Assembly: GCF_002776575.1 (NCBI RefSeq)
Contig: NZ_CP022548.1
Coordinates: forward strand, 3,549,001 to 3,613,000
DNA length: 64,000 nucleotides
Direction: 5' to 3'
Origin: Sphingorhabdus sp. YGSMI21
GTDB taxonomy: Bacteria; Pseudomonadota; Alphaproteobacteria; Sphingomonadales; Sphingomonadaceae
The notes under the pieces: model-generated
Told to the model about the DNA's origin: nothing
The model's database searches: none
What the model saw: only the letters and a program-made list of their open reading frames with translations
Translations under genes and position numbers: made by a program
Part shown: positions 1 to 64,000 of the stretch, piece after piece
Layout: every line of letters starts with the position of its first letter
How positions within the stretch are numbered: position 1 is the first letter of the stretch

Positions 1-605
1 ACTTTCTCGTCACCGGGCAAAATATAGTCCGCGCCTTCCCATGGCGACATGAAGTCGAAGCTGCGGAAATCCTGCGCCAGCTTCACCGGCTCATAGACAA
101 CGCGCTTCGCTTCTTCGGAATAGCGCATCTCGACATAGCCGGTCAGCGGGAAATCCTTGCGGAATGGATGCCCCTGAAAACCATAGTCGGTCAGGATCCG
201 GCGCAAATCGGTATTGCCGTCGAACAGGACGCCATACATGTCGAACACTTCGCGCTCGAGCCAGCCGGCAACTTCCCAGATATGGGTAACGCTTGGCACC
301 GCATTGTCCTCGTCGGTCGTGACCTTGACGCGGATGCGATGGTTCTTGGTGAGGCTGAGCAGATGATAGCAGACCTCGAACCGCTCGGCGCGATCCGGAT
401 AGTCGACCCCGGCAATTTCCATCAGCTGCTGATATTCATGCTTTTCGCGCAGCTTTTCCAATACCGTGGCAAGCTTCTTGCGCTCGACGGTGAAGCTGAT
501 TTCGCCATAGGCCTCGACCGTGTCGACCAGGGCAGCGCCGATCGCCTTGCCAAGCTTGGCGGCAACGCCGGCGTTACTGGAGATAGCTGGTGCGGAATGA
601 GCCAT
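1..605 (-). CDS. nuoC: NADH-quinone oxidoreductase subunit C (partial)
   Basis: Subunit C (30 kDa) of respiratory complex I, part of the peripheral arm that passes electrons from NADH to quinone. I translated the minus strand from the ATG at 605; the frame is open to the window edge, so the C-terminus is missing. The family signature is visible: a segment reading [18 protein letters not shown] followed by [21 protein letters not shown]. It follows nuoA and nuoB on the same strand, with a 102-base gap from nuoB that carries a palindromic repeat. nuoD would be expected just beyond the left edge. Identification is firm; only the length is unknown. Confidence 0.95.
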
Positions 606-614
606 TAGAAAACC

Positions 615-686
615 CCGTTCGTCTCGAGCGAAGTCGAGAGACCGTTATTCACCACTGCATGTCTCGACTTCGCTCGACATGAACGG
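615..686. repeat. Inverted interspersed repeat between nuoB and nuoC
   Basis: Two arms of about 28 bases (615-642 and 659-686) are near-perfect reverse complements. Each arm also contains its own short palindrome built on TCGAGCGAAGTCGA. The unit is bounded by CCGTTC on the left and GAACGG on the right. It resembles REP-like palindromes common in sphingomonad intergenic DNA (general knowledge). It lies inside the nuo operon, so it would form a hairpin in the nuo mRNA. Confidence 0.8.
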
Positions 687-707
687 AAAGATTGCAAATT
701 TACCATC

Positions 708-1280
708 CTAGCGCTCGAACGTCCCGATGCGGCGGATCTTCCGCTGCAATTGCATCACGCCGTAGAGCAAGGCCTCTGCGGTCGGCGGGCATCCGGGCAC
801 GTAAATATCGACCGGGACGATCCGGTCGCAGCCACGGACAACGCTATAGCTGTAATGATAATAGCCGCCGCCATTGGCGCAACTGCCCATCGAGATCACA
901 TATTTCGGATCGGACATCTGGTCATAGACCTTGCGCAGCGCCGGAGCCATCTTGTTGCACAAGGTGCCGGCGACGATCATTACGTCCGACTGACGCGGAC
1001 TGGCACGCGGGGCAGCACCGAAACGCTCCATATCGTAGCGCGGCATGTTGACGTGGATCATCTCGACCGCGCAGCAGGCGAGACCGAATGTCATCCACCA
1101 GAGCGAACCGGTCCGGGCCCACTGGAACAATTCCTCGGTAGAAGTGACAAGGAAGCCCTTGTCATTCACTTCCGAATTCAGGTCCTTGAAAAACGCCTCG
1201 TCAGGCTGCGTATCGGGACGCATCGGCGTGCCGTCTGCGTTCAATATGGCCGAACCACTGGTGCCAGTTTCTAATCCCAC
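708..1280 (-). CDS. nuoB: NADH-quinone oxidoreductase subunit B
   Basis: Complex I subunit that holds the terminal iron-sulfur cluster N2, next to the quinone site. At 190 residues it is of usual length. The four cluster ligands are present: the adjacent pair C69-C70 in [10 protein letters not shown]134 in MGSCANGGG and C164 in VPGCPPTAE. The start is GTG at 1280 and overlaps the end of nuoA by 10 bases, so translation is probably coupled. The N-terminal 40 residues are variable, as is normal for the family. Identification is secure. Confidence 0.97.
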
Positions 1281-1645
1281 TCCAGCGCTCCTACTTTCCA
1301 GGCATATGCAAAGCCGATAACCAGCTCGGCAAGAAATACCATCATTGTCGTCCAGCCGACCCAGCCGGTGAGTTCAAGCGAAACGGCCCAGGGGAACAGA
1401 AAGGCTGCCTCCAGGTCGAAAATGATGAACAGGATCGCGACCAGATAGAAGCGGACGTCAAACTGACTGCGCGAATCTTCGAAGGCGGGAAAACCGCACT
1501 CATATTCCGAGAGCTTCTCGGCGCTCGGATTATGGGTTCCGGTGAGACGGGAGACACCCATCGGCAGGAACACAAAGGCCGTGGACAGACCTGCCGCTAC
1601 GAACAGGAACAATAATATCGGTGCATATTCGGAAAGATCGACCAC
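1271..1645 (-). CDS. nuoA: NADH-quinone oxidoreductase subunit A
   Basis: Small membrane subunit of complex I (124 residues) with three predicted transmembrane helices. The conserved loop after the first helix reads [21 protein letters not shown], which contains the invariant ECG region. It is the first gene of the nuo operon here; the 104 bases upstream (1646-1749) should contain the promoter, though I could not pick a convincing -35/-10 pair. The start is GTG at 1645; no in-frame ATG gives a better N-terminus. Confidence 0.96.
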
Positions 1646-1749
1646 TGATGACTCGTTTCGCTAATATTCGGGGCCGCTTTTAGGCAGTGGCTCCCCATGC
1701 CGCAAGGGTGAAGTGGCTAAAATTGCGGCCTTTTGCGAGGCGTTCGCAG

Positions 1750-2568
1750 TTAGAGCAGCGACTTTGCCAATATCCGGTGCAGCTTGCTGTGCAGCGCTTC
1801 GTTCGATGCCAATATTTCGCCCTGCCCGATCGGCTGGTCGCCGCCGGTATAGTCGGTGACAAAACCGCCCGCTTCGCGAACCATCAATATCCCGGCTGCA
1901 ACGTCCCATACTTTCAGACCGGCTTCCCAGAAACCGTCATAGCGGCCGGCGGCCAGCCAGGCGAGATCGAGCGCGGCCGAACCATTGCGCCTGATCCCGG
2001 CGACCTGCGGTGCCACGGCGCCGAAGATCCGCGCCCATTCGCCCAGATCGCCATGGCCCTTGAAAGGGATTCCGGTGGCAATCAACGCTTCCGACAGATC
2101 GCGGCGGGCCGAGACGCGCAAACGGCGCTCGCCGAGCCATGCGCCCTTGTCCATTTCCGCCCACCAGGTCAGATCGGTGAGCGGTTCGTAGATCAGGCCG
2201 CTGGTAATCTTGCCCCAGCCGCGCCCGTCGAGCGAGCGCTCCTGAACCGCGATCGAAATGGCGAAATGCGGAATGCCGTGGAGAAAATTCGAGGTGCCGT
2301 CGAGCGGATCGATGATCCAGCGCGGCTTGCCTTCCTCGCCCTCGATCATGCCGCCCTCTTCGAGCACGAAGCCCCAGCCGGGACGGACTTTCAGCAATTC
2401 GTCGTAGAGAATCCGCTCGGCGCGCATGTCGGCCTTGGAAACAAAGTCGGCAGGCCCTTTTTTGGACACCTGCAGATGCTCTACTTCGCCGAAGTCGCGG
2501 CGCAGGCGCGATCCCGCCTTGCGCGCGGCGCGCTCCATGACGGTGATAAGGGCGGAATGTGCTGGCAT
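1750..2568 (-). CDS. Inositol monophosphatase family protein (SuhB-like)
   Basis: Mg2+-dependent sugar/inositol phosphatase of 272 residues. Motif A, with metal ligands, is visible as DPLDGTSNF (D87, D90), preceded by the acidic LEEGG segment around residue 70. Motif B is WDVAAG (W221-D222). Members hydrolyse inositol-1-phosphate, fructose-1,6-bisphosphate or related esters, and some also act on ribosome biogenesis (SuhB/NusB contact); the sequence alone does not decide the substrate. It lies upstream of nuoA and downstream of efp on the same strand, separated from both by gaps over 100 bases, so it is probably its own unit. Confidence 0.9.
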   Translation of the reverse strand: MPAHSALITVMERAARKAGSRLRRDFGEVEHLQVSKKGPADFVSKADMRAERILYDELLKVRPGWGFVLEEGGMIEGEEGKPRWIIDPLDGTSNFLHGIPHFAISIAVQERSLDGRGWGKITSGLIYEPLTDLTWWAEMDKGAWLGERRLRVSARRDLSEALIATGIPFKGHGDLGEWARIFGAVAPQVAGIRRNGSAALDLAWLAAGRYDGFWEAGLKVWDVAAGILMVREAGGFVTDYTGGDQPIGQGEILASNEALHSKLHRILAKSLL

Positions 2569-2581
2569 TTTAATGTCTCCC

Positions 2582-2685
2582 CCCTCCCGTTTACGGGAAG
2601 GGCTTGGGGTGGGTCTATCTGTTTTTCAAAGAGCAGGCGAGCAATATGGTCGTGCCCGCCCTGGTCCCTCCCGCAAGCGGGAGGG
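2582..2685. repeat. Two GGGAGGG-type hairpins between efp and the phosphatase gene
   Basis: Two palindromes occupy most of the gap: 2582-2602 (CCCTCCCG, 4-base loop, CGGGAAGGG) and 2666-2685 (CCCTCCCG, CAAG loop, CGGGAGGG). They are the same family as the CTTCTCCCG palindromes at 20282-20568. The right-hand one sits a few bases after the efp stop codon and could act as an mRNA 3' hairpin. It has no T-run, so it is not a classical terminator. Confidence 0.7.
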
Positions 2686-2692
2686 TATTTGG

Positions 2693-3256
2693 TCAGCTGG
2701 CCTTGCCAACATATTCGCGGGCGTAAACATCGACGATGATCCGCGTGCCGGCCGAAATGAATGGCGGCACCATGACGCGGACACCATTGTCGAGCACGGC
2801 AGGCTTGTAGCTGGAAGAAGCGGTCTGCCCCTTGACCACAGCGTCGGCTTCGACAACCTCGGCCTCGATCTGGTCGGGCAGCGCCACGGAGATCGGCTTT
2901 TCGTCATAAAGTTCCAGCTGTACGTCCATGCCGTCCTGCAAAAATTCGACCGCTTCGCCCAGCAGATCGGCGGGCAAGGTGATCTGCTCGTAATTTTCCT
3001 TGTCCATGAAGGTCAGCAGGTCGCCATCCGCGAAAAGATATTGAAAGGTCTTGGTGTCGAGACGAACCTTCTCGAGCGTATCGGCGCTGCGGAAACGAAC
3101 GTTGGTCTTGCGACCGTCGACGAGATTCTTCATCTCGACCTGCATATAGGCGCCGCCCTTGCCCGGCTGCGTATGCTGGATCTTGGCAACCTTCCAGAGG
3201 CCGCCTTCATATTCCAATATATTGCCCGGACGGATATCCACACCGCTGATCTTCAT
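2693..3256 (-). CDS. efp: Translation elongation factor P
   Basis: EF-P rescues ribosomes stalled at polyproline stretches. The protein is 187 residues, the normal length, starting [12 protein letters not shown]. The tip lysine that is modified in many bacteria is present as K33 in the PGKGGA loop. The frame extends further upstream, but those residues do not look like EF-P and the ATG at 3256 fits the family N-terminus. The C-terminus ends in the expected [13 protein letters not shown]. It stands alone, with a divergent small ORF beginning at 3408. Confidence 0.97.
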
Positions 3257-3407
3257 CGCTTGTCTCGCTCGATAGAATGTTTGATTGAGCGGCGCTGTAA
3301 TCTGCTGGCCGATAATAGGCAAGCCCGGTGACACCGAAAGCGGTGCGATCACACCACAGGTCTTTTTCATACAATACGCCGAAACGCGCTGCGGCTAGGA
3401 ACAGGGC

Positions 3408-3653
3408 ATGGCACAAACAGAGATGACACGCTTGCGCGGCAACTACAGAAATGCGACCCCACGGCGCAAAACCGCGCTGGCGGCCGGCCTGTTCGGCTAT
3501 TCGATTGCCAATGGACGGATGCACTCGTTCAAGGAGACCGAGGGCTATTTGCGCGACATGGAACAAATGCCCAATTTCGTCCCGCCGTCGGTCAGCAGTT
3601 TCGTCGCCCAATATCTGTCGTCCAATATCGGCAAGACCCACGGTTCATCCTAA
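3408..3653 (+). CDS. Small hypothetical protein
   Basis: An 81-residue ORF I do not recognise. It is basic at the N-terminus (RLRGNYRNATPRRK), with no signal peptide or obvious membrane helix. In favour of it being real: ATG with AGGA eight bases upstream, codon use like the neighbours (third positions mostly G or C), and no gene on the opposite strand across most of it. It ends tail-to-tail with thiE, overlapping by 4 bases. No function can be assigned. Confidence 0.6.
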   Translation: MAQTEMTRLRGNYRNATPRRKTALAAGLFGYSIANGRMHSFKETEGYLRDMEQMPNFVPPSVSSFVAQYLSSNIGKTHGSS

Positions 3654-4288
3654 CCGGCCGGAGTCTTCTCCAATATTTCGGCAAATTTCCTAACCGCCGC
3701 CCCGGGGCCGGCCGGGTCATTCCACACCGCGCCGCTCACCGCCAGAAAATCCGCACCTGCATCGATCAGAGGCTGGCAGTTTTCTACCGTGATTCCACCG
3801 ATAGCGACGCAGGGTATTTCCATCATCCCGGACCACCATTGGAGCAGTTCGGGTTCAGGCCGGTGATGGGTTTCCTTGGTGCTGGTGGGGAAAAAAGCGC
3901 CAAAGGCCACATAATTGGCGCCGCCCTCGCCTGCTTCCATCGCCAGATGGCGGCTGTCGTGGCAGGTGATGCCGATCTGGACATCATTGCCCAATGTCTC
4001 GCGGGCATTTTTCAGACTCTCGTCCGCCTGTCCCAGATGCACGCCATCCGCGCCCAGTTGCCGGGCCAGCGCGACATCGTCATTGACGACGAAGGCCACA
4101 TCAAATTCGTCGCAGATCGCTTTCAGCGGTCCGGCCAGCCGCGCGGCTTCCTGCCGGTCGACATCCTTCACCCGGAACTGGAAAGCCGCGACAGGTCCGG
4201 CTTGCAGCGCCTCGCGCAGACGGTCGGGAAAGGGTCCGCCGACATCCAGTGGCGAAATCAGATATAGCTGGCAGGGAATGTCGTTCAT
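3650..4288 (-). CDS. thiE: Thiamine phosphate synthase
   Basis: Joins the thiazole and pyrimidine phosphates to make thiamine monophosphate. The 212-residue TIM barrel shows the expected motifs: QFRVKD near the N-terminus (usually QxRxK), VNDDVALA, GADGVHLGQ, GITCHDSRH, the FFPTSTKE phosphate loop and AIGGIT near the C-terminus. The longer upstream reading frame is not family-like; the ATG at 4288 matches. It is the last gene of a run tkt-gap-pgk-aldolase-methyltransferase-thiE with gaps of 15-36 bases. No TPP riboswitch is visible upstream. Confidence 0.93.
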   Translation of the reverse strand: MNDIPCQLYLISPLDVGGPFPDRLREALQAGPVAAFQFRVKDVDRQEAARLAGPLKAICDEFDVAFVVNDDVALARQLGADGVHLGQADESLKNARETLGNDVQIGITCHDSRHLAMEAGEGGANYVAFGAFFPTSTKETHHRPEPELLQWWSGMMEIPCVAIGGITVENCQPLIDAGADFLAVSGAVWNDPAGPGAAVRKFAEILEKTPAG

Positions 4289-4307
4289 TTTCCGTCTTCT
4301 AGCGCCT

Positions 4308-4973
4308 TCATCGGACCAAGGCGAGCAGGAAACCGTCCCACTTCTTGCTGCCCACTGTCTGCATCGCCGTGGCATCTATGCGCGGATTATCCTGCAGCGC
4401 GTCATACAGGGCGCGGGTACCGGCCACCTTCGGATCGCCGGAACGCGGATCGATCACCTCGCCTGCCCGCACGACATTGTCGAATATCAGCATCGTGCCC
4501 GGGCGGGACAAGCGGATCGCATAGTCCAGATAGGCGGGATAATTATCCTTGTCGGCATCGATGAAGACAAAGTCGAAAGCGGTCTCCGCCTCGACGCACA
4601 TGCCGGCGAGCGTGTCGCAGGCCGGCCCAACGCGGATATCGACGCGATGGCCGACGCCCGCATGGTCGAGATTGCCGCGCGCCACGGCTGCATAATCGCC
4701 TTCGAGCTCCAGCGTGACCAGCACGCCGTCCTCGTCCAGCGCGCGGGCCAGACAGATGGATGAATAACCGCCCAGCGTCCCGATCTCCAGAATACGCTTC
4801 GCCCCGACGCCACGCGCCAGCAACTGCAACATCTTGCCTTGCGCCAGGGAAACGTCTATCGGCGGCAGGCCCGCTCGCCGGTTATTCGCGAGCGCCGTTT
4901 CCAGTGCCGCGTCCTCGCCGATCAGCTTGTCGACGATATAATCGTCGACAGCAGACCAGGCGGGATCGGACAT
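4308..4973 (-). CDS. SAM-dependent O-methyltransferase (family 3, COMT-like)
   Basis: Cytosolic class I methyltransferase of about 221 residues. The SAM-binding glycine motif is ILEIGTLGGYSS, the metal/SAM aspartates appear in FVFIDADKDNYP, and a second metal site reads IFDNVVRAG. This is the catechol O-methyltransferase / caffeoyl-CoA methyltransferase fold (Pfam Methyltransf_3). The natural substrate in bacteria is generally unknown. ATG at 4973 is chosen; a TTG two codons upstream is better spaced from a GGAGGG sequence and may be used instead. It sits 14-21 bases from the aldolase gene and 19 from thiE, so it is very likely co-transcribed. Confidence 0.88.
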   Translation of the reverse strand: MSDPAWSAVDDYIVDKLIGEDAALETALANNRRAGLPPIDVSLAQGKMLQLLARGVGAKRILEIGTLGGYSSICLARALDEDGVLVTLELEGDYAAVARGNLDHAGVGHRVDIRVGPACDTLAGMCVEAETAFDFVFIDADKDNYPAYLDYAIRLSRPGTMLIFDNVVRAGEVIDPRSGDPKVAGTRALYDALQDNPRIDATAMQTVGSKKWDGFLLALVR

Positions 4974-4994
4974 GGACAAGCCCGGGCCCTCCGG

Positions 4995-5882
4995 TCAGGC
5001 TATCGAAGCGCGATAAATCTTGTCGATCGCGCCGCCGAGCACGGCATCAAATTCCTCGTCGCTCTGCGAAACCCGCAGGTCCTGCAGCAAGCCACGGCTG
5101 AAGCTGGCGATCATGCCTTCATTCTTCGCCAGTTCCGCGCAGGCTTCCTCGGTGGAATAGCCGCCGGAAAGCGCCACCAGCCGGACCACCTTGGGATGAT
5201 CGACCAGCGATTTGTAGAGATTGGCCTCGACCGGAATCGACAATTTCAGCATCACCCGCTGGTCATCCGCCAGCGCGTCGAGATGCTTGTTCAGTTCGCC
5301 GAGCAGGATTTTGTCGCATTCGGCCCGCTCCTCGCTCTTGATATTCACTTCCGGTTCGATGATCGGCACCAGCCCGTTGGCCAGGATCTGCTTGCCGAAG
5401 TCGAATTGCTGGGCGACGATCGCCGCAATGCCCTTCGCATTGGCCTTGTTGATCACCGACCGCATCTTGGTGCCGAAAACACCTTTTGCCAGCGCCTGCT
5501 TGCACTGGTCGGCAAGATCGGGGATCGGTTTCATCAGCTGGACGCCATCGGCTTCGTCCTCGAGACCCTTGTCGACCTTCAGGAAGGGCACGACGCCGCG
5601 ATCCCAGAGCGCTTCGGGCACCGGCTTGCCGCCAGCATCGCCGTTCATCGTCTTTTCGAACAGGATCGCGCCGATCACCTTGCCATTGCCGAAGCTGGGC
5701 GAGGTGATGATCCGGCTGCGCATCTTGTGGATCAGACCGAACATCTCGTCGTCATTGGAGAATGAATCGGCACCGATGCCGTAACCGGCCAATGCCTTGG
5801 GCGTCGAGCCACCGCTCTGGTCCAGTGCGGCAATAAAGCCTTGGCCATTCTCGATCTTGCTCATCATTTCACTATTCGCCAT
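4995..5882 (-). CDS. Class I fructose-bisphosphate aldolase
   Basis: Schiff-base aldolase cleaving fructose-1,6-bisphosphate into the two triose phosphates. At 295 residues it is the short bacterial class I type. Visible features are FIAALDQSGGSTPKAL at the N-terminus, the VPFLKVDKG segment with an active-site lysine, IIEPEVNI, and MLKLSIP with the probable Schiff-base lysine. The glycine-rich phosphate-binding segment is VALSGGYS. It lies between pgk (25 bases) and the methyltransferase. Using class I rather than the metal-dependent class II enzyme is common in sphingomonads. Confidence 0.93.
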   Translation of the reverse strand: MANSEMMSKIENGQGFIAALDQSGGSTPKALAGYGIGADSFSNDDEMFGLIHKMRSRIITSPSFGNGKVIGAILFEKTMNGDAGGKPVPEALWDRGVVPFLKVDKGLEDEADGVQLMKPIPDLADQCKQALAKGVFGTKMRSVINKANAKGIAAIVAQQFDFGKQILANGLVPIIEPEVNIKSEERAECDKILLGELNKHLDALADDQRVMLKLSIPVEANLYKSLVDHPKVVRLVALSGGYSTEEACAELAKNEGMIASFSRGLLQDLRVSQSDEEFDAVLGGAIDKIYRASIA

Positions 5883-5907
5883 TTTTCATTTCCTGATATG
5901 TTCAATA

Positions 5908-7098
<1,191 letters not shown>

Positions 7099-7117
7099 TA
7101 ATCAGAACCTTTGTGAG

Positions 7118-8122
7118 TTAGAGCAAGCCTGCCATGACCTTGGCCGTATCGATCATGCGGTTGGAGAAGCCCCATTCATTGTCATACCAGCTGACGACGC
7201 GGACAAGCTTGCCGTCCATCACCGTGGTTTCGAGACTGTCGACCGAGCTGCTGGCCGGCTGATGGTTGAAGTCGCTGGACACCAGCGGCTTGTCTTCAAA
7301 GACCAGCACGCCCTTCATCGCGCCTTCGGCAGCGGCTTTCAGCGCGCCGTTGACTTCCTCGACCGTGGTGTCGCGGCTTGGCGTGATCACCAGATCGACC
7401 AGGCTGACATTCGGGGTCGGCACGCGGACGGACGAGCCGTCGAGCTTGCCGTTCAGTTCCGGCAGCACCAGACCGACGGCGCGGGCAGCCCCGGTGGTCG
7501 TCGGGATCATGTTGACCGCACCGGCGCGGGCACGGCGCATGTCGCTGTGCATCTGGTCGAGCATCCGCTGGTCGTTGGTATAGCTGTGGATCGTGGTCAT
7601 GAAACCGCGCTCGATGCCCACCGTGTCGTGCAGCACCTTGGCAACCGGAGCGAGGCAGTTGGTCGTGCAGGACGCATTGGAGACAATGATATCCGATGAC
7701 GTCAGGACGTCGTGATTGACGCCGTAGACGACCGTTTTCAGGTCACCCTTGGCCGGAGCCGAGATCAACACGCGTTTCGCGCCGGCGTCGATATGCGGTT
7801 GTGCCGCATCCTTGGACTGGAAGAAGCCGGTGCATTCGAGCACGATGTCCACGCCCATGTCGCCATGCGGCAGATCGCCGGGATTGCGTTCAGAGGTCAC
7901 CGCGATTTTCTTGCCATTGACCATGATATGATCGCCATGGGCGGTCACTTCGCCGGGGAAACGGCCATGCACACTGTCATAGGCGAACAGCAGAGCGTTG
8001 GATTCGGCGTCCGCCAGATCGTTGATCGCGACCAGTTCGAGACCGTCATCTTCGCGTTCCAATATCGCGCGGGCGACCAGACGGCCGATCCGGCCAAATC
8101 CGTTAATTGCTACTTTTGTCAT
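7118..8122 (-). CDS. gap: Glyceraldehyde-3-phosphate dehydrogenase, type I
   Basis: Oxidises glyceraldehyde-3-phosphate to 1,3-bisphosphoglycerate. The Rossmann start is [13 protein letters not shown], the catalytic cysteine is about residue 152 in SNASCTTNC, and the C-terminal substrate region ends in [13 protein letters not shown]. The ATG at 8122 is preferred over the TTG one codon upstream. Length is 334 residues. tkt ends 38 bases upstream and pgk starts 19 bases downstream. Confidence 0.98.
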
Positions 8123-8160
8123 CAATTTTGCTCCTTTGCATGCGAACTTTCTGGCTGTGT

Positions 8161-10128
8161 TCAGCCAATTTTTTCTAGTATTTGCGGGATGATGGCATCG
8201 GCGGTGAGACCAAAATGCTCGAACAGATCGTCGATCGGTGCCGACGCCCCGAAGCTGTCGATCCCGAAGCGCAGCCCGTCAAGGCCGGTATAGCGTTCCC
8301 AGCCGAAGGTCGTGCCCGCTTCGATCGAAACCCGCAACAGCCCTTCGCCGCCAAGCAGTTCGCTGCGATATTCGGCCGATTGTTCGTCGAACAATTCGGT
8401 GCAGGGCATCGACACGACATCCGCGCCGGTGCCGGCAGCTTCCAGCTTCTCGGCAACCGCCAGCGCCAGCGATACTTCCGAACCCGTTGCAATCAGCACG
8501 ACCCGCTTCGCATTTTCCGCCGTCTTGACGCGATAAGCGCCCTGTTCGCAGCGGTTTGTGCTGACGTCATCGCGGATAGGCGCCAGGCCCTGGCGGGTCA
8601 GGGCCAGTGTCGAGGGACCATCGGCGCGCTTGATGGCGAGCGCCCAGCATTCCGCCGTTTCGATGGCGTCGGCGGGCCGGTAGACGTGCATGTTGGGCAT
8701 CAGGCGCAGGCTCTGGACATGCTCGATTGGCTGATGGGTCGGACCATCCTCGCCAAGACCGATGCTGTCATGGGTCATCACATAGATGGCCCGGGCGTTC
8801 TGGATCGCGGAAAGCCGCATCGCGCCGCGGCAATAGTCGGTGAACACCAGAAATGTCCCGCCATAGGGAATGATCCCCCCGTGCAGCGCCATCCCGTTCA
8901 TCGCCGCCGCCATGCCGAACTCGCGGATGCCATAATAGATATAGCGACCCGAATAATCTTCTTTTGTCAGTGGCTTGGTGGAAGGAGTTTTGGTATTGTT
9001 TGAACCTGTCAGATCGGCACTGCCGCCGATCATTTCGGGCAGAACCTCGGTGATCGCGCCGAGCGCCATTTCCGAAGATTTGCGAGTCGCCCATTTCGGC
9101 GGATCCTTGGCCAGGCCTTCCATATAGGCCCGCATCGCATTGCCCTCCGGCAGCTCGCCGGCCATACGGCGCTTGAACTCGGCGGCCTGCGCATGGCCTT
9201 CCAGCCGCGCGTCCCAGTCCGCGTGCGCCGCAGCGCCCTTCTCTCCCAGCTTGCGCCATGCCGCCTTTATGTCGTCCGGAATGACAAAAGGCTCTGCATC
9301 CCAGCCGAGCGCGGCACGGGTGCCAGCGATTTCCTCGTCGCCGAGCGGCGCGCCATGGGTCGCCGAGGTGCCCTGCTTGGTCGGGGCGCCATAGCCGATG
9401 ACCGTCTTGCAGGCGACCAGCGAAGGCCGCGGATCGGCTTCTGCTTCCTTCAGCGCCCGGCGGATATCGTCAAAGTCATGGCCATCGCAGGACACGACGT
9501 GCCATCCGGACGCCCGATAGCGTGCCGGAATATCTTCACTGGTCGATAATTCCGTTCCACCGTCGATAGTTATACCATTATCATCCCAAAGAACATTAAG
9601 TCTTCCGAGCCCCAGATGTCCGCCCAGACCAACCGCTTCATGGTTGATCCCTTCCATCAGGCAGCCGTCACCGGCAATCACCCAGGTTTTGTGATCGACC
9701 AGATCATCGCCGAAGGTCGCGTTCAGATGGCGTTCGGCGATCGCCATGCCGACAGCCGTGGCAAAGCCCTGTCCCAGTGGCCCGGTTGTCGTCTCGACGC
9801 CTTCCAGCTTGAAATTTTCCGGATGGCCGGCGCAGGGCGAGCTGAGCTGGCGAAAATCCTTGATATCCTGCAGCGTGGGCCGCGCATAGCCGGTCAGATG
9901 GAGCAGCGAATAGATCAGCATCGAGCCATGGCCGGCCGACAGGACAAAACGGTCACGATCCGCCCATTTCGGGGCTTTCGGATCATATTTCAGAAAATCG
10001 CTGAACAGGACCGTGGCCACGTCCGCCATGCCCATCGGCATCCCTGGATGGCCGCTGTTTGCCGCTTGTACCGCATCCATGGAGAGCGCTCTGATGGCGT
10101 TTGCCATGCTTTTTTCGGTAACGGTCAT
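8161..10128 (-). CDS. tkt: Transketolase
   Basis: Thiamine-diphosphate enzyme of the non-oxidative pentose phosphate pathway, 655 residues. The TPP motif appears as AGDGCLMEG with the expected downstream [10 protein letters not shown]. Other signatures are [10 protein letters not shown] near the N-terminus and [17 protein letters not shown] plus [14 protein letters not shown] in the pyrimidine domain. The frame runs upstream of the ATG at 10128 but those residues are basic and not family-like. It heads the run tkt-gap-pgk-aldolase-methyltransferase-thiE. The divergent promoter region is 10129-10329. Confidence 0.97.
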
Positions 10129-10329
10129 ATCTAGTTTGATCCCCTGGATTGGACGCGTGAAAAAACGCAACGGAATGCCGCGATTCGCTATTTTGCCTCT
10201 TCCTTTGATGATCCAGCGAGGCGGCGTCAAGGACCGCTTTTCATCATCCGGTGTTTACGGCGTCAGAATAGATTGATAGCAACGAAAGACAGGAACTTAC
10301 CTGTTGGGAACAAGCTTTGGAAAATGCTC

Positions 10330-10518
10330 ATGGACAATGAACGTGTCATCCTGGCCATCGGCCGGATCGAACGGGCGCTCAGTCGCATAGAATCGGCCAA
10401 GAACAGGCCTGAGGCCAATATAGACCCGGCACTGGAAGCGCGCCACGAGGCGCTCAAAGCAGAAATGAAGCAGGCCATCCGGACGATAGACGGGCTGATC
10501 GAGCGGCAGGAGCACTGA
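10330..10518 (+). CDS. Small conserved-looking protein upstream of zapA
   Basis: About 62 residues, largely helical and heptad-like with many Arg, Glu and Ala (ILAIGRIERALSRIE), ending RTIDGLIERQEH. That pattern suggests a short coiled coil. A GGAAA sequence lies 8 bases before the ATG at 10330; another ATG at 10324 and an upstream in-frame start at 10273 are possible. It stops 1 base before zapA, so the two are almost certainly translated from one mRNA. By position and coiled-coil character it may assist cell-division proteins, but that is inference. Confidence 0.7.
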   Translation: MDNERVILAIGRIERALSRIESAKNRPEANIDPALEARHEALKAEMKQAIRTIDGLIERQEH

Positions 10519-10519
10519 C

Positions 10520-10843
10520 ATGGCGCAAATGAAACTGGAAATCGGCGGACGCTCCTTCATGGTGACCTGCCAGGACGGCGAGGAAGCCCATCTGACGAAA
10601 CTGGCCGCAATGGTCGACGGAAAAGCCCGTGAATCCGGTGATCCGGCCGGCCTGACCGAAAGCCGTATGCTGCTGTTCACTTCGCTGCTGCTCGCCGATG
10701 AGCTGCACAGCGCGCAATCCGCCAATGCCGCGCCTGTTCAAGCCGACGCGCCGGCCAAACCCGACCCGATGGACGAAAAGGCCATTGCCGCCCTGGAAAA
10801 ACTGGCAGATCGCGCCGAACAATTGGCGAACAGTCTTGAGTAA
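10520..10843 (+). CDS. zapA: Cell division protein ZapA
   Basis: ZapA binds FtsZ and promotes Z-ring bundling. The 107-residue protein shows the family head (LEIGGRSFMVTCQDGEEAHLTKLAAMVD), a middle helix, and a C-terminal coiled coil (EKAIAALEKLADRAEQLANSLE). The spacer between them is Ala/Pro-rich. Synteny supports it: in alphaproteobacteria zapA is followed by the 6S RNA gene and the formyltetrahydrofolate cyclo-ligase, as here. Confidence 0.92.
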   Translation: MAQMKLEIGGRSFMVTCQDGEEAHLTKLAAMVDGKARESGDPAGLTESRMLLFTSLLLADELHSAQSANAAPVQADAPAKPDPMDEKAIAALEKLADRAEQLANSLE

Positions 10844-10867
10844 CACCCCCATCGCGCCTAGATAGGG

Positions 10868-11050
10868 TGTGACGGGTACTGTCTGGCACGAGCTAGATAC
10901 GAACATCCCTGAGGCGATATAACTTCCTAGGGAGCTGTCCCTGCCCGGATTGCGGACTGTTTTGCAGTCGGGTCCGATGCATATGGCGCCCACCTGACGT
11001 AATAGGCGTCAGAGGATTTTCCGGCCAACGACCGAGACGGTCCCGTCACC
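10868..11050 (+). ncRNA. ssrS: 6S RNA
   Basis: Small RNA that mimics an open promoter and binds the housekeeping RNA polymerase holoenzyme in stationary phase. Evidence is position (between zapA and the cyclo-ligase gene, the classical place) and structure. The ends pair: TGACGGG at 10870-10876 with CCCGTCA at 11042-11048, and CTGTCT at 10879-10884 with AGACGG at 11035-11040. The roughly 180-base length is typical. The exact 5' and 3' ends and the central bubble were not modelled. Confidence 0.85.
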
Positions 11051-11071
11051 TTCCCAAAGAAAGACATTCTT

Positions 11072-11638
11072 TTGAGTAGCTTAAAAGAGAAAAAGCAGAA
11101 ACTACGTAAAGAATATAGAAGGCGGCGCGACAGCTTTGTCGGGCAATTGGACGGTGCCAGCCGCAATCTGTCCTTTCGCCGTCCACCCTCTCCTCTGGCC
11201 CGCCTGCTTGCTCCCGGAAAGACAATCGCCTTTTACCGGAGCGTAGGCAGCGAAGCGCCCACCGAGCGGCTGGTCGAATATCTGACCGAGACCGGCGTCA
11301 ATATCGCCTTTCCCCGCGTGATGGATAGCGGCGCACTAGAATTCCGGATGGTGACCGGCCCGGAGTTGCTGGAATGCGGCTTCCGCGACATCCCCGAACC
11401 GGACGATTCCTGCCCGCTGGTCGATCCTGATGTGATCATAGCCCCGCTCGTTGCCTTTGACCGGTCGCTGCGGCGCCTCGGCCAGGGTGGTGGCTATTAT
11501 GACCGCAGCTTTGCCCGGTATCCCGATATACCCCGTATCGGCCTGGCCTGGTCGGTTCAGGAAGCCGACGAGATACCGACCGAAGCGCACGACCTGCCCT
11601 TGCAGATGATCGTAACGGAATGCGAAATAATCGAATGA
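11072..11638 (+). CDS. 5-formyltetrahydrofolate cyclo-ligase
   Basis: Converts 5-formyl-THF to methenyl-THF with ATP (YgfA/Fau/MTHFS family), 188 residues. Motifs include the basic N-terminal KQKLRKEYRRRRD, the substrate segment IAFYRSVGSEAPTERL, and the ATP/Mg loop FDRSLRRLGQGGGYYDRSFA. The start is TTG at 11072, just after the 6S RNA; no ATG gives a complete N-terminus. The 3' end overlaps the first codon of the DUF2842 gene if that gene starts at 11635. Confidence 0.92.
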   Translation: MSSLKEKKQKLRKEYRRRRDSFVGQLDGASRNLSFRRPPSPLARLLAPGKTIAFYRSVGSEAPTERLVEYLTETGVNIAFPRVMDSGALEFRMVTGPELLECGFRDIPEPDDSCPLVDPDVIIAPLVAFDRSLRRLGQGGGYYDRSFARYPDIPRIGLAWSVQEADEIPTEAHDLPLQMIVTECEIIE

Positions 11639-11652
11639 TACAGGATGACGCC

Positions 11653-11909
11653 ATGACGCCAGAAACCGACAGCCAGCCGAAAGACCAACCCAGCTGGCGC
11701 AAACCGGCGGGCATGATCCTGATACTGGTGCTGATCCTGCTGTGGTGCGGAATCGCGGTCACCCTGATCGAAAAGATCAGCGCGCTGAACTTCTGGCTGC
11801 AATTGCCAGTCTATGTGATTCTCGGAATTGCGTGGATCTTCCCGATGCGCCCATTACTGACCTGGATGAATACGGGGTCTTGGCGCCATTTCCCGGAAAA
11901 CAAGGGAAA

Positions 11910-11931
<22 letters not shown>
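11653..11931 (+). CDS. DUF2842 membrane protein
   Basis: About 92 residues with two transmembrane helices: GMILILVLILLWCGIAVTLI, and a second ending in AWIFPMRPLLTWMNTG, which is the DUF2842 signature (an alphaproteobacterial family of unknown function). Alternative starts are ATG 11635, overlapping the cyclo-ligase stop, and ATG 11653, which has AGGA 7 bases upstream and is used here. The last 22 bases of the gene overlap the 3' end of tRNA-Asp on the opposite strand, so its C-terminal residues are encoded by antisense tRNA sequence. Confidence 0.8.
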
Positions 11932-11986
<55 letters not shown>

Positions 11987-12345
11987 TTATGTGCCTCTAT
12001 AGGCGGTGGAGCAGCGCAAGTATAAGAGCGGTGCATCCCTGTCAACAACACTCTTTCGATTATTCTATATATTTCTCGAAATTTCTCTCCGCGACGCATT
12101 TGCCCCTCCTGACATAGCCTTTCTGCCGCAAGCTGCCGAAGCGGGATTCGCTATTTCCCGAAACCAGCCATCAACGGTCGCAATGGTCAGAAGTTAAGCG
12201 CAATCATGGTAAACAGCGGGTTAACCAGCACGAAATGACTGCTTAACGATCCGGGAAAAACGCCAGATTTCCGTGATTTTAAAGGAAGGTGGCGGGCCAA
12301 CATCATTTATTTCCCGTTTACCAAATATTTTGCTTTCTTTGGCAT
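11987..12345. other. Gene-free stretch upstream of the DUF11 block
   Basis: About 360 bases, distinctly more AT-rich than its surroundings, between tRNA-Asp and the first DUF11 gene. It should contain the tRNA-Asp promoter (minus strand) and the promoter of the DUF11 block (plus strand). A 63-codon ORF at 12006-12197 has no ribosome-binding site or recognisable sequence and is not called. An AAAGGAAGG sequence at 12281-12289 looks like a ribosome-binding site but has no ATG at useful distance. Confidence 0.5.
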
Positions 12346-13395
12346 ATGGCCGGCATGGAATATGCACAAACACAGTTTTCGGGATGCCGGCCGCCTTCGC
12401 CAAGTTCGCTTGGTGCGGGTCTCCGTTTGGCGCTGGCGCTGGGCACGGCTGCCCTTGCTCTGCCGTCCACTGCCGCACAGGCAGCGGGAACGCTGGCGGG
12501 AACCGACATCGTCAATGTCGCGCAGGCCACTTATGACTCGCCCGAGGGCAGCACGCCGATCACGATTGATTCGAACAAGGTCACCATCAAGGTCGACGAA
12601 CTGCTTGATGTCACGGTCGTCTCCAGCGATCCCGGTGACGTGGCCAGCGCTCCTGGTCTTTCTGCACAGGTACTGAGCTATCAGGTTACCAACAGCGGAA
12701 ACGGGTCGGAAGCCTTCACCCTGTCCGCCGACACAACCAAGCCCGGTGACGAATTTGATTCGGTCTTCGAGCAGACGATTCTCGATAGCAATGGCAACGG
12801 CGTCTATGATCCGGGCGTCGACACATTGTATACGCCCGGCACCAATGATCCGGTGCTGGCACCCGATGAAAGCATCGCGGTTTTCATCCTGTCGACGATT
12901 CCCGCGGCCGCCGGTGACGGGGACCGCGCCGAGATCGAGCTGTCCGCAGTCGCCAATACCGGCCATGGCACGCCCGGCACGATATTCGCCGGACAGGGCG
13001 ATGGCGGCGGCGATGCCGTGATCGGTTCCACCGGCGCGCGCGATGCCGACAGCGGCTTTTTCGTGATCCAGGCATCCGACGTCACGCTGACCAAAAGCGC
13101 GACCATCACCGATCCGTTCGGCGGCGCGCAGCCGGTCCCCGGCGCGGTCATCCTCTATCAGCTGGTCGCGACCACGGTCGGCTCCGGCGATCTCGTCAAT
13201 CTGGTGATCAGCGACGATATACCCGCCGAGACCACTTACAGATCCGGAACCATCACACTCGAAGGCGCACCGCTGGGTGATGCCGACAATGATGGCGACG
13301 CCGGCAGTTTTGCCGACGATTCGATCGCCGTGGCGCTGGGCACGGTTCCGGGCGGGCAGACCCGCACCATCACTTTTCAAGTCACCGTCGACTGA
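12346..13395 (+). CDS. Secreted DUF11-type repeat protein
   Basis: About 349 residues. A late signal peptide (LRLALALGTAALALPSTAAQA) is followed by a module GTLAGTDIVNVAQATY...SNKVTIKVDELLDV. Then come Asp/Gly-rich beta segments, including calcium-loop-like DSNGNGVYDPG and DADNDGDAGSF, and a C-terminal DUF11-like domain (TLTKSATITDPFGG ... GGQTRTITFQVTVD). DUF11 is an Ig-like beta-sandwich found in surface proteins. The ATG at 12346 or 12355 are both possible, and a GTG at 12289 cannot be excluded. It is first of four co-directional genes with gaps of 21-65 bases. No enzymatic motif is seen. Confidence 0.75.
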   Translation: MAGMEYAQTQFSGCRPPSPSSLGAGLRLALALGTAALALPSTAAQAAGTLAGTDIVNVAQATYDSPEGSTPITIDSNKVTIKVDELLDVTVVSSDPGDVASAPGLSAQVLSYQVTNSGNGSEAFTLSADTTKPGDEFDSVFEQTILDSNGNGVYDPGVDTLYTPGTNDPVLAPDESIAVFILSTIPAAAGDGDRAEIELSAVANTGHGTPGTIFAGQGDGGGDAVIGSTGARDADSGFFVIQASDVTLTKSATITDPFGGAQPVPGAVILYQLVATTVGSGDLVNLVISDDIPAETTYRSGTITLEGAPLGDADNDGDAGSFADDSIAVALGTVPGGQTRTITFQVTVD

Positions 13396-13416
13396 ACGCA
13401 ATCGGGGTATAGCAAA

Positions 13417-13881
13417 ATGATAAAAGCAATTTCTCTCGCGATAGCACTGATCATGCCGGGCACGGCGATCGCGGCCAATAATGTCAGCCTGTCGAGCGAC
13501 GTTTTCGTCGAACGCAAGGTGGCAAAGCCGAACGGCACCACCGCGCTTGTGCTCGAGGAGCCGACGACCGTCACACCGGGCGACAAGCTCGTGTTCGTCG
13601 TCAAATATAAAAATGTCGGCAGCGCGCCGGCTACGGATTTCTCTGTCACCAATCCGCTACCGAAGGCGGTGGCGTTCAATGGAACGTCTGATGGCACTGA
13701 AATTGTCTCCGTTGACGGAGGCAAGAACTGGGGGCCGCTTGCGGACCTCACTTACCTGGGTGCGAACGGTGAAATCCGTCCCGCCCTTATGACCGATGTC
13801 ACCCATGTGAAATGGACGTTCAATCGTGCCCTTTCTGCAGGTTCGGGAGGGAAATTGGTTTTTCGCGGCACTGTGAAGTGA
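13417..13881 (+). CDS. Small secreted DUF11-type protein
   Basis: 154 residues: signal peptide MIKAISLAIALIMPGTAIAA, then one Ig-like domain with the DUF11 pattern TVTPGDKLVFVVKYKNVGSAPATDFSVTNPLPKAVAF. It ends in a hydrophobic strand, GGKLVFRGTVK. The segment right after the signal, SLSSDVFVERKV, resembles the DSDVFVVDRKV segment of the next gene's product. It is 21 bases after the first DUF11 gene and 62 before the third. It is probably periplasmic or surface-exposed; the role is unknown. Confidence 0.78.
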   Translation: MIKAISLAIALIMPGTAIAANNVSLSSDVFVERKVAKPNGTTALVLEEPTTVTPGDKLVFVVKYKNVGSAPATDFSVTNPLPKAVAFNGTSDGTEIVSVDGGKNWGPLADLTYLGANGEIRPALMTDVTHVKWTFNRALSAGSGGKLVFRGTVK

Positions 13882-13943
13882 CCGCAACCGTACCGGATCG
13901 CCGCGGGGTTAGGCGATCCAAATAAGTGAAACAGGAGACAGTT

Positions 13944-15053
13944 ATGACCAGTATACTGAAACTTCTCGTTGCCACTAGTACCATTTCTGTAGCGGCGCTG
14001 GGTGCAAACCCCGCGTTCGCTGCAGATCTGGGCACTGATGCAGGAACGAGCATTACCAATACCGTAAGTGTGGCATATAATGTCGGGGGGACCGGCCAGA
14101 CCGCGGAAACCGACAGTGACGTGTTTGTAGTCGACCGCAAGGTGAACCTTGTCGTCGCCAAAAGCGATTCGGTGAACACATCGGTCGCGCCGAACGCGAC
14201 GCAGCAGGCGGTGACCTATACCGTCAGCAACCAGACCAACGACACGATCGACGTGTTGTTGAGCGCCGAGCAACCGGCCACGGACGATTTCGACGTGACC
14301 GGCACGCTCACCTACTATCTCGACAATGGCACCACCGCCGGCGTCTTTGACGGTAGCGACACTTTGATCACCTATATCGACAATCTCGGTGAAGACAGCA
14401 GCGTGACGATCCACGTCGTGGCGAATATCCCGAGCGGTGTCGTCACCGGCAATCTGTCGGATGTCATATTGATCGGCCAGGCGGCAGCCCATGGTGGCAG
14501 CGGCCTACCGGCAACCGGTTCGGGCGTGCAGGGCCTTGCCTTCTCGAACGATTCGGGTGACGCGGACGACACTTCGGTGGTGCAGAATGTCTTTGCCGAC
14601 GCGGCGGGCACCGGTAGTTCCGATGGCGCCGGCGACGGCTATCACAGCGCTACGGATACCTATGAAGTATCCGCGGCGGACATCACGGTTACCAAAACCA
14701 GCAGTGTCTTGTGGGATCCGGTCAACGGCAGCACCAATCCGAAAGCCATTCCCGGTGCAATTGTCGAATATTGCATCGCTGTCGCCAACGCTTCCGGCGG
14801 CGCAGCGGCAACCGGCGTCGCCATTTCGGATACGATTCCGGCCAATTTGGCCTATTACAGCAGCCTGGCCACCGGTCCGGCGACGGTTCCGGCCGTCATC
14901 GGCGTGGTAACCGAAGGCACGGTCACCGGATCCACCTGTAATGCCGACGGCACCGGCACCGGTGCAGAGGCCTCAGGCGTGGTTTCGGGCAATCTTGGCA
15001 CCGTTGCCTCGGGCGCGACCGAAACGCTCGTCTTCCGTGTAACGGTCGAATAG
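13944..15053 (+). CDS. Secreted DUF11-type repeat protein
   Basis: 369 residues from the ATG at 13944, which has CAGGAGA 6 bases upstream. The signal peptide ends at NPAFAADL. The mature protein begins LGTDAGTSITNTVSVAY...DSDVFVVDRKVNLVVAKSD, clearly related to the start of the first gene's product. Further DUF11-like strands follow (DITVTKTSSVLWDP, PGAIVEYCIAVANASGGAAATGVAISDTIPA), ending SGATETLVFRVTVE. The first and third genes therefore look like paralogues. It lies 65 bases upstream of the large outer-membrane gene. Confidence 0.78.
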   Translation: MTSILKLLVATSTISVAALGANPAFAADLGTDAGTSITNTVSVAYNVGGTGQTAETDSDVFVVDRKVNLVVAKSDSVNTSVAPNATQQAVTYTVSNQTNDTIDVLLSAEQPATDDFDVTGTLTYYLDNGTTAGVFDGSDTLITYIDNLGEDSSVTIHVVANIPSGVVTGNLSDVILIGQAAAHGGSGLPATGSGVQGLAFSNDSGDADDTSVVQNVFADAAGTGSSDGAGDGYHSATDTYEVSAADITVTKTSSVLWDPVNGSTNPKAIPGAIVEYCIAVANASGGAAATGVAISDTIPANLAYYSSLATGPATVPAVIGVVTEGTVTGSTCNADGTGTGAEASGVVSGNLGTVASGATETLVFRVTVE

Positions 15054-15118
15054 AGCCTTTCGCAATTTGGCGGCAAACCGGTGTTCAACCGGTTTGCCGC
15101 TGAATTCCGGCCATATTC

Positions 15119-18100
15119 GTGGGTAGATTCACCACCTTTTTCAAGCCAGTCGGTCTGGCATTGGCGGCGTGCGCCCTGAGCGCGCCGGCCTCAACGGCAC
15201 TCGCCCAACCCGAGTTTGCCGAGGAGCAGCCGCACGCGTCCGGTTTCGAGGTCGAACCGGCGCACCATCTGCCGCTGATCAGCAATATCGCGCGAGCGGA
15301 ATGGGATATCGGCGGCCAGCGGCAGCAGAAACCGTCCAATCGCGTAGACATCCAGATTGTCCAGCCGCCTTCCGATCCGCTGGACGTCATGCTATTCCAC
15401 TTTGCCGACCCGCCAGGGGCCGAGCAATTCCCGATTGCACAGACCATGTGCCGGAGCACGCGCGGCAGCATCCCGATCGAACTCAGCGGCGCCTTTGCCG
15501 GGACACCCAGAAGTCCCGCCTCGGTCGTGCCGACGGACAGTATCAGGGCCGGCGAACCGCTGATCATCTCGATAAAAGCGGCAAATCGCAATCTCGATCC
15601 GCGGGCGATCGAAAGCTTCGACATCTATCTGACCACGCCGACCGGCGACCGGGAACAGATCAATATCGTCGAGACAGCGCCCGACAGCGGCCGCTTTGTC
15701 GGCCTGATCAACACCGCCGCGGTCCCGCCTGCCCCGGTTCAGGGCGATTGCGTCCTGTCGGTGAAACGCGGGGAAACCTTCGACATCACCGTTCACGAAA
15801 TGGGCGGCAACGCGATCGGCAGCGCAAAAGTCGGCATCCTGATCGATCCGTTCGGCGAGATTTTCGACAGCAGTGACGGCACGCCGGTCAGTGGCGCACG
15901 CGTCACCCTGATCGATATCGCGACCGGCCAGCCGGCCCAGGTATTCGGCGACGACGGGGTTTCGCTGTTCCCGAGCACGGTGATTTCGGGAGAAATGGTG
16001 ACCGACAGCGGCGGCACGGTCTACGATTTCCGCGACGGCTTCTACCGTTTCCCCTTTGCCCGGGCAGGCCGCTATCGCCTGCTCGTCGAGCCGCCCCAGC
16101 CCTATCGTTTCGAATCGGTGGCGACGCCCGCGCAACTGGCCGGATTGCGGCGCACCGACGGCCTTCCCTTCACCATTGTCGACGGCTCCTATGGCGGCGT
16201 CATCATCCTGAGCGATCCGGCCCCGGTCCGTGTCGATGTACCGCTGGACCGGCCCGGCGCGCCGTTGCTGATCACCAAATCGGCCTCCACCGCCCAGGCC
16301 GCGCCCGGAGACGCGGTACAATATCGGGTTACCGTGCAGAATTCCGACGTTTTGCGGAGCACGGGCCAGATCACGATCTCCGACCAATTGCCAGGCGCGA
16401 TGCGGCTGAAGACCGGCACGGTCCGCTATAATGGCGACCTGATCACGCCGTCTGTCCAGGCCAATGGCCGGGATTTCTCCGTCGAAGTGCCGTCCCTGCC
16501 CCCTTCGGGCAGCGCCTTGCTGACCTATATTGCCGAAGTGCGCCAGGACGCGCAGCCCGGAGACGCGCTCAACCTCGCTTCCGCCCGCGATGATCGCGGC
16601 ACCACCAGCCCGACCGTCGATGCGATCGTCAATATCGTCCGCGACGGCATTTCCGAACGGTTCACGCTCGTCGGCCGCATCACCGGCGGCGGCTGCAGCG
16701 CCGATCCCCGGACAGCGGCGGGCATCGGCGATATCCGCGTGATGCTGCAGGACGGAACCTATACCGTCACCGACAGCGACGGACGCTATCATTTCGAGGG
16801 CCTCAAGCCCGGCCTGCACGTGGTCCAGATCGATCCATCGAGCTTCCCGGCCGATCAGGCCCCGGTCGATTGCGCACGCAACACGCGCGCCGCCGGCAGC
16901 GCCATTTCGCGCTTTGTCGAAGGCCGTGGCGGCGCGCTGAAACGCGCGGATTTCCGGGCCAGAAAAGTCGCGGCCAGAGACATGAAGACCGCCGAGACCT
17001 ATCACAAGCCGGAACTTCTTTCGGACCCCGAAGCGGCGGGCGCGGGCCGCGACTGGGTTGCCGGCGAACAGCCCGGCATTGCATGGCTGTTCCCCGAAGA
17101 AGAGCATAATCCACGGGTCAAGGCGCTGCGCGTCGCGATCAAGCATCACGCCGGCCAGCGGGTCGAGCTTTCGGTCAATGGCAAGCCGGTCACGCCACTG
17201 GCCTTTGACGGCACCAAGAAAAGTGCCGACGGCAAGGTCCGGGTCAGCACCTGGCGCGGGATCGAAATCGAGGACCGCACCAATATCCTGATCGCCCGCG
17301 TGGTCGATCGCGATGGCAAGCTGGTCCAGCAACTGGAACGCACAGTCCATTATGCCGGCAGCCCGCTGCACGCGGAGCTGCTCAGGGATCGTTCCATTCT
17401 GGTCGCCGACGGCGTTACCCGCCCGGTGATCGCGGTGCGCCTGACCGACCGCGACGGCAAGCCGGCTCGCAATGGCATGGTCGGCGATTTCTCTGTCCCC
17501 GCCCCTTATGCCCCGGCCATCGAAATCGATGCCCAGCAGGCCAACCAGCTTGCCGGTCTGGAACGCGGGCGGCCGGTGTGGCGGGTCGAGGGCGACGAAG
17601 GCATCGCCTATATCGAACTGGCACCGACGACCGCTTCCGGTTCGCTGAGCATTGCCTTCCCCTTCCGGGACGGCGAAGTCGAACGCGCCCAGCGGGTCGA
17701 AACCTGGCTTGATCCCGGTGACCGGCCATGGACCGTGGTCGGCTTCGCTGCCGGTACCTTGGGTTTCAACACGCTCGACGAGCGGCTCGAGGATCTCGCC
17801 GACGATGATGACAATATCAATGTCGACGGCCGGATCGCGCTCTATGCCAAGGGCCGGGTCACGGGCAAATGGCTGATGACGCTGGCCTATGACAGCGACA
17901 AGGAAGAAGACGAAACCCGCTTCCAGGGCGTCATCGATCCGCGCAGCTATTATACCGTCTATGCTGACCGCAGCGAGCAGCGCTATGACGCCGCATCGGT
18001 CCGCCGCCTCTATCTGAAGCTGGAGCGGCCCCAGTTTTACGCGCTGTTCGGCGATTACGAGACGGGCATCAGCGAGCCCGAACTGGCCCGCTACCAGCGC

Positions 18101-20257
18101 GCGTTCAATGGCATCAAGGCGGAATATAGAAGCGATCAGGTGCATCTCAACGCTTTTGCGGCGGATTCGCCCAACCGCTTCCGGCGCGAGGAAATCCAGG
18201 GCAACGGCCTGTCCGGTCCCTATGCCCTCGCCACCCGCGATATATTGGCCAACAGCGAACGGATCACCCTGGAAACGCGCGACCGCTTCCGCTCGGAGCA
18301 GATCGTCGAACGGCGTGAACTGACCCGGCATATTGACTATGACATCGATTATCTCGCCGGCACATTGCGCTTCCGCGAACCGGTACTGAGCCGCAGCAGC
18401 ACCCTCGATCCGCAGTTCATCATCGCCGAATATGAAGTCCTCGGCGTGGGTGAACGCAATATCAACGCCGGCGGCCGCGCGACCTACCAGACCGCCGACG
18501 AAAAGCTGAAGATCGGCGCGACCGCTGTGCACGACGAGAATGAGAGCGTCAAAACCGATCTTTTGGGCGTCGACGTCCGCTACCGGCCGGATCTCAAGAC
18601 CGAATTTCGCGCCGAACTCGCCGTCACCGATAATGAAGCGAAAGATCTTTCCGCCACCGACAGCGGCAAGGCAGCAACCGCATGGCTGGTCGAAGCCGAA
18701 CATCATGGTTCGAAATTCGACATACTCGCCTATGTCCGGCAACAGGCCTCGGGCTATGGCCTTGGACAGTTGAACGCTGCCGAAAGCGGCACCCGCAAAT
18801 TCGGCATCGATGGCCGGGTCGGCATAAGGGACAATCTGTCTTTGGCCGTCACCAGCTATCAGGAGAATTTCCTGATGTCCGATGCCCGCCGTCGCGCCGC
18901 GACCGCCGAACTCGAATATCGCACCGACAACACATCTTTCCGCGCCGGCCTGATCTATGCCCATGACCGGCTGTCGGACGGCACGGTGAATGAATCCACT
19001 CTCGTCCGGCTCGGTGCAACCCAGCGGCTGTTTGGCGGCAAGCTGGAACTGGATGCGCAGACCGAATTCGCGCTGGGCGGACAGGATGACAGTATCGACT
19101 TCCCCGCGCGGCACAGCCTCTCGGCACGCTATGCGCTGACCGAGGATATCAAGATCATCGGCACCTACGAGATTGCCGATGGCGAGAATATCGATGCCCG
19201 CACCGCCCGCATCGGCGTCGACGTCTCGCCCTGGAATGGCGCGCGCATCGTCAGCAGCATGAACCAGCAGGAAATTACCGAATATGGTCCGCGCAGCTAT
19301 GCCGCCTATGGCCTGACGCAGAGCATTCCGGTGGGCGACAAGTGGACCATCGATTTCTCGCTGGACGGCAATGAAACCATCAGCGGATTTGACCGCGGCG
19401 ATGTGCTCAACAACGAACAGCCGGTCGCCTCGGGCGGTTTTCTCGGCAATGACGCGACCCTGACCGAGGATTTCCTCGCGGTCACCGCCGGTGCCACCTA
19501 CCGTCACGCCGACTGGAGCTGGAACAGCCGCGCCGAATACCGTGATGGCGACATCAGCACCCGCTACGGACTGACCACCGCCCTGCTCCGGCAGATCGGC
19601 GAGGGTAGCGCGCTCGGCGCACTGGCCAGCATATATGTCGCCAAGGACGAGAGCGGTACGAGCTCGCGCGTCATCGAAGCCGAAGCCAGCTGGGCCCATC
19701 GTCCGTCGGACAGCCGGTGGTCATGGCTCGAGAAGCTGGAATTCCGGGAAGATCGTGTGCGCAATGCGGTCTCCGGTGAATCCGGACCGATCGGTGGCGC
19801 GCCGCTGCTCGTCGACGGCAATGTCACCTCGCGCCGGATCATTAACAGCCTGAGCGTGAACTACACCCCGCTGGATTCCGGTGGCGGACTGTTCACCGTA
19901 GCGGGGGAATATGGTTTCTTCTGGGGCAGCCGCTATGTGTTCGACCGTTTCGGGCAGGATGATGTCGAAGGCTGGAGCAATGTCGTCGGCGCTGACGTCA
20001 AGTTCGACCTGTCCGACACGATCGACGTCGGCGGCCAGGCCACCGCCCGCGTCGGCAATGGTTTCGACAGCATCGCCTATTCCGGCGGTCCGAGCGTCGG
20101 CATCACCCCGTTCAAGAACGCCTATATTTCGGTCGGCTATAATGTCGTCGGTTTCGCCGATCGCGACTTTGAAGAGAGCCGCTACACAAGAGACGGCCCT
20201 TTCGTCACCTTCCGCCTGAAATTCGACCAGGAAAGTCTGGGCGGCCTGGGGCTTTGA
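15119..20257 (+). CDS. Large DUF11/SdrD_B-type protein with putative C-terminal outer-membrane barrel
   Basis: 1712 residues. Reading along it: signal peptide (cleavage near STALAQ); a short LISNIARAEWDIGG...SNRVDIQIV module like those of the small DUF11 proteins; beta-rich region; a DUF11 domain around 380-510 (LLITKSASTAQAAPGDAVQYRV); a carboxypeptidase-regulatory/SdrD_B-like domain around 513-577 (DGTYTVTDSDGRYHFEGLKPG); an uncharacterised region. From about residue 870 there are alternating amphipathic strands with short turns, typical of an outer-membrane barrel, ending FVTFRLKF plus ten residues. The start is GTG. No TonB-box or plug domain is seen. It may anchor or export the DUF11 proteins encoded just upstream; that is inference. 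Confidence 0.8.
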   Translation: MGRFTTFFKPVGLALAACALSAPASTALAQPEFAEEQPHASGFEVEPAHHLPLISNIARAEWDIGGQRQQKPSNRVDIQIVQPPSDPLDVMLFHFADPPGAEQFPIAQTMCRSTRGSIPIELSGAFAGTPRSPASVVPTDSIRAGEPLIISIKAANRNLDPRAIESFDIYLTTPTGDREQINIVETAPDSGRFVGLINTAAVPPAPVQGDCVLSVKRGETFDITVHEMGGNAIGSAKVGILIDPFGEIFDSSDGTPVSGARVTLIDIATGQPAQVFGDDGVSLFPSTVISGEMVTDSGGTVYDFRDGFYRFPFARAGRYRLLVEPPQPYRFESVATPAQLAGLRRTDGLPFTIVDGSYGGVIILSDPAPVRVDVPLDRPGAPLLITKSASTAQAAPGDAVQYRVTVQNSDVLRSTGQITISDQLPGAMRLKTGTVRYNGDLITPSVQANGRDFSVEVPSLPPSGSALLTYIAEVRQDAQPGDALNLASARDDRGTTSPTVDAIVNIVRDGISERFTLVGRITGGGCSADPRTAAGIGDIRVMLQDGTYTVTDSDGRYHFEGLKPGLHVVQIDPSSFPADQAPVDCARNTRAAGSAISRFVEGRGGALKRADFRARKVAARDMKTAETYHKPELLSDPEAAGAGRDWVAGEQPGIAWLFPEEEHNPRVKALRVAIKHHAGQRVELSVNGKPVTPLAFDGTKKSADGKVRVSTWRGIEIEDRTNILIARVVDRDGKLVQQLERTVHYAGSPLHAELLRDRSILVADGVTRPVIAVRLTDRDGKPARNGMVGDFSVPAPYAPAIEIDAQQANQLAGLERGRPVWRVEGDEGIAYIELAPTTASGSLSIAFPFRDGEVERAQRVETWLDPGDRPWTVVGFAAGTLGFNTLDERLEDLADDDDNINVDGRIALYAKGRVTGKWLMTLAYDSDKEEDETRFQGVIDPRSYYTVYADRSEQRYDAASVRRLYLKLERPQFYALFGDYETGISEPELARYQRAFNGIKAEYRSDQVHLNAFAADSPNRFRREEIQGNGLSGPYALATRDILANSERITLETRDRFRSEQIVERRELTRHIDYDIDYLAGTLRFREPVLSRSSTLDPQFIIAEYEVLGVGERNINAGGRATYQTADEKLKIGATAVHDENESVKTDLLGVDVRYRPDLKTEFRAELAVTDNEAKDLSATDSGKAATAWLVEAEHHGSKFDILAYVRQQASGYGLGQLNAAESGTRKFGIDGRVGIRDNLSLAVTSYQENFLMSDARRRAATAELEYRTDNTSFRAGLIYAHDRLSDGTVNESTLVRLGATQRLFGGKLELDAQTEFALGGQDDSIDFPARHSLSARYALTEDIKIIGTYEIADGENIDARTARIGVDVSPWNGARIVSSMNQQEITEYGPRSYAAYGLTQSIPVGDKWTIDFSLDGNETISGFDRGDVLNNEQPVASGGFLGNDATLTEDFLAVTAGATYRHADWSWNSRAEYRDGDISTRYGLTTALLRQIGEGSALGALASIYVAKDESGTSSRVIEAEASWAHRPSDSRWSWLEKLEFREDRVRNAVSGESGPIGGAPLLVDGNVTSRRIINSLSVNYTPLDSGGGLFTVAGEYGFFWGSRYVFDRFGQDDVEGWSNVVGADVKFDLSDTIDVGGQATARVGNGFDSIAYSGGPSVGITPFKNAYISVGYNVVGFADRDFEESRYTRDGPFVTFRLKFDQESLGGLGL

Positions 20258-20578
20258 GGGAGAGACGCATCCAAATTCCTTCTTCTCCCGTGCGGGAGAA
20301 GGACCGCACTTGCCCTATTCCGTTCGCACCGAGCTTGTCGAAGTGCACCTATCGCCGTAAATTGTCCTTCGACAGGCTCAGGACGAACGGCAGCTCGCCA
20401 GAGTACTTCTCCCGTGCGGGAGAAGGATGCGAAGACTTGGCAGCTTGCTGCCCTAGTCGCAGCTGGATGAGGGCGTTCTGCGCCCCAGAGGACAGAACGC
20501 CCTCATCCAACGCCGCCTAGTTCGCTTCGCTCACAAGGCTCTGTATCCTTCTCCCTCACGGGAGAAGGACCGCCCGCT
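20258..20578. repeat. Cluster of palindromic repeats after the DUF11 block
   Basis: Gene-free 321 bases packed with palindromes. Three copies of a CTTCTCCCG...CGGGAGAAG unit lie at 20282-20301, 20406-20425 and 20547-20568. A long inverted pair, 20320-20390, is bounded by CCGTTCG and CGAACGG and carries GTCGAAG and CTTCGACAGGCTC. A perfect 16-bp stem GGATGAGGGCGTTCTG / CAGAACGCCCTCATCC spans 20465-20508. The last unit lies just downstream of the E2 stop codon. It looks like stacked REP-type elements of at least three kinds. Confidence 0.8.
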
Positions 20579-21898
20579 TCAGTCCGCGAACAGCAGCACC
20601 GGCGTTTCCAGCAGATGCTTGAGCGCCTGGACATAGCTGGCCGCGTCATAACCATCGACCACGCGGTGATCGCAGGAGATCGACAGGTTCATCAGCTTGC
20701 GCGCGTGGATTTCGCTGTCGATGATCATCGGCCGTTCGACAATCTTGTTCGGGCCGATAATCGCCACTTCGGGGCGGTTGATCACCGGCGTTGTCGCGAT
20801 GCCGCCGAGCGGACCGAGCGACGTGAGCGTGAGGGTCGAACCGGTCAGCTCTTTCGCGGTCGCCGTGCCGTCGCGCGCTGCCGCTGCCAGACGGGCGATT
20901 TCGGACGCCAGTTGCCAGACGTTCATATCCTGCGCGTTGCGCAGCACCGGCACCATCAGCCCCTGCCCGGTCTGGGTGGCCATGCCGAGATGGACCGCGC
21001 CATGGCGGGTCACGATCCCGGCCTCGTCGTCGTAAATCGCGTTGAGCATCGGAAATTGCGGCAGCGACTTGCAGATGGCGACAATCATCAGCGGCAACAT
21101 GGTCAGCTTCGGACGGTCGCCGCGATTGGCGTTCAGATCGGCGCGCATATCTTCCAGTTCGGTCATGTCGATTTCGTCGACATAGGAGAAATGCGGGATA
21201 TTCCGTTTCGATTCTGCCATATTTTGTGCGATTTTGCGTCGCATTCCGATGACTTTGATCACTTCATCGTCACGTTTTTGCACAGATCCGGCGGGACGAT
21301 AGCCCTGCCCCGATCCATAGTTCAGATAGGCGTCGAGATCGCTGTGCCGGATATGCTCGCCCTGCGCCTTGACCTCGCTGAGGTCGACGCCAAGATCGGC
21401 TGCCCGTTTGCGAACAGCGGGCGTGGCGAGCACTTTCTGGCCAGCATTTTCCGTCGAAGGATTGTCGGAAGCCACTGGAGCGGAAACGGGCTCCGCGACA
21501 TCGCCCTGCGCAGTTGGATTTGTGGAAGGTTCAGAATTTTCTCCTTTGTTATCAATAACTTGATTGACGTCCTTGACCGCAACATCTGATTTATCGGCGG
21601 CATCGGCAGCCGTACTGGATGCTTCCAATTCTTCCAATTTGTCAGCATCGATCTCGCCCTCGACTTCGATCTCGACCAGCATCGAACCGATCGCGATAAT
21701 GTCGCCTTCTTCACCGGCGATCGCGACAATCTTGCCCGAAACCGGCGCTTCCATCTCGACCGTCGCCTTGTCGGTCATGACATCGGCCAGCTGGTCATCC
21801 TCGGCCACGACATCGCCGATCTTGATATGCCATTTGACGATTTCCGCTTCGGCAATGCCCTCGCCGATATCAGGCAGATTGAATATATATTTGCTCAT
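20579..21898 (-). CDS. bkdB: 2-oxoacid dehydrogenase E2 component (branched-chain type)
   Basis: Dihydrolipoyl acyltransferase core of a branched-chain 2-oxoacid dehydrogenase, 439 residues. Order: lipoyl domain (residues 1-78, lipoylated lysine in MTDKATVEM), acidic Ser/Asp/Glu/Pro linker, E3-binding domain (ATPAVRKRAADLGVDL...IRHSDLDAYL), catalytic acyltransferase domain ending with the active-site motif CDHRVVDGYDAA. Its ATG overlaps the E1-beta stop by 4 bases. No E3 (lipoamide dehydrogenase) gene follows, so E3 must come from elsewhere. Branched-chain rather than pyruvate specificity is inferred from the E1a/E1b/E2 arrangement. Confidence 0.9.
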   Translation of the reverse strand: MSKYIFNLPDIGEGIAEAEIVKWHIKIGDVVAEDDQLADVMTDKATVEMEAPVSGKIVAIAGEEGDIIAIGSMLVEIEVEGEIDADKLEELEASSTAADAADKSDVAVKDVNQVIDNKGENSEPSTNPTAQGDVAEPVSAPVASDNPSTENAGQKVLATPAVRKRAADLGVDLSEVKAQGEHIRHSDLDAYLNYGSGQGYRPAGSVQKRDDEVIKVIGMRRKIAQNMAESKRNIPHFSYVDEIDMTELEDMRADLNANRGDRPKLTMLPLMIVAICKSLPQFPMLNAIYDDEAGIVTRHGAVHLGMATQTGQGLMVPVLRNAQDMNVWQLASEIARLAAAARDGTATAKELTGSTLTLTSLGPLGGIATTPVINRPEVAIIGPNKIVERPMIIDSEIHARKLMNLSISCDHRVVDGYDAASYVQALKHLLETPVLLFAD

Positions 21899-22917
21899 GA
21901 TTTCAAGTCCCTGACAATTTTTTCCAGCGCTTCACGGATCCGCACCGGTCCGGGGAAATAGGCCCATTCCAGGCTGTGCGGATAAGGCGTATCAAATCCG
22001 GTAACCCGCTCGATCGGCGCCTCCAGATGATAGAAACAGCGTTCCTGCACCAGCGCGGACAGCTCCGCGCCAAAGCCGCTGGTCCGCGTTGCCTCATGCA
22101 CGATCAGGCAGCGCCCGGTCTTCTTCACCGACTCCTCGATCGTCTCGATATCCACCGGTACAAGGGTCCGCAAATCAATGACTTCGGCGTTGATCTGGTG
22201 CTCCTCGACCACCGCCTTGCAGACATGAACCATCGTGCCATAGGCCAGAACCGTCACCGCATCGCCTTCGCGCACGATATTGGCCTTGCCCAGCGGCACG
22301 GTATAATGGCCCTCCGGCACTTCGGCCTCGGCAAATTTTGACCAGGGCGATACCGGATTGTCATAATAGCCGGTAAAAGGCCCGTTATAGATACGTTTCG
22401 GCTCAAAGAAGAGCACCGGATCATTATCCTCGATCGATGCAATCAGCAGGCCCTTGGCATCATAAGGCGTTGACGGAATGACGGTTTTCAACCCCGAAAC
22501 ATGGGTAAACATCGCTTCCGGCGACTGGCTGTGCGTCTGCCCGCCAAAGATACCGCCGCCGAAGGGCGAACGGACGGTCAAGGGCGCGGTAAACTCGCCG
22601 GCCGAGCGATAGCGCAGCCGCGCCGCTTCGGAGATCAGCTGGTCCATTCCGGGATAGATATAGTCGGCGAACTGGATTTCCGGCACCGGCCGCAGACCAT
22701 AAGCACACATGCCCACCGCCGCGCCGATAATCCCGCATTCGGATATCGGCGTATCGAAGCAGCGGGTCTTGCCGAACTTCTCCTGCAGGCCCGCTGTGGC
22801 GCGGAAAACCCCGCCAAAATAGCCGACATCCTCGCCCATGATCACGACATTGTCGTCGCGTTGCATCATTGTCTCGAGGCCGCTGTTGATAGCCTCTATC
22901 ATGTTCATGACGGCCAT
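21895..22917 (-). CDS. bkdA2: 2-oxoacid dehydrogenase E1 component, beta subunit
   Basis: Transketolase-like beta subunit, 340 residues, pairing with the alpha subunit encoded upstream. Family segments: MNMIEAINSGLETMMQRDD at the N-terminus, VIMGEDVGYFGGVFRAT, CFDTPISECGIIGAAVGM and the FADYIYPGMDQLISEAARLRY segment. The C-terminal domain has RCLIVHEATRTSGFGAEL. It overlaps the alpha gene by 13 bases and the E2 gene by 4, so stoichiometric expression through translational coupling is likely. It supports valine, leucine and isoleucine breakdown. Confidence 0.92.
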   Translation of the reverse strand: MAVMNMIEAINSGLETMMQRDDNVVIMGEDVGYFGGVFRATAGLQEKFGKTRCFDTPISECGIIGAAVGMCAYGLRPVPEIQFADYIYPGMDQLISEAARLRYRSAGEFTAPLTVRSPFGGGIFGGQTHSQSPEAMFTHVSGLKTVIPSTPYDAKGLLIASIEDNDPVLFFEPKRIYNGPFTGYYDNPVSPWSKFAEAEVPEGHYTVPLGKANIVREGDAVTVLAYGTMVHVCKAVVEEHQINAEVIDLRTLVPVDIETIEESVKKTGRCLIVHEATRTSGFGAELSALVQERCFYHLEAPIERVTGFDTPYPHSLEWAYFPGPVRIREALEKIVRDLKS

Positions 22918-24179
22918 TTGATTTCCCGTTCCTTATTGGCCTGTTCGGCTTGTTCCTTGAGGTGCCAGGGCATTTCTTCGAACACGTCCTGGAACATGGT
23001 TTCGAACGGCTGGTGCAGACCGTGGCCCAATATGCCGTTTTTGGCGGCTTCCTTGACCGTCTCCTTGACCGCTTCCAGACATTCGGCATCCAGAGCTTCC
23101 TGCTGCTCCTCGCTCCACACACCGCGCCGGATCAGGTGCCGCTTGAGCCGCATGATCGGGTCGCCGAGCGGCCATTCTTCGCGCTCCTGCGCGCTGCGAT
23201 AGGCGGTCGGGTCATCGGACGTGCTATGCGCTTCGGCGCGATAGGTGAAATGCTCGATCAGGGTCGGACCCTGGTTGGTCCGCGCCCGTTCTGCGGCCCA
23301 GCTTGTCGCGGCATAGACAGCCAGCGGATCATTGCCGTCGACCCGCAATGCAGCGATCCCATAGCCGGCACCGCGCGCCGCAAAGGTGGTCCGCTCTGCC
23401 CCGGCAAAGCCGGAGAAGGACGAGATCGCCCACTGGTTGTTGACCACATTCATGATCACCGGCGCGTTATAGACCGCGGCAAAGGTCATCGCCGCGTGAA
23501 AATCGCCTTCGGCGGTCGATCCCTCGCCGCACCAGGCAGCGGCAATCCGGCTGTCACCCTTGCTCGCGCTGGCCATCGCCCAGCCCACGGCTTGCGGATA
23601 TTGGGTGGTCAGATTCCCCGATACGGTGAAGAAGTTCAGCTCACTCGAACTATACATGATCGGCAGCTGACGGCCTTTCAGCTTGTCCGCCTTGTTCGAA
23701 AATATCTGATTGACCATCTCGATCATCGGATAGCCCCGGACGAACAATATGCCCTGCTGGCGATAGCTCGGAAAGCACATGTCATCGCCGTGCAATGCCA
23801 TGGCGGCGGCAACCGATGTCGCCTCTTCTCCCGTACATTTCATATAGAAGCTGGTTTTGCCCTGTCGCTGCTGACGGTGCAGCCGGTCATCAAAGGTGCG
23901 CACCTGCACCATCGTGCGGAGCATCTTGAGCAATATCTCATCATCAAGCTTTGGATCCCACGGACCGACAGCCTTGTGATCGTCATCGAGAACGCGGACC
24001 ATGTCATAGACCATGTCCTGCATGTCCTTGGGCGCGGTGTTGATGTCCGGACGCCTCTGCGCGCCGGCTTCAGGAATCTGAAGATCGCTGTAATCGACCG
24101 TATCACCGGGGCGAAATTTCGGTTCGGGTATGTGTAAAGTCAGCGGCGGCAAATTGCTTTTGGTATTTTCGTCAGCCAT
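22905..24179 (-). CDS. bkdA1: 2-oxoacid dehydrogenase E1 component, alpha subunit
   Basis: Thiamine-diphosphate subunit that decarboxylates the 2-oxoacid, 424 residues. The TPP motif is GEGSTAEGDFHAAMTFA...VNNQWAIS. The phosphorylation-loop-like region reads RAEAHSTSDDPTAYR, as in E1-alpha of branched-chain complexes. The ATG at 24179 is used; the frame continues nine codons upstream without family sequence. It heads the E1a-E1b-E2 operon, with a 111-base gap back to thyA on the same strand. Confidence 0.92.
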   Translation of the reverse strand: MADENTKSNLPPLTLHIPEPKFRPGDTVDYSDLQIPEAGAQRRPDINTAPKDMQDMVYDMVRVLDDDHKAVGPWDPKLDDEILLKMLRTMVQVRTFDDRLHRQQRQGKTSFYMKCTGEEATSVAAAMALHGDDMCFPSYRQQGILFVRGYPMIEMVNQIFSNKADKLKGRQLPIMYSSSELNFFTVSGNLTTQYPQAVGWAMASASKGDSRIAAAWCGEGSTAEGDFHAAMTFAAVYNAPVIMNVVNNQWAISSFSGFAGAERTTFAARGAGYGIAALRVDGNDPLAVYAATSWAAERARTNQGPTLIEHFTYRAEAHSTSDDPTAYRSAQEREEWPLGDPIMRLKRHLIRRGVWSEEQQEALDAECLEAVKETVKEAAKNGILGHGLHQPFETMFQDVFEEMPWHLKEQAEQANKEREIKWPS

Positions 24180-24290
24180 CAGGCCTCTCCAACAAGAATC
24201 GCGCAATTGTTGCGCTGCAATATTCGTTCAACTAGCTGTTACAATATTACAAAACCGAATTTAGGTCAATCTCCCTGCCCTTTTGATTGA

Positions 24291-25223
24291 TCAGACCGCT
24301 ACAGGCGCGGAAATATGCGCCTGGGGACTGTAATCCAGCACCTCGAAATCCCCAATTTCATAATCGAAAATCGAATCGGGTTTGCGAAGGATTTTCAGTT
24401 TGGGAGCGCCGGAAGGCTCCCGCGATATCTGTTCCTCCACCAGATCAGCATGATTGAGATAGAGATGCACATCGCCGCCATTCCAGATCAGCTCGCCCGG
24501 CTCCAGATCGCACTGCTGCGCAATCATCCGGATCAGCAGCGCGGCAGAAAAGACATTGAACGCAAAGCCCAAACCGAGATCGCAACTGCGCTGATAGAGC
24601 AGCCCCGACAATTTTCCTCCCGAGACATAGAATTGATAGGTCTTGTGACAGGGCGGCAAAGCCATCTGGTCCAGCTCGGCCACATTCCAGCCTGTAAAAA
24701 TATGGCGCCGGGAGCCGGGATTATTCCTGATGCCGTCAATCAGGGCTTCAATCTGGTTGAACCCTTTCTTCTCCCGACGATACAGGCCCTCGCCCGCCGG
24801 TGTATAGCGCGGCCAGTCGACCCATTGCTTCCCATAGACGGGGCCCAGGTCGCCCCATTTTGCGGCAAAGCCATCATCCTCGATGATCCGCTGTTCAAAG
24901 GCGTCGCGGTCCAGCAGCTCGCCGGTTTCCTTGCGATATTTGTCGAGCGGCCAGTCGGTCCAGATATGCACTTTCTGCTTCACCAGTTCGCGGATATTCG
25001 TGTCCCCGGTCAGGAACCACAGCATTTCGCGTGCTGCCGTCTTCCAGAACACCCGCTTGGTCGTGAGCAAAGGAATGGCATCGTCTGCTAGATCGAAACG
25101 CATCGTCACACCGAAAATGGCCCGGGTGCCGACACCAGTGCGATCGACACGTTCATCGCCCTGCGTCCAGATCTGCCGCATCAGGTCAAGATATTGCTGC
25201 TCATAATGCTGTCCGGGAATCAA
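24291..25223 (-). CDS. thyA: Thymidylate synthase
   Basis: Makes dTMP from dUMP with methylene-THF. The catalytic cysteine is in LPPCHKTYQFYV, the dUMP-binding segment in QRSCDLGLGFAFNV, and DRTGVGTRAIFG lies near the N-terminus. About 50 extra residues between the folate loop and WGDLGPVYGKQW make it longer than the E. coli enzyme, a known variant. No ATG precedes the conserved QQYLDLM segment. TTG at 25223 (GGAG nine bases upstream) is used; TTG at 25253 is the alternative. Confidence 0.93.
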   Translation of the reverse strand: MIPGQHYEQQYLDLMRQIWTQGDERVDRTGVGTRAIFGVTMRFDLADDAIPLLTTKRVFWKTAAREMLWFLTGDTNIRELVKQKVHIWTDWPLDKYRKETGELLDRDAFEQRIIEDDGFAAKWGDLGPVYGKQWVDWPRYTPAGEGLYRREKKGFNQIEALIDGIRNNPGSRRHIFTGWNVAELDQMALPPCHKTYQFYVSGGKLSGLLYQRSCDLGLGFAFNVFSAALLIRMIAQQCDLEPGELIWNGGDVHLYLNHADLVEEQISREPSGAPKLKILRKPDSIFDYEIGDFEVLDYSPQAHISAPVAV

Positions 25224-25409
25224 ACCATCACACTCCAACCAAGGTTCCGGCAAACGGTAGACCGCTCAAGCGATATCCTCAACCCAATCCGGCGGGAGAG
25301 ATCAAACAGATAAAGTTTTGCCAGACCGGGCGCCGATGGCTTGAACCGCAAATCATACTGGCATATAATCTGCCCATTGCATCCCTTGCGTCAGGAAAAG
25401 CAATCGGAT

Positions 25410-25486
25410 CGGGAAGTAGCTCAGCCTGGTAGAGTACTGCCTTCGGGAGGCAGGGGCCGGAGGTTCGAATCCTCTCTTCCCGACCA
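25410..25486 (+). tRNA. tRNA-Pro (CGG)
   Basis: 77-base cloverleaf with encoded CCA. The acceptor starts CGGGAAG and ends CTTCCCG-A-CCA. The D-arm is AGCTCAGCCTGGTAGAG. The anticodon stem CTGCC/GGCAG surrounds TTCGGGA, giving anticodon CGG at 25444-25446. The T-arm is GGAGGTTCGAATCCTC. It stands alone, divergent from thyA. Confidence 0.96.
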
Positions 25487-25789
25487 TCGATTTCTCAAAC
25501 ATGCTTCCAAATCTTCCAATAAATCGCGTCATCTGCTTGCCGTGAATAGCTTTTCTGCTCTTGAACCGTTCAATCGAACGAGAATGATTTTGGCTGGATT
25601 TCTGCGGACATGTTCGCCCTTGTCCCGGTGCGCAGGTGCCGGATCCTTTGAAACAGCGAGGCCTTTTCATCCCTCGGCCATCGGCTGAGAGGCCGCCTGA
25701 TAGGGGCAATGACGGACAGAAAAGCGAAAAATGATCCGATAAATAGACGTTAACCTTATCTTGATCATCGCCCTGTAGTGCCTTCAATC
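25487..25789. other. Gene-free stretch upstream of the DSF-locus regulator
   Basis: About 300 bases between tRNA-Pro and the REC-PAS-GGDEF-EAL gene. Open frames crossing it have no coding character and one reads through the tRNA. It must hold the promoter for the regulator/RpfC pair, but I cannot point to a convincing promoter, operator or terminator. Confidence 0.4.
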
Positions 25790-27949
25790 ATGAGCACGCG
25801 TGTTTTAATAGTCGATGACCGGCCTACCAATCTGCGGATCTACGCCCAGTTTGTGACGCTGATGGGGGAAAAATATTCCGCCGTCACCTATGCTGATCCT
25901 GTGGAAGCGCTGGATTGGCTGCGCGACAACAAGGCGGATCTGATGGTGGTGGATTACCGGATGCCGCAAATGAACGGCGCGGAATTCATCCGCAAGGTCA
26001 GGCTGATGCCTGGCGCTAATGAAATTCCAGCGATCGTCATTACAGCGCATCAGGATCGCGAATGCCGGCTTGCCGCACTGGACGCTGGCGCCACCGACTT
26101 TTTGCAGAGCCCGGTTTCGCATGTCGAATTCTGTAGCCGTGCCTTGTCCCTGCTGACCAAAAGCAAGAAAAGCGTGACCCTGCGCAAGCGCGCCTCGGAA
26201 ATCGGCCGGAAGCACGCAGCCTTTGGCGCGGCGGCCTCGAACGAAGGTCCGTCAGGCAAAAGCATGCTCGAGCAAATCATCGACACGATCCCGATCATGA
26301 TCAATGCGACCGACCGGTCGGGAAAATGCCTGTTCACCAACGCCTATCAGTCCGCCCTGTTTGACAAGGACCCGGACGAGATGGTCGGCACCGATTTTGC
26401 CAATAATTTCGAGCCGACCCTGGCAGCAAATACGCGCAGACGGGATGCGATGGTGCTGAAATCGAGCCTGGCCATTCCGCATTTCGAAGAGAAAATCACC
26501 AGCGACGGTGTCGATCTGATTTTCCATTGCAACAAGTCGCCGCTACTCAATCACAAAGGCGAGACGATCGGCGTGCTGACAACAGCGGTCGATATCACTG
26601 CCCGGAAGTTCGCCGAGGAACATAGAACGCATCTCGCACTGCACGACATGCTGACCGGCCTGCCCAATCGCGTGCTGCTCGCCGAGAATGTCAAATCGAC
26701 CATCGCCAATTGCAAGAAAGCCGATAGCCAGGCTGCGCTTTTGCTGCTCGATCTGGACCGGTTCAAGATCATCAATGACACCCGCGGCCATCACAGCGGC
26801 GACGCGCTGTTGCGCGAGGTCGCCGAACGCATTTCCAAGGTCATTGGCCCCGAGGATTTTGCCGCCCGCATCGGCGGGGACGAATTTGCGATCATTTTGA
26901 ACAAATTCGAGAATATCGACTCGATCAATTCGCGCTGTTCCAAAATATTGAAATCAATCAGCGAGCCCTATGCCATCAGCGGTGTGGGTCAGGTGATCAG
27001 CGCGTCAATCGGCGTCAGCCTGATCCCGAACGACGGCGATGAATATGAGGAAGTTCTCCGCATGGCCGATCTCGCCATGTATGACGCCAAGGCCAATGGC
27101 CGCAACTGCTACCGGTTCTTCTCGGAAGACATGAACGAGATTGCCCAGGCCGATGCCGCGCTGGAAAACGAGCTTCGCGACGCGTTTAACGAAAATCAGT
27201 TCGCGCTCGAATATCAGCCGATTGTCGATGCAAAAACACTCGAATATGTTGGCCTGGAAGCGCTTATCAGATGGGATCATCCACGCCGCGGCCGCCTGTT
27301 GCCGATCCAGTTCATCCGGGTCGCAGATGAAAGCGGACTCATGGACATTCTCGGCCGCTGGGTCATGGGTGAAGTTTGCCGGGAAATAAAATCCTACGCC
27401 GACCGCGGTATTGATCTGCCACGCGTCGCGATCAACGTATCCCCGCGCCAGTTCCAGAACCAGAATCTCTGCCAGGAACTGCTCGCCAATATCGAAGCCA
27501 ATGGCATCGAACCATCAAAAATCACGATCGAGATTACCGAAGAATTGCTGATCGACAATAATGAGCAGGTCAGAGCCACGCTCCAGCAGATTCGCAACAG
27601 CGGTGTCGGCATATCCATCGACGATTTCGGAACCGGCTATTCCTCGCTGCAATATCTCAGGGATCTGCCCGCCAATTGCCTGAAAATTGATCGCACGTTC
27701 ATTTCCCGGATCGAACATAGCCCGGCCGATCGCGCGATTATCGGCACCATTGCGCATCTGGCGCATGCACTGGACATGCGGGTGGTTGCCGAAGGCGTCG
27801 AAAATGACGCGCAGCTGGATTTGCTCCGCGTTTCCGGTTGCGACGAAATCCAGGGTTTCAAGATCGCGCGTCCGCAACGGGCCGAGGATCTCGGAAAATT
27901 ATTTGACGGCCGAAAAAATAATCCCGCCAGTCGTGCGGTAGAAGGCTAA
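25790..27949 (+). CDS. Response regulator with PAS, GGDEF and EAL domains
   Basis: 719 residues. Domain order: receiver (1-120, phospho-acceptor D55 in MVVDYRMPQMNG), PAS (about 160-275), GGDEF (motif RIGGDEFAII near residue 362) and EAL (GLEALIRW near 490, with DDFGTGYSSL and KIDRTFI). Both cyclic-di-GMP motifs are intact, so it could make or break the messenger. The receiver lacks the usual lysine: the segment reads DFLQSPVS, with serine at 107. The ATG at 25790 is chosen over an upstream GTG. It is immediately followed by an RpfC-like kinase and is its likely phosphorelay target, taking the place of RpfG in the Xanthomonas system. Confidence 0.93.
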   Translation: MSTRVLIVDDRPTNLRIYAQFVTLMGEKYSAVTYADPVEALDWLRDNKADLMVVDYRMPQMNGAEFIRKVRLMPGANEIPAIVITAHQDRECRLAALDAGATDFLQSPVSHVEFCSRALSLLTKSKKSVTLRKRASEIGRKHAAFGAAASNEGPSGKSMLEQIIDTIPIMINATDRSGKCLFTNAYQSALFDKDPDEMVGTDFANNFEPTLAANTRRRDAMVLKSSLAIPHFEEKITSDGVDLIFHCNKSPLLNHKGETIGVLTTAVDITARKFAEEHRTHLALHDMLTGLPNRVLLAENVKSTIANCKKADSQAALLLLDLDRFKIINDTRGHHSGDALLREVAERISKVIGPEDFAARIGGDEFAIILNKFENIDSINSRCSKILKSISEPYAISGVGQVISASIGVSLIPNDGDEYEEVLRMADLAMYDAKANGRNCYRFFSEDMNEIAQADAALENELRDAFNENQFALEYQPIVDAKTLEYVGLEALIRWDHPRRGRLLPIQFIRVADESGLMDILGRWVMGEVCREIKSYADRGIDLPRVAINVSPRQFQNQNLCQELLANIEANGIEPSKITIEITEELLIDNNEQVRATLQQIRNSGVGISIDDFGTGYSSLQYLRDLPANCLKIDRTFISRIEHSPADRAIIGTIAHLAHALDMRVVAEGVENDAQLDLLRVSGCDEIQGFKIARPQRAEDLGKLFDGRKNNPASRAVEG

Positions 27950-28002
27950 TCCACTTGCTGTCCGCCACATCAAAAGCGCCGGCACGGTCGCACAGGCATC
28001 AC

Positions 28003-30510
28003 ATGCATTCAAAGCACGGCTTGGATGGACAGATACGTGATCGCGAGCACGAGATGATCAAGAACCGGATCATCCTGGTCATTCTGGGATGGTCGGTCTG
28101 TGTCATGCTGGGTGCCACACCAGGCCTCATCGTCGGTTTCAGCGTCTATTTCATCCTCAGTGTCGCCATTGCCGTCGCCTATCGGATGCACCGAAAACCC
28201 TCAAGCTTGAGGCGTTTTCTCGGGCTTTGCACGGACTTTGGCGTCGGAGCCTTCCTGTTTCAGGTCGGAGGAGAAAGCGTCGCGGCGGGATATCCGCTTT
28301 TTCTCTGGGTCATTCTCGGCAATGGCTTCCGCTTCGGCATTTTCTGGCTGTTCATAGCGTCCGTGATGGCCGCGATGGCGTTTGGCTGGGCCATCTATAC
28401 CGTGGACTTCTGGCGGAACAACTCATCCCTTTCGATCGGCCTGCTGATCGGGCTGCTGGTGATCCCGGCCTATTGCTCGACGCTGATCACCAAGATATCC
28501 CAGGCGAAAGAAGAGGCCGAAGCTGCCAACAAAGCCAAGAGCCTGTTTCTCGCCAGCATTAGCCATGAATTGCGCACCCCGTTGAATGCCATCATCGGTT
28601 ATGGCACGCACCTGCTGGAAATGCAGCTGCCGGAAAAACAGCACCAGATGATCGCGACCAGCGTATCCGCCGGACGCCACCTGCTCCACCTGATCAACCA
28701 GCTGCTGAATTTCGCCCAGTCGGAATCGCGGGATGAGCTGCCCGATCCGAAACCCTTTTCTCTCGTCGATCTTCTTTCCGAGGTCCGCGACATCATGCAG
28801 ATCGCCGCCGACGACAAGGGCCTGGAGATCAACCTGCAGGCCGAACCGAGCAGCAACCAGCTGATCTCGGGCCAACTGGATTACGTTCGCAACATCCTTA
28901 TCAACCTGACCAGTAACGCGGTGAAATTCACCAATTCCGGTTCGGTTACCTTGCGCTGCGGATTTGTATCCACAGCTGGTCAGGACGAAATGTGGGTTTC
29001 CGTAACCGACACCGGACCCGGCATTGCGAAAGAAGAGCAGCAGAAAATATTCGACGTCTTCCAGCAGGCAAATGACACGATTGCGAACGAATTTGGCGGT
29101 ACCGGTCTGGGACTGGCGATCTGCCAAAAGCTTGCCAATCAAATGGGTGGCGATATTTCCCTGGAGAGCGATCCGGGGAAAGGCAGTATTTTCACCCTGT
29201 CCTTCCCGGTCGATGTCCTTGAGGCGGAACCCCAAAGCAGTGACGACGACGCCATCCGTATCCTGTCTCTCTCCCAGAAGATCGACGCACCGAGCATCTG
29301 CAAGGACAAGAACCAGCCCGTCAGGATTGATCATATCCAGTGCTACGGGCCAGATGATATCGAAGAGATTATCAGTCAGCTCGATCTCGATCTCTACGAC
29401 ATTGCCCTGCTGGACGAGGCCATTGCGAGCAATCAGGACGACCAGTCCCCTCTCTGGTCTGCGTTCCGCGCAGCCCAGCTGCCCCCGGTTTTGCTGGCCG
29501 AGGGCAAGGAGAAAACACTCAAGGACATCCAGTTGCGCGCCGCTTTCGCCACTCTGCTTCCGCCAGGATCGGAGTTCAGCGCGATCCGCAGCGCCGTGCA
29601 AATTGGCTGTTCCTTTGTCGGGTCCGGCCCGCGGCAACATCCGGAATCCACGCCGAACATCGAGCCAGCCCAGGTCAAACCGGTTCGCGTGCTGGTTGCC
29701 GATGACAATCGGACTAACCAGATGGTCCTCGAAACGATCTTGTCCAATGTCGGACACGAGGTCACCGTGGTGGCTGACGGAGAGGAAGCGCTCGAACAGC
29801 TCGAACAGGGGGATTTCGAAATTGTCTTCCTGGATGTGAACATGCCAATCATGGGTGGTATCGAATGCTGCCGCCTGTGGCGCCAGATCGAAGGGCCGCG
29901 GAAACATGTCCCGATCATCGGCTTGACGGCGGATTCGACCGAGGAAACCGAAAAGAAATGTCTCGATGCCGGCATGGACCTGAGAATTACCAAGCCGATC
30001 GAAGCCACCGAACTGATAGAGGTTATCACCTCCCAGACGGGCAGCAGGACCGAAGCACAAGCCGTTGACACATATGCGGACCCGCTGGGCGTGGTCAGCA
30101 GTTTCGACAGCAAATTGCGGCGGCCCGAGCCACCGGCCGTTGATCCGACGCAGCTCGATTATCTGCTGTCGATCGGTGACGAAGCCTTTGTCAGATCAAT
30201 CATCGAAGCCTATCTGGAGGATACCGGCGAGATCCTCGTTGCCTTCCGCAAATCGGTCGAGGATGGATCTGTCGATGATTTCCGTTTTCACGCCCATGCC
30301 TTCAAGAGCGGCGCCTCCAATGTCGGCGCAAGCTATCTCGTCGAGACATGCTCTAAGCTGGAGGTGATTGCCGAACCGGACTTTCTGGAGAGACGTCAGG
30401 AATATCTGTCCAAGATTGAACAGCAGGTCGCTGATATTCGCGCCTATCTTGATACGAAGCTGGCTGCCGGTACCGAGCATGCGCAGGCCGGACAGGCCGC
30501 ACAAATCTAG
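28003..30510 (+). CDS. rpfC: RpfC-like hybrid sensor histidine kinase
   Basis: About 835 residues: short N-terminal segment ending DREHEMIKNR, about five membrane helices (to roughly residue 165), HisKA (H188 in SISHELRTPLN), HATPase (NLTSNAVKFT, TDTGPGIA, GGTGLGLAI), a receiver (D611 in VFLDVNMPIMGG), and a C-terminal Hpt domain (H765 in AHAFKSGASN). This is the architecture of RpfC, the DSF receptor, including a short pre-membrane sensor segment rather than a large periplasmic domain. The ATG at 28003 (AGG seven bases upstream) is used; the frame opens at a TTG at 27955. It ends seven bases from the convergent rpfF-like gene. Confidence 0.9.
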   Translation: MHSKHGLDGQIRDREHEMIKNRIILVILGWSVCVMLGATPGLIVGFSVYFILSVAIAVAYRMHRKPSSLRRFLGLCTDFGVGAFLFQVGGESVAAGYPLFLWVILGNGFRFGIFWLFIASVMAAMAFGWAIYTVDFWRNNSSLSIGLLIGLLVIPAYCSTLITKISQAKEEAEAANKAKSLFLASISHELRTPLNAIIGYGTHLLEMQLPEKQHQMIATSVSAGRHLLHLINQLLNFAQSESRDELPDPKPFSLVDLLSEVRDIMQIAADDKGLEINLQAEPSSNQLISGQLDYVRNILINLTSNAVKFTNSGSVTLRCGFVSTAGQDEMWVSVTDTGPGIAKEEQQKIFDVFQQANDTIANEFGGTGLGLAICQKLANQMGGDISLESDPGKGSIFTLSFPVDVLEAEPQSSDDDAIRILSLSQKIDAPSICKDKNQPVRIDHIQCYGPDDIEEIISQLDLDLYDIALLDEAIASNQDDQSPLWSAFRAAQLPPVLLAEGKEKTLKDIQLRAAFATLLPPGSEFSAIRSAVQIGCSFVGSGPRQHPESTPNIEPAQVKPVRVLVADDNRTNQMVLETILSNVGHEVTVVADGEEALEQLEQGDFEIVFLDVNMPIMGGIECCRLWRQIEGPRKHVPIIGLTADSTEETEKKCLDAGMDLRITKPIEATELIEVITSQTGSRTEAQAVDTYADPLGVVSSFDSKLRRPEPPAVDPTQLDYLLSIGDEAFVRSIIEAYLEDTGEILVAFRKSVEDGSVDDFRFHAHAFKSGASNVGASYLVETCSKLEVIAEPDFLERRQEYLSKIEQQVADIRAYLDTKLAAGTEHAQAGQAAQI

Positions 30511-30517
30511 CTGATTG

Positions 30518-31471
30518 TCAGACCGCCCGTAGCGACCGCAATATGCGCCGATCCTGCGCCGATGCCAGCCGCTCCATCTTGCGAACGTCCGCATCTCCCA
30601 GATAGAGTGCGGTTTCCGCCCAAGTATCGGTGATTTCGAGCAATTCTTCCAGACTTACCGGGTTGGCGATTTTCCGGGCCCGATAGACGGCCCTTTCGGC
30701 GTGAAAGCGTTTGCGGTTTTCCTTGGTATATTCGACGATTGCGGCTTCGCCCATTCCGTCGTCCGCCAGGATATCCACCACGCCCATGTCATAAAGTTCG
30801 GCGCCAGTGTATAATTTCCCTTCGAGAATGAACCGCTCGGTTTCCTTCCGGCTGAGACGCTGACGCAGGAAACTATAGGCCCCCATTCCGGGAAAGAGAT
30901 TGAAGAGAATTTCCGGCAATCCCAGTCGCGCGCTTTTCTCGGCCACCAATATGTCGAACGCCAGGGCGTGTTCAAAACCGCCGCCCAGAGCATCACCCTG
31001 CACGAGGGCCATTGTGATGATCGGTGCGCCAAAGGCGGTGCTATTCTCATATTGCATATGGACACAGGTCCGGGCGTATTTTTTCAACGCGCCGAGGTCG
31101 CGACGACGGATGCAATCCGCAAAATGCTTCAGATCACCGCCCAGATTGTAGATGCCGGGCGTATGCGAAGCGGCGACAAAATAGCGCAACGGATCGGCCG
31201 CCTTGGTCCCGTTGATCGCGTAGGTGGAATGGATCCAGTCCTGAACCTGCTGAATTTCCTCGCCCAGTTCATAGGTATAACTGGGGCGCGATTTCTGGTT
31301 CATATAGCACCAGAATATTTCGTCGGACCGGTCGAATCTCAGGTCGATTTCGCGAAACTGTTTGGAGAAGATATCGGGTTCGGAAATAGGGGGCGTCTGG
31401 ACCAGCATATCATTCGCCTCGATCGTCAAATTACGATCCAACTCGTTGGCTGCGCGACTGCGAAAGTCCAT
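30518..31471 (-). CDS. rpfF: RpfF-like DSF synthase (enoyl-CoA hydratase family)
   Basis: 317-residue crotonase-fold protein. It matches RpfF, which makes the cis-2-unsaturated fatty acid signal DSF by dehydration and thioester cleavage. The diagnostic stretch contains ALVQGDALGGGFE and GLPEILFNLFPGMGAYS, with two glutamates 20 residues apart, the spacing of the catalytic pair in Xanthomonas RpfF. The oxyanion segment is YNLGGDLKHF. The ATG at 31471 has GGAG six bases upstream and is preferred over two upstream starts. Convergent with rpfC, as in Xanthomonas. No rpfB-like gene is adjacent. Confidence 0.9.
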   Translation of the reverse strand: MDFRSRAANELDRNLTIEANDMLVQTPPISEPDIFSKQFREIDLRFDRSDEIFWCYMNQKSRPSYTYELGEEIQQVQDWIHSTYAINGTKAADPLRYFVAASHTPGIYNLGGDLKHFADCIRRRDLGALKKYARTCVHMQYENSTAFGAPIITMALVQGDALGGGFEHALAFDILVAEKSARLGLPEILFNLFPGMGAYSFLRQRLSRKETERFILEGKLYTGAELYDMGVVDILADDGMGEAAIVEYTKENRKRFHAERAVYRARKIANPVSLEELLEITDTWAETALYLGDADVRKMERLASAQDRRILRSLRAV

Positions 31472-31603
31472 AATATACTCCATATCCGGCAAGATGTTCG
31501 ACGATACTCAGCCTAACAAAACTCTTTGCCTAATATGTAAAATTTTATGACATGCCCCATTTCAATGCAAGTGAAACCGAGAAGATTGGGTAACATGCTT
31601 AAT

Positions 31604-31633
31604 TGACTCAAAAATTTTCTTATCTTTGAGTCA
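31604..31633. promoter_or_regulatory. Inverted repeat in the rpfF upstream region
   Basis: TGACTCAAA (31604-31612), a 12-base AT-rich spacer, then TTTGAGTCA (31625-31633): a perfect 9-bp inverted repeat about 133 bases upstream of the rpfF start. It lies in a 286-base region clearly richer in A/T than the genes around it. It could be an operator for rpfF or a weak terminator for the gpsA run; there is no T-run after it in either direction. Confidence 0.45.
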
Positions 31634-31757
31634 TTTGAGCGATAAAATTCCCATGTAATTGGTTAACATCCGACGAGACAAGGCAAATATCCGCCATGCC
31701 TGCAAGCGATTTTCATCTCGAATTCGCCTGTTTCGGCACCTTTGAAGGCACGAAACT

Positions 31758-32759
31758 TCAACCCGCGTCGGATTCTGCTCCGGCAGATTGGTTGACCAGT
31801 CCACGAAAGGCGCGAACGGCAGACCGGTTGCCCTTGGTGACTTCGAAAACATCCTCCGCGATCGGCATTTCGACCCCGTATTTTTTTGCCAATGCGATCA
31901 CCGTCGGCGCGCTTTTCACACCCTCCGCGACCATGTGCATTTCGTCGATGATTTCGTCGATATGACGACCCTTGCCAAGCTCGACGCCGACGTGGCGGTT
32001 ACGGCTCAGCGGACTGGTGCAAGTGGCGATCATGTCCCCCATGCCGGTGAGACCAGAGAATGTTTCGGGTTTGCCGCCCATGGCAACGCCTAGCCGCGTG
32101 ATTTCGGCAAGCCCTCTGGTGATCAGAGCCGAACGCGTATTGTCGCCGGCTCCCAGCCCATCGCCCATACCGACAGCGATGGCTATGATATTCTTGAGCA
32201 CCCCGCCCAATTCGCAACCCAGCAGGTCGGTATTGGTGTAAACGCGGAACAGGCCGGAGTGGAAAAGCTGCTGCAGCTGTTTGACGATAATCTCATCTTC
32301 CATCGAGATCACACTGGCGGCCGCCTGCCCCGCCATGATTTCACGAGCCAGATTGGGGCCGGTCAAGACGCCGACCGGATGCCCCGGCAGAACTTCTTCG
32401 ATCACCTCTGTCATCCGCTTGCTGGTCGCCAGTTCCAGTCCCTTGGTAAGGCTGATGACCGGAACCCAGGGCCTCAAATATTGCTTCGCCTCTTCGAGTA
32501 CCGCGCGAAAATTGTTGGAGGGTATCCCCATCACCAAGACATCTGCGCCTGACACGGCCTCGCCGATTTCCGACGTTGCGGTCAAAGCAGGTGGCAATTT
32601 TATGTCGGGCAGATATTTGCTGTTGCAATGATTATTGTTGATATCGCTGACGGTTTCGGAATCGCGCGCCCAGATTTTTATCGGCGCGTTGCGCGAAACC
32701 AGCGACGCAACCGTGGTTCCCCAAGAGCCGCCGCCGAGCAATCCAACTTTCAATTCCAT
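31758..32759 (-). CDS. gpsA: Glycerol-3-phosphate dehydrogenase (NAD(P)+)
   Basis: Reduces dihydroxyacetone phosphate to sn-glycerol-3-phosphate, the backbone for phospholipid and triacylglycerol. 333 residues; the Rossmann loop is LLGGGSWGTTVA, followed by SLTKGLE, LTGPNLAREI and the catalytic-domain LGGVLKNIIAIAVGMGDGLGAGDN with the conserved lysine. It is the last gene of a minus-strand run of lipid genes, 61 bases after an alpha/beta hydrolase gene, supplying the first precursor of the pathway encoded upstream. Confidence 0.96.
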   Translation of the reverse strand: MELKVGLLGGGSWGTTVASLVSRNAPIKIWARDSETVSDINNNHCNSKYLPDIKLPPALTATSEIGEAVSGADVLVMGIPSNNFRAVLEEAKQYLRPWVPVISLTKGLELATSKRMTEVIEEVLPGHPVGVLTGPNLAREIMAGQAAASVISMEDEIIVKQLQQLFHSGLFRVYTNTDLLGCELGGVLKNIIAIAVGMGDGLGAGDNTRSALITRGLAEITRLGVAMGGKPETFSGLTGMGDMIATCTSPLSRNRHVGVELGKGRHIDEIIDEMHMVAEGVKSAPTVIALAKKYGVEMPIAEDVFEVTKGNRSAVRAFRGLVNQSAGAESDAG

Positions 32760-32820
32760 ATATACCCTCCGTCGGCGACTCCTCTAGCGGGAGCCCATCC
32801 TGTCTAAACTGAAGGGAATT

Positions 32821-33759
32821 TCAGTATTTTGCAAGAAACTCGAGATGCCGCTTCGCGGTACCCTTCGGGTTTTCGATCATGGGGATATGACCCACTTCCT
32901 CAAAGACCACGGATTCGGCATTGGGAATTCCGTTTTCCAGCACATCGACACAGCTGACGTCAATCAACTGGTCGTGACGGCCCCAGATGATGAGTGTCGG
33001 TGCCTTTACCTGCCCGAGCTGGTCATTCAGCGGCTTTGCGGTACCATCTTCGACCAGAGTCCAGAAAATCTTGTCGAGCAGTTCGCGATGGACAGCGAAA
33101 TCCTCGTAGAAAATCTTGCGAAACTTTCCGGGGACTTTCATCGGCTTGTGGGCGACAAAGGCGAGCATCCGTTTCACATCTTCCGGACTGTGGATTTCCA
33201 GCGGATTTTTGCCCGACTGGGCCTCTTTTTGCAGCTTGCTTTCATTGGCACCAATGACGCCGGCATTGTTGAACAGCGTCATGGACAGCAATCGCTCGGG
33301 ATAATCCAAGGCAAAGCGCAGGGAGACGAAACCGCCCATACTGTTGCCGCCGATATGGCATTTTTCTATTCCCATGGCGTCCAGAAAGTCGCGGACCCGC
33401 GCAGCCTGGGTCGCCATGTCGTAATCATGGGCGATATCGCGAATATTCTCGCCAAATCCCGGAAGGTCCGGCGCTATCAGGCGGTATTTTCCGACGATTT
33501 CCGGTGCATATATTGCCCAGTTATCCTTGTCTCCGCCAAAGCCGTGCAGAAGAACCAGAGGCTCACCATCAGCCGGCCCCCCTTCGAGATAGGGCCAGAT
33601 AAGATTGCCCACTTTGATAGACTTTGCTGTCAGCTTGCCTTTTCTTCGCAAACCGTTGCGCAGGAAGCCGTATAGAGTACGCGGGAACAGCACATAGAGC
33701 GCCAGCAGCGACACCATCAAGATGCCGAGTACGGTCAGAAAAATTTCAACTGCTTCCAT
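32821..33759 (-). CDS. Membrane-anchored alpha/beta hydrolase
   Basis: 312 residues. The N-terminal helix IFLTVLGILMVSLLALYVLF probably anchors it in the inner membrane. The fold shows the oxyanion segment LLHGFGGDKDNW, nucleophile elbow GNSMGG, acid in IWGRHDQLID and histidine in EEVGHIPMIE: a complete Ser-Asp-His triad. It is likely an esterase or lipase acting on acylglycerols or acyl esters, from its location between a monoacylglycerol-lipase-like gene (1-base gap) and gpsA. The exact substrate is unknown. Confidence 0.88.
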   Translation of the reverse strand: MEAVEIFLTVLGILMVSLLALYVLFPRTLYGFLRNGLRRKGKLTAKSIKVGNLIWPYLEGGPADGEPLVLLHGFGGDKDNWAIYAPEIVGKYRLIAPDLPGFGENIRDIAHDYDMATQAARVRDFLDAMGIEKCHIGGNSMGGFVSLRFALDYPERLLSMTLFNNAGVIGANESKLQKEAQSGKNPLEIHSPEDVKRMLAFVAHKPMKVPGKFRKIFYEDFAVHRELLDKIFWTLVEDGTAKPLNDQLGQVKAPTLIIWGRHDQLIDVSCVDVLENGIPNAESVVFEEVGHIPMIENPKGTAKRHLEFLAKY

Positions 33760-33760
33760 G

Positions 33761-34624
33761 TTACGCTCCTCCCGCCGCCAGCTGTTTGTCCAACCAGTCG
33801 GTCATGTCGTTCAGAACGTTGTCTCTTTCCGGTTCATTGAAAATTTCGTGAAACAGTTCAGGATAGATTTTCAGCTGTTTCTCGCTCGAGGAAATATGGC
33901 GAACCAGAAATTCCGAACCTGCCACCCCGGCCAGACTGTCCTGTCCTCCGTGAAGCAGTAGCATGGGCAAGGAAATTCGTCCGGCATTCTCCTGGACCAT
34001 GGTCATATTGGCAAGCATCTCTGCTGCAAGCCTTGCCCCCATCTTGCCATTGTAGACAAGCGGATCGGCGAGATAGTCGGCTACAACCTCCGGATCGCGA
34101 CTGACGCCGTTCGGGTCGAGCTCGAGCACACCGAGCTTGGGAAAGAAGCGCGACAGAAAGCCGCTGATCGCCTTGAGCGCTGCGGATGGTTCCTCGGCCG
34201 CCTGGATCGCCGGGCCGGAAAGCACGCAGGCAGCGAAATTTCCCTGTTCGGTGAGTAGATAGGTCGCGCTGATCAATCCGCCCATACTGTGCCCGACAAG
34301 CATGACTGGCAAATCGGATAAATCCTGCTTCGCCTGGGCGAGCAGCCGATCAACACCGTCCCTGAAAACCGAAAAATCGGGAACAAAACCGGCTGTGCCA
34401 TCCGATTTCCCATGCCCCCAGTGATCCAAAGCAAAAACCGCATAGCCTTTGCCCACGCAATGCTCGGCAAAATATTGATAGCGCCCACTATGCTCGGCAT
34501 AACCGTGCACTAGCAAAATGATCGCCTTGGGATCATTGTCCGGCAACCATTTCTGCCAGAATATTTTTGCGCCGGCCGCCTTGGATCCCGGTGCAAGCGT
34601 CAATGTCCCGTTTTCATGGATCAA
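33761..34624 (-). CDS. Alpha/beta hydrolase, monoacylglycerol lipase-like
   Basis: 287 residues. It follows the lysophospholipase / monoglyceride lipase pattern: LLVHGYAEHSGRYQYFAEHCVGKGYAVFALDHWGHGKSDG, the elbow LVGHSMGG and the acid loop LLHGGQDSLAG. The final histidine is in YPELFHEIFNEPER, typical of that family. Hydrolysis of monoacylglycerol to glycerol and fatty acid is the expected reaction. Its ATG overlaps the patatin-gene stop by 4 bases, so the two lipases are translationally coupled. Confidence 0.88.
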   Translation of the reverse strand: MIHENGTLTLAPGSKAAGAKIFWQKWLPDNDPKAIILLVHGYAEHSGRYQYFAEHCVGKGYAVFALDHWGHGKSDGTAGFVPDFSVFRDGVDRLLAQAKQDLSDLPVMLVGHSMGGLISATYLLTEQGNFAACVLSGPAIQAAEEPSAALKAISGFLSRFFPKLGVLELDPNGVSRDPEVVADYLADPLVYNGKMGARLAAEMLANMTMVQENAGRISLPMLLLHGGQDSLAGVAGSEFLVRHISSSEKQLKIYPELFHEIFNEPERDNVLNDMTDWLDKQLAAGGA

Positions 34625-36087
34625 GCGATTTTCCTTTTCACTACCAGTTCGTGATCGTGTGCCAGCTCATTTTCATATGCGAACAATATCCGGTCAAGCG
34701 TCTGGCTGATTTTGGTCTGGGTCCGGACCATTTCAATTTTCGGCCAAGTCGTCCGCTCTCCAAGCTGGATCAATTCGGCGATATCCTCGACCGGCAAATT
34801 GCTCAGCAGCTTGGACGGGCTCCAGAACATGGTCGGGCGGATGATATTGATATCACCGGTATAATCCTGATTGATTACCGAAAGCGCCATATTCGCCATG
34901 CTGTTCAAGCGCGGAAAATAGGACAGCGGCTTCTGCATGATTTCCACATTGGCGTTGAGCCATGCCTTCATTGTCGCGGTCGAGGCGTTGCGGATTGACG
35001 AAAGCGGATTGCGCGTGTGGCTGACATCTGTCGCGAATGGCGTGACCAGCGGATTGGCCTGGCTGACGATATGGTGATTGACGCCATAAAGCCGGGCCAG
35101 TCTTTTGACCGGCAAATCGTGAGTGACCGACCCGTCGACCCATTTCCGGTTGGGCAGATAGGGAATCCGCTCGCCGCGATGGTCTTTTGCCGCCAGCGTC
35201 ACGGGCGGATAAATGCCGGGGACCGCACAGGACGCCAGAACCGCCTCGCGAATGAAGACATTGGGCGATGCAATGGCATTGAGCAGGCGCGAGGTCTGGT
35301 GTTTCTCTGCCGGGGCAATCGAGACATTCAGATGACGACCGGTAAGCTCATAGGCTTCCTGAAAGGTAAGGTCGGGCAAAAGATCCGACAGACGCTGCCG
35401 GATTTCGTCGGCCCGCATCCGGCTGGGGCCTCCCATGAAACCGCCCTCATCTTCATTTTCAGGTCCGACGATCAAATTTTCCGGTTTGAAAAATGGCGGT
35501 ATATCCTTGTCCGTGTGCGTACTGATCAGCGCACCAACGACCGATCCACCGCTGGATCCCGACATGATATCGGGCAACAGACCCTCTTCCCAGAGAGCCT
35601 TGGCCACGCCAACGTGAAAATAGAGATAGGCTCCGGAGCCGCTCATCAAAAATGCGGACCGTCCGTAGCAATGCTGCGCCCGGCGGAAGAAATCGAGTTT
35701 TTCCTCGAACGGAATGTCGGTAACCTTGTCGCTCGCCAGATATTCCAGCGAATTGGCGATCGCGTCGACATAATCCTGGATCAACTGCTTAGTACCGAAT
35801 TTGGCCTTCTGATGGAGCCGGGCGTGCCCCATGCCATCCATATTGCCGTGAATGCCCTCGTTCAAAGCATATAGTAGGCCTGCATTGTCCTGCTCTTTCC
35901 AGAGCTTGGAAAGGCGCTTCAGTCGGCGGCGGATGGAAGAGTGATCAAAATGCTTACTTTCATCTGACGCCTTCCATATGTCGACTCCGGTGGACTTGTC
36001 GTGCGCTTTCGCGGCCTTCGACCATTCGGAATAGCTTTTGGCCTGGGCCATCGCCTTTTCCATCTTCAAAGTCGTGTTCAGGATCAT
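34621..36087 (-). CDS. Patatin-like lipase with DUF3336 domain (triacylglycerol lipase type)
   Basis: 488 residues. The N-terminal DUF3336 region (about 1-140) precedes a patatin domain. In the patatin domain the nucleophile elbow is GSSGG (S179) and the catalytic aspartate is D318 in WVDGSVTHDLP; a GSGAY oxyanion loop precedes the elbow. DUF3336 plus patatin is the arrangement of yeast Tgl3/4/5 and plant SDP1 triacylglycerol lipases. In this operon, downstream of WS/DGAT, it is the likely enzyme that opens stored triacylglycerol. Confidence 0.88.
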   Translation of the reverse strand: MILNTTLKMEKAMAQAKSYSEWSKAAKAHDKSTGVDIWKASDESKHFDHSSIRRRLKRLSKLWKEQDNAGLLYALNEGIHGNMDGMGHARLHQKAKFGTKQLIQDYVDAIANSLEYLASDKVTDIPFEEKLDFFRRAQHCYGRSAFLMSGSGAYLYFHVGVAKALWEEGLLPDIMSGSSGGSVVGALISTHTDKDIPPFFKPENLIVGPENEDEGGFMGGPSRMRADEIRQRLSDLLPDLTFQEAYELTGRHLNVSIAPAEKHQTSRLLNAIASPNVFIREAVLASCAVPGIYPPVTLAAKDHRGERIPYLPNRKWVDGSVTHDLPVKRLARLYGVNHHIVSQANPLVTPFATDVSHTRNPLSSIRNASTATMKAWLNANVEIMQKPLSYFPRLNSMANMALSVINQDYTGDINIIRPTMFWSPSKLLSNLPVEDIAELIQLGERTTWPKIEMVRTQTKISQTLDRILFAYENELAHDHELVVKRKIA

Positions 36088-36168
36088 ATTCGGTTCACTC
36101 TTTCACCAAAATTACGCATGGTATCGCGCATCGCCCGTTGATCGTGCGACATATAAACAATCCGCTCC

Positions 36169-37749
36169 CTAATTCACTTTCGGTTTGCCGCGATCGGCCG
36201 GTTTTGCCGCAACCGTCCGCGGCTTTTTTGTCACCCGTCGGTACATTACCGAACCATCGGCAGAAACGGGCGGTTTTTCCGGTACCTTGCTGGCCTTTTT
36301 GGGTTGTTTGACAACCTCGCTCGGCTTCGCATCGCGCAGTTCATTGAAAGCCTTTTGCAGGCATTCCCTGAAAAACTCAACATCAGGCATTATCTTTCGA
36401 TCCGAGATGATACTGAAAGAGATCGTTCCGTTGTAGCTCGGAGTGGCAATGAACAGGCCCATCCCATGCGCCAGCGGTGCTAGACCATATTGATGGGTTA
36501 GCTTGGCACCGTTCATATAGAGCTGGATCTGCGGGCCGGGAACGTTGGAAACCATGAGGTTGCTCATCTTCGGAGCGAAACGTTCGTCGGTCAATATCCG
36601 CGAGACACCGGCCATTGTCACGCCGGGAATATGTTTCGACAGATCGGTCATGATCCGCGCACTCAGACCGGACTTTGCCGCCTTGGTTTCGCGGGTGGTA
36701 TCTCGGATCGCCTCCAGCCGTTCCAGCGGATCCGCGATATTCGACCAGATCTTGATCGTCATCGCCGAAATATTGTTACCGGGATTGGATTCATCGCCGG
36801 ACCGGCTGCGCGCATTGACCGGAGCGACCGCAACCAGAGAATCTTCGGGCAGTTCCTTATGCTTGGTTAGATAATGGCGCAAAGCCCCGCTGCAGATCGC
36901 CAGCACCACATCATTGATCGTCGACTCAGCTGCTTTTAGGCGCATTTTTTTCAGTTCGTCGAGATCGAAGGTGATCGCATCGAACATTTTATGCGGCGTA
37001 ACTGCAGCGTTGAAGCGGGTTTTGGGAACGCCGGACTCCGTCTTGTCGGCGCTGCCCGTCAGATTTTTTTGCGCCGATGAAAGAAGGGCCGGCGCAAATT
37101 TCATCAGCGCCTGGGTCAGTTTAACCGGAGACGTGACGGTACTGTTGATCGCGCGGTTCAGGATTTCGGCGGTTGTCGGCAGGGCATTGGCCTGGGTTTT
37201 GCCCTTGGGCAAGGGTATCGCTGGGGTCCCGTGGGGGTCCTTGTCGGAGATGGCCGCAAAGAAATGGGCGCCGGACACACCATCGATGGTCGAATGATGG
37301 ATCCGCGTCAAAATGGCATAGCTGCCCTTGGCATAGCCGGGAATATTATCCAGACCTTCCAGCACATACATGTCCCAGAGCGGCCGGTTCATATCCAGCG
37401 GCTTGCTGTGATGGCGCGCGACGTGGATACAGAATTGCCGCCAGTCGCCTGGTTCCGGCAAACGACTGTGCGAAATATGCGCTTCGAGATCGAAATGCTC
37501 GTCCTCCACCCAGTAGGGATGATCGATATCCAGCGGCAGACGATATAATTTCCGTTTGAACATGGGCGAGATGTCCATCCGTTTGCGCATATGTTCCATT
37601 ATGTCCTTGAACCTTACCTTACCGCCGGGAGCGGTGGACGGATCATAGATATAAACCGCCATGACATGGGTGAGATTGGTGGCGGACTGGATGTAGAGAA
37701 ATTGTGCATCCTGTGCACTCAGCTGGTTTATATTGCTCTGCTCGGTCAT
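36169..37749 (-). CDS. Wax ester synthase / diacylglycerol acyltransferase (WS/DGAT)
   Basis: 526 residues. Final step of neutral-lipid synthesis: acyl-CoA plus diacylglycerol (or fatty alcohol) to triacylglycerol (or wax ester). The catalytic motif is HHSTIDG at 151-157, and the C-terminal domain has VSNVPGP, the second family marker. The last 50 or so residues form a Lys/Pro-rich tail (KKASKVPEKPP ... RGKPKVN) not needed for the fold. ATG at 37749 is chosen by family alignment. It lies 25 bases after the PlsB-like gene. Confidence 0.94.
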   Translation of the reverse strand: MTEQSNINQLSAQDAQFLYIQSATNLTHVMAVYIYDPSTAPGGKVRFKDIMEHMRKRMDISPMFKRKLYRLPLDIDHPYWVEDEHFDLEAHISHSRLPEPGDWRQFCIHVARHHSKPLDMNRPLWDMYVLEGLDNIPGYAKGSYAILTRIHHSTIDGVSGAHFFAAISDKDPHGTPAIPLPKGKTQANALPTTAEILNRAINSTVTSPVKLTQALMKFAPALLSSAQKNLTGSADKTESGVPKTRFNAAVTPHKMFDAITFDLDELKKMRLKAAESTINDVVLAICSGALRHYLTKHKELPEDSLVAVAPVNARSRSGDESNPGNNISAMTIKIWSNIADPLERLEAIRDTTRETKAAKSGLSARIMTDLSKHIPGVTMAGVSRILTDERFAPKMSNLMVSNVPGPQIQLYMNGAKLTHQYGLAPLAHGMGLFIATPSYNGTISFSIISDRKIMPDVEFFRECLQKAFNELRDAKPSEVVKQPKKASKVPEKPPVSADGSVMYRRVTKKPRTVAAKPADRGKPKVN

Positions 37750-37774
37750 CAATCGTGTCCTTTCGACAGCGCGA

Positions 37775-40117
37775 TCATTCAAATATCTTGTCGGCCAGAA
37801 CAAGCAGTTCGAGCCGGGATTTTTCCATCCGCCGGGACAGGGCCCTGAATTTTCGCAGCAGTGCCTTGCGTTCGGCGATCGTTTCCGGAGTGGTTTCGCC
37901 GGTCAGCCCCAGTCCTGCAGCCATTCTGAAACCGTTCTCGAACAGGATTTTTCCGATCGAAGCCTCGCTGGTGATGCGGCGCAGAAGATAGGCCTGCCGC
38001 CCCTCCTTCAATGCCGTTTCCACACAGCTTTTCTTGTCGATCGCGTCACCAGGCTCCAGCCGCGACAGAATATCCAGAACGATGGTATAGGCTTCGACAA
38101 AGGGAAGGAATACGGCATGGCCAATCAACGGCTGGAAGCGGTTGGTGAGACTGGCCAGTTTGACGCCTCCTTCCTCCAGTTTTGCCTGCCAGTCCGGATC
38201 GGCACGCTGCAGTTCGGCTTTCAGATTCTCGCGATATTGCTGTTTCTCGGGATAGAAAAATTCGAATTTGAACAGGTCTCGAAGACGGTCGGTTTCTTCC
38301 CAGAATATTTCCGCTGCATTACGGTCCGTAACCTCCCGCGCCTTGAGAACCGACAGCTCGATGATCGCCTTGTCGAGGAAATGATGGATTATGGTGTTGC
38401 GATAATAGCTGGCAATCGGATGCTGGTCCGGCTCGATCGCGTAAACCAGCGTCGAGCCTTTGTCATAGCGCACGAGCAATCCGTTATTGACAAGCGTCTC
38501 GATGACCCGCTGAACACCCTCCAGATTTTTGTCCGTCAGATCTTCGCTCAGGCGAATGTCGCGCTCCCGGGCCCAGCCGACCAGAAAATTGATGACCGCG
38601 CGCAATTCGTCTTCCGTCATCGCGCGGGGGGCGGTGCCCAGCAGACAGAGGCACATCAATGATGTCAGGGTCAGAGGCGTTGCTCGATTGGCCTGTACCG
38701 CGACTTCAAACGCCATTTTCGACAGGGCTAGCCGGTCATTCGGGTTGGGCGCCTTTTTAACGACCACCGGTTCGCCGAAATCGACATAGACCTTTCCCAT
38801 CGGTTCTCGCAGGCTGCGAAGATAGCCGATGAACCAGCTTAATGATTCCGGTTTTTTGATCCGGCCGGTTTGTTCGCTGGCATATTCCTCAACATCCCGG
38901 ATAAGATCAAAACTGGTGACCACCGGGATGATATGGACGTTTTCAATGTCGTTGCTGTGCGCGCTGTCCATGACATATTTGAGCAGGCCATAACGCGGGG
39001 GCATCAGCTTGCCGAGCCGCGAGCGCGTGCCCTCGAAGGCCCAGGTCATCGGGAAGCGTTTTTCCAGCAGATAGCTGACATAATAGCGCAGCACGAGCTT
39101 GTAGACTGGGTTGTTCTCGAAACTGCGGCGGATGAAGATGGTCCCGGCACGGCGCAGCATGAAGCCCAGACCGAAGAAATCCAGATTGATGCCACCGAAC
39201 AGATGTATGAGCGGCAAGTCGTTCTGATAGGCCAGATCGGTGGCGGTCACACCGTCTATATAGGTCTTGTGGGTAAACAGCAGCAAAGTCGGATGTTCCC
39301 GCATCGTCTGGCGCAAGCGAGTCAGTTCCTTGCGGTCAAAGACGACATCGTCATCATAGCCCTGGGACAGCATGAACCGGTCGAGCTTTGCCTTCATGTC
39401 AATGAACAGCGGGCTTGGCCTTGCGATCAGTTCCTTCATATATTTTGCCGCTTGCTCGTAGAGCACCGCTTCGCTGTCACCCCGTTCGGTGGCGAGCTGG
39501 GTCATTGCGGCGCGAAACCGGGCGTCGCTGCGCAGCCCGTCGGCAACATGCCGGGGCACTTTGTAGCGCCGCCCGCGCAATCCGCGTTCGGCGATATCCA
39601 GCACAAGCCCGGCCTGGCGAACCACAAAGGCAGCAAATTCACTATTGTCAGTCTGGTCGTAATCCTTGCTGAGCTCGGCAAAATTCTGCTTGAGCTCGCC
39701 GATCGTCGCTGGCTGCCCGATCAGACATTGCGCCCGGCGCTTGTTGCGCAAGAGAATGGATCTGGCGCGGAACGCACCGGGATTGCGGGGGTCTCCCAAA
39801 ATGACATGGCGCATCTTGACGGCACGGCTTTTTTCAAAATTGGGAATCCGCCAGGCAATACGTACAGGGACAACGAGCGTATCCGGACTTTCCTTCAGCT
39901 TTTCCTCGAGACGGCCGAGGCGCATTTTGGCGCGCTCGTCGGAAATCGGCAGGCTGACCCAGTTAAGCGCCTCGTCTGGCCCGACGTCGGGTATCGATGT
40001 CCGGATCCAGTTGAGCAGATAGCGGCGTTCGACCCCGTTGCGCGCGTCGATGACAAACAATTTGGGACCTTGCGCCAGCAGCGGCCCGGAATTTGCGATT
40101 AGCGCTGCTTCGTCCAT
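37775..40117 (-). CDS. plsB: Glycerol-3-phosphate 1-O-acyltransferase (PlsB-like)
   Basis: 780 residues, the size of PlsB. It acylates glycerol-3-phosphate at position 1. Acyltransferase motifs: I, HKTYID (H at about residue 283, HX4D form); II around GGINLDFFGLGFMLRRAGTIFIRRS; III, FEGTRSRLGK; IV, HIIPVVTSFD. The ATG at 40117 has AGGAG five bases upstream and is preferred to the GTG at 40123. It lies 20 bases after the HAD-acyltransferase gene. The large C-terminal domain is less conserved. Confidence 0.93.
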   Translation of the reverse strand: MDEAALIANSGPLLAQGPKLFVIDARNGVERRYLLNWIRTSIPDVGPDEALNWVSLPISDERAKMRLGRLEEKLKESPDTLVVPVRIAWRIPNFEKSRAVKMRHVILGDPRNPGAFRARSILLRNKRRAQCLIGQPATIGELKQNFAELSKDYDQTDNSEFAAFVVRQAGLVLDIAERGLRGRRYKVPRHVADGLRSDARFRAAMTQLATERGDSEAVLYEQAAKYMKELIARPSPLFIDMKAKLDRFMLSQGYDDDVVFDRKELTRLRQTMREHPTLLLFTHKTYIDGVTATDLAYQNDLPLIHLFGGINLDFFGLGFMLRRAGTIFIRRSFENNPVYKLVLRYYVSYLLEKRFPMTWAFEGTRSRLGKLMPPRYGLLKYVMDSAHSNDIENVHIIPVVTSFDLIRDVEEYASEQTGRIKKPESLSWFIGYLRSLREPMGKVYVDFGEPVVVKKAPNPNDRLALSKMAFEVAVQANRATPLTLTSLMCLCLLGTAPRAMTEDELRAVINFLVGWARERDIRLSEDLTDKNLEGVQRVIETLVNNGLLVRYDKGSTLVYAIEPDQHPIASYYRNTIIHHFLDKAIIELSVLKAREVTDRNAAEIFWEETDRLRDLFKFEFFYPEKQQYRENLKAELQRADPDWQAKLEEGGVKLASLTNRFQPLIGHAVFLPFVEAYTIVLDILSRLEPGDAIDKKSCVETALKEGRQAYLLRRITSEASIGKILFENGFRMAAGLGLTGETTPETIAERKALLRKFRALSRRMEKSRLELLVLADKIFE

Positions 40118-40137
40118 CCCCACTCCTCGACTCCAGC

Positions 40138-41784
40138 TTATTCAGCCGCTTCCATTTTCGACGGCTTTGGTGCTGCCGGCTTGCTTGACGGGGTAGATCG
40201 GCGGGCGGCCTGCTTGGCAACGGGCTTTTTTGTTACTGTCTTTTTCGTTCCGGCTTTGCGCTTTGTGCTTTTCTTTGGCGCAGCCGTCTTTTTATCCGGT
40301 GAACGCTCCTCGTTCACCAGCGCCTCCAGCGCGTCCTCTTCTTCCGCCTGCCCCAGAGCGTCAAGGAACATGCCACGCACTTCCGCAACATGCTGGTTCA
40401 TCGTCCGGCTGGTCCACTTGCTGGTATCGACTGCAGGTAGGACGTCAACGCGTACCTTTGCGGGGCGCATCAGAAATTCGTTCTTGGGAGCTACATCGCC
40501 GGCATTGTGGATGGCGATCGGTACCATGGGCACACCCGCCTGGATCGCCATATGGAAAGCACCTTTCTTGAAAGGCCCGAGTTTCGGCGAAAGCGTCCGC
40601 GTGCCCTCTGGAGCGATGACAATGGATTTGCCGTCGATCTTCACCGCATCGATCAGTGGTGCCATCGCCTTGATCGCGCTCCCGGCATTGGCCCGGTCGA
40701 TGAAGACCGTTCCGGCCAGTTCCATCAATTTGCCGATCACCGGCGTGTCACGCACCTCCTTCTTGGCCACGCCGCCCATGTCCCGGCGGATCAGTTTGGC
40801 CAGGATCATAACGTCGGCCTTGCTCTGGTGGTTAAACACGAAAATGCATGGGCGCGAGGTCCAGAGATTCTCCTCACCGGTCACTTCCAGCTCGCAGCCG
40901 GTCAAAGCGGTGGCAATATCGCCAAAGAGACCGGTGGAAAAATTCATGGCTTCCCGCTTCGATCCGGTCAGCGCCCAGATGGGCAGAGAAGCCACGGCGG
41001 AACCGATCAGCGATCCGGTAGCATAGATGGTCCGGACATAATCCACCGGCTTGCCCTGCCCCCGGCTTTCATATTTTTCCAGCGGCCAGCCATGTTCGCG
41101 CGCCGCTTCGCGCAATTTTGTATTGGGGTTCAACGGCCGCGGCTTGCCCACTCTTTCCAGCAATTCGATATCGTCATAGCTGTCGGAATAGAAATAGCTG
41201 TTGTCGAGATCCAGGCCATATTCTGCTGCAAGACCTTCGGCTGCGATCACCTTGCCTTCGCCGAAGCAGAGCGGTCGGATGATATTGCCGGTAAATTCTC
41301 CATTCTCGACTTCATATTGCGAACACAGCACATGTTCGATATCGAGATCGCGGGCAGTCGGCTCGATCTGGTAGATGGTGGCGGAGGAGACGATGGCGAT
41401 CGTATGACCCTTGGCGCGATGGGCCTCGATCAGAGCGCGCGCTTCGGGATAGACTTTGCGGGCAATATGCTTTTCGTAGAGCTCCTCGCCAAATTCGAAA
41501 TAACTGTCTTCGGTAACGCCCTTCATGAATTTCGCGGCACCCGACATCAGGCCAGAGAAACCCATGTTGCCGGTGCTGTACTGAGCCATCACATTGATCG
41601 TTTCGACCACTTCCTCAGCGGTCATTTCCCGACGCTTGATCTTCTCCCAGAGCATCGCGGTGGCCGAATAGCCGGCAATGATGGTCCCATCGAAATCGAA
41701 AAGAGCGGCAATATGCGCGCCTTCCGGAGCATCCAGCACGTCTTGCAAATGGGATTGATATTCAGCCGTTTTAGTCTTGGTCAT
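40138..41784 (-). CDS. HAD phosphatase - 1-acylglycerol-3-phosphate acyltransferase fusion
   Basis: 548 residues in three parts. Residues about 20-250 are a HAD-IB phosphatase (FDFDGTI, VSSATIY, then YFYSDSYDDIELL). About 260-470 form a PlsC-like acyltransferase (NHQSKAD, EGTRTLS). The last 60 residues are a Lys/Ala/Pro-rich tail (KKSTKRKAGTKKTVTKK). The acyltransferase should convert lysophosphatidate to phosphatidate. The HAD part could dephosphorylate phosphatidate to diacylglycerol (inference). This fusion is also found beside plsB in mycobacteria. It is first gene of the lipid operon. Confidence 0.92.
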   Translation of the reverse strand: MTKTKTAEYQSHLQDVLDAPEGAHIAALFDFDGTIIAGYSATAMLWEKIKRREMTAEEVVETINVMAQYSTGNMGFSGLMSGAAKFMKGVTEDSYFEFGEELYEKHIARKVYPEARALIEAHRAKGHTIAIVSSATIYQIEPTARDLDIEHVLCSQYEVENGEFTGNIIRPLCFGEGKVIAAEGLAAEYGLDLDNSYFYSDSYDDIELLERVGKPRPLNPNTKLREAAREHGWPLEKYESRGQGKPVDYVRTIYATGSLIGSAVASLPIWALTGSKREAMNFSTGLFGDIATALTGCELEVTGEENLWTSRPCIFVFNHQSKADVMILAKLIRRDMGGVAKKEVRDTPVIGKLMELAGTVFIDRANAGSAIKAMAPLIDAVKIDGKSIVIAPEGTRTLSPKLGPFKKGAFHMAIQAGVPMVPIAIHNAGDVAPKNEFLMRPAKVRVDVLPAVDTSKWTSRTMNQHVAEVRGMFLDALGQAEEEDALEALVNEERSPDKKTAAPKKSTKRKAGTKKTVTKKPVAKQAARRSTPSSKPAAPKPSKMEAAE

Positions 41785-41993
41785 TCAAATGTCCCTCGCC
41801 GAAAGTCTATCGTGCCAAAAAACAGCAGGATTTCCCAGCTTTTAATGGCGAAAAATCGGATTCACCGCGCGATCGGCGGTGAAAGTCCCTTTATGGTTCA
41901 ACTGTGACCGAAGAGTGAAGATTCTCTGGCCGGAAAGCAGCATAATCGATGCCCGCTTTTTTGCCTGTTCGCGCTGGCGGTCGCAAAGGCCGG

Positions 41994-42596
41994 TCAGGGA
42001 AAGTCAACTTTCGCAGTGATGGTCCTCTGGATCACCGTGATCACGCACATCGCGGCATAAACGGTCGCGATGACAGTAAAATATTGGGGCAGCAGGCACA
42101 TCAGCACAAAGGCGGTGATGGTCTCCGTCCCTTCCGCGAGCCCTGTATTGTAGAAGAAGCTTTTCTTGCCATGCGCGTCGGTTTCGCGGCCCGCTTTCGC
42201 CGCCATCACCGCATAAGCGAGGAAGCTGATACCGGTCAGGGTGAAGCTGGCGATCAGGATCATCGCATAAGGCAGATTGACCGGGACGGCGAAGCCGAAG
42301 CCAAGCGGGACCGCGACGTAAAAGGCAAAGTCGCCGACAATATCGAGATAGCCGCCGAAATCGGATTGCCTGGTTGCACGGGCGACGGCTCCGTCGAGGC
42401 CGTCGAGCAAACGGCTTAGCAGCAGCAGCGCCAGACCCAGTAGATAATAGCGATAGCCGATGGCGACGCCCGCGCCGATGCCGATTGCCGCGCCCGTAAG
42501 CGTGACCTGATTGGCCGTGATGCCTGCCCGCGCCATCCTCTTGCCGATGGCGTTGAGCGGCGGGTCGATCAGCGGCCTTATCCGGGAATCAAGCAT
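41994..42596 (-). CDS. CDP-alcohol phosphatidyltransferase family protein
   Basis: 200-residue integral membrane enzyme that moves a phosphatidyl group from CDP-diacylglycerol to an alcohol. The metal-binding signature appears as LDGLDGAVARATRQSDFGG followed by YLDIVGD. Several transmembrane helices fill the rest. The acceptor alcohol (glycerol-phosphate, inositol, serine or other) cannot be told. It lies 9 bases downstream of the nucleoside transporter gene, same strand. Confidence 0.88.
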   Translation of the reverse strand: MLDSRIRPLIDPPLNAIGKRMARAGITANQVTLTGAAIGIGAGVAIGYRYYLLGLALLLLSRLLDGLDGAVARATRQSDFGGYLDIVGDFAFYVAVPLGFGFAVPVNLPYAMILIASFTLTGISFLAYAVMAAKAGRETDAHGKKSFFYNTGLAEGTETITAFVLMCLLPQYFTVIATVYAAMCVITVIQRTITAKVDFP

Positions 42597-42605
42597 CTGG
42601 CCTCC

Positions 42606-43874
42606 TCACGCAAAGCTTATCAACCCGATCACCGCGCCGGTCATAGCGGTGGCGCAATTGCCGGCGATCCAGCTTTTCATGCCCAGCCCGGCGACTTCCA
42701 CGCGCCGCGATGGTGCCAGCGTGCCAATCGTCGATACCAGCAAGCCGACGCTGGCGAGATTGGCGAAACCGCACAAGGCGTAGACGACAATCAACTGGCT
42801 GCGCGGATCGAAGGTTCCTTCCGGCAGCGCCGAGAGATCGAGATAGGCGACATATTCGTTGAGGATTGTTTTTGTCCCCATCAAGGCCCCGGCGGCCGGC
42901 GCCTGATCCCAGGGCACGCCCAAGGTCCACATCAGGGGCGCAAACAGCCATCCGAAGGCACGTCTGATCGTTATCGCCTGACCGTCGATATAAGGCAATA
43001 TCGTCAATATCTGGTCTACCAGCGCAACTAGCGCAAACACCACAAGGATGATGCCGATCACTGCCAGAAACACCTGCACACCTTCCATGGTTCCACGGAC
43101 GATGGCGTCGATACTGCCATCATATTTGAGACCCGGCTGCTCGTCGCCGGTCTCGGTCTTGCCGTCTCCCGGGACCATCAGCCGGGCCAATAATATCGCG
43201 GCCGGCAGCGAGATCAGCGATGCGGAGATCATATGGCCAACGGCGTTGGGCACAGTGGCCGACAGGGTAGAAGCATAGAGAACCAGTATCGCGCCGGAGA
43301 TGGTCGACATCGCCAGCACCATGACCATGAACAGCTCCGCCCGGCTCATCTTCTCGAAATAGGCGCGCAAAACCAGCGGCGATTCCACTACGCCGAGGAA
43401 GATATTGGCGCCGCCGCTGAGGCCAACCACGCCGCTGACACCCATGGTCTTGCGCAGCGCCCAGGACAGCCCGCGAACAATCCAGGCGAGCACGCCCCAG
43501 TGCCACAGCAAGGCGGACAGCGCCGAGAAGACGATGACCAGAGGCAATATCTGAAAAGCGATGATCAGCGGCGGCTGCGCGCCTTCCTTCAATACAAAGG
43601 GCAGTTCCGCCCCGCCGGCATAGCCGAACATATAGGATGATCCGACCAGCGTGGCTTTTTCAATCGCCATCACGCCCTGATTGGCGAGGCCGATAATATC
43701 CCAGACAAAGGGCACCCGGACGATCACCAGCGCAATGGCAAATTGCAGCAACAAAGCCCCGCCGATCCATTTCCAGCTTGGCCGGGCCTGCCGGTTTTCC
43801 GACAGGAGCCAGACGAACAGGAGGATCAGCGTCAGGCCGATCAGGCCCTGGCCTTGCTGCAAGATTGCCATCAT
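42606..43874 (-). CDS. nupC: Concentrative nucleoside transporter (NupC/CNT family)
   Basis: 422-residue inner-membrane symporter for nucleosides. About 8-10 hydrophobic helices. Family markers are GLSGGANIFLGVVESPLVLRAY (nucleoside/Na+ or H+ binding) and the C-terminal GTKTILNEYVAYLDL and ALCGFANLASVGLL segments. The ATG at 43874 overlaps the upstream flavoprotein stop by 4 bases. The frame extends further up without transporter sequence. Confidence 0.92.
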   Translation of the reverse strand: MMAILQQGQGLIGLTLILLFVWLLSENRQARPSWKWIGGALLLQFAIALVIVRVPFVWDIIGLANQGVMAIEKATLVGSSYMFGYAGGAELPFVLKEGAQPPLIIAFQILPLVIVFSALSALLWHWGVLAWIVRGLSWALRKTMGVSGVVGLSGGANIFLGVVESPLVLRAYFEKMSRAELFMVMVLAMSTISGAILVLYASTLSATVPNAVGHMISASLISLPAAILLARLMVPGDGKTETGDEQPGLKYDGSIDAIVRGTMEGVQVFLAVIGIILVVFALVALVDQILTILPYIDGQAITIRRAFGWLFAPLMWTLGVPWDQAPAAGALMGTKTILNEYVAYLDLSALPEGTFDPRSQLIVVYALCGFANLASVGLLVSTIGTLAPSRRVEVAGLGMKSWIAGNCATAMTGAVIGLISFA

Positions 43875-46021
43875 CCGCGCATCCAGTCGTGATAACGCTC
43901 GACCCAGCGCAGCAGGCCTTGCGGCGCATGCGCCCGTTTCCATTCGCCGGCGGCATATTTATTCGCCTCGGCCATGGTCGGATAGGTATGGATCGTGCCC
44001 AAAATCTTGTTGAGGCCGAGCTTGTATTTCATCGCCAGCACATATTCGGCGAGCAGTTCCCCAGCATGGTCGCCGACAATGGTAACGCCCAGGATCTTGT
44101 CCTTGCCCGGCGGGGTCAATACTTTGACAAATCCCTTGGTAGCGCTGTCCGCAATCGCCCGGTCCAGCTCGTGCATCTGGTAGGTCGTGACTTCATAGGC
44201 GATGTTCTGCGCCTTGGCGTCCTGCTCGTTCAGGCCGACCCTCGCAATTTCGGGATCGATGAAGGTGGTCCACGGGATCACCCGATAGTCGGCCTTGAAC
44301 TTGCGGAACTGGCCGAACAGGGCGTTGACCGAAGCAAACCACGCCTGATGCGATGCCACATGAGTGAACTGATAGGGGCCTGCCACATCACCAGCAGCAA
44401 AGATATTGGGATAGAGGGTGGCCAGATAGTCGTCGGTCACCACCGTTTTGTCGGTTTCAATGCCCAGTTCTTCCAGTCCGAAGCCGCTCAACCGGGCGCT
44501 GCGTCCGACTGCAACCACCAGCGCATCGAAGGCGATGCTCTTCTCTATGCCATCTGCAGAAAGGATCAGGCGCTTCTCGCCGTCCACCCGTTCACAGCGG
44601 ATCGCATCATGGCCGGTGAGCACTTCGACGCCCGAGCTTTGCTGCGCGCCGAGAGCCAGTTCCGCGACTTCATCATCTTCGCGCGCCAGCAGGCGATCCG
44701 AACGCTCCACCTGCACCACCTCGGCACCGAGCCGGGCAAAGGCCTGGCTCAATTCGCAGCCAATCGGGCCGCCGCCGAGTATGATCATGCGCTTGGGGAT
44801 GTCGTCCATCTGCGCGAATTCTTCCCACAGGGTATCGCTGGTGACGTAGCCGACTTCATCGAGGCCGGGCAGATCGGGCACAAACGGCCGGCCGCCGGTC
44901 GCGATGACGATGGAGCGGGTGGTGAGCCTCTGTGTCTCGCCGTCCTCGCGCTTGATCTCGACTGTCCACGGATCGACGATCGTCGCATAGCCCTTCACCA
45001 CATCGACACCGAGACCGGTATAGCGCTCGACGCTGTCATGCGGTTCGATCTCCGCGATAATGCCGTGAATGCGCTGCATCACCGCCTTGAAACTATAGGT
45101 CGGTTCGACCTTGTCCAGACCATAAACATCGCCGTGACGCATCTGTTCGGCAACCTTGGCGCTCTTGATCAGCGCCTTGCTGGGCACACAGCCGTAGTTG
45201 AGGCAGTCGCCGCCCATTTTCGATGCTTCGACCAGCGTCACCTTGGCTTTTACCGTGGCCGCAATATAAGAGGAAACCAGACCGGCCGCGCCGGCTCCGA
45301 TCACCACCATATTGCGGTCATATTTTTTCGGTCTGGTCCAGCGCGCGTAAACTTTCCGGCGCTTGATCAGTCCGACGATCCACTTGCCGATCCACGGCGT
45401 TATGCCGAGCGCGGCGAAGGACAATAGCAGGCCGGGCGAGCCGATATCGCTGACCTCGTCGATATTGGCGAGCTGGGTCCCCGCATTCACATAGACCACT
45501 GTGCCGAGCAACATGCCGATCTGGCTGACGATATAGAAGGTCCGGGCTTTTATAGCCGTCAGCCCCATAAGCAGGTTGATCAGGAAGAAGGGAAATATGG
45601 GGACCAGACGGAGCGTCAGCAGGTAGAAGGGCCCATCTTTCTCGACGCCGTCGTCGATAGCCTTCAACCGGTCACCGAAACGCGCCTTGATCGTGTCACG
45701 GAACAGATAGCGCGACGAGAGGAAGGCGATGGTCGCGCCGATTGTTGATGCGAAGGACACGATGATCGTGCCGGCTAGGACGCCGAACAAGGCGCCAGCC
45801 GCAAGGGTCAGAATGAGCGCGCCCGGTAAGGATGCCGCCGTCGCCGCTACATAGATCAGGAAGAAAATGCCAATGACCAGAAAGGGCGCCGCCCGATATT
45901 GCGCGTCAAAGGCGGCTTGCTGCTCCTTCAGATTGGCGAGCGTCAGCTGCGAGCCGAGATCGAAGTAGAAGAAGCTGGCGATAGCTATGGCGAACAGCAG
46001 AAGGATCAGTATTTTTTTCAT
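43871..46021 (-). CDS. VTT (DedA/TVP38) domain - FAD disulfide oxidoreductase fusion
   Basis: 716 residues. Residues 1-225 are a TVP38/TMEM64 (VTT) membrane domain with several helices. From about 238 follows a class I pyridine nucleotide-disulfide oxidoreductase: FAD loop VVIGAGAAGLVSS, redox pair in GGDCLNYGCVPSK, NAD(P) loop ILGGGPIGCEL, then NIFAAGDVAG. The catalytic His-Pro near the C-terminus of lipoamide dehydrogenases is replaced by Tyr (IHTYPTMAEA), as in mercuric-reductase-like proteins, yet the C-terminal cysteine pair of true MerA is absent. The membrane-bound flavoprotein has unknown substrate. Confidence 0.9.
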   Translation of the reverse strand: MKKILILLLFAIAIASFFYFDLGSQLTLANLKEQQAAFDAQYRAAPFLVIGIFFLIYVAATAASLPGALILTLAAGALFGVLAGTIIVSFASTIGATIAFLSSRYLFRDTIKARFGDRLKAIDDGVEKDGPFYLLTLRLVPIFPFFLINLLMGLTAIKARTFYIVSQIGMLLGTVVYVNAGTQLANIDEVSDIGSPGLLLSFAALGITPWIGKWIVGLIKRRKVYARWTRPKKYDRNMVVIGAGAAGLVSSYIAATVKAKVTLVEASKMGGDCLNYGCVPSKALIKSAKVAEQMRHGDVYGLDKVEPTYSFKAVMQRIHGIIAEIEPHDSVERYTGLGVDVVKGYATIVDPWTVEIKREDGETQRLTTRSIVIATGGRPFVPDLPGLDEVGYVTSDTLWEEFAQMDDIPKRMIILGGGPIGCELSQAFARLGAEVVQVERSDRLLAREDDEVAELALGAQQSSGVEVLTGHDAIRCERVDGEKRLILSADGIEKSIAFDALVVAVGRSARLSGFGLEELGIETDKTVVTDDYLATLYPNIFAAGDVAGPYQFTHVASHQAWFASVNALFGQFRKFKADYRVIPWTTFIDPEIARVGLNEQDAKAQNIAYEVTTYQMHELDRAIADSATKGFVKVLTPPGKDKILGVTIVGDHAGELLAEYVLAMKYKLGLNKILGTIHTYPTMAEANKYAAGEWKRAHAPQGLLRWVERYHDWMRG

Positions 46022-46112
46022 GTAATTCTTTCCGCCCGACGGGGCTCCGCTGCACTGGCCAGCCTTGAATATCGTCTCCTATATGGAGCTTCTGCCCGCT
46101 TTGGAACCTAGC

Positions 46113-46958
46113 CTATTTTCCGGCTCCGGTAGAATTTCTTTTGTAACCTTTGGTCTTGTCTGGCCGATAGCCTTTCCGGAACGGGAGCATCAAGCTCCAC
46201 CATAGATCAGCCGGACTGTCAGTCTGATATTCCTCCAGACCGATTGTCATGCCGTCATGGCCGGCTTCCGGCTGCGCGATATAGGTGCCGAAAATCCGGT
46301 CCCACAGGGCGATGCTGAAACCGTAATTGCTGTCGGTTTCGCCGGGCACGATCGAATGGTGAACGCGGTGCATGTCCGGGGTGACGAGGAACAGGCGCAG
46401 CCGTCGGTCCAGCCAGCCGGGCAGCCGCAAATTGCTGTGGTTGAACATCGCGCACAGGTTGAGGATGAGCGCAAAGACGAACACCGCGAGCAGGCTCGGC
46501 CCGATCAACAGCACCAACAGGCATTTGTAAAGCATCGACAGGATGATCTCGACCGGATGAAAGCGTATTCCGGTCGTTACATCGATGTCGCGGTCGGCAT
46601 GATGAACCTGGTGAATGGCCCACAGCAGCGGGATCTTGTGGGTCGCGATATGCTGCCCGTAAATCGCCAGATCGAGCAGGATCAGGGCGAATGCAAATTC
46701 CACCCATGCAGGCCAGTCTGTCCAGTTGAACAGCCCGATATGATTTTGCGCCGCATAGCCGGCGACGGCGAGCGCGGCGACCGGCCCCATCAGCCGAAGC
46801 GCAACGCTGTCCAGCAGGATGATCACTATATTGGTCCGCCAGCGCCTGGCCCGCGACAGCGAACGCTGGCGGCGCGGAAACAGGGACTCGCTGACGGCGA
46901 GAATCGCGAACAGCAGCACGGACAGGAGCAGGCCATATTGAGCGAGATTGTCTGTCAT
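46113..46958 (-). CDS. Sterol desaturase / fatty acid hydroxylase family protein
   Basis: 281-residue di-iron membrane enzyme. The histidine boxes are visible: HIATH, HQVHH, and HRVHH further down, with an extra H in MFNHSNL. About four or five membrane helices surround them. Members hydroxylate or desaturate lipids; the bacterial substrate is generally unknown. The ATG at 46958 is used; the upstream frame is not hydrophobic like the family. It lies 91 bases upstream of the VTT-flavoprotein gene. Confidence 0.88.
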   Translation of the reverse strand: MTDNLAQYGLLLSVLLFAILAVSESLFPRRQRSLSRARRWRTNIVIILLDSVALRLMGPVAALAVAGYAAQNHIGLFNWTDWPAWVEFAFALILLDLAIYGQHIATHKIPLLWAIHQVHHADRDIDVTTGIRFHPVEIILSMLYKCLLVLLIGPSLLAVFVFALILNLCAMFNHSNLRLPGWLDRRLRLFLVTPDMHRVHHSIVPGETDSNYGFSIALWDRIFGTYIAQPEAGHDGMTIGLEEYQTDSPADLWWSLMLPFRKGYRPDKTKGYKRNSTGAGK

Positions 46959-47190
46959 GAAAGCGGTTGTTGTCTGGCCATTCGGGCTTTCCTCGTTCGG
47001 GTCTATTCTCGTCACCGCCTATAGCAGAGATCGACCCGGCAAAAGACGATATTCCAGAAACCCCAGTTTTCCAGGGCTTTCAGGGCGTATCCAGAGCTGC
47101 CCCCTGCCCGTCTCTCCCGGGATTCCGCGAGACATCCCAATATGGGTTGCAGCGCTGCGCGATGATCGCTAGATGCTGCCCCGTCTATGA

Positions 47191-47280
47191 GGTGCGTTGG
47201 CTGAGTGGTCGAAAGCGCCGCACTCGAAATGCGGTATGCCAGCAATGGTATCTAGGGTTCGAATCCCTAACGCACCTCCA
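47191..47280 (+). tRNA. tRNA-Ser (CGA)
   Basis: 90-base class II tRNA with encoded CCA. The acceptor starts GGTGCGT and ends ACGCACC-T-CCA. The anticodon stem CCGCA/TGCGG encloses CTCGAAA, giving anticodon CGA. A long variable arm (TATGCCAGCAATGGTATC) precedes the T-arm AGGGTTCGAATCCCT, as in all serine tRNAs. Confidence 0.96.
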
Positions 47281-47750
47281 CAGACCTTGCGGCTTTCCGG
47301 GGCCGGACTTACCCCGCAGCTTCGGCGCTTGCCGCTCCTTCTTGCCCAAGACCACCGCTCGTCATCGCGACAGCAGAAACGCTGGCTCCGTCGCCGGGAA
47401 TAAATTTAGGGTCACACGGGTCACACCCCCCAAAGCGGAAACAGCTTTGGCCATTTAAATCAGACTATTTCTCAATTTTTCAAACATTTCTGCGTAACTG
47501 CGGCCAATAGCAACAGCCCACGCAACATTCCGGCGCGGCGCGGGGCAGCGCTTGCGGGAGAGAGCAGAATGGCACGTTTCCATACCCCTTGCTTTACCAG
47601 ACGCACGGGGCTGTAGGAAAGGGCGAAGACCGACTTCTTACCGCCCTCACTCGACTTTGCCGCGGCTGAACCGGCGGAAGGGCTCATCGCTCGAATGGAT
47701 TTTTTCAAGACCGCACAACAAGCGCTTTACTTATATCTAATATGGTTATA
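47281..47750. other. Gene-free stretch between tRNA-Ser and the Nudix operon
   Basis: About 470 bases. ORFs of 60-80 codons exist on both strands but have no ribosome-binding site and no recognisable sequence. A tandem repeat GGGTCACAC occurs around 47410-47425. The part around 47430-47490 and the last 50 bases are AT-rich. It could hold decayed sequence next to a tRNA, but I see no integrase or duplicated tRNA end. Confidence 0.4.
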
Positions 47751-47768
47751 TGTAATATGCATATTACA
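47751..47768. promoter_or_regulatory. Perfect 18-bp palindrome, probable operator of the Nudix operon
   Basis: TGTAATATGCATATTACA is its own reverse complement. It ends 14 bases before the likely start codon at 47783. A related imperfect AT-rich copy (CTAATATGGTTATA) lies immediately upstream at about 47738-47750. Position and symmetry suggest binding of a dimeric repressor; the downstream gene encodes an NrtR-like regulator, so autoregulation is the simplest reading. Confidence 0.7.
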
Positions 47769-47782
47769 CAATGAGGCTGGAC

Positions 47783-48535
47783 ATGGACGACAGAGAATTT
47801 CTCGAAAATTATGATCCTGCGCAATATGATCGCCCGTCGGTGACCGTTGATCTGGTGCTGATGAGCATATTGAATGGTTCTCCGGCGATCCTGCTCACCC
47901 GCCGCGCGCAGCAACCCTTCGCAGGTAGATGGGCTTTGCCTGGCGGATTTCTTCAGATGCACGAAAGCCTCGATGAAGCGGCGCGGCGCATCTTGCTGGA
48001 ACATACGCAGATTGCCGACGCCTATGTTGAACAGCTCTACACTTTCGGCGCACCCGATCGCGATCCCCGCATGCGGGTGTTGACCGTGGCCTATTTTGCC
48101 CTGCTGCCAGCGAAGCATTTCGAAGCGGCGCTGAAAGACAATCCCGCGCTCACGCTGGCGGAAATCGAAGTGCCGTGGCCCGGAGAAACGGGCGGGCCGG
48201 TCGCCGCGCTAGACAGCGATTGCACGCCCCTGCCGCTGGCGTTCGATCATGCTGAAATATTGGGCCTGGCCATCAAGCGGCTGCGCGGAAAGCTGGACTA
48301 TTCGCCCGTAGCCTTTGCTTTACTGCCCTCCCTTTTCACATTGCGCCAGTTGCAGGACGTGCACGAATCAATCCTGGGCGTAAAATTGAACAAGCCCGCT
48401 TTCCGGCGCAAAATGCTCGATCGAAACTGGATCAGCGGCAGTGGAAAGCGCGAGACCGGTGCCTCGTTCCGGCCGGCAGAATTATATTATTTCAACCAGG
48501 ACAACGAAAGAAACGATCATGGCACAGATACGTAA
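47783..48535 (+). CDS. NrtR-like Nudix-domain transcriptional regulator
   Basis: 250 residues. An N-terminal Nudix domain (about 20-160) is followed by a winged-helix domain (about 175-250: FALLPSLFTLRQLQDVHESILGVKL...FRRKMLDR). That is the NrtR architecture, a repressor of NAD-metabolism genes that responds to ADP-ribose or similar nucleotides. The Nudix box is degenerate: after G55 and E61 the REUXEE core reads RILLEH (I70, H74), and the following Gly is Gln76. It probably senses a nucleotide rather than hydrolysing it. ATG 47783 has GAGG seven bases upstream; ATG 47771 would have none. First gene of a three-gene operon. Confidence 0.85.
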   Translation: MDDREFLENYDPAQYDRPSVTVDLVLMSILNGSPAILLTRRAQQPFAGRWALPGGFLQMHESLDEAARRILLEHTQIADAYVEQLYTFGAPDRDPRMRVLTVAYFALLPAKHFEAALKDNPALTLAEIEVPWPGETGGPVAALDSDCTPLPLAFDHAEILGLAIKRLRGKLDYSPVAFALLPSLFTLRQLQDVHESILGVKLNKPAFRRKMLDRNWISGSGKRETGASFRPAELYYFNQDNERNDHGTDT

Positions 48536-49574
48536 CTTTGCATTTCTCGCGCAATTGCGCAGCGACGCCAGCCATTTTGTCATTCGCTACCGCAAAGGTT
48601 CAGTCCGGCAGAGCGGCAAGGGACTGGTCTTCTGGTTCCGTCCGGAAACGGCAAGTATAGCCGAACTGCCGATGGACGACCGCGAGATGACGATTTTTAT
48701 CAAAGGTCGCAGCGCCGATTTTCAGGATGTGAACGTGCAAGGCGTACTCAACTGGCGCATTGCAGATCCCGAGAAAGTGGCGGAGCGAATCGATTTCACG
48801 ATCAGCTTGGCCAACGGGCAATATATCCGGGACCCGATTGAACGGATCGAGACCCGGCTGGCGGGATTGGTCAATCAGGCCACCGTGCAATATCTCGCCG
48901 AAGCCACAGTCCGCGAATTGCTTGATGCCGGCGTGGAGCCCCTGCGGCAGAGGCTGGAGACGGCGCTGGCTGGCGAACCGGCGCTGAATGACATTGGCCT
49001 TGCGATCGTGGCGGCCCGGCTGAACAATCTGGCCCCGAGCAGCGAGCTGGAACGCGCCCTGCAGACACCGACATTCGAGGCCCTACAGCAAAAGGCGGAT
49101 GAGGCCGTGTTTGAACGTCGCGCTCTGGCGGTCGAGAAAGAGCGCGCTATCGAGGAAAATACGCTCAACAACAAAGTCGAGCTCGCCCGTCGCGAAAAAT
49201 TGCTGATCACCGAAGAAGCGGAAAACAGCAAGAGCCGGGCCATGGCTCGGGCAGAGGCGCAACAGGTCGAAGCCAATGCTGAGGCCGCACGGATCCGCAC
49301 GATCGAGACGGCCAATGCGGAGAGTGAAACGGCGCATATCGCTGTCTATCGCGATCTGGCACCTGGCGTCCTGCTGGGTCTAGCCGCCCGGGAAATGGCC
49401 GGAAAGCTCGACAATATCGAACATCTCAACATCACGCCGGATATTCTGGCCGCGGTCATGCGGGAATTCGGCGGCAAGGTTGAGGGGGCACAGAATGTCG
49501 CACTCATGCCGCAGCCGCAGGAAAATGACCCCGGCCCGACGGTACCCAAAACCCGGCGCAGCAGAAAGACATGA
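48519..49574 (+). CDS. SPFH / band 7 domain protein
   Basis: 351 residues. No N-terminal membrane helix is obvious. Residues about 10-190 have the SPFH fold pattern (RSADFQDVNVQGVLNWRIADPEKVAERI), followed by a long Glu/Ala/Arg-rich coiled coil (about 200-285: EKERAIEENTLNNKVELARREKLL). The C-terminus is basic (KTRRSRKT). SPFH proteins oligomerise as scaffolds at membranes. It overlaps the Nudix gene by 17 bases and the NAD-kinase-like gene by 4, implying tight co-expression. Confidence 0.85.
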   Translation: MAQIRNFAFLAQLRSDASHFVIRYRKGSVRQSGKGLVFWFRPETASIAELPMDDREMTIFIKGRSADFQDVNVQGVLNWRIADPEKVAERIDFTISLANGQYIRDPIERIETRLAGLVNQATVQYLAEATVRELLDAGVEPLRQRLETALAGEPALNDIGLAIVAARLNNLAPSSELERALQTPTFEALQQKADEAVFERRALAVEKERAIEENTLNNKVELARREKLLITEEAENSKSRAMARAEAQQVEANAEAARIRTIETANAESETAHIAVYRDLAPGVLLGLAAREMAGKLDNIEHLNITPDILAAVMREFGGKVEGAQNVALMPQPQENDPGPTVPKTRRSRKT

Positions 49575-50464
49575 CCTCGATTTCACCAAGAGCGGTCTTT
49601 GTCACCCGCGAAACCGACTATGAACTGTTGCTCTCGCGACATGCGACGCATGAGCAAGCCCGGTTTCATCTCGAAACGCGCGGACAGAAAATATCGGAAG
49701 TGGAACACAGGCATGCGGATTTTATCGACACGCTGAAACAGGCGCGCGCGGTTGTGCCTCCGGATTGGAAACAGACGCTTGTCCGGCGGAGCGACCTGAA
49801 CCGGTTCCTCTTTGCTCCCGATGATGTGATTATCGCTGTCGGACAGGACGGGCTCATTGCCAATGTGGCCAAATATCTGGACGGGCAGACAGTCTTCGGC
49901 GTCAACGCTGCGCCACAACTCTATGATGGCGTTCTCGTGCGCCTGCGAGTGGACCAGCTGTCCGCCCGGTTGTCCGCCTATCTCCACCAGGATATTGACG
50001 TCCAGCGCCGAACCATGGTGGAGGCGGTGCTGGACGGCGGCGAAAGGCTTTTTGCGCTCAACGAACTATTTGTCGGCCATCGCAGCCACCAGTCTGCCCG
50101 CTACAGGATCGCACAAGGGGACCAGCAGGAAAACCAGAGTTCCAGCGGCGTCATTGTAGCCAGCGGTACCGGCGCAACGGGCTGGGCACGCTCGATCATG
50201 GAGGCGACCGGTGCAAAGCTTTCTATTCTCCCCGAAGAAGCCGCGATCGCCTATTTTGTCCGCGAACCCTTCCCCAGCATATCAACCGGAACCAGCATGC
50301 GCGCGGCTAAGCTGAAGCACGGGTCTCTGGAAATCACCTCGCGGATGAATGAAGGCGGCGTTGTCTTTGCCGATGGTATCGAGCAGGACTTTCTGAGCTT
50401 CGACTGGGGCCGCAAAATTGACATCCAGCCCTCCCGAAGAAATCTTAATCTCGTCGCCAGCTAG
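49571..50464 (+). CDS. Divergent NAD kinase-like protein
   Basis: 297 residues. Weak but ordered resemblance to NAD kinase: VIIAVGQDGLIANVAKYL in place of the GGDG loop (first Gly pair changed to G91-Q92, catalytic D93 kept), FALNELFVG for the NE motif (N164-E165), SGVIVASGTGATGWARSI for the Thr-Gly substrate loop, and VFADGIEQD late in the chain. It may phosphorylate NAD or another nucleotide, or only bind it. Genetic linkage to an NrtR-like regulator supports a role in NAD chemistry. Final gene of the operon; a hairpin follows at 50502-50526. Confidence 0.75.
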   Translation: MTSISPRAVFVTRETDYELLLSRHATHEQARFHLETRGQKISEVEHRHADFIDTLKQARAVVPPDWKQTLVRRSDLNRFLFAPDDVIIAVGQDGLIANVAKYLDGQTVFGVNAAPQLYDGVLVRLRVDQLSARLSAYLHQDIDVQRRTMVEAVLDGGERLFALNELFVGHRSHQSARYRIAQGDQQENQSSSGVIVASGTGATGWARSIMEATGAKLSILPEEAAIAYFVREPFPSISTGTSMRAAKLKHGSLEITSRMNEGGVVFADGIEQDFLSFDWGRKIDIQPSRRNLNLVAS

Positions 50465-50501
50465 CATGTGATCCAGGTCAGTTCGCAGGATTGATTATGT
50501 G

Positions 50502-50526
50502 CTCCGTTGCCGGGAGCAACGGCGAG
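50502..50526 (+). terminator. Hairpin after the NAD-kinase-like gene
   Basis: CTCCGTTGC, loop CGGGA, GCAACGG-C-GAG: a 7-bp perfect stem extended by three more pairs across a bulge. It is 38 bases after the stop codon. There is no T-run, so termination efficiency is uncertain. Confidence 0.35.
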
Positions 50527-50664
50527 TCCGCGCTGTCGAAATATTCCGCCATCGCCCAAGACCGCCCTCTCTCCTGGCTATTCGAGCGAAGAAATCTTTA
50601 TGCCAATGGATGAGAAATGCATTTCGCTTCGTTCTCCTTGCACGACCAGAATGGAGATATGGAA

Positions 50665-50991
50665 ATGAGAACTGCATTTTTGACAACCAGCTTAGCCATT
50701 GCCGCCATTGCTGCCACCCCTCTGGCCGCCCATGCCGGACAGGAAAGCCATGTGGAAATCCGGAAAACGCCGATTGCCGGTCAATATGACAAGCATTGGT
50801 ATAACTATCTGGCGGATGTGCTGGAAGCCGACAAGGAGCTGAAAAGCGATCTGCGCCGGGCGACCGATGCGGAAGACACGCGCGAGGCATGGGAGGAATA
50901 TGAAAATGAACTTGTTGATGCCGACAAGGATTATGTCGAGGAAATGCGGGATCGCAATTTTCGAGATGGCCGGGTCACGGTCGGCGACTAG
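50665..50991 (+). CDS. Small secreted/periplasmic protein
   Basis: 108 residues with a clear signal peptide (MRTAFLTTSLAIAAIAATPLAAHA). The mature part is charged and helical, with repeated acidic/basic pairs (ADVLEADKELKSDLRRATDAEDTREAWEEYENEL) and likely coiled. The ATG at 50665 has GGAGA seven bases upstream. It has its own strong terminator just downstream. I do not recognise a family and assign no function. Confidence 0.75.
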   Translation: MRTAFLTTSLAIAAIAATPLAAHAGQESHVEIRKTPIAGQYDKHWYNYLADVLEADKELKSDLRRATDAEDTREAWEEYENELVDADKDYVEEMRDRNFRDGRVTVGD

Positions 50992-51012
50992 ACTTTTCAG
51001 GAGAGCTTAACA

Positions 51013-51041
51013 AAAGGCGGGGTTTGATCCCCGCCTTTTTT
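51013..51041 (+). terminator. Rho-independent terminator
   Basis: AAAGGCGGGG, loop TTTGAT, CCCCGCCTTT followed by a run of T. A strong 10-bp GC-rich stem with T-run, 20 bases after the small secreted protein gene. Confidence 0.93.
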
Positions 51042-51109
51042 GTGGCGATCCGCCGCACTGACGCGCGCTTCCGGGAAAGACCGCTCGATCGCGCGTCGAT
51101 ACCCGGTCG

Positions 51110-51832
51110 CTATTTCCAGCCATTTTCCATCAATTGGCGTTCGCCGTCCGCATCCACCGGAGCATCGGCCATCATCGCCGCGGCGCGGGTGTTGATTTCG
51201 CTGCTCGAAGCCTGCCGATAGCCGCTTGTCGCCTTGCCGGGGAGCATGTCCTCCAGCTGCCAGTGGCCGTCGGCCTTGCAGGCAATACCAGCAAGCGCTT
51301 CGCCGTCAAAGCTGCGGCAAATCTGATCCGACCTTGAACGGAAGGTCAGACCGATGCGATAGCGGCTGTCTTCGCCCTGGACCGAGGCAAGCTGCTTTTC
51401 CAGAGCGGTTTCGAGTTGGCCACTGGCGATCAGCGCGCCCTCCTGCTGGGCAACCGGACCGGCATTCTGGCCGAGGCCGAACTGGCCGACCACGATGCCC
51501 AGCGCCAGGGTTGCGGCCATCGCGCCCCATTGCGCGATGCCGAAACCAGTTCGGCCGGCGCGTTTCCGGTCTTCCCCGGCTTTTCGCTCGGCAAAGCTGT
51601 TATCGACATTATTTTCCATCGAAGCGGTCAGCAGCGCGGTCAGGCGATCCGGCACAGGCTCTTGCGCGACGGGATCATAATGGGCGGCGAGCCGGCTTTT
51701 AAGGGCCCGTTCTCTGGCGATGCGATCGGCCAGTATATGATCCGTTTCCATCGCCTTTTCGATCCGCTTGGCGGTCACCGCATCGCATTCGCCATCGACA
51801 TAGGCGATGATCGTTTCGTCATCAAAGGTCAT
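51110..51832 (-). CDS. Anti-sigma factor
   Basis: 240 residues. The N-terminal 70 residues match the cytosolic anti-sigma pattern (DDETIIAYVDGECDAVTAKRIEKAMETD). One transmembrane helix lies near 100-120 (WGAMAATLALGIVVGQFGL), with a periplasmic C-terminal domain (SRYRIGLTFRSRSDQICRSF). The zinc-binding HxxxCxxC of ZAS-type anti-sigmas is not seen. It starts within the sigma gene (4-base overlap), the usual arrangement for an ECF pair. A transmembrane anti-sigma implies an envelope signal. Confidence 0.88.
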   Translation of the reverse strand: MTFDDETIIAYVDGECDAVTAKRIEKAMETDHILADRIARERALKSRLAAHYDPVAQEPVPDRLTALLTASMENNVDNSFAERKAGEDRKRAGRTGFGIAQWGAMAATLALGIVVGQFGLGQNAGPVAQQEGALIASGQLETALEKQLASVQGEDSRYRIGLTFRSRSDQICRSFDGEALAGIACKADGHWQLEDMLPGKATSGYRQASSSEINTRAAAMMADAPVDADGERQLMENGWK

Positions 51833-52317
51833 GCCGCTTCTCCCAGTCCGCGTTGCAGCGCTTCTCGTCCGCGAACCAGTCGCGAAGTCAGGGTGCCGAT
51901 CGGTATGTCAAGCAACTCTGCCGCCTCCTTATAGGCAAAGCCCTCGACCAGGACGAGCACGATGGCTTCGCGCTGGTCGAGCGGTAACAGGTCCATCGCC
52001 CGGTCGACATCGGAAAGTTCCATCCGCTCTTCCATGCGCTGGTGATCGTCGCCCGCAACATTCTGCATCGCGTCATCATCATTGGCGACATGCTCCCGCC
52101 GCCCGGCCGCGCGGACCGTGTCGATCCAGATATTTCTCGTAATCCTGTACATCCAGCTATCCAGTCTTGTTCCCGTTTGCCATTGTTCGCGCTTGTTCAG
52201 CGCCCGTTCGAGGGCCATCTGACACAGATCATCTGCATCATCGATATTGCGCGTTAGGCTGCGGGCGAAACGCCGCAATTGCGGGAGCAATGCCAGCAGA
52301 TCCTGTTCAAATGCCAT
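51829..52317 (-). CDS. ECF-type RNA polymerase sigma factor
   Basis: 162 residues. Region 2 is FARSLTRNIDDADDLCQMALERALNKREQW followed by SWMYRITRNIWIDTVR; region 4 is LPLDQREAIVLVLVEGFAYKEAAELLDIPIGTLTSRLVRGREAL, a helix-turn-helix. It has no region 1 or 3, so it is an ECF (group 4) sigma. It is divergent from the serine protease gene; a symmetric promoter-like site lies between them at 52349-52380. Confidence 0.93.
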   Translation of the reverse strand: MAFEQDLLALLPQLRRFARSLTRNIDDADDLCQMALERALNKREQWQTGTRLDSWMYRITRNIWIDTVRAAGRREHVANDDDAMQNVAGDDHQRMEERMELSDVDRAMDLLPLDQREAIVLVLVEGFAYKEAAELLDIPIGTLTSRLVRGREALQRGLGEAA

Positions 52318-52348
52318 TCAGCGCGGATATCCTTTATTGATGGTCTAT

Positions 52349-52380
52349 GGATGAAACGATGGAGCCGGTTCGTTTAATCC
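52349..52380. promoter_or_regulatory. Symmetric divergent ECF promoter-like site
   Basis: GGATGAAACG (52349-52358), 12-base spacer, CGTTTAATCC (52371-52380): the arms are reverse complements at 9 of 10 positions. Read on either strand it gives GGATNAA, then CGTT beginning 22 bases after the first G, the spacing of an ECF -35/-10 pair. It sits 32 bases from the sigma start and 58 from the protease start, so it could drive both genes. Confidence 0.55.
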
Positions 52381-52438
52381 ATGAACGCAAAAAAAAGCAA
52401 ACGGGCAATGGCCTGTCTCTACCGGAAGGATTGAAGGC

Positions 52439-53749
52439 ATGAAAGCAGCGCGATACTGGTTGATGATCCTGATCGTCTTCGTTCCGGCCGCGGCATGGGC
52501 CCAGCTATCGCTGCCCGGCGTCGGGCCGGGCCTTGGTCTCCCCGACCGGACTGTCGGAGAGGCAAGCAGCAAGATAATCGATCCAATCACCGGTTCGCTC
52601 GAAGCTGATCTGCTCGACCGGCTGAGCAGGTCGGAACTGACAGCATTGCTAGACCGCCTGCGCATGGACCGGACCAACCGGTTACTGCGAGACAATCGGG
52701 CGCATGTGGAGCGGGACGAAAATGGCGATCCCGCGGTGCGCGGCATATTGGTGGCAACCGACATCTCCGAAGCATCGGTCAGCAAGGCCGTGGCCAGTGG
52801 TTTCACCGTGTTCGAGCGCGGCCGGATCGACGGGCTGGACCTGAACTTCGTGAAATTTTCGACGCGCAAGGGCGAGAGCCTGAAGTCGGAGCAGAAGAAG
52901 CTTCAGAAAATCGCGCGTGAGGCAGAGATCAGCGGTGACAATATCTACTTCACCAGCGCCACTCCCTCGTCTTGCGGCGGTTGCGGTGCCCTGCCCGCTG
53001 CGTTGCTGGCCGGCGGTGCTGCAAAAACCGCGACCATCGGTCTGATTGACGGAGGCGTCGCCAGACATGGTCTGATAAAGTTCCCTGTCGAACAGCGCGG
53101 CTTTGCCAAGGGAGCGCCGCTAGCGAGCGCGCACGGCACGGCCATCGCGTCGCTGATTTCCATGAGCCGGAAAGACAGCGGGACCGGCCTGCTGGCGGCG
53201 GACATCTATGGCAGCGATCCGGCGGGCGGCAATGCAACCGCGATAGCACGTGCGCTCGGCTGGATGGCGACGCGGAAAATTCCTGTCGTTACCATCAGCC
53301 TCGTCGGGCCGGACAATGGTTTGCTCCGCCGCGCGATCCGCTCTGCCCAGGGCAAGGGCATGCTGATCGTGGCTGCCGTGGGCAATGACGGGCCGGCGGC
53401 CCCGCCGCGCTTTCCGGCCGCCTACAAGGGCGTGCTCGGCGTGACGGGCGTGGATCGCCGGCACAAGGCACTACCGGAAGCCGGGATTGCCACGCCGGTC
53501 GATTTCGCCGCCCCTGGCGCAGATATCATGGGCGCTTCTCCCGATGGCAAGACTGTGCCGTTGCGCGGCACATCCTACGCCGCCCCCCTGGTAGCAGCGC
53601 GTCTTGCCGCGCATTATCCTGCCCCCGATATAGCAGCGATCGAAAAGGCGGTGAGCGCGCTGATCGGCGAAGCCCGGGATCTTGGCAAAAAGGGCGCGGA
53701 CAAGGTCTATGGCCATGGTCTGGTCTGCGAAAATTGCGCCGACCGATAA
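52439..53749 (+). CDS. Secreted subtilisin-like (S8) serine protease
   Basis: 436 residues. Signal peptide (LMILIVFVPAAAWAQ), then a prodomain-like region to about residue 170. The peptidase domain has all three catalytic residues: Asp in IGLIDGGVARHG, His in ASAHGTAIASLIS and Ser in RGTSYAAPLVAARLA. A cysteine-rich SSCGGCGALPAA segment precedes it, and the C-terminus carries CENCADR. Divergent from the ECF sigma/anti-sigma pair; it is a likely target of that sigma. It may act on envelope proteins. Confidence 0.9.
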   Translation: MKAARYWLMILIVFVPAAAWAQLSLPGVGPGLGLPDRTVGEASSKIIDPITGSLEADLLDRLSRSELTALLDRLRMDRTNRLLRDNRAHVERDENGDPAVRGILVATDISEASVSKAVASGFTVFERGRIDGLDLNFVKFSTRKGESLKSEQKKLQKIAREAEISGDNIYFTSATPSSCGGCGALPAALLAGGAAKTATIGLIDGGVARHGLIKFPVEQRGFAKGAPLASAHGTAIASLISMSRKDSGTGLLAADIYGSDPAGGNATAIARALGWMATRKIPVVTISLVGPDNGLLRRAIRSAQGKGMLIVAAVGNDGPAAPPRFPAAYKGVLGVTGVDRRHKALPEAGIATPVDFAAPGADIMGASPDGKTVPLRGTSYAAPLVAARLAAHYPAPDIAAIEKAVSALIGEARDLGKKGADKVYGHGLVCENCADR

Positions 53750-53776
53750 ATATTCCGATTTTTTTTTGCGAGGGAC

Positions 53777-53802
53777 GGATTAATCCGGAACGCCGGCTCG
53801 TT
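53777..53802 (+). promoter_or_regulatory. Second ECF promoter-like site
   Basis: GGATTAATCC at 53777-53786, then GCCGGCTCGTT ending at 53802. From GGAT to CGTT is 22 bases, exactly as in the site at 52349. 17 of 26 positions match the plus-strand reading of that site. It lies 48 bases before the start of the Gly-rich protein gene. Confidence 0.5.
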
Positions 53803-53849
53803 CTCCTGACAGATGGCGAAAAATGCATCGCCACAGAAGGAGAAGCAAC

Positions 53850-54749
53850 ATGAAGAAATCAATCACAAGCATCATCACCGGCACTTTCACAATCGCGTTT
53901 CTGGCGACAGCGCCCGCATCGGCCCAGCTGCTCGGCGGCAGCGGCGGTCTCGGAGGTTCGTTGGGCGGTTCCCTGGGGGGCAACATCGGTTCGGGAGTGG
54001 ACACGATCGGCCAGACCGGCGGAACCGTTGCCGGCCGGGGCGGAGTGACCAGCTCCACGAAGGTTGACCGGACGGTGGACACGCAGTCGGGCCGGGTCGC
54101 CACCGACGCCAACAGCAATTCCAGTGCCAATGGCTCGCTGCTCGGCGGGGTCGATGCCTCGAATAATATCATCAACGGGACAGCAAACGGGGCGGCAGGC
54201 AGCTCGGCTTCCGGCTCGGCCAGCAGCAGCACCGATACGACTTTGATCGGCACCGACGCCGTGCGCTCGGCCGCCGGGCAAGCGGTGGGAACAGCGCGCA
54301 ACAGCGTCGGCAGCGCACGATCAGCGGCCAGCGGCGCTGCATCCACTGCCACCGGAACCGCGCGTAACGCTGTCAACGGCGCGAGAGGCACCGGGTCGCT
54401 TGCCGGCAGCATCGCTGCCAGCGGTAGCACGATGGCGATGGGCAATCTCGGCCAGCTCGCCGCTTCGGGCAGCACTGCGGCCAATGCTGACGGCATGTTC
54501 GCCATTACCCCCGGCATGCCCATCGAGGATTCGAAGGGTCGCGTGGTTGGCTATGTCCAGGCTGTCCAGCAAACCGGCTCAGGCGTTGTGAGTGCCGTGG
54601 TTGTAGAAGCTGGCAACCGCACGGCCACCCTTCCCGCAGCTAATTTTGCCGGATCGGGTGATGTGCTGATCACCGGAATGAGCAAAGGTGAAATCAAGCA
54701 GGCTGCCAAGCAGCAGGAAAAGACGCCGCAAAGCCAGAACAGCCAGTAA
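53850..54749 (+). CDS. Gly/Ser/Ala-rich secreted protein with PRC-barrel-like C-terminus
   Basis: 299 residues with a signal peptide (ITGTFTIAFLATAPASAQ). The middle is low-complexity Gly, Ser, Ala, Thr and Asn (LGGSGGLGGSLGGSLGGNIG; SSASGSASSSTDT), probably disordered or stacked. Residues about 215-280 (GMPIEDSKGRVVGYVQAV ... VSAVVVEAG ... LPAANF) fit a PRC-barrel pattern, ending in a basic/Gln-rich tail. The ATG at 53850 has AAGGAG seven bases upstream. Preceded by an ECF-like site shared with the protease/sigma region. Function unknown; plausibly an envelope structural protein. Confidence 0.8.
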   Translation: MKKSITSIITGTFTIAFLATAPASAQLLGGSGGLGGSLGGSLGGNIGSGVDTIGQTGGTVAGRGGVTSSTKVDRTVDTQSGRVATDANSNSSANGSLLGGVDASNNIINGTANGAAGSSASGSASSSTDTTLIGTDAVRSAAGQAVGTARNSVGSARSAASGAASTATGTARNAVNGARGTGSLAGSIAASGSTMAMGNLGQLAASGSTAANADGMFAITPGMPIEDSKGRVVGYVQAVQQTGSGVVSAVVVEAGNRTATLPAANFAGSGDVLITGMSKGEIKQAAKQQEKTPQSQNSQ

Positions 54750-54804
54750 GGCGCTTGCCGGCAGGCTGCCCATGACCGGAAGCCCCCCGCTGTAACCTGC
54801 CGGC

Positions 54805-54840
54805 AAAGGGCGCGTCAGACTATAGTCTGGCGCGCCTTTG
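54805..54840. terminator. Hairpin between convergent genes
   Basis: AAAGGGCGCG-T-CAGAC, TATA loop, GTCTG-G-CGCG-CCTTTG: a long stem with small bulges between the Gly-rich gene and the convergent PepSY gene. The A-run on one side and T-rich end on the other suit a bidirectional terminator. Confidence 0.65.
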
Positions 54841-54880
54841 CATTCCGGGGGGGGCTCAACAACGGGGATGCGGCCCGCGA

Positions 54881-56164
54881 TCAGCTGGCGGCTTTGCGTT
54901 TCAACATTTCCGCATAGCCCAGAACCACGACCAGCAAGCCGATCCAGAAGGCGATAGCAAAAGGAAAGTCATTGCCGAAGGCGAACCGCGCCAGCAGCGT
55001 TATCGCCAGAACCAGAGGCGTGCCGATAATGACGCCGTTCCAAGCACTCCGGAGGCGGGGCTCCTCGATGCCTCTGCGTCTGCGCTTGCCCAGCCAGATA
55101 TAGGTGCCGGTGGCGCAGATTGCCGTCAGCGCCGCGCCGAACAATAGATAGGCAAGCTTCACCGGCAGTCCGCCGAAGGTCCCGAAATGCAGCTGATAGG
55201 TCGAGGCAGCGGCCTGCTGTCCCCAGTCACCGTCCGCCAGACCGGCCGTATGTTCAAATCTGCCGTCGGCGCTGAACGCGTAATATTCACCGAAGATCAG
55301 CCGCCGGTCATGCTCGCCGACGATCTGGACATGCTGGCCCTTGGTCATCGGGTCGTGGAGAATGGCATAGGTCAGGTTCAGTTCGGGATAGGCATCGGCC
55401 ATATGTTCGAGCGCAGCCGCTACATCGGGGACTGGCGCGGGCCGCGGATCGGCTTCGCCTTCCTCGCCAAAAATTGGCCCGTAAACCGCTTCGACATCCC
55501 CCTGATAATCGTCGGCGGCGACAGCATAAGCGGTAATGCTGGCCAGTCCGATGAGCGCGCCAGTCAGCGCGATCGCAACGGAGAAAGGCAAGGTCCAGAC
55601 GCTCAGGCGATTGTGCCAGTCGGCCAGCCCCACGCCGCTGTCGTTGCGGGCACGCAGGCGAAAGGCGTCGCGAAAGATACGCGGATGGGCAACGACGCCG
55701 GTGACCGCGAGCGCCAGCATCATTACGCCCAATATGCCGACGATGGTGATCCCGACCAGCACGGGCAGATTGAGCGTATAATGGAGCTTCACGACAAAAT
55801 CCGACCAGGCGATCTCTTCAGGTCCGGCAATGCTGCCATCCTGCGCCAGATAGACCGCCTGCATGTCCGTGGTAACCGCCGTGCGCGGCAGTTCCTTGTC
55901 CGGAAGGTGGACATAAAGATGGGTCGTGCTCGGCTGGCCTGCCTCGCTGGCGAGAACAGCCTCGACACCGCGCTGCACCGCCTCGGGCGTTATCGACGCC
56001 ATTTCCGGTGCATTCGGTTGCTCGACCCGTTGCAGTTCCTGATAGAATACCGCAACCGTGCCGGTCAGCGAGACAATATAAAGCAGCGCACCGGCGATCA
56101 GACCAATGGCTGCATGGGCGGAGAGAGACTTTTTGACCGTCCCCGGTTCGATGGCGGCGCTCAT
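54881..56164 (-). CDS. PepSY-associated transmembrane protein
   Basis: 427 residues with about five membrane helices. The first (IGLIAGALLYIVSLTGTVAVF) matches the PepSY_TM family start, a later one carries KLHYTLNLPVLVGITIVGILGV, and the family motif appears as DWHNRLSVWTLPFSVAIALTGALIGL. A periplasmic PepSY-like region lies between. Members accompany iron-siderophore TonB receptors and may be inner-membrane ferric reductases. ATG at 56164 is used; it overlaps the upstream gene end by 4 bases. Confidence 0.88.
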   Translation of the reverse strand: MSAAIEPGTVKKSLSAHAAIGLIAGALLYIVSLTGTVAVFYQELQRVEQPNAPEMASITPEAVQRGVEAVLASEAGQPSTTHLYVHLPDKELPRTAVTTDMQAVYLAQDGSIAGPEEIAWSDFVVKLHYTLNLPVLVGITIVGILGVMMLALAVTGVVAHPRIFRDAFRLRARNDSGVGLADWHNRLSVWTLPFSVAIALTGALIGLASITAYAVAADDYQGDVEAVYGPIFGEEGEADPRPAPVPDVAAALEHMADAYPELNLTYAILHDPMTKGQHVQIVGEHDRRLIFGEYYAFSADGRFEHTAGLADGDWGQQAAASTYQLHFGTFGGLPVKLAYLLFGAALTAICATGTYIWLGKRRRRGIEEPRLRSAWNGVIIGTPLVLAITLLARFAFGNDFPFAIAFWIGLLVVVLGYAEMLKRKAAS

Positions 56165-56739
56165 AGCGGGCTCCCTGTGACGAAAGCCGGAATGGCAGTG
56201 GCGATCGGAATGGAAAGAATGACCAGCTGGCGTCTGCGGCTGTCGGTCATCAGGATGAGAAAGGCCAATATCGTCCAGCCGAGCGGCGCCGCGAACAACG
56301 CAAGCACATTGGCATTGGCTTCGGCGGCACCCGCCAGCAAGGCGATCCAGCGCGTGGTGATGGCCAGAGCAATGGATGAAATCATCGCGCCGAGCACGAC
56401 CAGCAGAAAGGTAATCACCCGCCCCCCGAGCCGTAACGGCTCGCCGGCCTCGGGCAGCATCCCTGCCCTGCGGCTGGACGCTTTGCGTCTGGCCGGCGGC
56501 GACTTCCAGGCAGCGACGGCAAGCAGGACAAATGCCGCTCCCATCGTCCAGAGCGCCATGACCGTTATGCCCCACGCTCCGGCCAAGGCCGATCCCGCGG
56601 CGACGGAAATCGCGAGAAGCAACCAGCCGGCGGCGTTCAGAAGCCGCGAGCGACCCGGTCTCGCCCAGGAAAAGCGCAAGACCAATAGGGCGGCAACCGC
56701 GCTTGCCGATCCGGCGGCGAAAAGCATCTCATCCGCCAT
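56161..56739 (-). CDS. Small membrane protein of the siderophore-receptor operon
   Basis: 192 residues from the ATG at 56739, which overlaps the receptor stop by one base. Four or five hydrophobic helices and a basic cytosolic loop (SPPARRKASSRRAG). I do not recognise a named family. Similar small membrane proteins occur between TonB receptors and PepSY proteins in iron loci, which suggests a role in siderophore or iron handling (inference). Confidence 0.75.
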   Translation of the reverse strand: MADEMLFAAGSASAVAALLVLRFSWARPGRSRLLNAAGWLLLAISVAAGSALAGAWGITVMALWTMGAAFVLLAVAAWKSPPARRKASSRRAGMLPEAGEPLRLGGRVITFLLVVLGAMISSIALAITTRWIALLAGAAEANANVLALFAAPLGWTILAFLILMTDSRRRQLVILSIPIATAIPAFVTGSPL

Positions 56740-58826
56740 CAGAAACGGTAGCTTACCGTGCCCATGATATTGCGTTCGCTGCCCACGAAACAATCGCCGC
56801 GCGCCAGACAGGCCGAATAATGGCGTTTGTCGAACAGGTTGGTGGCGTTGAGCGCAAAGCTCCAGTTGGCGTAGGTCACTTCCGCCAGCATATCGACCAG
56901 CGTGTAGGAGGGTGTCAGAACGCCATCGGGAAAGGCCGGTCCGAACGACCGCTGCTTGCCGACATGGCGCACACCGCCGCCGAGCAGCAGCCTGGTGTCA
57001 TTGCCCAGCGCGAAGCCCTTGGTCGTCCAGAGCGAGGCGTTGAATTTCGGCACATTGTCGAGCTGGTGCCCCGTACCGTCCACTTCCGCCTCGTTATAGC
57101 TGGCGTTTGCGATCACGGTGAATTCGCCGGGCAGGGAAACATTGCCCTCGAATTCGACACCCTTTGACGTCATCGACCCGATCTGGACCTGGTCGAACGG
57201 ATCGGTCGTACTGTCATCCGAAACCGGCCGGTTGCTTTCCTTGATATGATAGCCGGTGACGGTCATCAGAATATTGTCGGCCGGGTGGAACTTGATCCCC
57301 GCCTCGAACTGGCGGCCCGCCTTGGGAATGAAGGCACTCCCGTCGCTGGCAGTTCCGGCGATCGGTTCGAAACTCTCGGTGTAGCTGAAGAAAGGCGAGA
57401 CGCCTTCGACCAGTTCGGCGATGATGCCGGCGCGGAAGGTCGTGGCCGCATCCTCGCGGGTGGCACCGCCCATGCTCTGCGCGCTCGTCCAGTCGCGCCG
57501 GGCACCGAGCACGATGGAGACGCGGTCAAAGAAGCGCATCTGGTTCTGCACGTAAATGCCGAGCTGGTCCTGATCGACATCCTCCGCGACATAGGTCGGT
57601 GTCGGAAGCCCGCCGCCGTAATCGGAAAGCGATGCATAATCGATGTCATAGATATCGATCGCCTCGAAACCGAAGCCGCCGGTCTTGTAGACCGAGTTGA
57701 AGCTGAAATCGACGCCGGCCAGCAGAGTATGCTCGATATTCGAACCGGTGTTGAAGTTGAACTGGACATTATTGTCGGTCGAGAAGACTTCCATGCGGGC
57801 GATGCTGCCGTCGACATAAAGGCCGATTATCCGCTGGTCCGCGTCGAGAAAAGGATTGGTCGGATTGGAATAATTGTTCGGATAATGTGTAAAATACTCC
57901 AGATCGCTGTCGATATAGCGCGCCTTGAGGTTGAGCTTGGCGGTGTCGCCGAAGCGATGTTCGAACAGCGCGGTCCCCTGCAACAGGCGGCCGTCATAGC
58001 GATCCCAGCCGGGCTTGCCGACAAACAGACTGTTCGGCAGCTGACCGTTGGGATTGGGGAGGATTGTCCCGACCAGCGGCAGGAATTGCGAAGTCGAACC
58101 GCTGTCATCTTCCTGGTACAGGCCGATGAACGTTATATCGGTATCGGGGGACGGCTTGAAGGTGATCGAGGGCGAGACCATCACGCGGTCATCCGGCACA
58201 TAATCGGTTTGGGTGTCGGCGTCGCGTACGCGCGCCACGATCCGGGCGGCAACCGTATCACCGAGCGGACCGGTAAGGTCAACCAGCGCTTCCTTGCGAT
58301 CAAACGAGCCATAGCGCAGCGACACTTCGCCGCTCGCCTCGAACTCGGGCCGCTTGGATACAAGGTTGACGATCCCGCCGAGCGCACCCTGGCCGAACAG
58401 AACCGAGGCCGGACCACGGACCAGCTCAACCTGGTCAAAATTATAAGGATCGGCGCGAATACTGGCATAAAAGCTGTAAATGTCGCGCATGCCGTCGCGG
58501 AACTGGAGCGCGGTTATCCCCCGGACGAAGGCACCGTCGACCCGGCTGTCCGGCCCGTAGGGATTGGCTGTTACGCCGGCGACATAGTTGAGAGTGTCGC
58601 CGATGCTGATTGCGCCCTGGGCGAGGAAAAGCTCGTCGTCGATCACCGTTATCGGTTGCGGCGTCTGGATAATCGGCGTGTCGGTCTTGGTCGCAGTAAA
58701 ACCTTCTTCCTGCGCTCCGGTGACGATGATTGTCCGTTGCTCGGCATCCGCGTCTTCACTGGCAGCCAAGGCCGGCAATGGAGCAAGCGCACTCGCGCAC
58801 AGGATGGCAGATTTCAATAGTCGCAT
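56739..58826 (-). CDS. TonB-dependent siderophore receptor
   Basis: 695 residues. Signal peptide, then a TonB-box-like RTIIVTGAQ, plug domain (TPQPITVIDDELF ... VELVRGPASVLFGQGALGGIVNLVSKRP), and a barrel ending FDKRHYSACLARGDCFVGSERNIMGTVSYRF with the terminal phenylalanine. The cysteine pair in that last segment is typical of ferrisiderophore receptors. No N-terminal signalling extension (FecA/FpvA type) is present. A Fur-box-like sequence lies upstream, so expression should rise under iron limitation. Confidence 0.94.
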   Translation of the reverse strand: MRLLKSAILCASALAPLPALAASEDADAEQRTIIVTGAQEEGFTATKTDTPIIQTPQPITVIDDELFLAQGAISIGDTLNYVAGVTANPYGPDSRVDGAFVRGITALQFRDGMRDIYSFYASIRADPYNFDQVELVRGPASVLFGQGALGGIVNLVSKRPEFEASGEVSLRYGSFDRKEALVDLTGPLGDTVAARIVARVRDADTQTDYVPDDRVMVSPSITFKPSPDTDITFIGLYQEDDSGSTSQFLPLVGTILPNPNGQLPNSLFVGKPGWDRYDGRLLQGTALFEHRFGDTAKLNLKARYIDSDLEYFTHYPNNYSNPTNPFLDADQRIIGLYVDGSIARMEVFSTDNNVQFNFNTGSNIEHTLLAGVDFSFNSVYKTGGFGFEAIDIYDIDYASLSDYGGGLPTPTYVAEDVDQDQLGIYVQNQMRFFDRVSIVLGARRDWTSAQSMGGATREDAATTFRAGIIAELVEGVSPFFSYTESFEPIAGTASDGSAFIPKAGRQFEAGIKFHPADNILMTVTGYHIKESNRPVSDDSTTDPFDQVQIGSMTSKGVEFEGNVSLPGEFTVIANASYNEAEVDGTGHQLDNVPKFNASLWTTKGFALGNDTRLLLGGGVRHVGKQRSFGPAFPDGVLTPSYTLVDMLAEVTYANWSFALNATNLFDKRHYSACLARGDCFVGSERNIMGTVSYRF

Positions 58827-58863
58827 GAATTTCCCTCACATTCCGATAATGCGCCACCTACTA

Positions 58864-58890
58864 TTGAGAATCATTTGCATTTGCAATAAG
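58864..58890 (-). promoter_or_regulatory. Fur-box-like site
   Basis: TTGAGAATCATTTGCATTTGCAATAAG-like sequence, with GAGAATCATTTGC and the inverted GCAATAA part, 38 bases upstream of the TonB receptor start. It resembles the alphaproteobacterial/gamma Fur box (GATAATGATAATCATTATC) and suits an iron-uptake operon. Confidence 0.65.
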
Positions 58891-59106
58891 AATTCTGATT
58901 TCGTTTTAAACCTTTGATATCACTATGTATCGTTCAGTTTTGCGAGCGCACCCGCCGCGCGCACGATTGGTAAAAATTCAGCCAGTGCTGTTCAGGATTC
59001 GACGATGGTATGCGGCGACCCTACAGGTTGGCGAGCGCGCGTCTGTTCCAGCAGGCACGGCCTGGCCTATCCCCCCGATGAACCGGAGCAGAAACCCGAA
59101 GCGGCG
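58891..59106. other. Remainder of the receptor/hspQ divergent region
   Basis: Part of a 315-base gene-free interval from 58827 to 59141. A 115-codon ORF crosses it but overlaps hspQ and reads as non-protein-like Arg/Pro-rich sequence, so it is rejected. Apart from the Fur-like and RpoH-like sites at its two ends I see nothing in it. Confidence 0.4.
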
Positions 59107-59134
59107 CTTGCATATGATCGCGAAGCGCCTAAAT
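59107..59134 (+). promoter_or_regulatory. RpoH (sigma-32)-like promoter of hspQ
   Basis: CTTG at 59107-59110, 17 bases, then CCTAAAT at 59128-59134. The alphaproteobacterial RpoH consensus is CTTG, 17 bases, CYTATNT. The predicted start site falls at about 59141, right at the ATG (59142), so the transcript could be leaderless. Confidence 0.5.
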
Positions 59135-59141
59135 TGTGAGC

Positions 59142-59522
59142 ATGAACTCAACAGATCCATTCAAGTCCGGCAATCCCCTGCCGCCCAATACGCCCGACAT
59201 TCTGGATGCGCGCTTTGCCATTGGCGATGTCGTGCGGCACCGGATCTTCGATTTCCGCGGCGTGATCTATGATATCGATCCGGTCTTCGCCAATAGCGAG
59301 GAATGGTACGAGGCGATTCCGAAGGATCTGCAGCCGCCGAGGGACCAGCCCTTCTATCATCTGTTCGCCGAGAACACCGACAGCAGCTATGTTGCCTATG
59401 TCAGTCAGCAGAATCTTTTGGCCGATGACAGCGGCGAACCGGTCAGCCATCCCGATGTCGCGCGACTGTTCCAGGCGACCGAAAACGGCAAGTACAAGTT
59501 GCATCAGATCCACCGGCACTAG
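59142..59522 (+). CDS. hspQ: Heat shock protein HspQ
   Basis: 126 residues. HspQ is a small heat-shock-induced DNA-binding protein that also helps the Lon protease. The match is specific: ARFAIGDVVRHRIFDFRGVIYDIDPVF, then QPFYHLFAENTDSSYVAYVSQQNLL and PVSHPDVARLF. The ATG at 59142 is used (a GTG two codons earlier is possible). An RpoH-like promoter lies immediately upstream, consistent with heat induction. Confidence 0.93.
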   Translation: MNSTDPFKSGNPLPPNTPDILDARFAIGDVVRHRIFDFRGVIYDIDPVFANSEEWYEAIPKDLQPPRDQPFYHLFAENTDSSYVAYVSQQNLLADDSGEPVSHPDVARLFQATENGKYKLHQIHRH

Positions 59523-59548
59523 ACGGTCCGGCGTCTATTCCGTCGCGA

Positions 59549-60406
59549 TCAGGATTTGATCTTCCAGCCCGATTTCAACAGGAAATAGCAGAGCAGCGTC
59601 AGTCCGATATTGATCGCCAGCAGGATCAGCGCGCCCAGCAGTACCGGTGAATCCGCTTCGGCGAGAAAACCATAGCGAAAGCCGGATATCGCGTAGAAGA
59701 AGGGGTTCACATGGCTGACGGCCTGAAAAGCCGGCGACAGGCGGTCGATCGAGTAGAATGTTCCCGAAAGCAGCGCCAGCGGCGCGACCACGAAATTGCT
59801 GACCGCTGCAGCATGATCGAATTTTTCCGCCCAGATCGATGTCAGCACACCCAGTAGCGAAAGCATCGCGGCACCCATCAGGCCAAACCAGATGACGGCC
59901 CACCAGTGGGAAACCCCGACATTGACACCCGGCCAGAAGAACATCGCCAGCCAGACCGCGAAGCCGACCAATATGGCCCGCGTCATCGACGAAGCGACAA
60001 GCGCCGCCAGCAATTCTCCGACCGAGAGGGGTGGCGTCAGATAGTCGATGATCGTGCCCTGGATCTTGCCGACCAACATCGAGAAGCTGCTGTTGGCAAA
60101 GGCATTTTGCAACATGCCCATGCAGATCAGGCCGGGCGCGATAAAGTCGGCGAAAGGCACGCCCAATACGGTTCTATCGCCGCGGCCCATGGCAACGGTG
60201 AAGATGATCAGGAACAACAAGGTCGTGATCGAGGGTGCCCAGATGGTCTGCAGCTGGACTTTGACAAAGCGCCTGACCTCTTTCCAGTAGAGCGCCAGAA
60301 ATCCGGCCCAGTTGACACCGCGGATGATCGGCGCGCCGGGCTCGGCAAATTGCATCGCATGGACCGGTGAACCGGTCGTCTGATCTTTTTCGGGTTGGTC
60401 GAGCAT
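59549..60406 (-). CDS. ABC-2 type transporter permease
   Basis: 285 residues with about six helices and the ABC-2 membrane pattern (KVQLQTIWAPSITTLLFLIIF; IVGKIQGTIIDYLTPPLS-like segment; FVVAPLALLSGTFYSIDRLSP). It resembles YadH-type exporters. Its ATPase partner is normally adjacent but is not present in this window, so the permease is an orphan here. Substrate unknown. Confidence 0.9.
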   Translation of the reverse strand: MLDQPEKDQTTGSPVHAMQFAEPGAPIIRGVNWAGFLALYWKEVRRFVKVQLQTIWAPSITTLLFLIIFTVAMGRGDRTVLGVPFADFIAPGLICMGMLQNAFANSSFSMLVGKIQGTIIDYLTPPLSVGELLAALVASSMTRAILVGFAVWLAMFFWPGVNVGVSHWWAVIWFGLMGAAMLSLLGVLTSIWAEKFDHAAAVSNFVVAPLALLSGTFYSIDRLSPAFQAVSHVNPFFYAISGFRYGFLAEADSPVLLGALILLAINIGLTLLCYFLLKSGWKIKS

Positions 60407-60526
60407 ATGCCTATCGCCTATCGGCTCGCCGCGCCAATCACAACCCCATATCGCGCCAATATCGTGGTTGTATATTCACCCTGTCGACCCTATATCGCCC
60501 ATAACTCAAGATAATTAGGACTTTGC

Positions 60527-61201
60527 ATGGCTTGGACAGACGAGCGTATCGATTCGCTGAAAAATATGTGGGAAAAAGGCCTGACTGCCAGCCAGATCGC
60601 GGAAGAACTGGGCGGCGTCAGCCGTAATGCCGTGATCGGCAAGGCGCACCGCCTTGGCCTGAAGTCGCGTCCTTCTCCGGTAAAAGCAAAGCCGGCAGCA
60701 AAAAAGGGCGCCAAACCCGCGCCCAAGCCGAAAAAACCGCCGGCAAAGGCCGGTGCGGTTGCCAAGCCGAAGGAAGAGCATGTGGCGCGTCGCGCCATGC
60801 CACCACCAACGCCGGCTGCCCGCACCCATGCCGCACAACAGGCCCGTCAGCCCAAGCATGACGGCCCGAAGATTGTTTCCGTCGGCCCCGGCGGCTTCCT
60901 GCGTCAGGGTCCCGGCGACCAGCAGGCGCCGATTCCACCGGCACCGCCGCGCCGTCTGGTTCCCGCCAAGCCGAGCGAGGAAATTGCCGACAAGACCAGC
61001 CTGCTCGACCTCAATGACAAGATCTGCCGCTGGCCGATCAATCATCCCGGCGAGCCGGACTTCCATTTCTGCGGCGAGGAAGTGAACCCCGGCTTCCCCT
61101 ATTGCGTCGAACATTGCGGCCGCGCGTTCCAGGCGCAATTGCCGCGCGGTGCCCGTCGCGCACCACCGCCACTGCCGTTCGGCGGCCCGCGGGTTCGCTA
61201 G
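60527..61201 (+). CDS. gcrA: Cell cycle regulator GcrA
   Basis: 224 residues. GcrA is an alphaproteobacterial transcription factor that binds sigma-70 and CcrM-methylated promoters and controls DNA replication and division genes. The N-terminal helix-turn-helix is WTDERIDSLKNMWEKGLTASQIAEELGGVSRNAVIGKAHRLGL; a long basic Lys/Pro/Ala linker follows; the C-terminal sigma-binding part has CRWPINHPGEPDFHFCGEEVNPGFPYCVEHC. All expected elements are present. Confidence 0.96.
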   Translation: MAWTDERIDSLKNMWEKGLTASQIAEELGGVSRNAVIGKAHRLGLKSRPSPVKAKPAAKKGAKPAPKPKKPPAKAGAVAKPKEEHVARRAMPPPTPAARTHAAQQARQPKHDGPKIVSVGPGGFLRQGPGDQQAPIPPAPPRRLVPAKPSEEIADKTSLLDLNDKICRWPINHPGEPDFHFCGEEVNPGFPYCVEHCGRAFQAQLPRGARRAPPPLPFGGPRVR

Positions 61202-61253
61202 ACAACCCGTCAAATTACAAGAATTTTCAACGCACTGGCCAGAGACATCATAA

Positions 61254-63284
<2,031 letters not shown>

Positions 63285-63323
63285 TAGTCGGGAATTGACC
63301 GAAAATAGCAGCGGGAGATTATC

Positions 63324-64000
63324 GTGCGGTTCCTATATGTTTTCGCGCTCTGCCTTCTCCCCGCTTCGCTCGCACACCCGTTAGACGCAGCAATGGCCCA
63401 AACACAATCCTCGCTCTCTCCCCAGCTATCCATTCGGGCCAATGATGTGCTGCGCCTGTTGCGGGGCGAGCCTATCGAGACCGTGGTGTTCGACGAGAAT
63501 TTCCGCAACGCCGTGCCCCCTGCCCGGTTTCGCGCCATCGTACAGCAGGTGACGGAGCAGCACGGGCAGCCGCTTGCAATATCGTCGATCGATGCGCGAA
63601 ACGCCAATTCAGCGGTTCTCACGGTTCGTTATGCGCGGTCTATCGGAACGGTGAATATCGATCTGGAGACTGGTTCACCGCATCGCATATCGGGGTTGCA
63701 ACTGACCGGCTTCGAGGCGATCGGCGATAATATCGACGAGGTCGTGGCCGCGATCGATGCCCTGCCCGGGCGTCAGGGTCTGCTGGTACAGGCGCTGGAC
63801 GAACCCGGCCTACCGCCCGTTGCCGCGCTTGATCCCGACGGCCGCTATGCCATCGCTTCAGCGGTCAAACTCTATATATTGGCAGAACTCGACCGCGCGA
63901 TACAGGCGGGCGAACGGCAATGGTCAGACGTCGTGGAGCTGGGGCCGAAATCCCATCCCTCGGGGATAAGCCAGGACTGGCCCAACCGGTCCCCTGTCAC
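63324..64000 (+). CDS. Serine hydrolase, class A beta-lactamase-like (partial)
   Basis: Open to the right edge; 225 residues visible. The start is GTG at 63324 with GGGAGA upstream. Signal peptide (VFALCLLPASLAHPLDAAMA), then a 150-residue domain I do not recognise, followed by the start of a beta-lactamase/transpeptidase-like domain. The active-site SxxK motif is S179-A-V-K182 in IASAVKLYILAELDRAI. Later motifs (SDN, KTG) would lie beyond the window, so beta-lactamase activity cannot be judged. Confidence 0.8.
   Translation, partial: MRFLYVFALCLLPASLAHPLDAAMAQTQSSLSPQLSIRANDVLRLLRGEPIETVVFDENFRNAVPPARFRAIVQQVTEQHGQPLAISSIDARNANSAVLTVRYARSIGTVNIDLETGSPHRISGLQLTGFEAIGDNIDEVVAAIDALPGRQGLLVQALDEPGLPPVAALDPDGRYAIASAVKLYILAELDRAIQAGERQWSDVVELGPKSHPSGISQDWPNRSPV

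Follow-up and report, generated by a model that had tools for sequence, protein, structure and literature searches.

We found that three adjacent genes of Sphingorhabdus sp. YGSMI21 probably form an rpf-type module for fatty-acid signalling, in which the receiver of RpfG has been joined to a different output. Both the output enzyme (which has the same messenger as RpfG's) and the signal-recognising part of the kinase differ from the set of plant-pathogenic Xanthomonas. The genes lie in a stretch of 64,000 nucleotides (the window).

Comparison with known systems

A 2015 review lists RpfF-RpfC-RpfG and RpfF-RpfR as the two core DSF pathways (PMC4504480). In Xanthomonas, the rpfGHC operon is convergent with rpfF (PMC4504480). 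The window also has an rpfF relative convergent with a regulator-kinase operon, and it shares the RpfC-type sensor domain, the His-Asp-His relay, and the receiver lineage. But the output is HD-GYP in Xanthomonas and PAS-GGDEF-EAL here, the docking residues of the kinase and the lysine of the receiver are lost here, and there is no rpfH between the genes. So the regulator, which lacks HD-GYP, is not an RpfG.

In the other pathway, the receptor RpfR is a PAS-GGDEF-EAL protein (PMC4504480), and in the window a cyclic-di-GMP enzyme with these three domains also adjoins an RpfF relative. However, the regulator is not an RpfR, because it has a receiver (and a membrane kinase is present) and its GGDEF-EAL clade is separate from the RpfR-type proteins (L276 and L277).

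The third comparison is with 14 alphaproteobacterial loci (among L239-L254) that encode RpfF, RpfC, and a REC-PAS-histidine kinase. These have the same synthase family, kinase type, and receiver and PAS lineage, but their output is HisKA-HATPase and their RpfC-like kinase keeps the motif RxDSEHxQ. We found no published name for these loci in a limited search of the open-access literature. In the parts of that literature available to us, this limited search also found no sphingomonad rpf genes.

Gene structure and conservation of the locus

The three open reading frames are intact and lie where the initial annotation had placed them (Table 1). It had described the rpfF/rpfC-type pair as convergent with a 7-base gap, and exactly 7 bases do separate the two stop codons. 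The domain chains that it gave were also recovered by Pfam (Response_reg, PAS_4, GGDEF, and EAL in the regulator; HisKA, HATPase_c, Response_reg, and Hpt in the kinase). The ATG starts of the regulator and the synthase agree with their relatives. The kinase most likely starts at a TTG, behind a putative ribosome-binding site; several relatives have TTG, GTG, or ATG at this position.

Table 1. Features of the rpf-type locus (positions in the window).
Feature	Position	Strand	Basis
Response regulator in the RpfG slot, 719 aa, REC-PAS_4-GGDEF-EAL	25790..27949	+	Pfam; start from alignment of relatives
Receiver domain of RpfG lineage; phospho-Asp55, Ser107 for the conserved Lys	25802..26134	+	Pfam, tree, residues
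PAS_4 domain, common to REC-PAS-HK proteins of other Alphaproteobacteria	26282..26608	+	Pfam
GGDEF domain; its signature motif is intact, the inhibitory RxxD site is not kept	26636..27106	+	Pfam, motif residues
EAL domain; checked catalytic motif residues all intact	27167..27874	+	Pfam, motif residues
AGAAGG, probable ribosome-binding site for the kinase, within the end of the regulator gene	27940..27945	+	Sequence
RpfC-like hybrid histidine kinase, 851 aa, probable TTG start	27955..30510	+	Pfam, starts of relatives
Kinase N-terminal segment: His-rich, then IRDREHEM where RpfC has the docking motif RxDSEHxQ	27955..28056	+	Alignment
RpfC-type multi-helix membrane sensor domain	28045..28524	+	Search against rpf kinases
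HisKA domain, His204	28534..28728	+	Pfam, residues
HATPase_c domain of the kinase	28882..29214	+	Pfam
Kinase receiver domain, Asp627	29689..30027	+	Pfam, PDB match, residues
Hpt domain, His781	30199..30417	+	Pfam, residues
RpfF-like crotonase (PRK08788 superfamily), 317 aa, Glu167 and Glu187	30518..31471	-	Pfam, NCBIfam, PDB

We then examined synteny, as the initial annotation had suggested. The gene order is conserved within the group: rpfF, kinase, and REC-PAS-GGDEF-EAL regulator follow each other in 36 of the 53 named loci, and a REC-HD-GYP protein fills the slot in another 10. (Of the other seven, L050, L051, L054, L080, and L097 are ended by the contig, L094 has its REC-HD-GYP gene further out, and L091 has no kinase within the remaining 1.6 kb.) Among 396 Sphingomonadales genomes searched, 86 bear rpfF, and 9 of these have the order with the GGDEF-EAL regulator. 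REC-PAS-histidine-kinase proteins occupy the slot in 14 of 24 rpfF-bearing alphaproteobacteria. We found no RpfG elsewhere in the window's genome, where the sole HD_5 open reading frame is 47.9 kb from the nearest of the 40 receiver matches. For RpfF, kinase, and receiver, the distances across 48 loci are correlated (0.82-0.86). Common descent could suffice to explain this, so we do not take the correlation as proof of co-function.

The kinase keeps the sensor domain but not the docking residues

The membrane domain of the kinase is RpfC-type: it matches 86 of 88 rpf kinases, but among 13 kinase open reading frames from control loci it matches only the window's own copy. The RpfC receiver 3m6m_D is the third-best PDB match of the kinase's receiver. 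The relay residues (His, Asp, and His) are present in all 47 kinases from loci with a GGDEF-EAL regulator.

In Xanthomonas RpfC, the DSF-docking residues are R15, D17, S18, E19, and Q22 (PMC5391125). The short N-terminal segment reported for the window's kinase is present, but it does not match this motif: D17 and E19 are kept, R15 is lost, and Ser18 and Gln22 are replaced by arginine and methionine. Across kinases of the GGDEF-EAL type, Ser/Thr18 is found in 2 of 46 readable sequences and Gln22 in none. Kinases of the REC-PAS-HK type have both (14/14 each), and those of the HD-GYP type nearly always do (Ser/Thr18 in 13/16, Gln22 in 16/16). A caveat is that the GGDEF-EAL-type sequences form one clade, so their common losses count as few events. 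Nor does the motif covary perfectly with the output, as L246 has methionine at position 22 and yet lies close to a REC-PAS-HisKA gene on the opposite strand. From its sequence, we class the kinase as RpfC-like, with sensor domain and relay kept and docking residues lost. The original proposal that DSF sensing simply feeds the output is not supported in that form: Xanthomonas RpfC depends on Ser/Thr18 and Gln22, and this kinase has neither.

These losses could mean that the kinase is no longer a DSF sensor. Its His-rich N-terminus would instead bind metal or respond to pH, the fatty acid would be sensed by the PAS domain or by nothing, and the kinase's receiver would only hold or release the RpfF-like enzyme. 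We consider this unlikely. In the readable kinases of the Parasphingorhabdus group, the open frame in front of the docking motif, counted over up to 38 residues, has 3-12 histidines (the starts are unproven), versus 0-2 in the same stretch of the 16 HD-GYP-type and 14 HK-type kinases. In the window's kinase, five of these histidines fall after the likely start. Also, the regulator's PAS domain belongs to PAS_4, the family of the DSF-binding PAS domain of RpfS (PMC4504480). But the RpfC-type membrane domain is retained, His-rich stretches can be neutral, and in the sister Sphingorhabdus group the docking residues are gone although the N-terminus has only 0-3 histidines.

The regulator's receiver is of RpfG lineage

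The initial annotation had a GGDEF-EAL regulator taking over the position of RpfG. We can make a stronger statement, as the receiver itself belongs to the RpfG lineage, alongside those of RpfG (HD-GYP) and the REC-PAS-HK proteins. First, 34 receivers from HD-GYP or REC-PAS-HK proteins in the slot score 77-123 bits against the window's receiver, while the best of 58 control receivers scores 56.6. (The controls were the best 30 of 40 Pfam matches in the window's genome and the best 30 of 116 in two others, after removal of the regulator under study and of one row that was empty.) Second, in a tree, the slot receivers are separate from the controls (support 100/98), and the alphaproteobacterial ones group together (100/99) among the HD-GYP proteins. 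Since slot receivers of HD-GYP, REC-PAS-HK, and GGDEF-EAL proteins group together, a single receiver lineage has at least three outputs. This suggests that further DSF-type pathways arise by swapping the output behind it.

The conserved lysine of the receiver is kept in 57 of 58 controls, but it is serine in 45 and threonine in 2 of the 47 GGDEF-EAL-type regulators. Indeed, it is serine or threonine in all 65 alphaproteobacterial receivers of the RpfG lineage that we examined (47 EAL, 14 HK, and 4 divergent). This raises the possibility that the receiver is a docking platform for RpfF or the kinase, with no phosphate switch and with output via partner exchange. RpfF does bind the receiver of RpfC, and its release to other receiver proteins was proposed for Xylella (PMC4504480). 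Nevertheless, the acidic pair, the phospho-accepting aspartate, and the Thr/Ser are kept in all 65, although a domain that only docks would have no need of them, so we think that a docking role is quite unlikely. Phosphotransfer to the receiver seems plausible, but the lysine is serine here.

The rest of the regulator has Pfam matches to GGDEF (163 bits) and EAL (237 bits), and these two motifs and the other checked catalytic motif residues are present in 47 of 47 regulators. We rejected descent of the GGDEF-EAL module from RpfR, as the tree separates them. (With phmmer, RpfR-type L277 scores 323.7 bits, L260 scores 341, and controls from the same genome score up to 297, with no clear gap.) The sequence profile of the PAS domain has just weak matches in the PDB. 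By fold comparison, all PAS domains are alike, so the rank of RpfR decides nothing.

The synthase is RpfF-like

The synthase matches Pfam's ECH_1. Profile searches placed it in the RpfF superfamily (NCBIfam PRK08788, 344.3 bits versus a cut-off of 177) but not in the RpfF equivalog family (NF053515, 218.8 bits versus 550), so we class it as RpfF-like. L273 (87% to 3m6m) is the only one of 7 scanned relatives to pass NF053515, and the 6dgn-type RpfF at L277 is also below the cut-off (181.6 bits). The best four sequence relatives in the PDB are 7zq7, 3m6m, 6dgn, and 5fus, of which 3m6m and 6dgn carry the name RpfF; identity to 3m6m is 43.9% over 212 columns. Glu167 and Glu187 align with E141 and E161 of Xanthomonas, and conserved glycines are also kept. 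The glutamates are 20 residues apart, as had been pointed out, but this spacing is not diagnostic of the family: in a motif scan of 7 other crotonase loci of the genome, at least 3 (L011, L014, and L015) have it. We do not use the RpfF tree as proof of the route of descent, as its backbone lacks resolution and long branches meet; the group's own clade is firm (98/98).

Ordinary crotonases have the glutamate pair and the synthase misses the equivalog cut-off, but it is very improbable that it is an ordinary enoyl-CoA hydratase in a gene set unrelated to DSF, given that all other PDB entries score about 107 bits or more below the four RpfF-type structures, the genome's next-best crotonase scores just 45.8 bits against it, and, among sphingomonad loci of this clade, an RpfC-type kinase adjoins it wherever the contig is long enough (at L072, the kinase is broken into two frames).

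A proposed mechanism

We propose that the RpfF-like enzyme produces a cis-2-unsaturated fatty acid of the DSF family. The RpfC-like membrane kinase would sense a signal, most likely a fatty acid, recognised in another way than in Xanthomonas. Phosphate would pass from His204 to Asp627 to His781 of the kinase and on to Asp55 of the regulator; all four residues are present. The receiver and the PAS_4 domain would then decide which activity of the GGDEF-EAL module prevails. By analogy, RpfG and RpfR make breakdown of cyclic-di-GMP the more likely net effect of the signal.

A more speculative scenario, which we hold to be rather unlikely, is that the alphaproteobacterial RpfG receiver was re-fitted at least twice, with a PAS-histidine kinase and with PAS-GGDEF-EAL. 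The GGDEF-EAL branch would have lost the docking motif and the Parasphingorhabdus group gained the His-rich N-terminus. The module would be a two-input switch, in which the kinase reads a new cue (such as metal or pH), PAS reads the fatty acid, and both act on one cyclic-di-GMP enzyme.

The HD-GYP, histidine kinase, and GGDEF-EAL outputs are a natural series for asking how one receiver drives each of them, and the GGDEF-EAL branch, having lost the docking motif, offers a direct test of what that motif recognises. Experiments are feasible because the group includes named isolates: Parasphingorhabdus marina DSM 22363, Sphingorhabdus contaminans KCTC32445, and Novosphingopyxis baekryungensis DSM 16222.

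A variant rpf locus

The 4.06-Mb genome that carries the window has the gene trio that the initial annotation described: the regulator and hybrid-kinase genes are read from the + strand and are nearly contiguous, while the third gene, convergent on the - strand, encodes an RpfF-like crotonase whose stop codon is 7 bases from that of the kinase. We predict that the kinase starts at TTG 27955, which is the best placement because AGAAGG lies shortly ahead of it and several relatives have TTG, GTG, or ATG there.

Features of the window and of compared loci
Feature	Location	Strand	Remarks
Regulator (REC-PAS-GGDEF-EAL)	window 25790-27949	+	
Hybrid kinase	window 27955-30510	+	
His-rich N-terminus of kinase	window 27955-28053	+	also in relatives L048-L070
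RpfF-like synthase	window 31471-30518	-	
tRNA-Pro (cgg)	window 25410-25486	+	immediately upstream of regulator gene
Glycerol-3-phosphate dehydrogenase, two alpha/beta hydrolases (one Hydrolase_4), patatin-like phospholipase (with DUF3336)	window 31758-36087	-	upstream of rpfF, same strand; tightly packed
RpfF fusion	L165:6752-8845		C-terminal Haem_oxygenas_2 (Pfam; iron-containing redox enzyme)
AFG1-like ATPase	L122:7835-9016		convergent neighbor in an orphan-rpfF genome
Kinase ORF, 1488 aa	L259:7904-12367		~650 extra residues ahead of RpfC-type membrane domain

The nearest named relatives of the synthase are from Sphingorhabdus sp. 109 (96%) and from other Parasphingorhabdus/Sphingorhabdus records. 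The synthase is 43.9% identical over 212 columns to 3m6m, a PDB structure named RpfF. It retains E141, E161, and the glycines, which an mSystems 2022 paper (PMC9040811) lists among the functional residues. The glutamate pair had been considered diagnostic, but three crotonases of the same genome (L011, L014, and L015) have it as well. Gene company and the score gap to these crotonases are stronger evidence than the pair: the best score against same-genome crotonases is 45.8 bits, versus 193 against the RpfF 7zq7, which is among the synthase's four best PDB relatives. An HMM comparison with RpfF had also been proposed; here the synthase missed the cut-off of the NCBIfam RpfF equivalog, as did 6 of the 7 relatives scanned, including an RpfF that is 95% identical to 6dgn (another PDB structure named RpfF). 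We name the synthase RpfF-like and the kinase RpfC-like.

Similar-sized ORFs are found upstream of rpfF in several genomes of the same genus. A tie between these upstream genes and fatty-acid supply is only a thought.

Distribution of the gene order

With a threshold of E = 1e-40 or better, rpfF matched in 86 of 396 Sphingomonadales genomes. Domain searches that used segments of the window's proteins as queries sorted these neighborhoods (the window's and the other 85) into types. The window's order recurs: a kinase and a REC-PAS-GGDEF-EAL gene are beside rpfF in 9 of the 86 genomes (counting the window's own), and the three-gene order is present in 36 of 53 named loci. In 10 of the 53, the third place (the position of RpfG's gene) holds a REC-HD-GYP gene. 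Contig ends cut five named loci (L050, L051, L054, L080, and L097), L094 has its REC-HD-GYP gene further out, and no kinase was found in the remaining 1.6 kb of L091.

A GGDEF-EAL gene is directly convergent with rpfF in 18 of the 86 genomes (L101, L104, L112, L168, L170-L181, L183, and L185). These loci resemble rpfF-rpfR, yet most of the GGDEF-EAL modules sampled from them fall into a separate group in the tree; the L170 protein has no Pfam domain ahead of GGDEF. In four genomes (L165, L166, L167, and L169), rpfF is part of a longer ORF that points away from a REC-PAS-histidine kinase gene, and an RpfC-type membrane kinase is next in L165 and L166. The fused enzyme of L165 might modify the fatty acid; the rpfF ORFs of the other three are similarly long (632-682 aa). 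Another 55 genomes have rpfF with neither arrangement, and many of these have an ORF at the same place as L122's AFG1-like ATPase, matched by size.

The class search found rpfF in 24 of 385 genomes. In 14 of the 24 (loci among L239-L254), a REC-PAS-HisKA-HATPase gene is in the third place (no PAS was detected in two of these, L249 and L254), which would make another histidine kinase the end point of the signal. The remaining 10 are the window's genome, three loci cut by contig ends (L243, L255, and L256), five more that were sorted, and G525, which was left out. The REC-PAS-HisKA gene of L246 is on the opposite strand; in L238 we found a divergent gene for a REC-PAS-HisKA_2 protein but no kinase of the RpfC type; and L257, L144, and L262 have none of the slot arrangements. 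The phylum search found rpfF in 62 of 398 genomes, and the 24 examined comprise 6 with HD-GYP, 4 with the window's order, 5 with a direct GGDEF-EAL gene, 5 with just the kinase, L266, in whose kinase ORF no receiver was detected, and 3 with none. Two of the four with the window's order (L258 and L259) belong to other families.

A 2015 DSF review (PMC4504480) gives two core pathways, and the window's gene order is neither of those. In the literature results that we examined on rpf genes with sphingomonads or Alphaproteobacteria, we found no rpf study in sphingomonads. The locus is a real, conserved variant, undescribed as far as our literature search reached. We infer its function, including the putative signal, phosphotransfer, and cyclic-di-GMP direction, from its anatomy and its relatives.

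One receiver lineage, several outputs

RpfG is indeed replaced in the slot: the regulator carries REC-PAS-GGDEF-EAL and no HD-GYP, and on that ground we rejected RpfG itself. We also rejected RpfR, because a receiver is present and the GGDEF-EAL module falls apart from RpfR-type rows. The GGDEF, EAL, and further catalytic residues that we checked are intact in all 47 regulators of the window's type; the inhibitory RxxD site is present in 5.

The window's receiver scores 77-123 bits against 34 same-slot receivers of other lineages (16 HD-GYP, 14 REC-PAS-HK, and 4 divergent REC-PAS-HK), versus at most 56.6 bits against 58 controls (29 from its own genome and 29 from G508, an alphaproteobacterium, and G1039, which has a Xanthomonas-type rpf locus). 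In a tree thinned to 111 rows, with few columns for that many, the slot receivers lie on one side of a branch with support 100/98, the alphaproteobacterial ones group together (100/99) amid HD-GYP rows, and those bearing GGDEF-EAL group at 89/94. A single receiver lineage therefore carries at least three outputs. Rooting on the controls makes HD-GYP the likely older output. Both alphaproteobacterial types, REC-PAS-HK and REC-PAS-GGDEF-EAL, share the PAS domain (17-66 bits), so the output was most likely exchanged behind it.

The receiver of the window's regulator keeps the acidic pair, Asp55, and the Thr. At the Lys position, window-type regulators have Ser (45) or Thr (2), HD-GYP types have Arg (9) or Lys (7), and 57 of 58 controls have Lys. 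A receiver with Ser or Thr there is probably still phosphorylatable, with an unusual switch.

The kinase and its sensor

The window's kinase keeps all of the relay residues. Its RpfC-type membrane domain was matched in 86 of 88 rpf-locus kinases (L072 is split in two frames and L275 has no match), and among control-locus kinases only the window's own copy has it.

According to Cai et al. (PMC5391125), Xanthomonas RpfC requires R15, D17, S18, E19, and Q22 for DSF, and only Ser or Thr is functional at position 18. In our alignment, Ser/Thr18 and Gln22 are kept in 14/14 REC-PAS-HK-type kinases and in 13/16 and 16/16 HD-GYP-type kinases, respectively. Among the readable rows of the window's type, the counts are 2/46 and 0/46, and the window's kinase has IRDREHEM at this docking motif. 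The sensor is altered in the branch whose output is GGDEF-EAL. The initial annotation's "DSF sensing" is therefore only a possible reading.

Ahead of the motif, kinases of the Parasphingorhabdus group have 3-12 His in at most 38 open-frame residues (L067 was masked), and all other kinases have 0-3. This His-rich N-terminus, limited to that group, is kept in composition and variable in sequence. The extra residues of the L259 kinase may be in-frame sequence ahead of the actual start codon.
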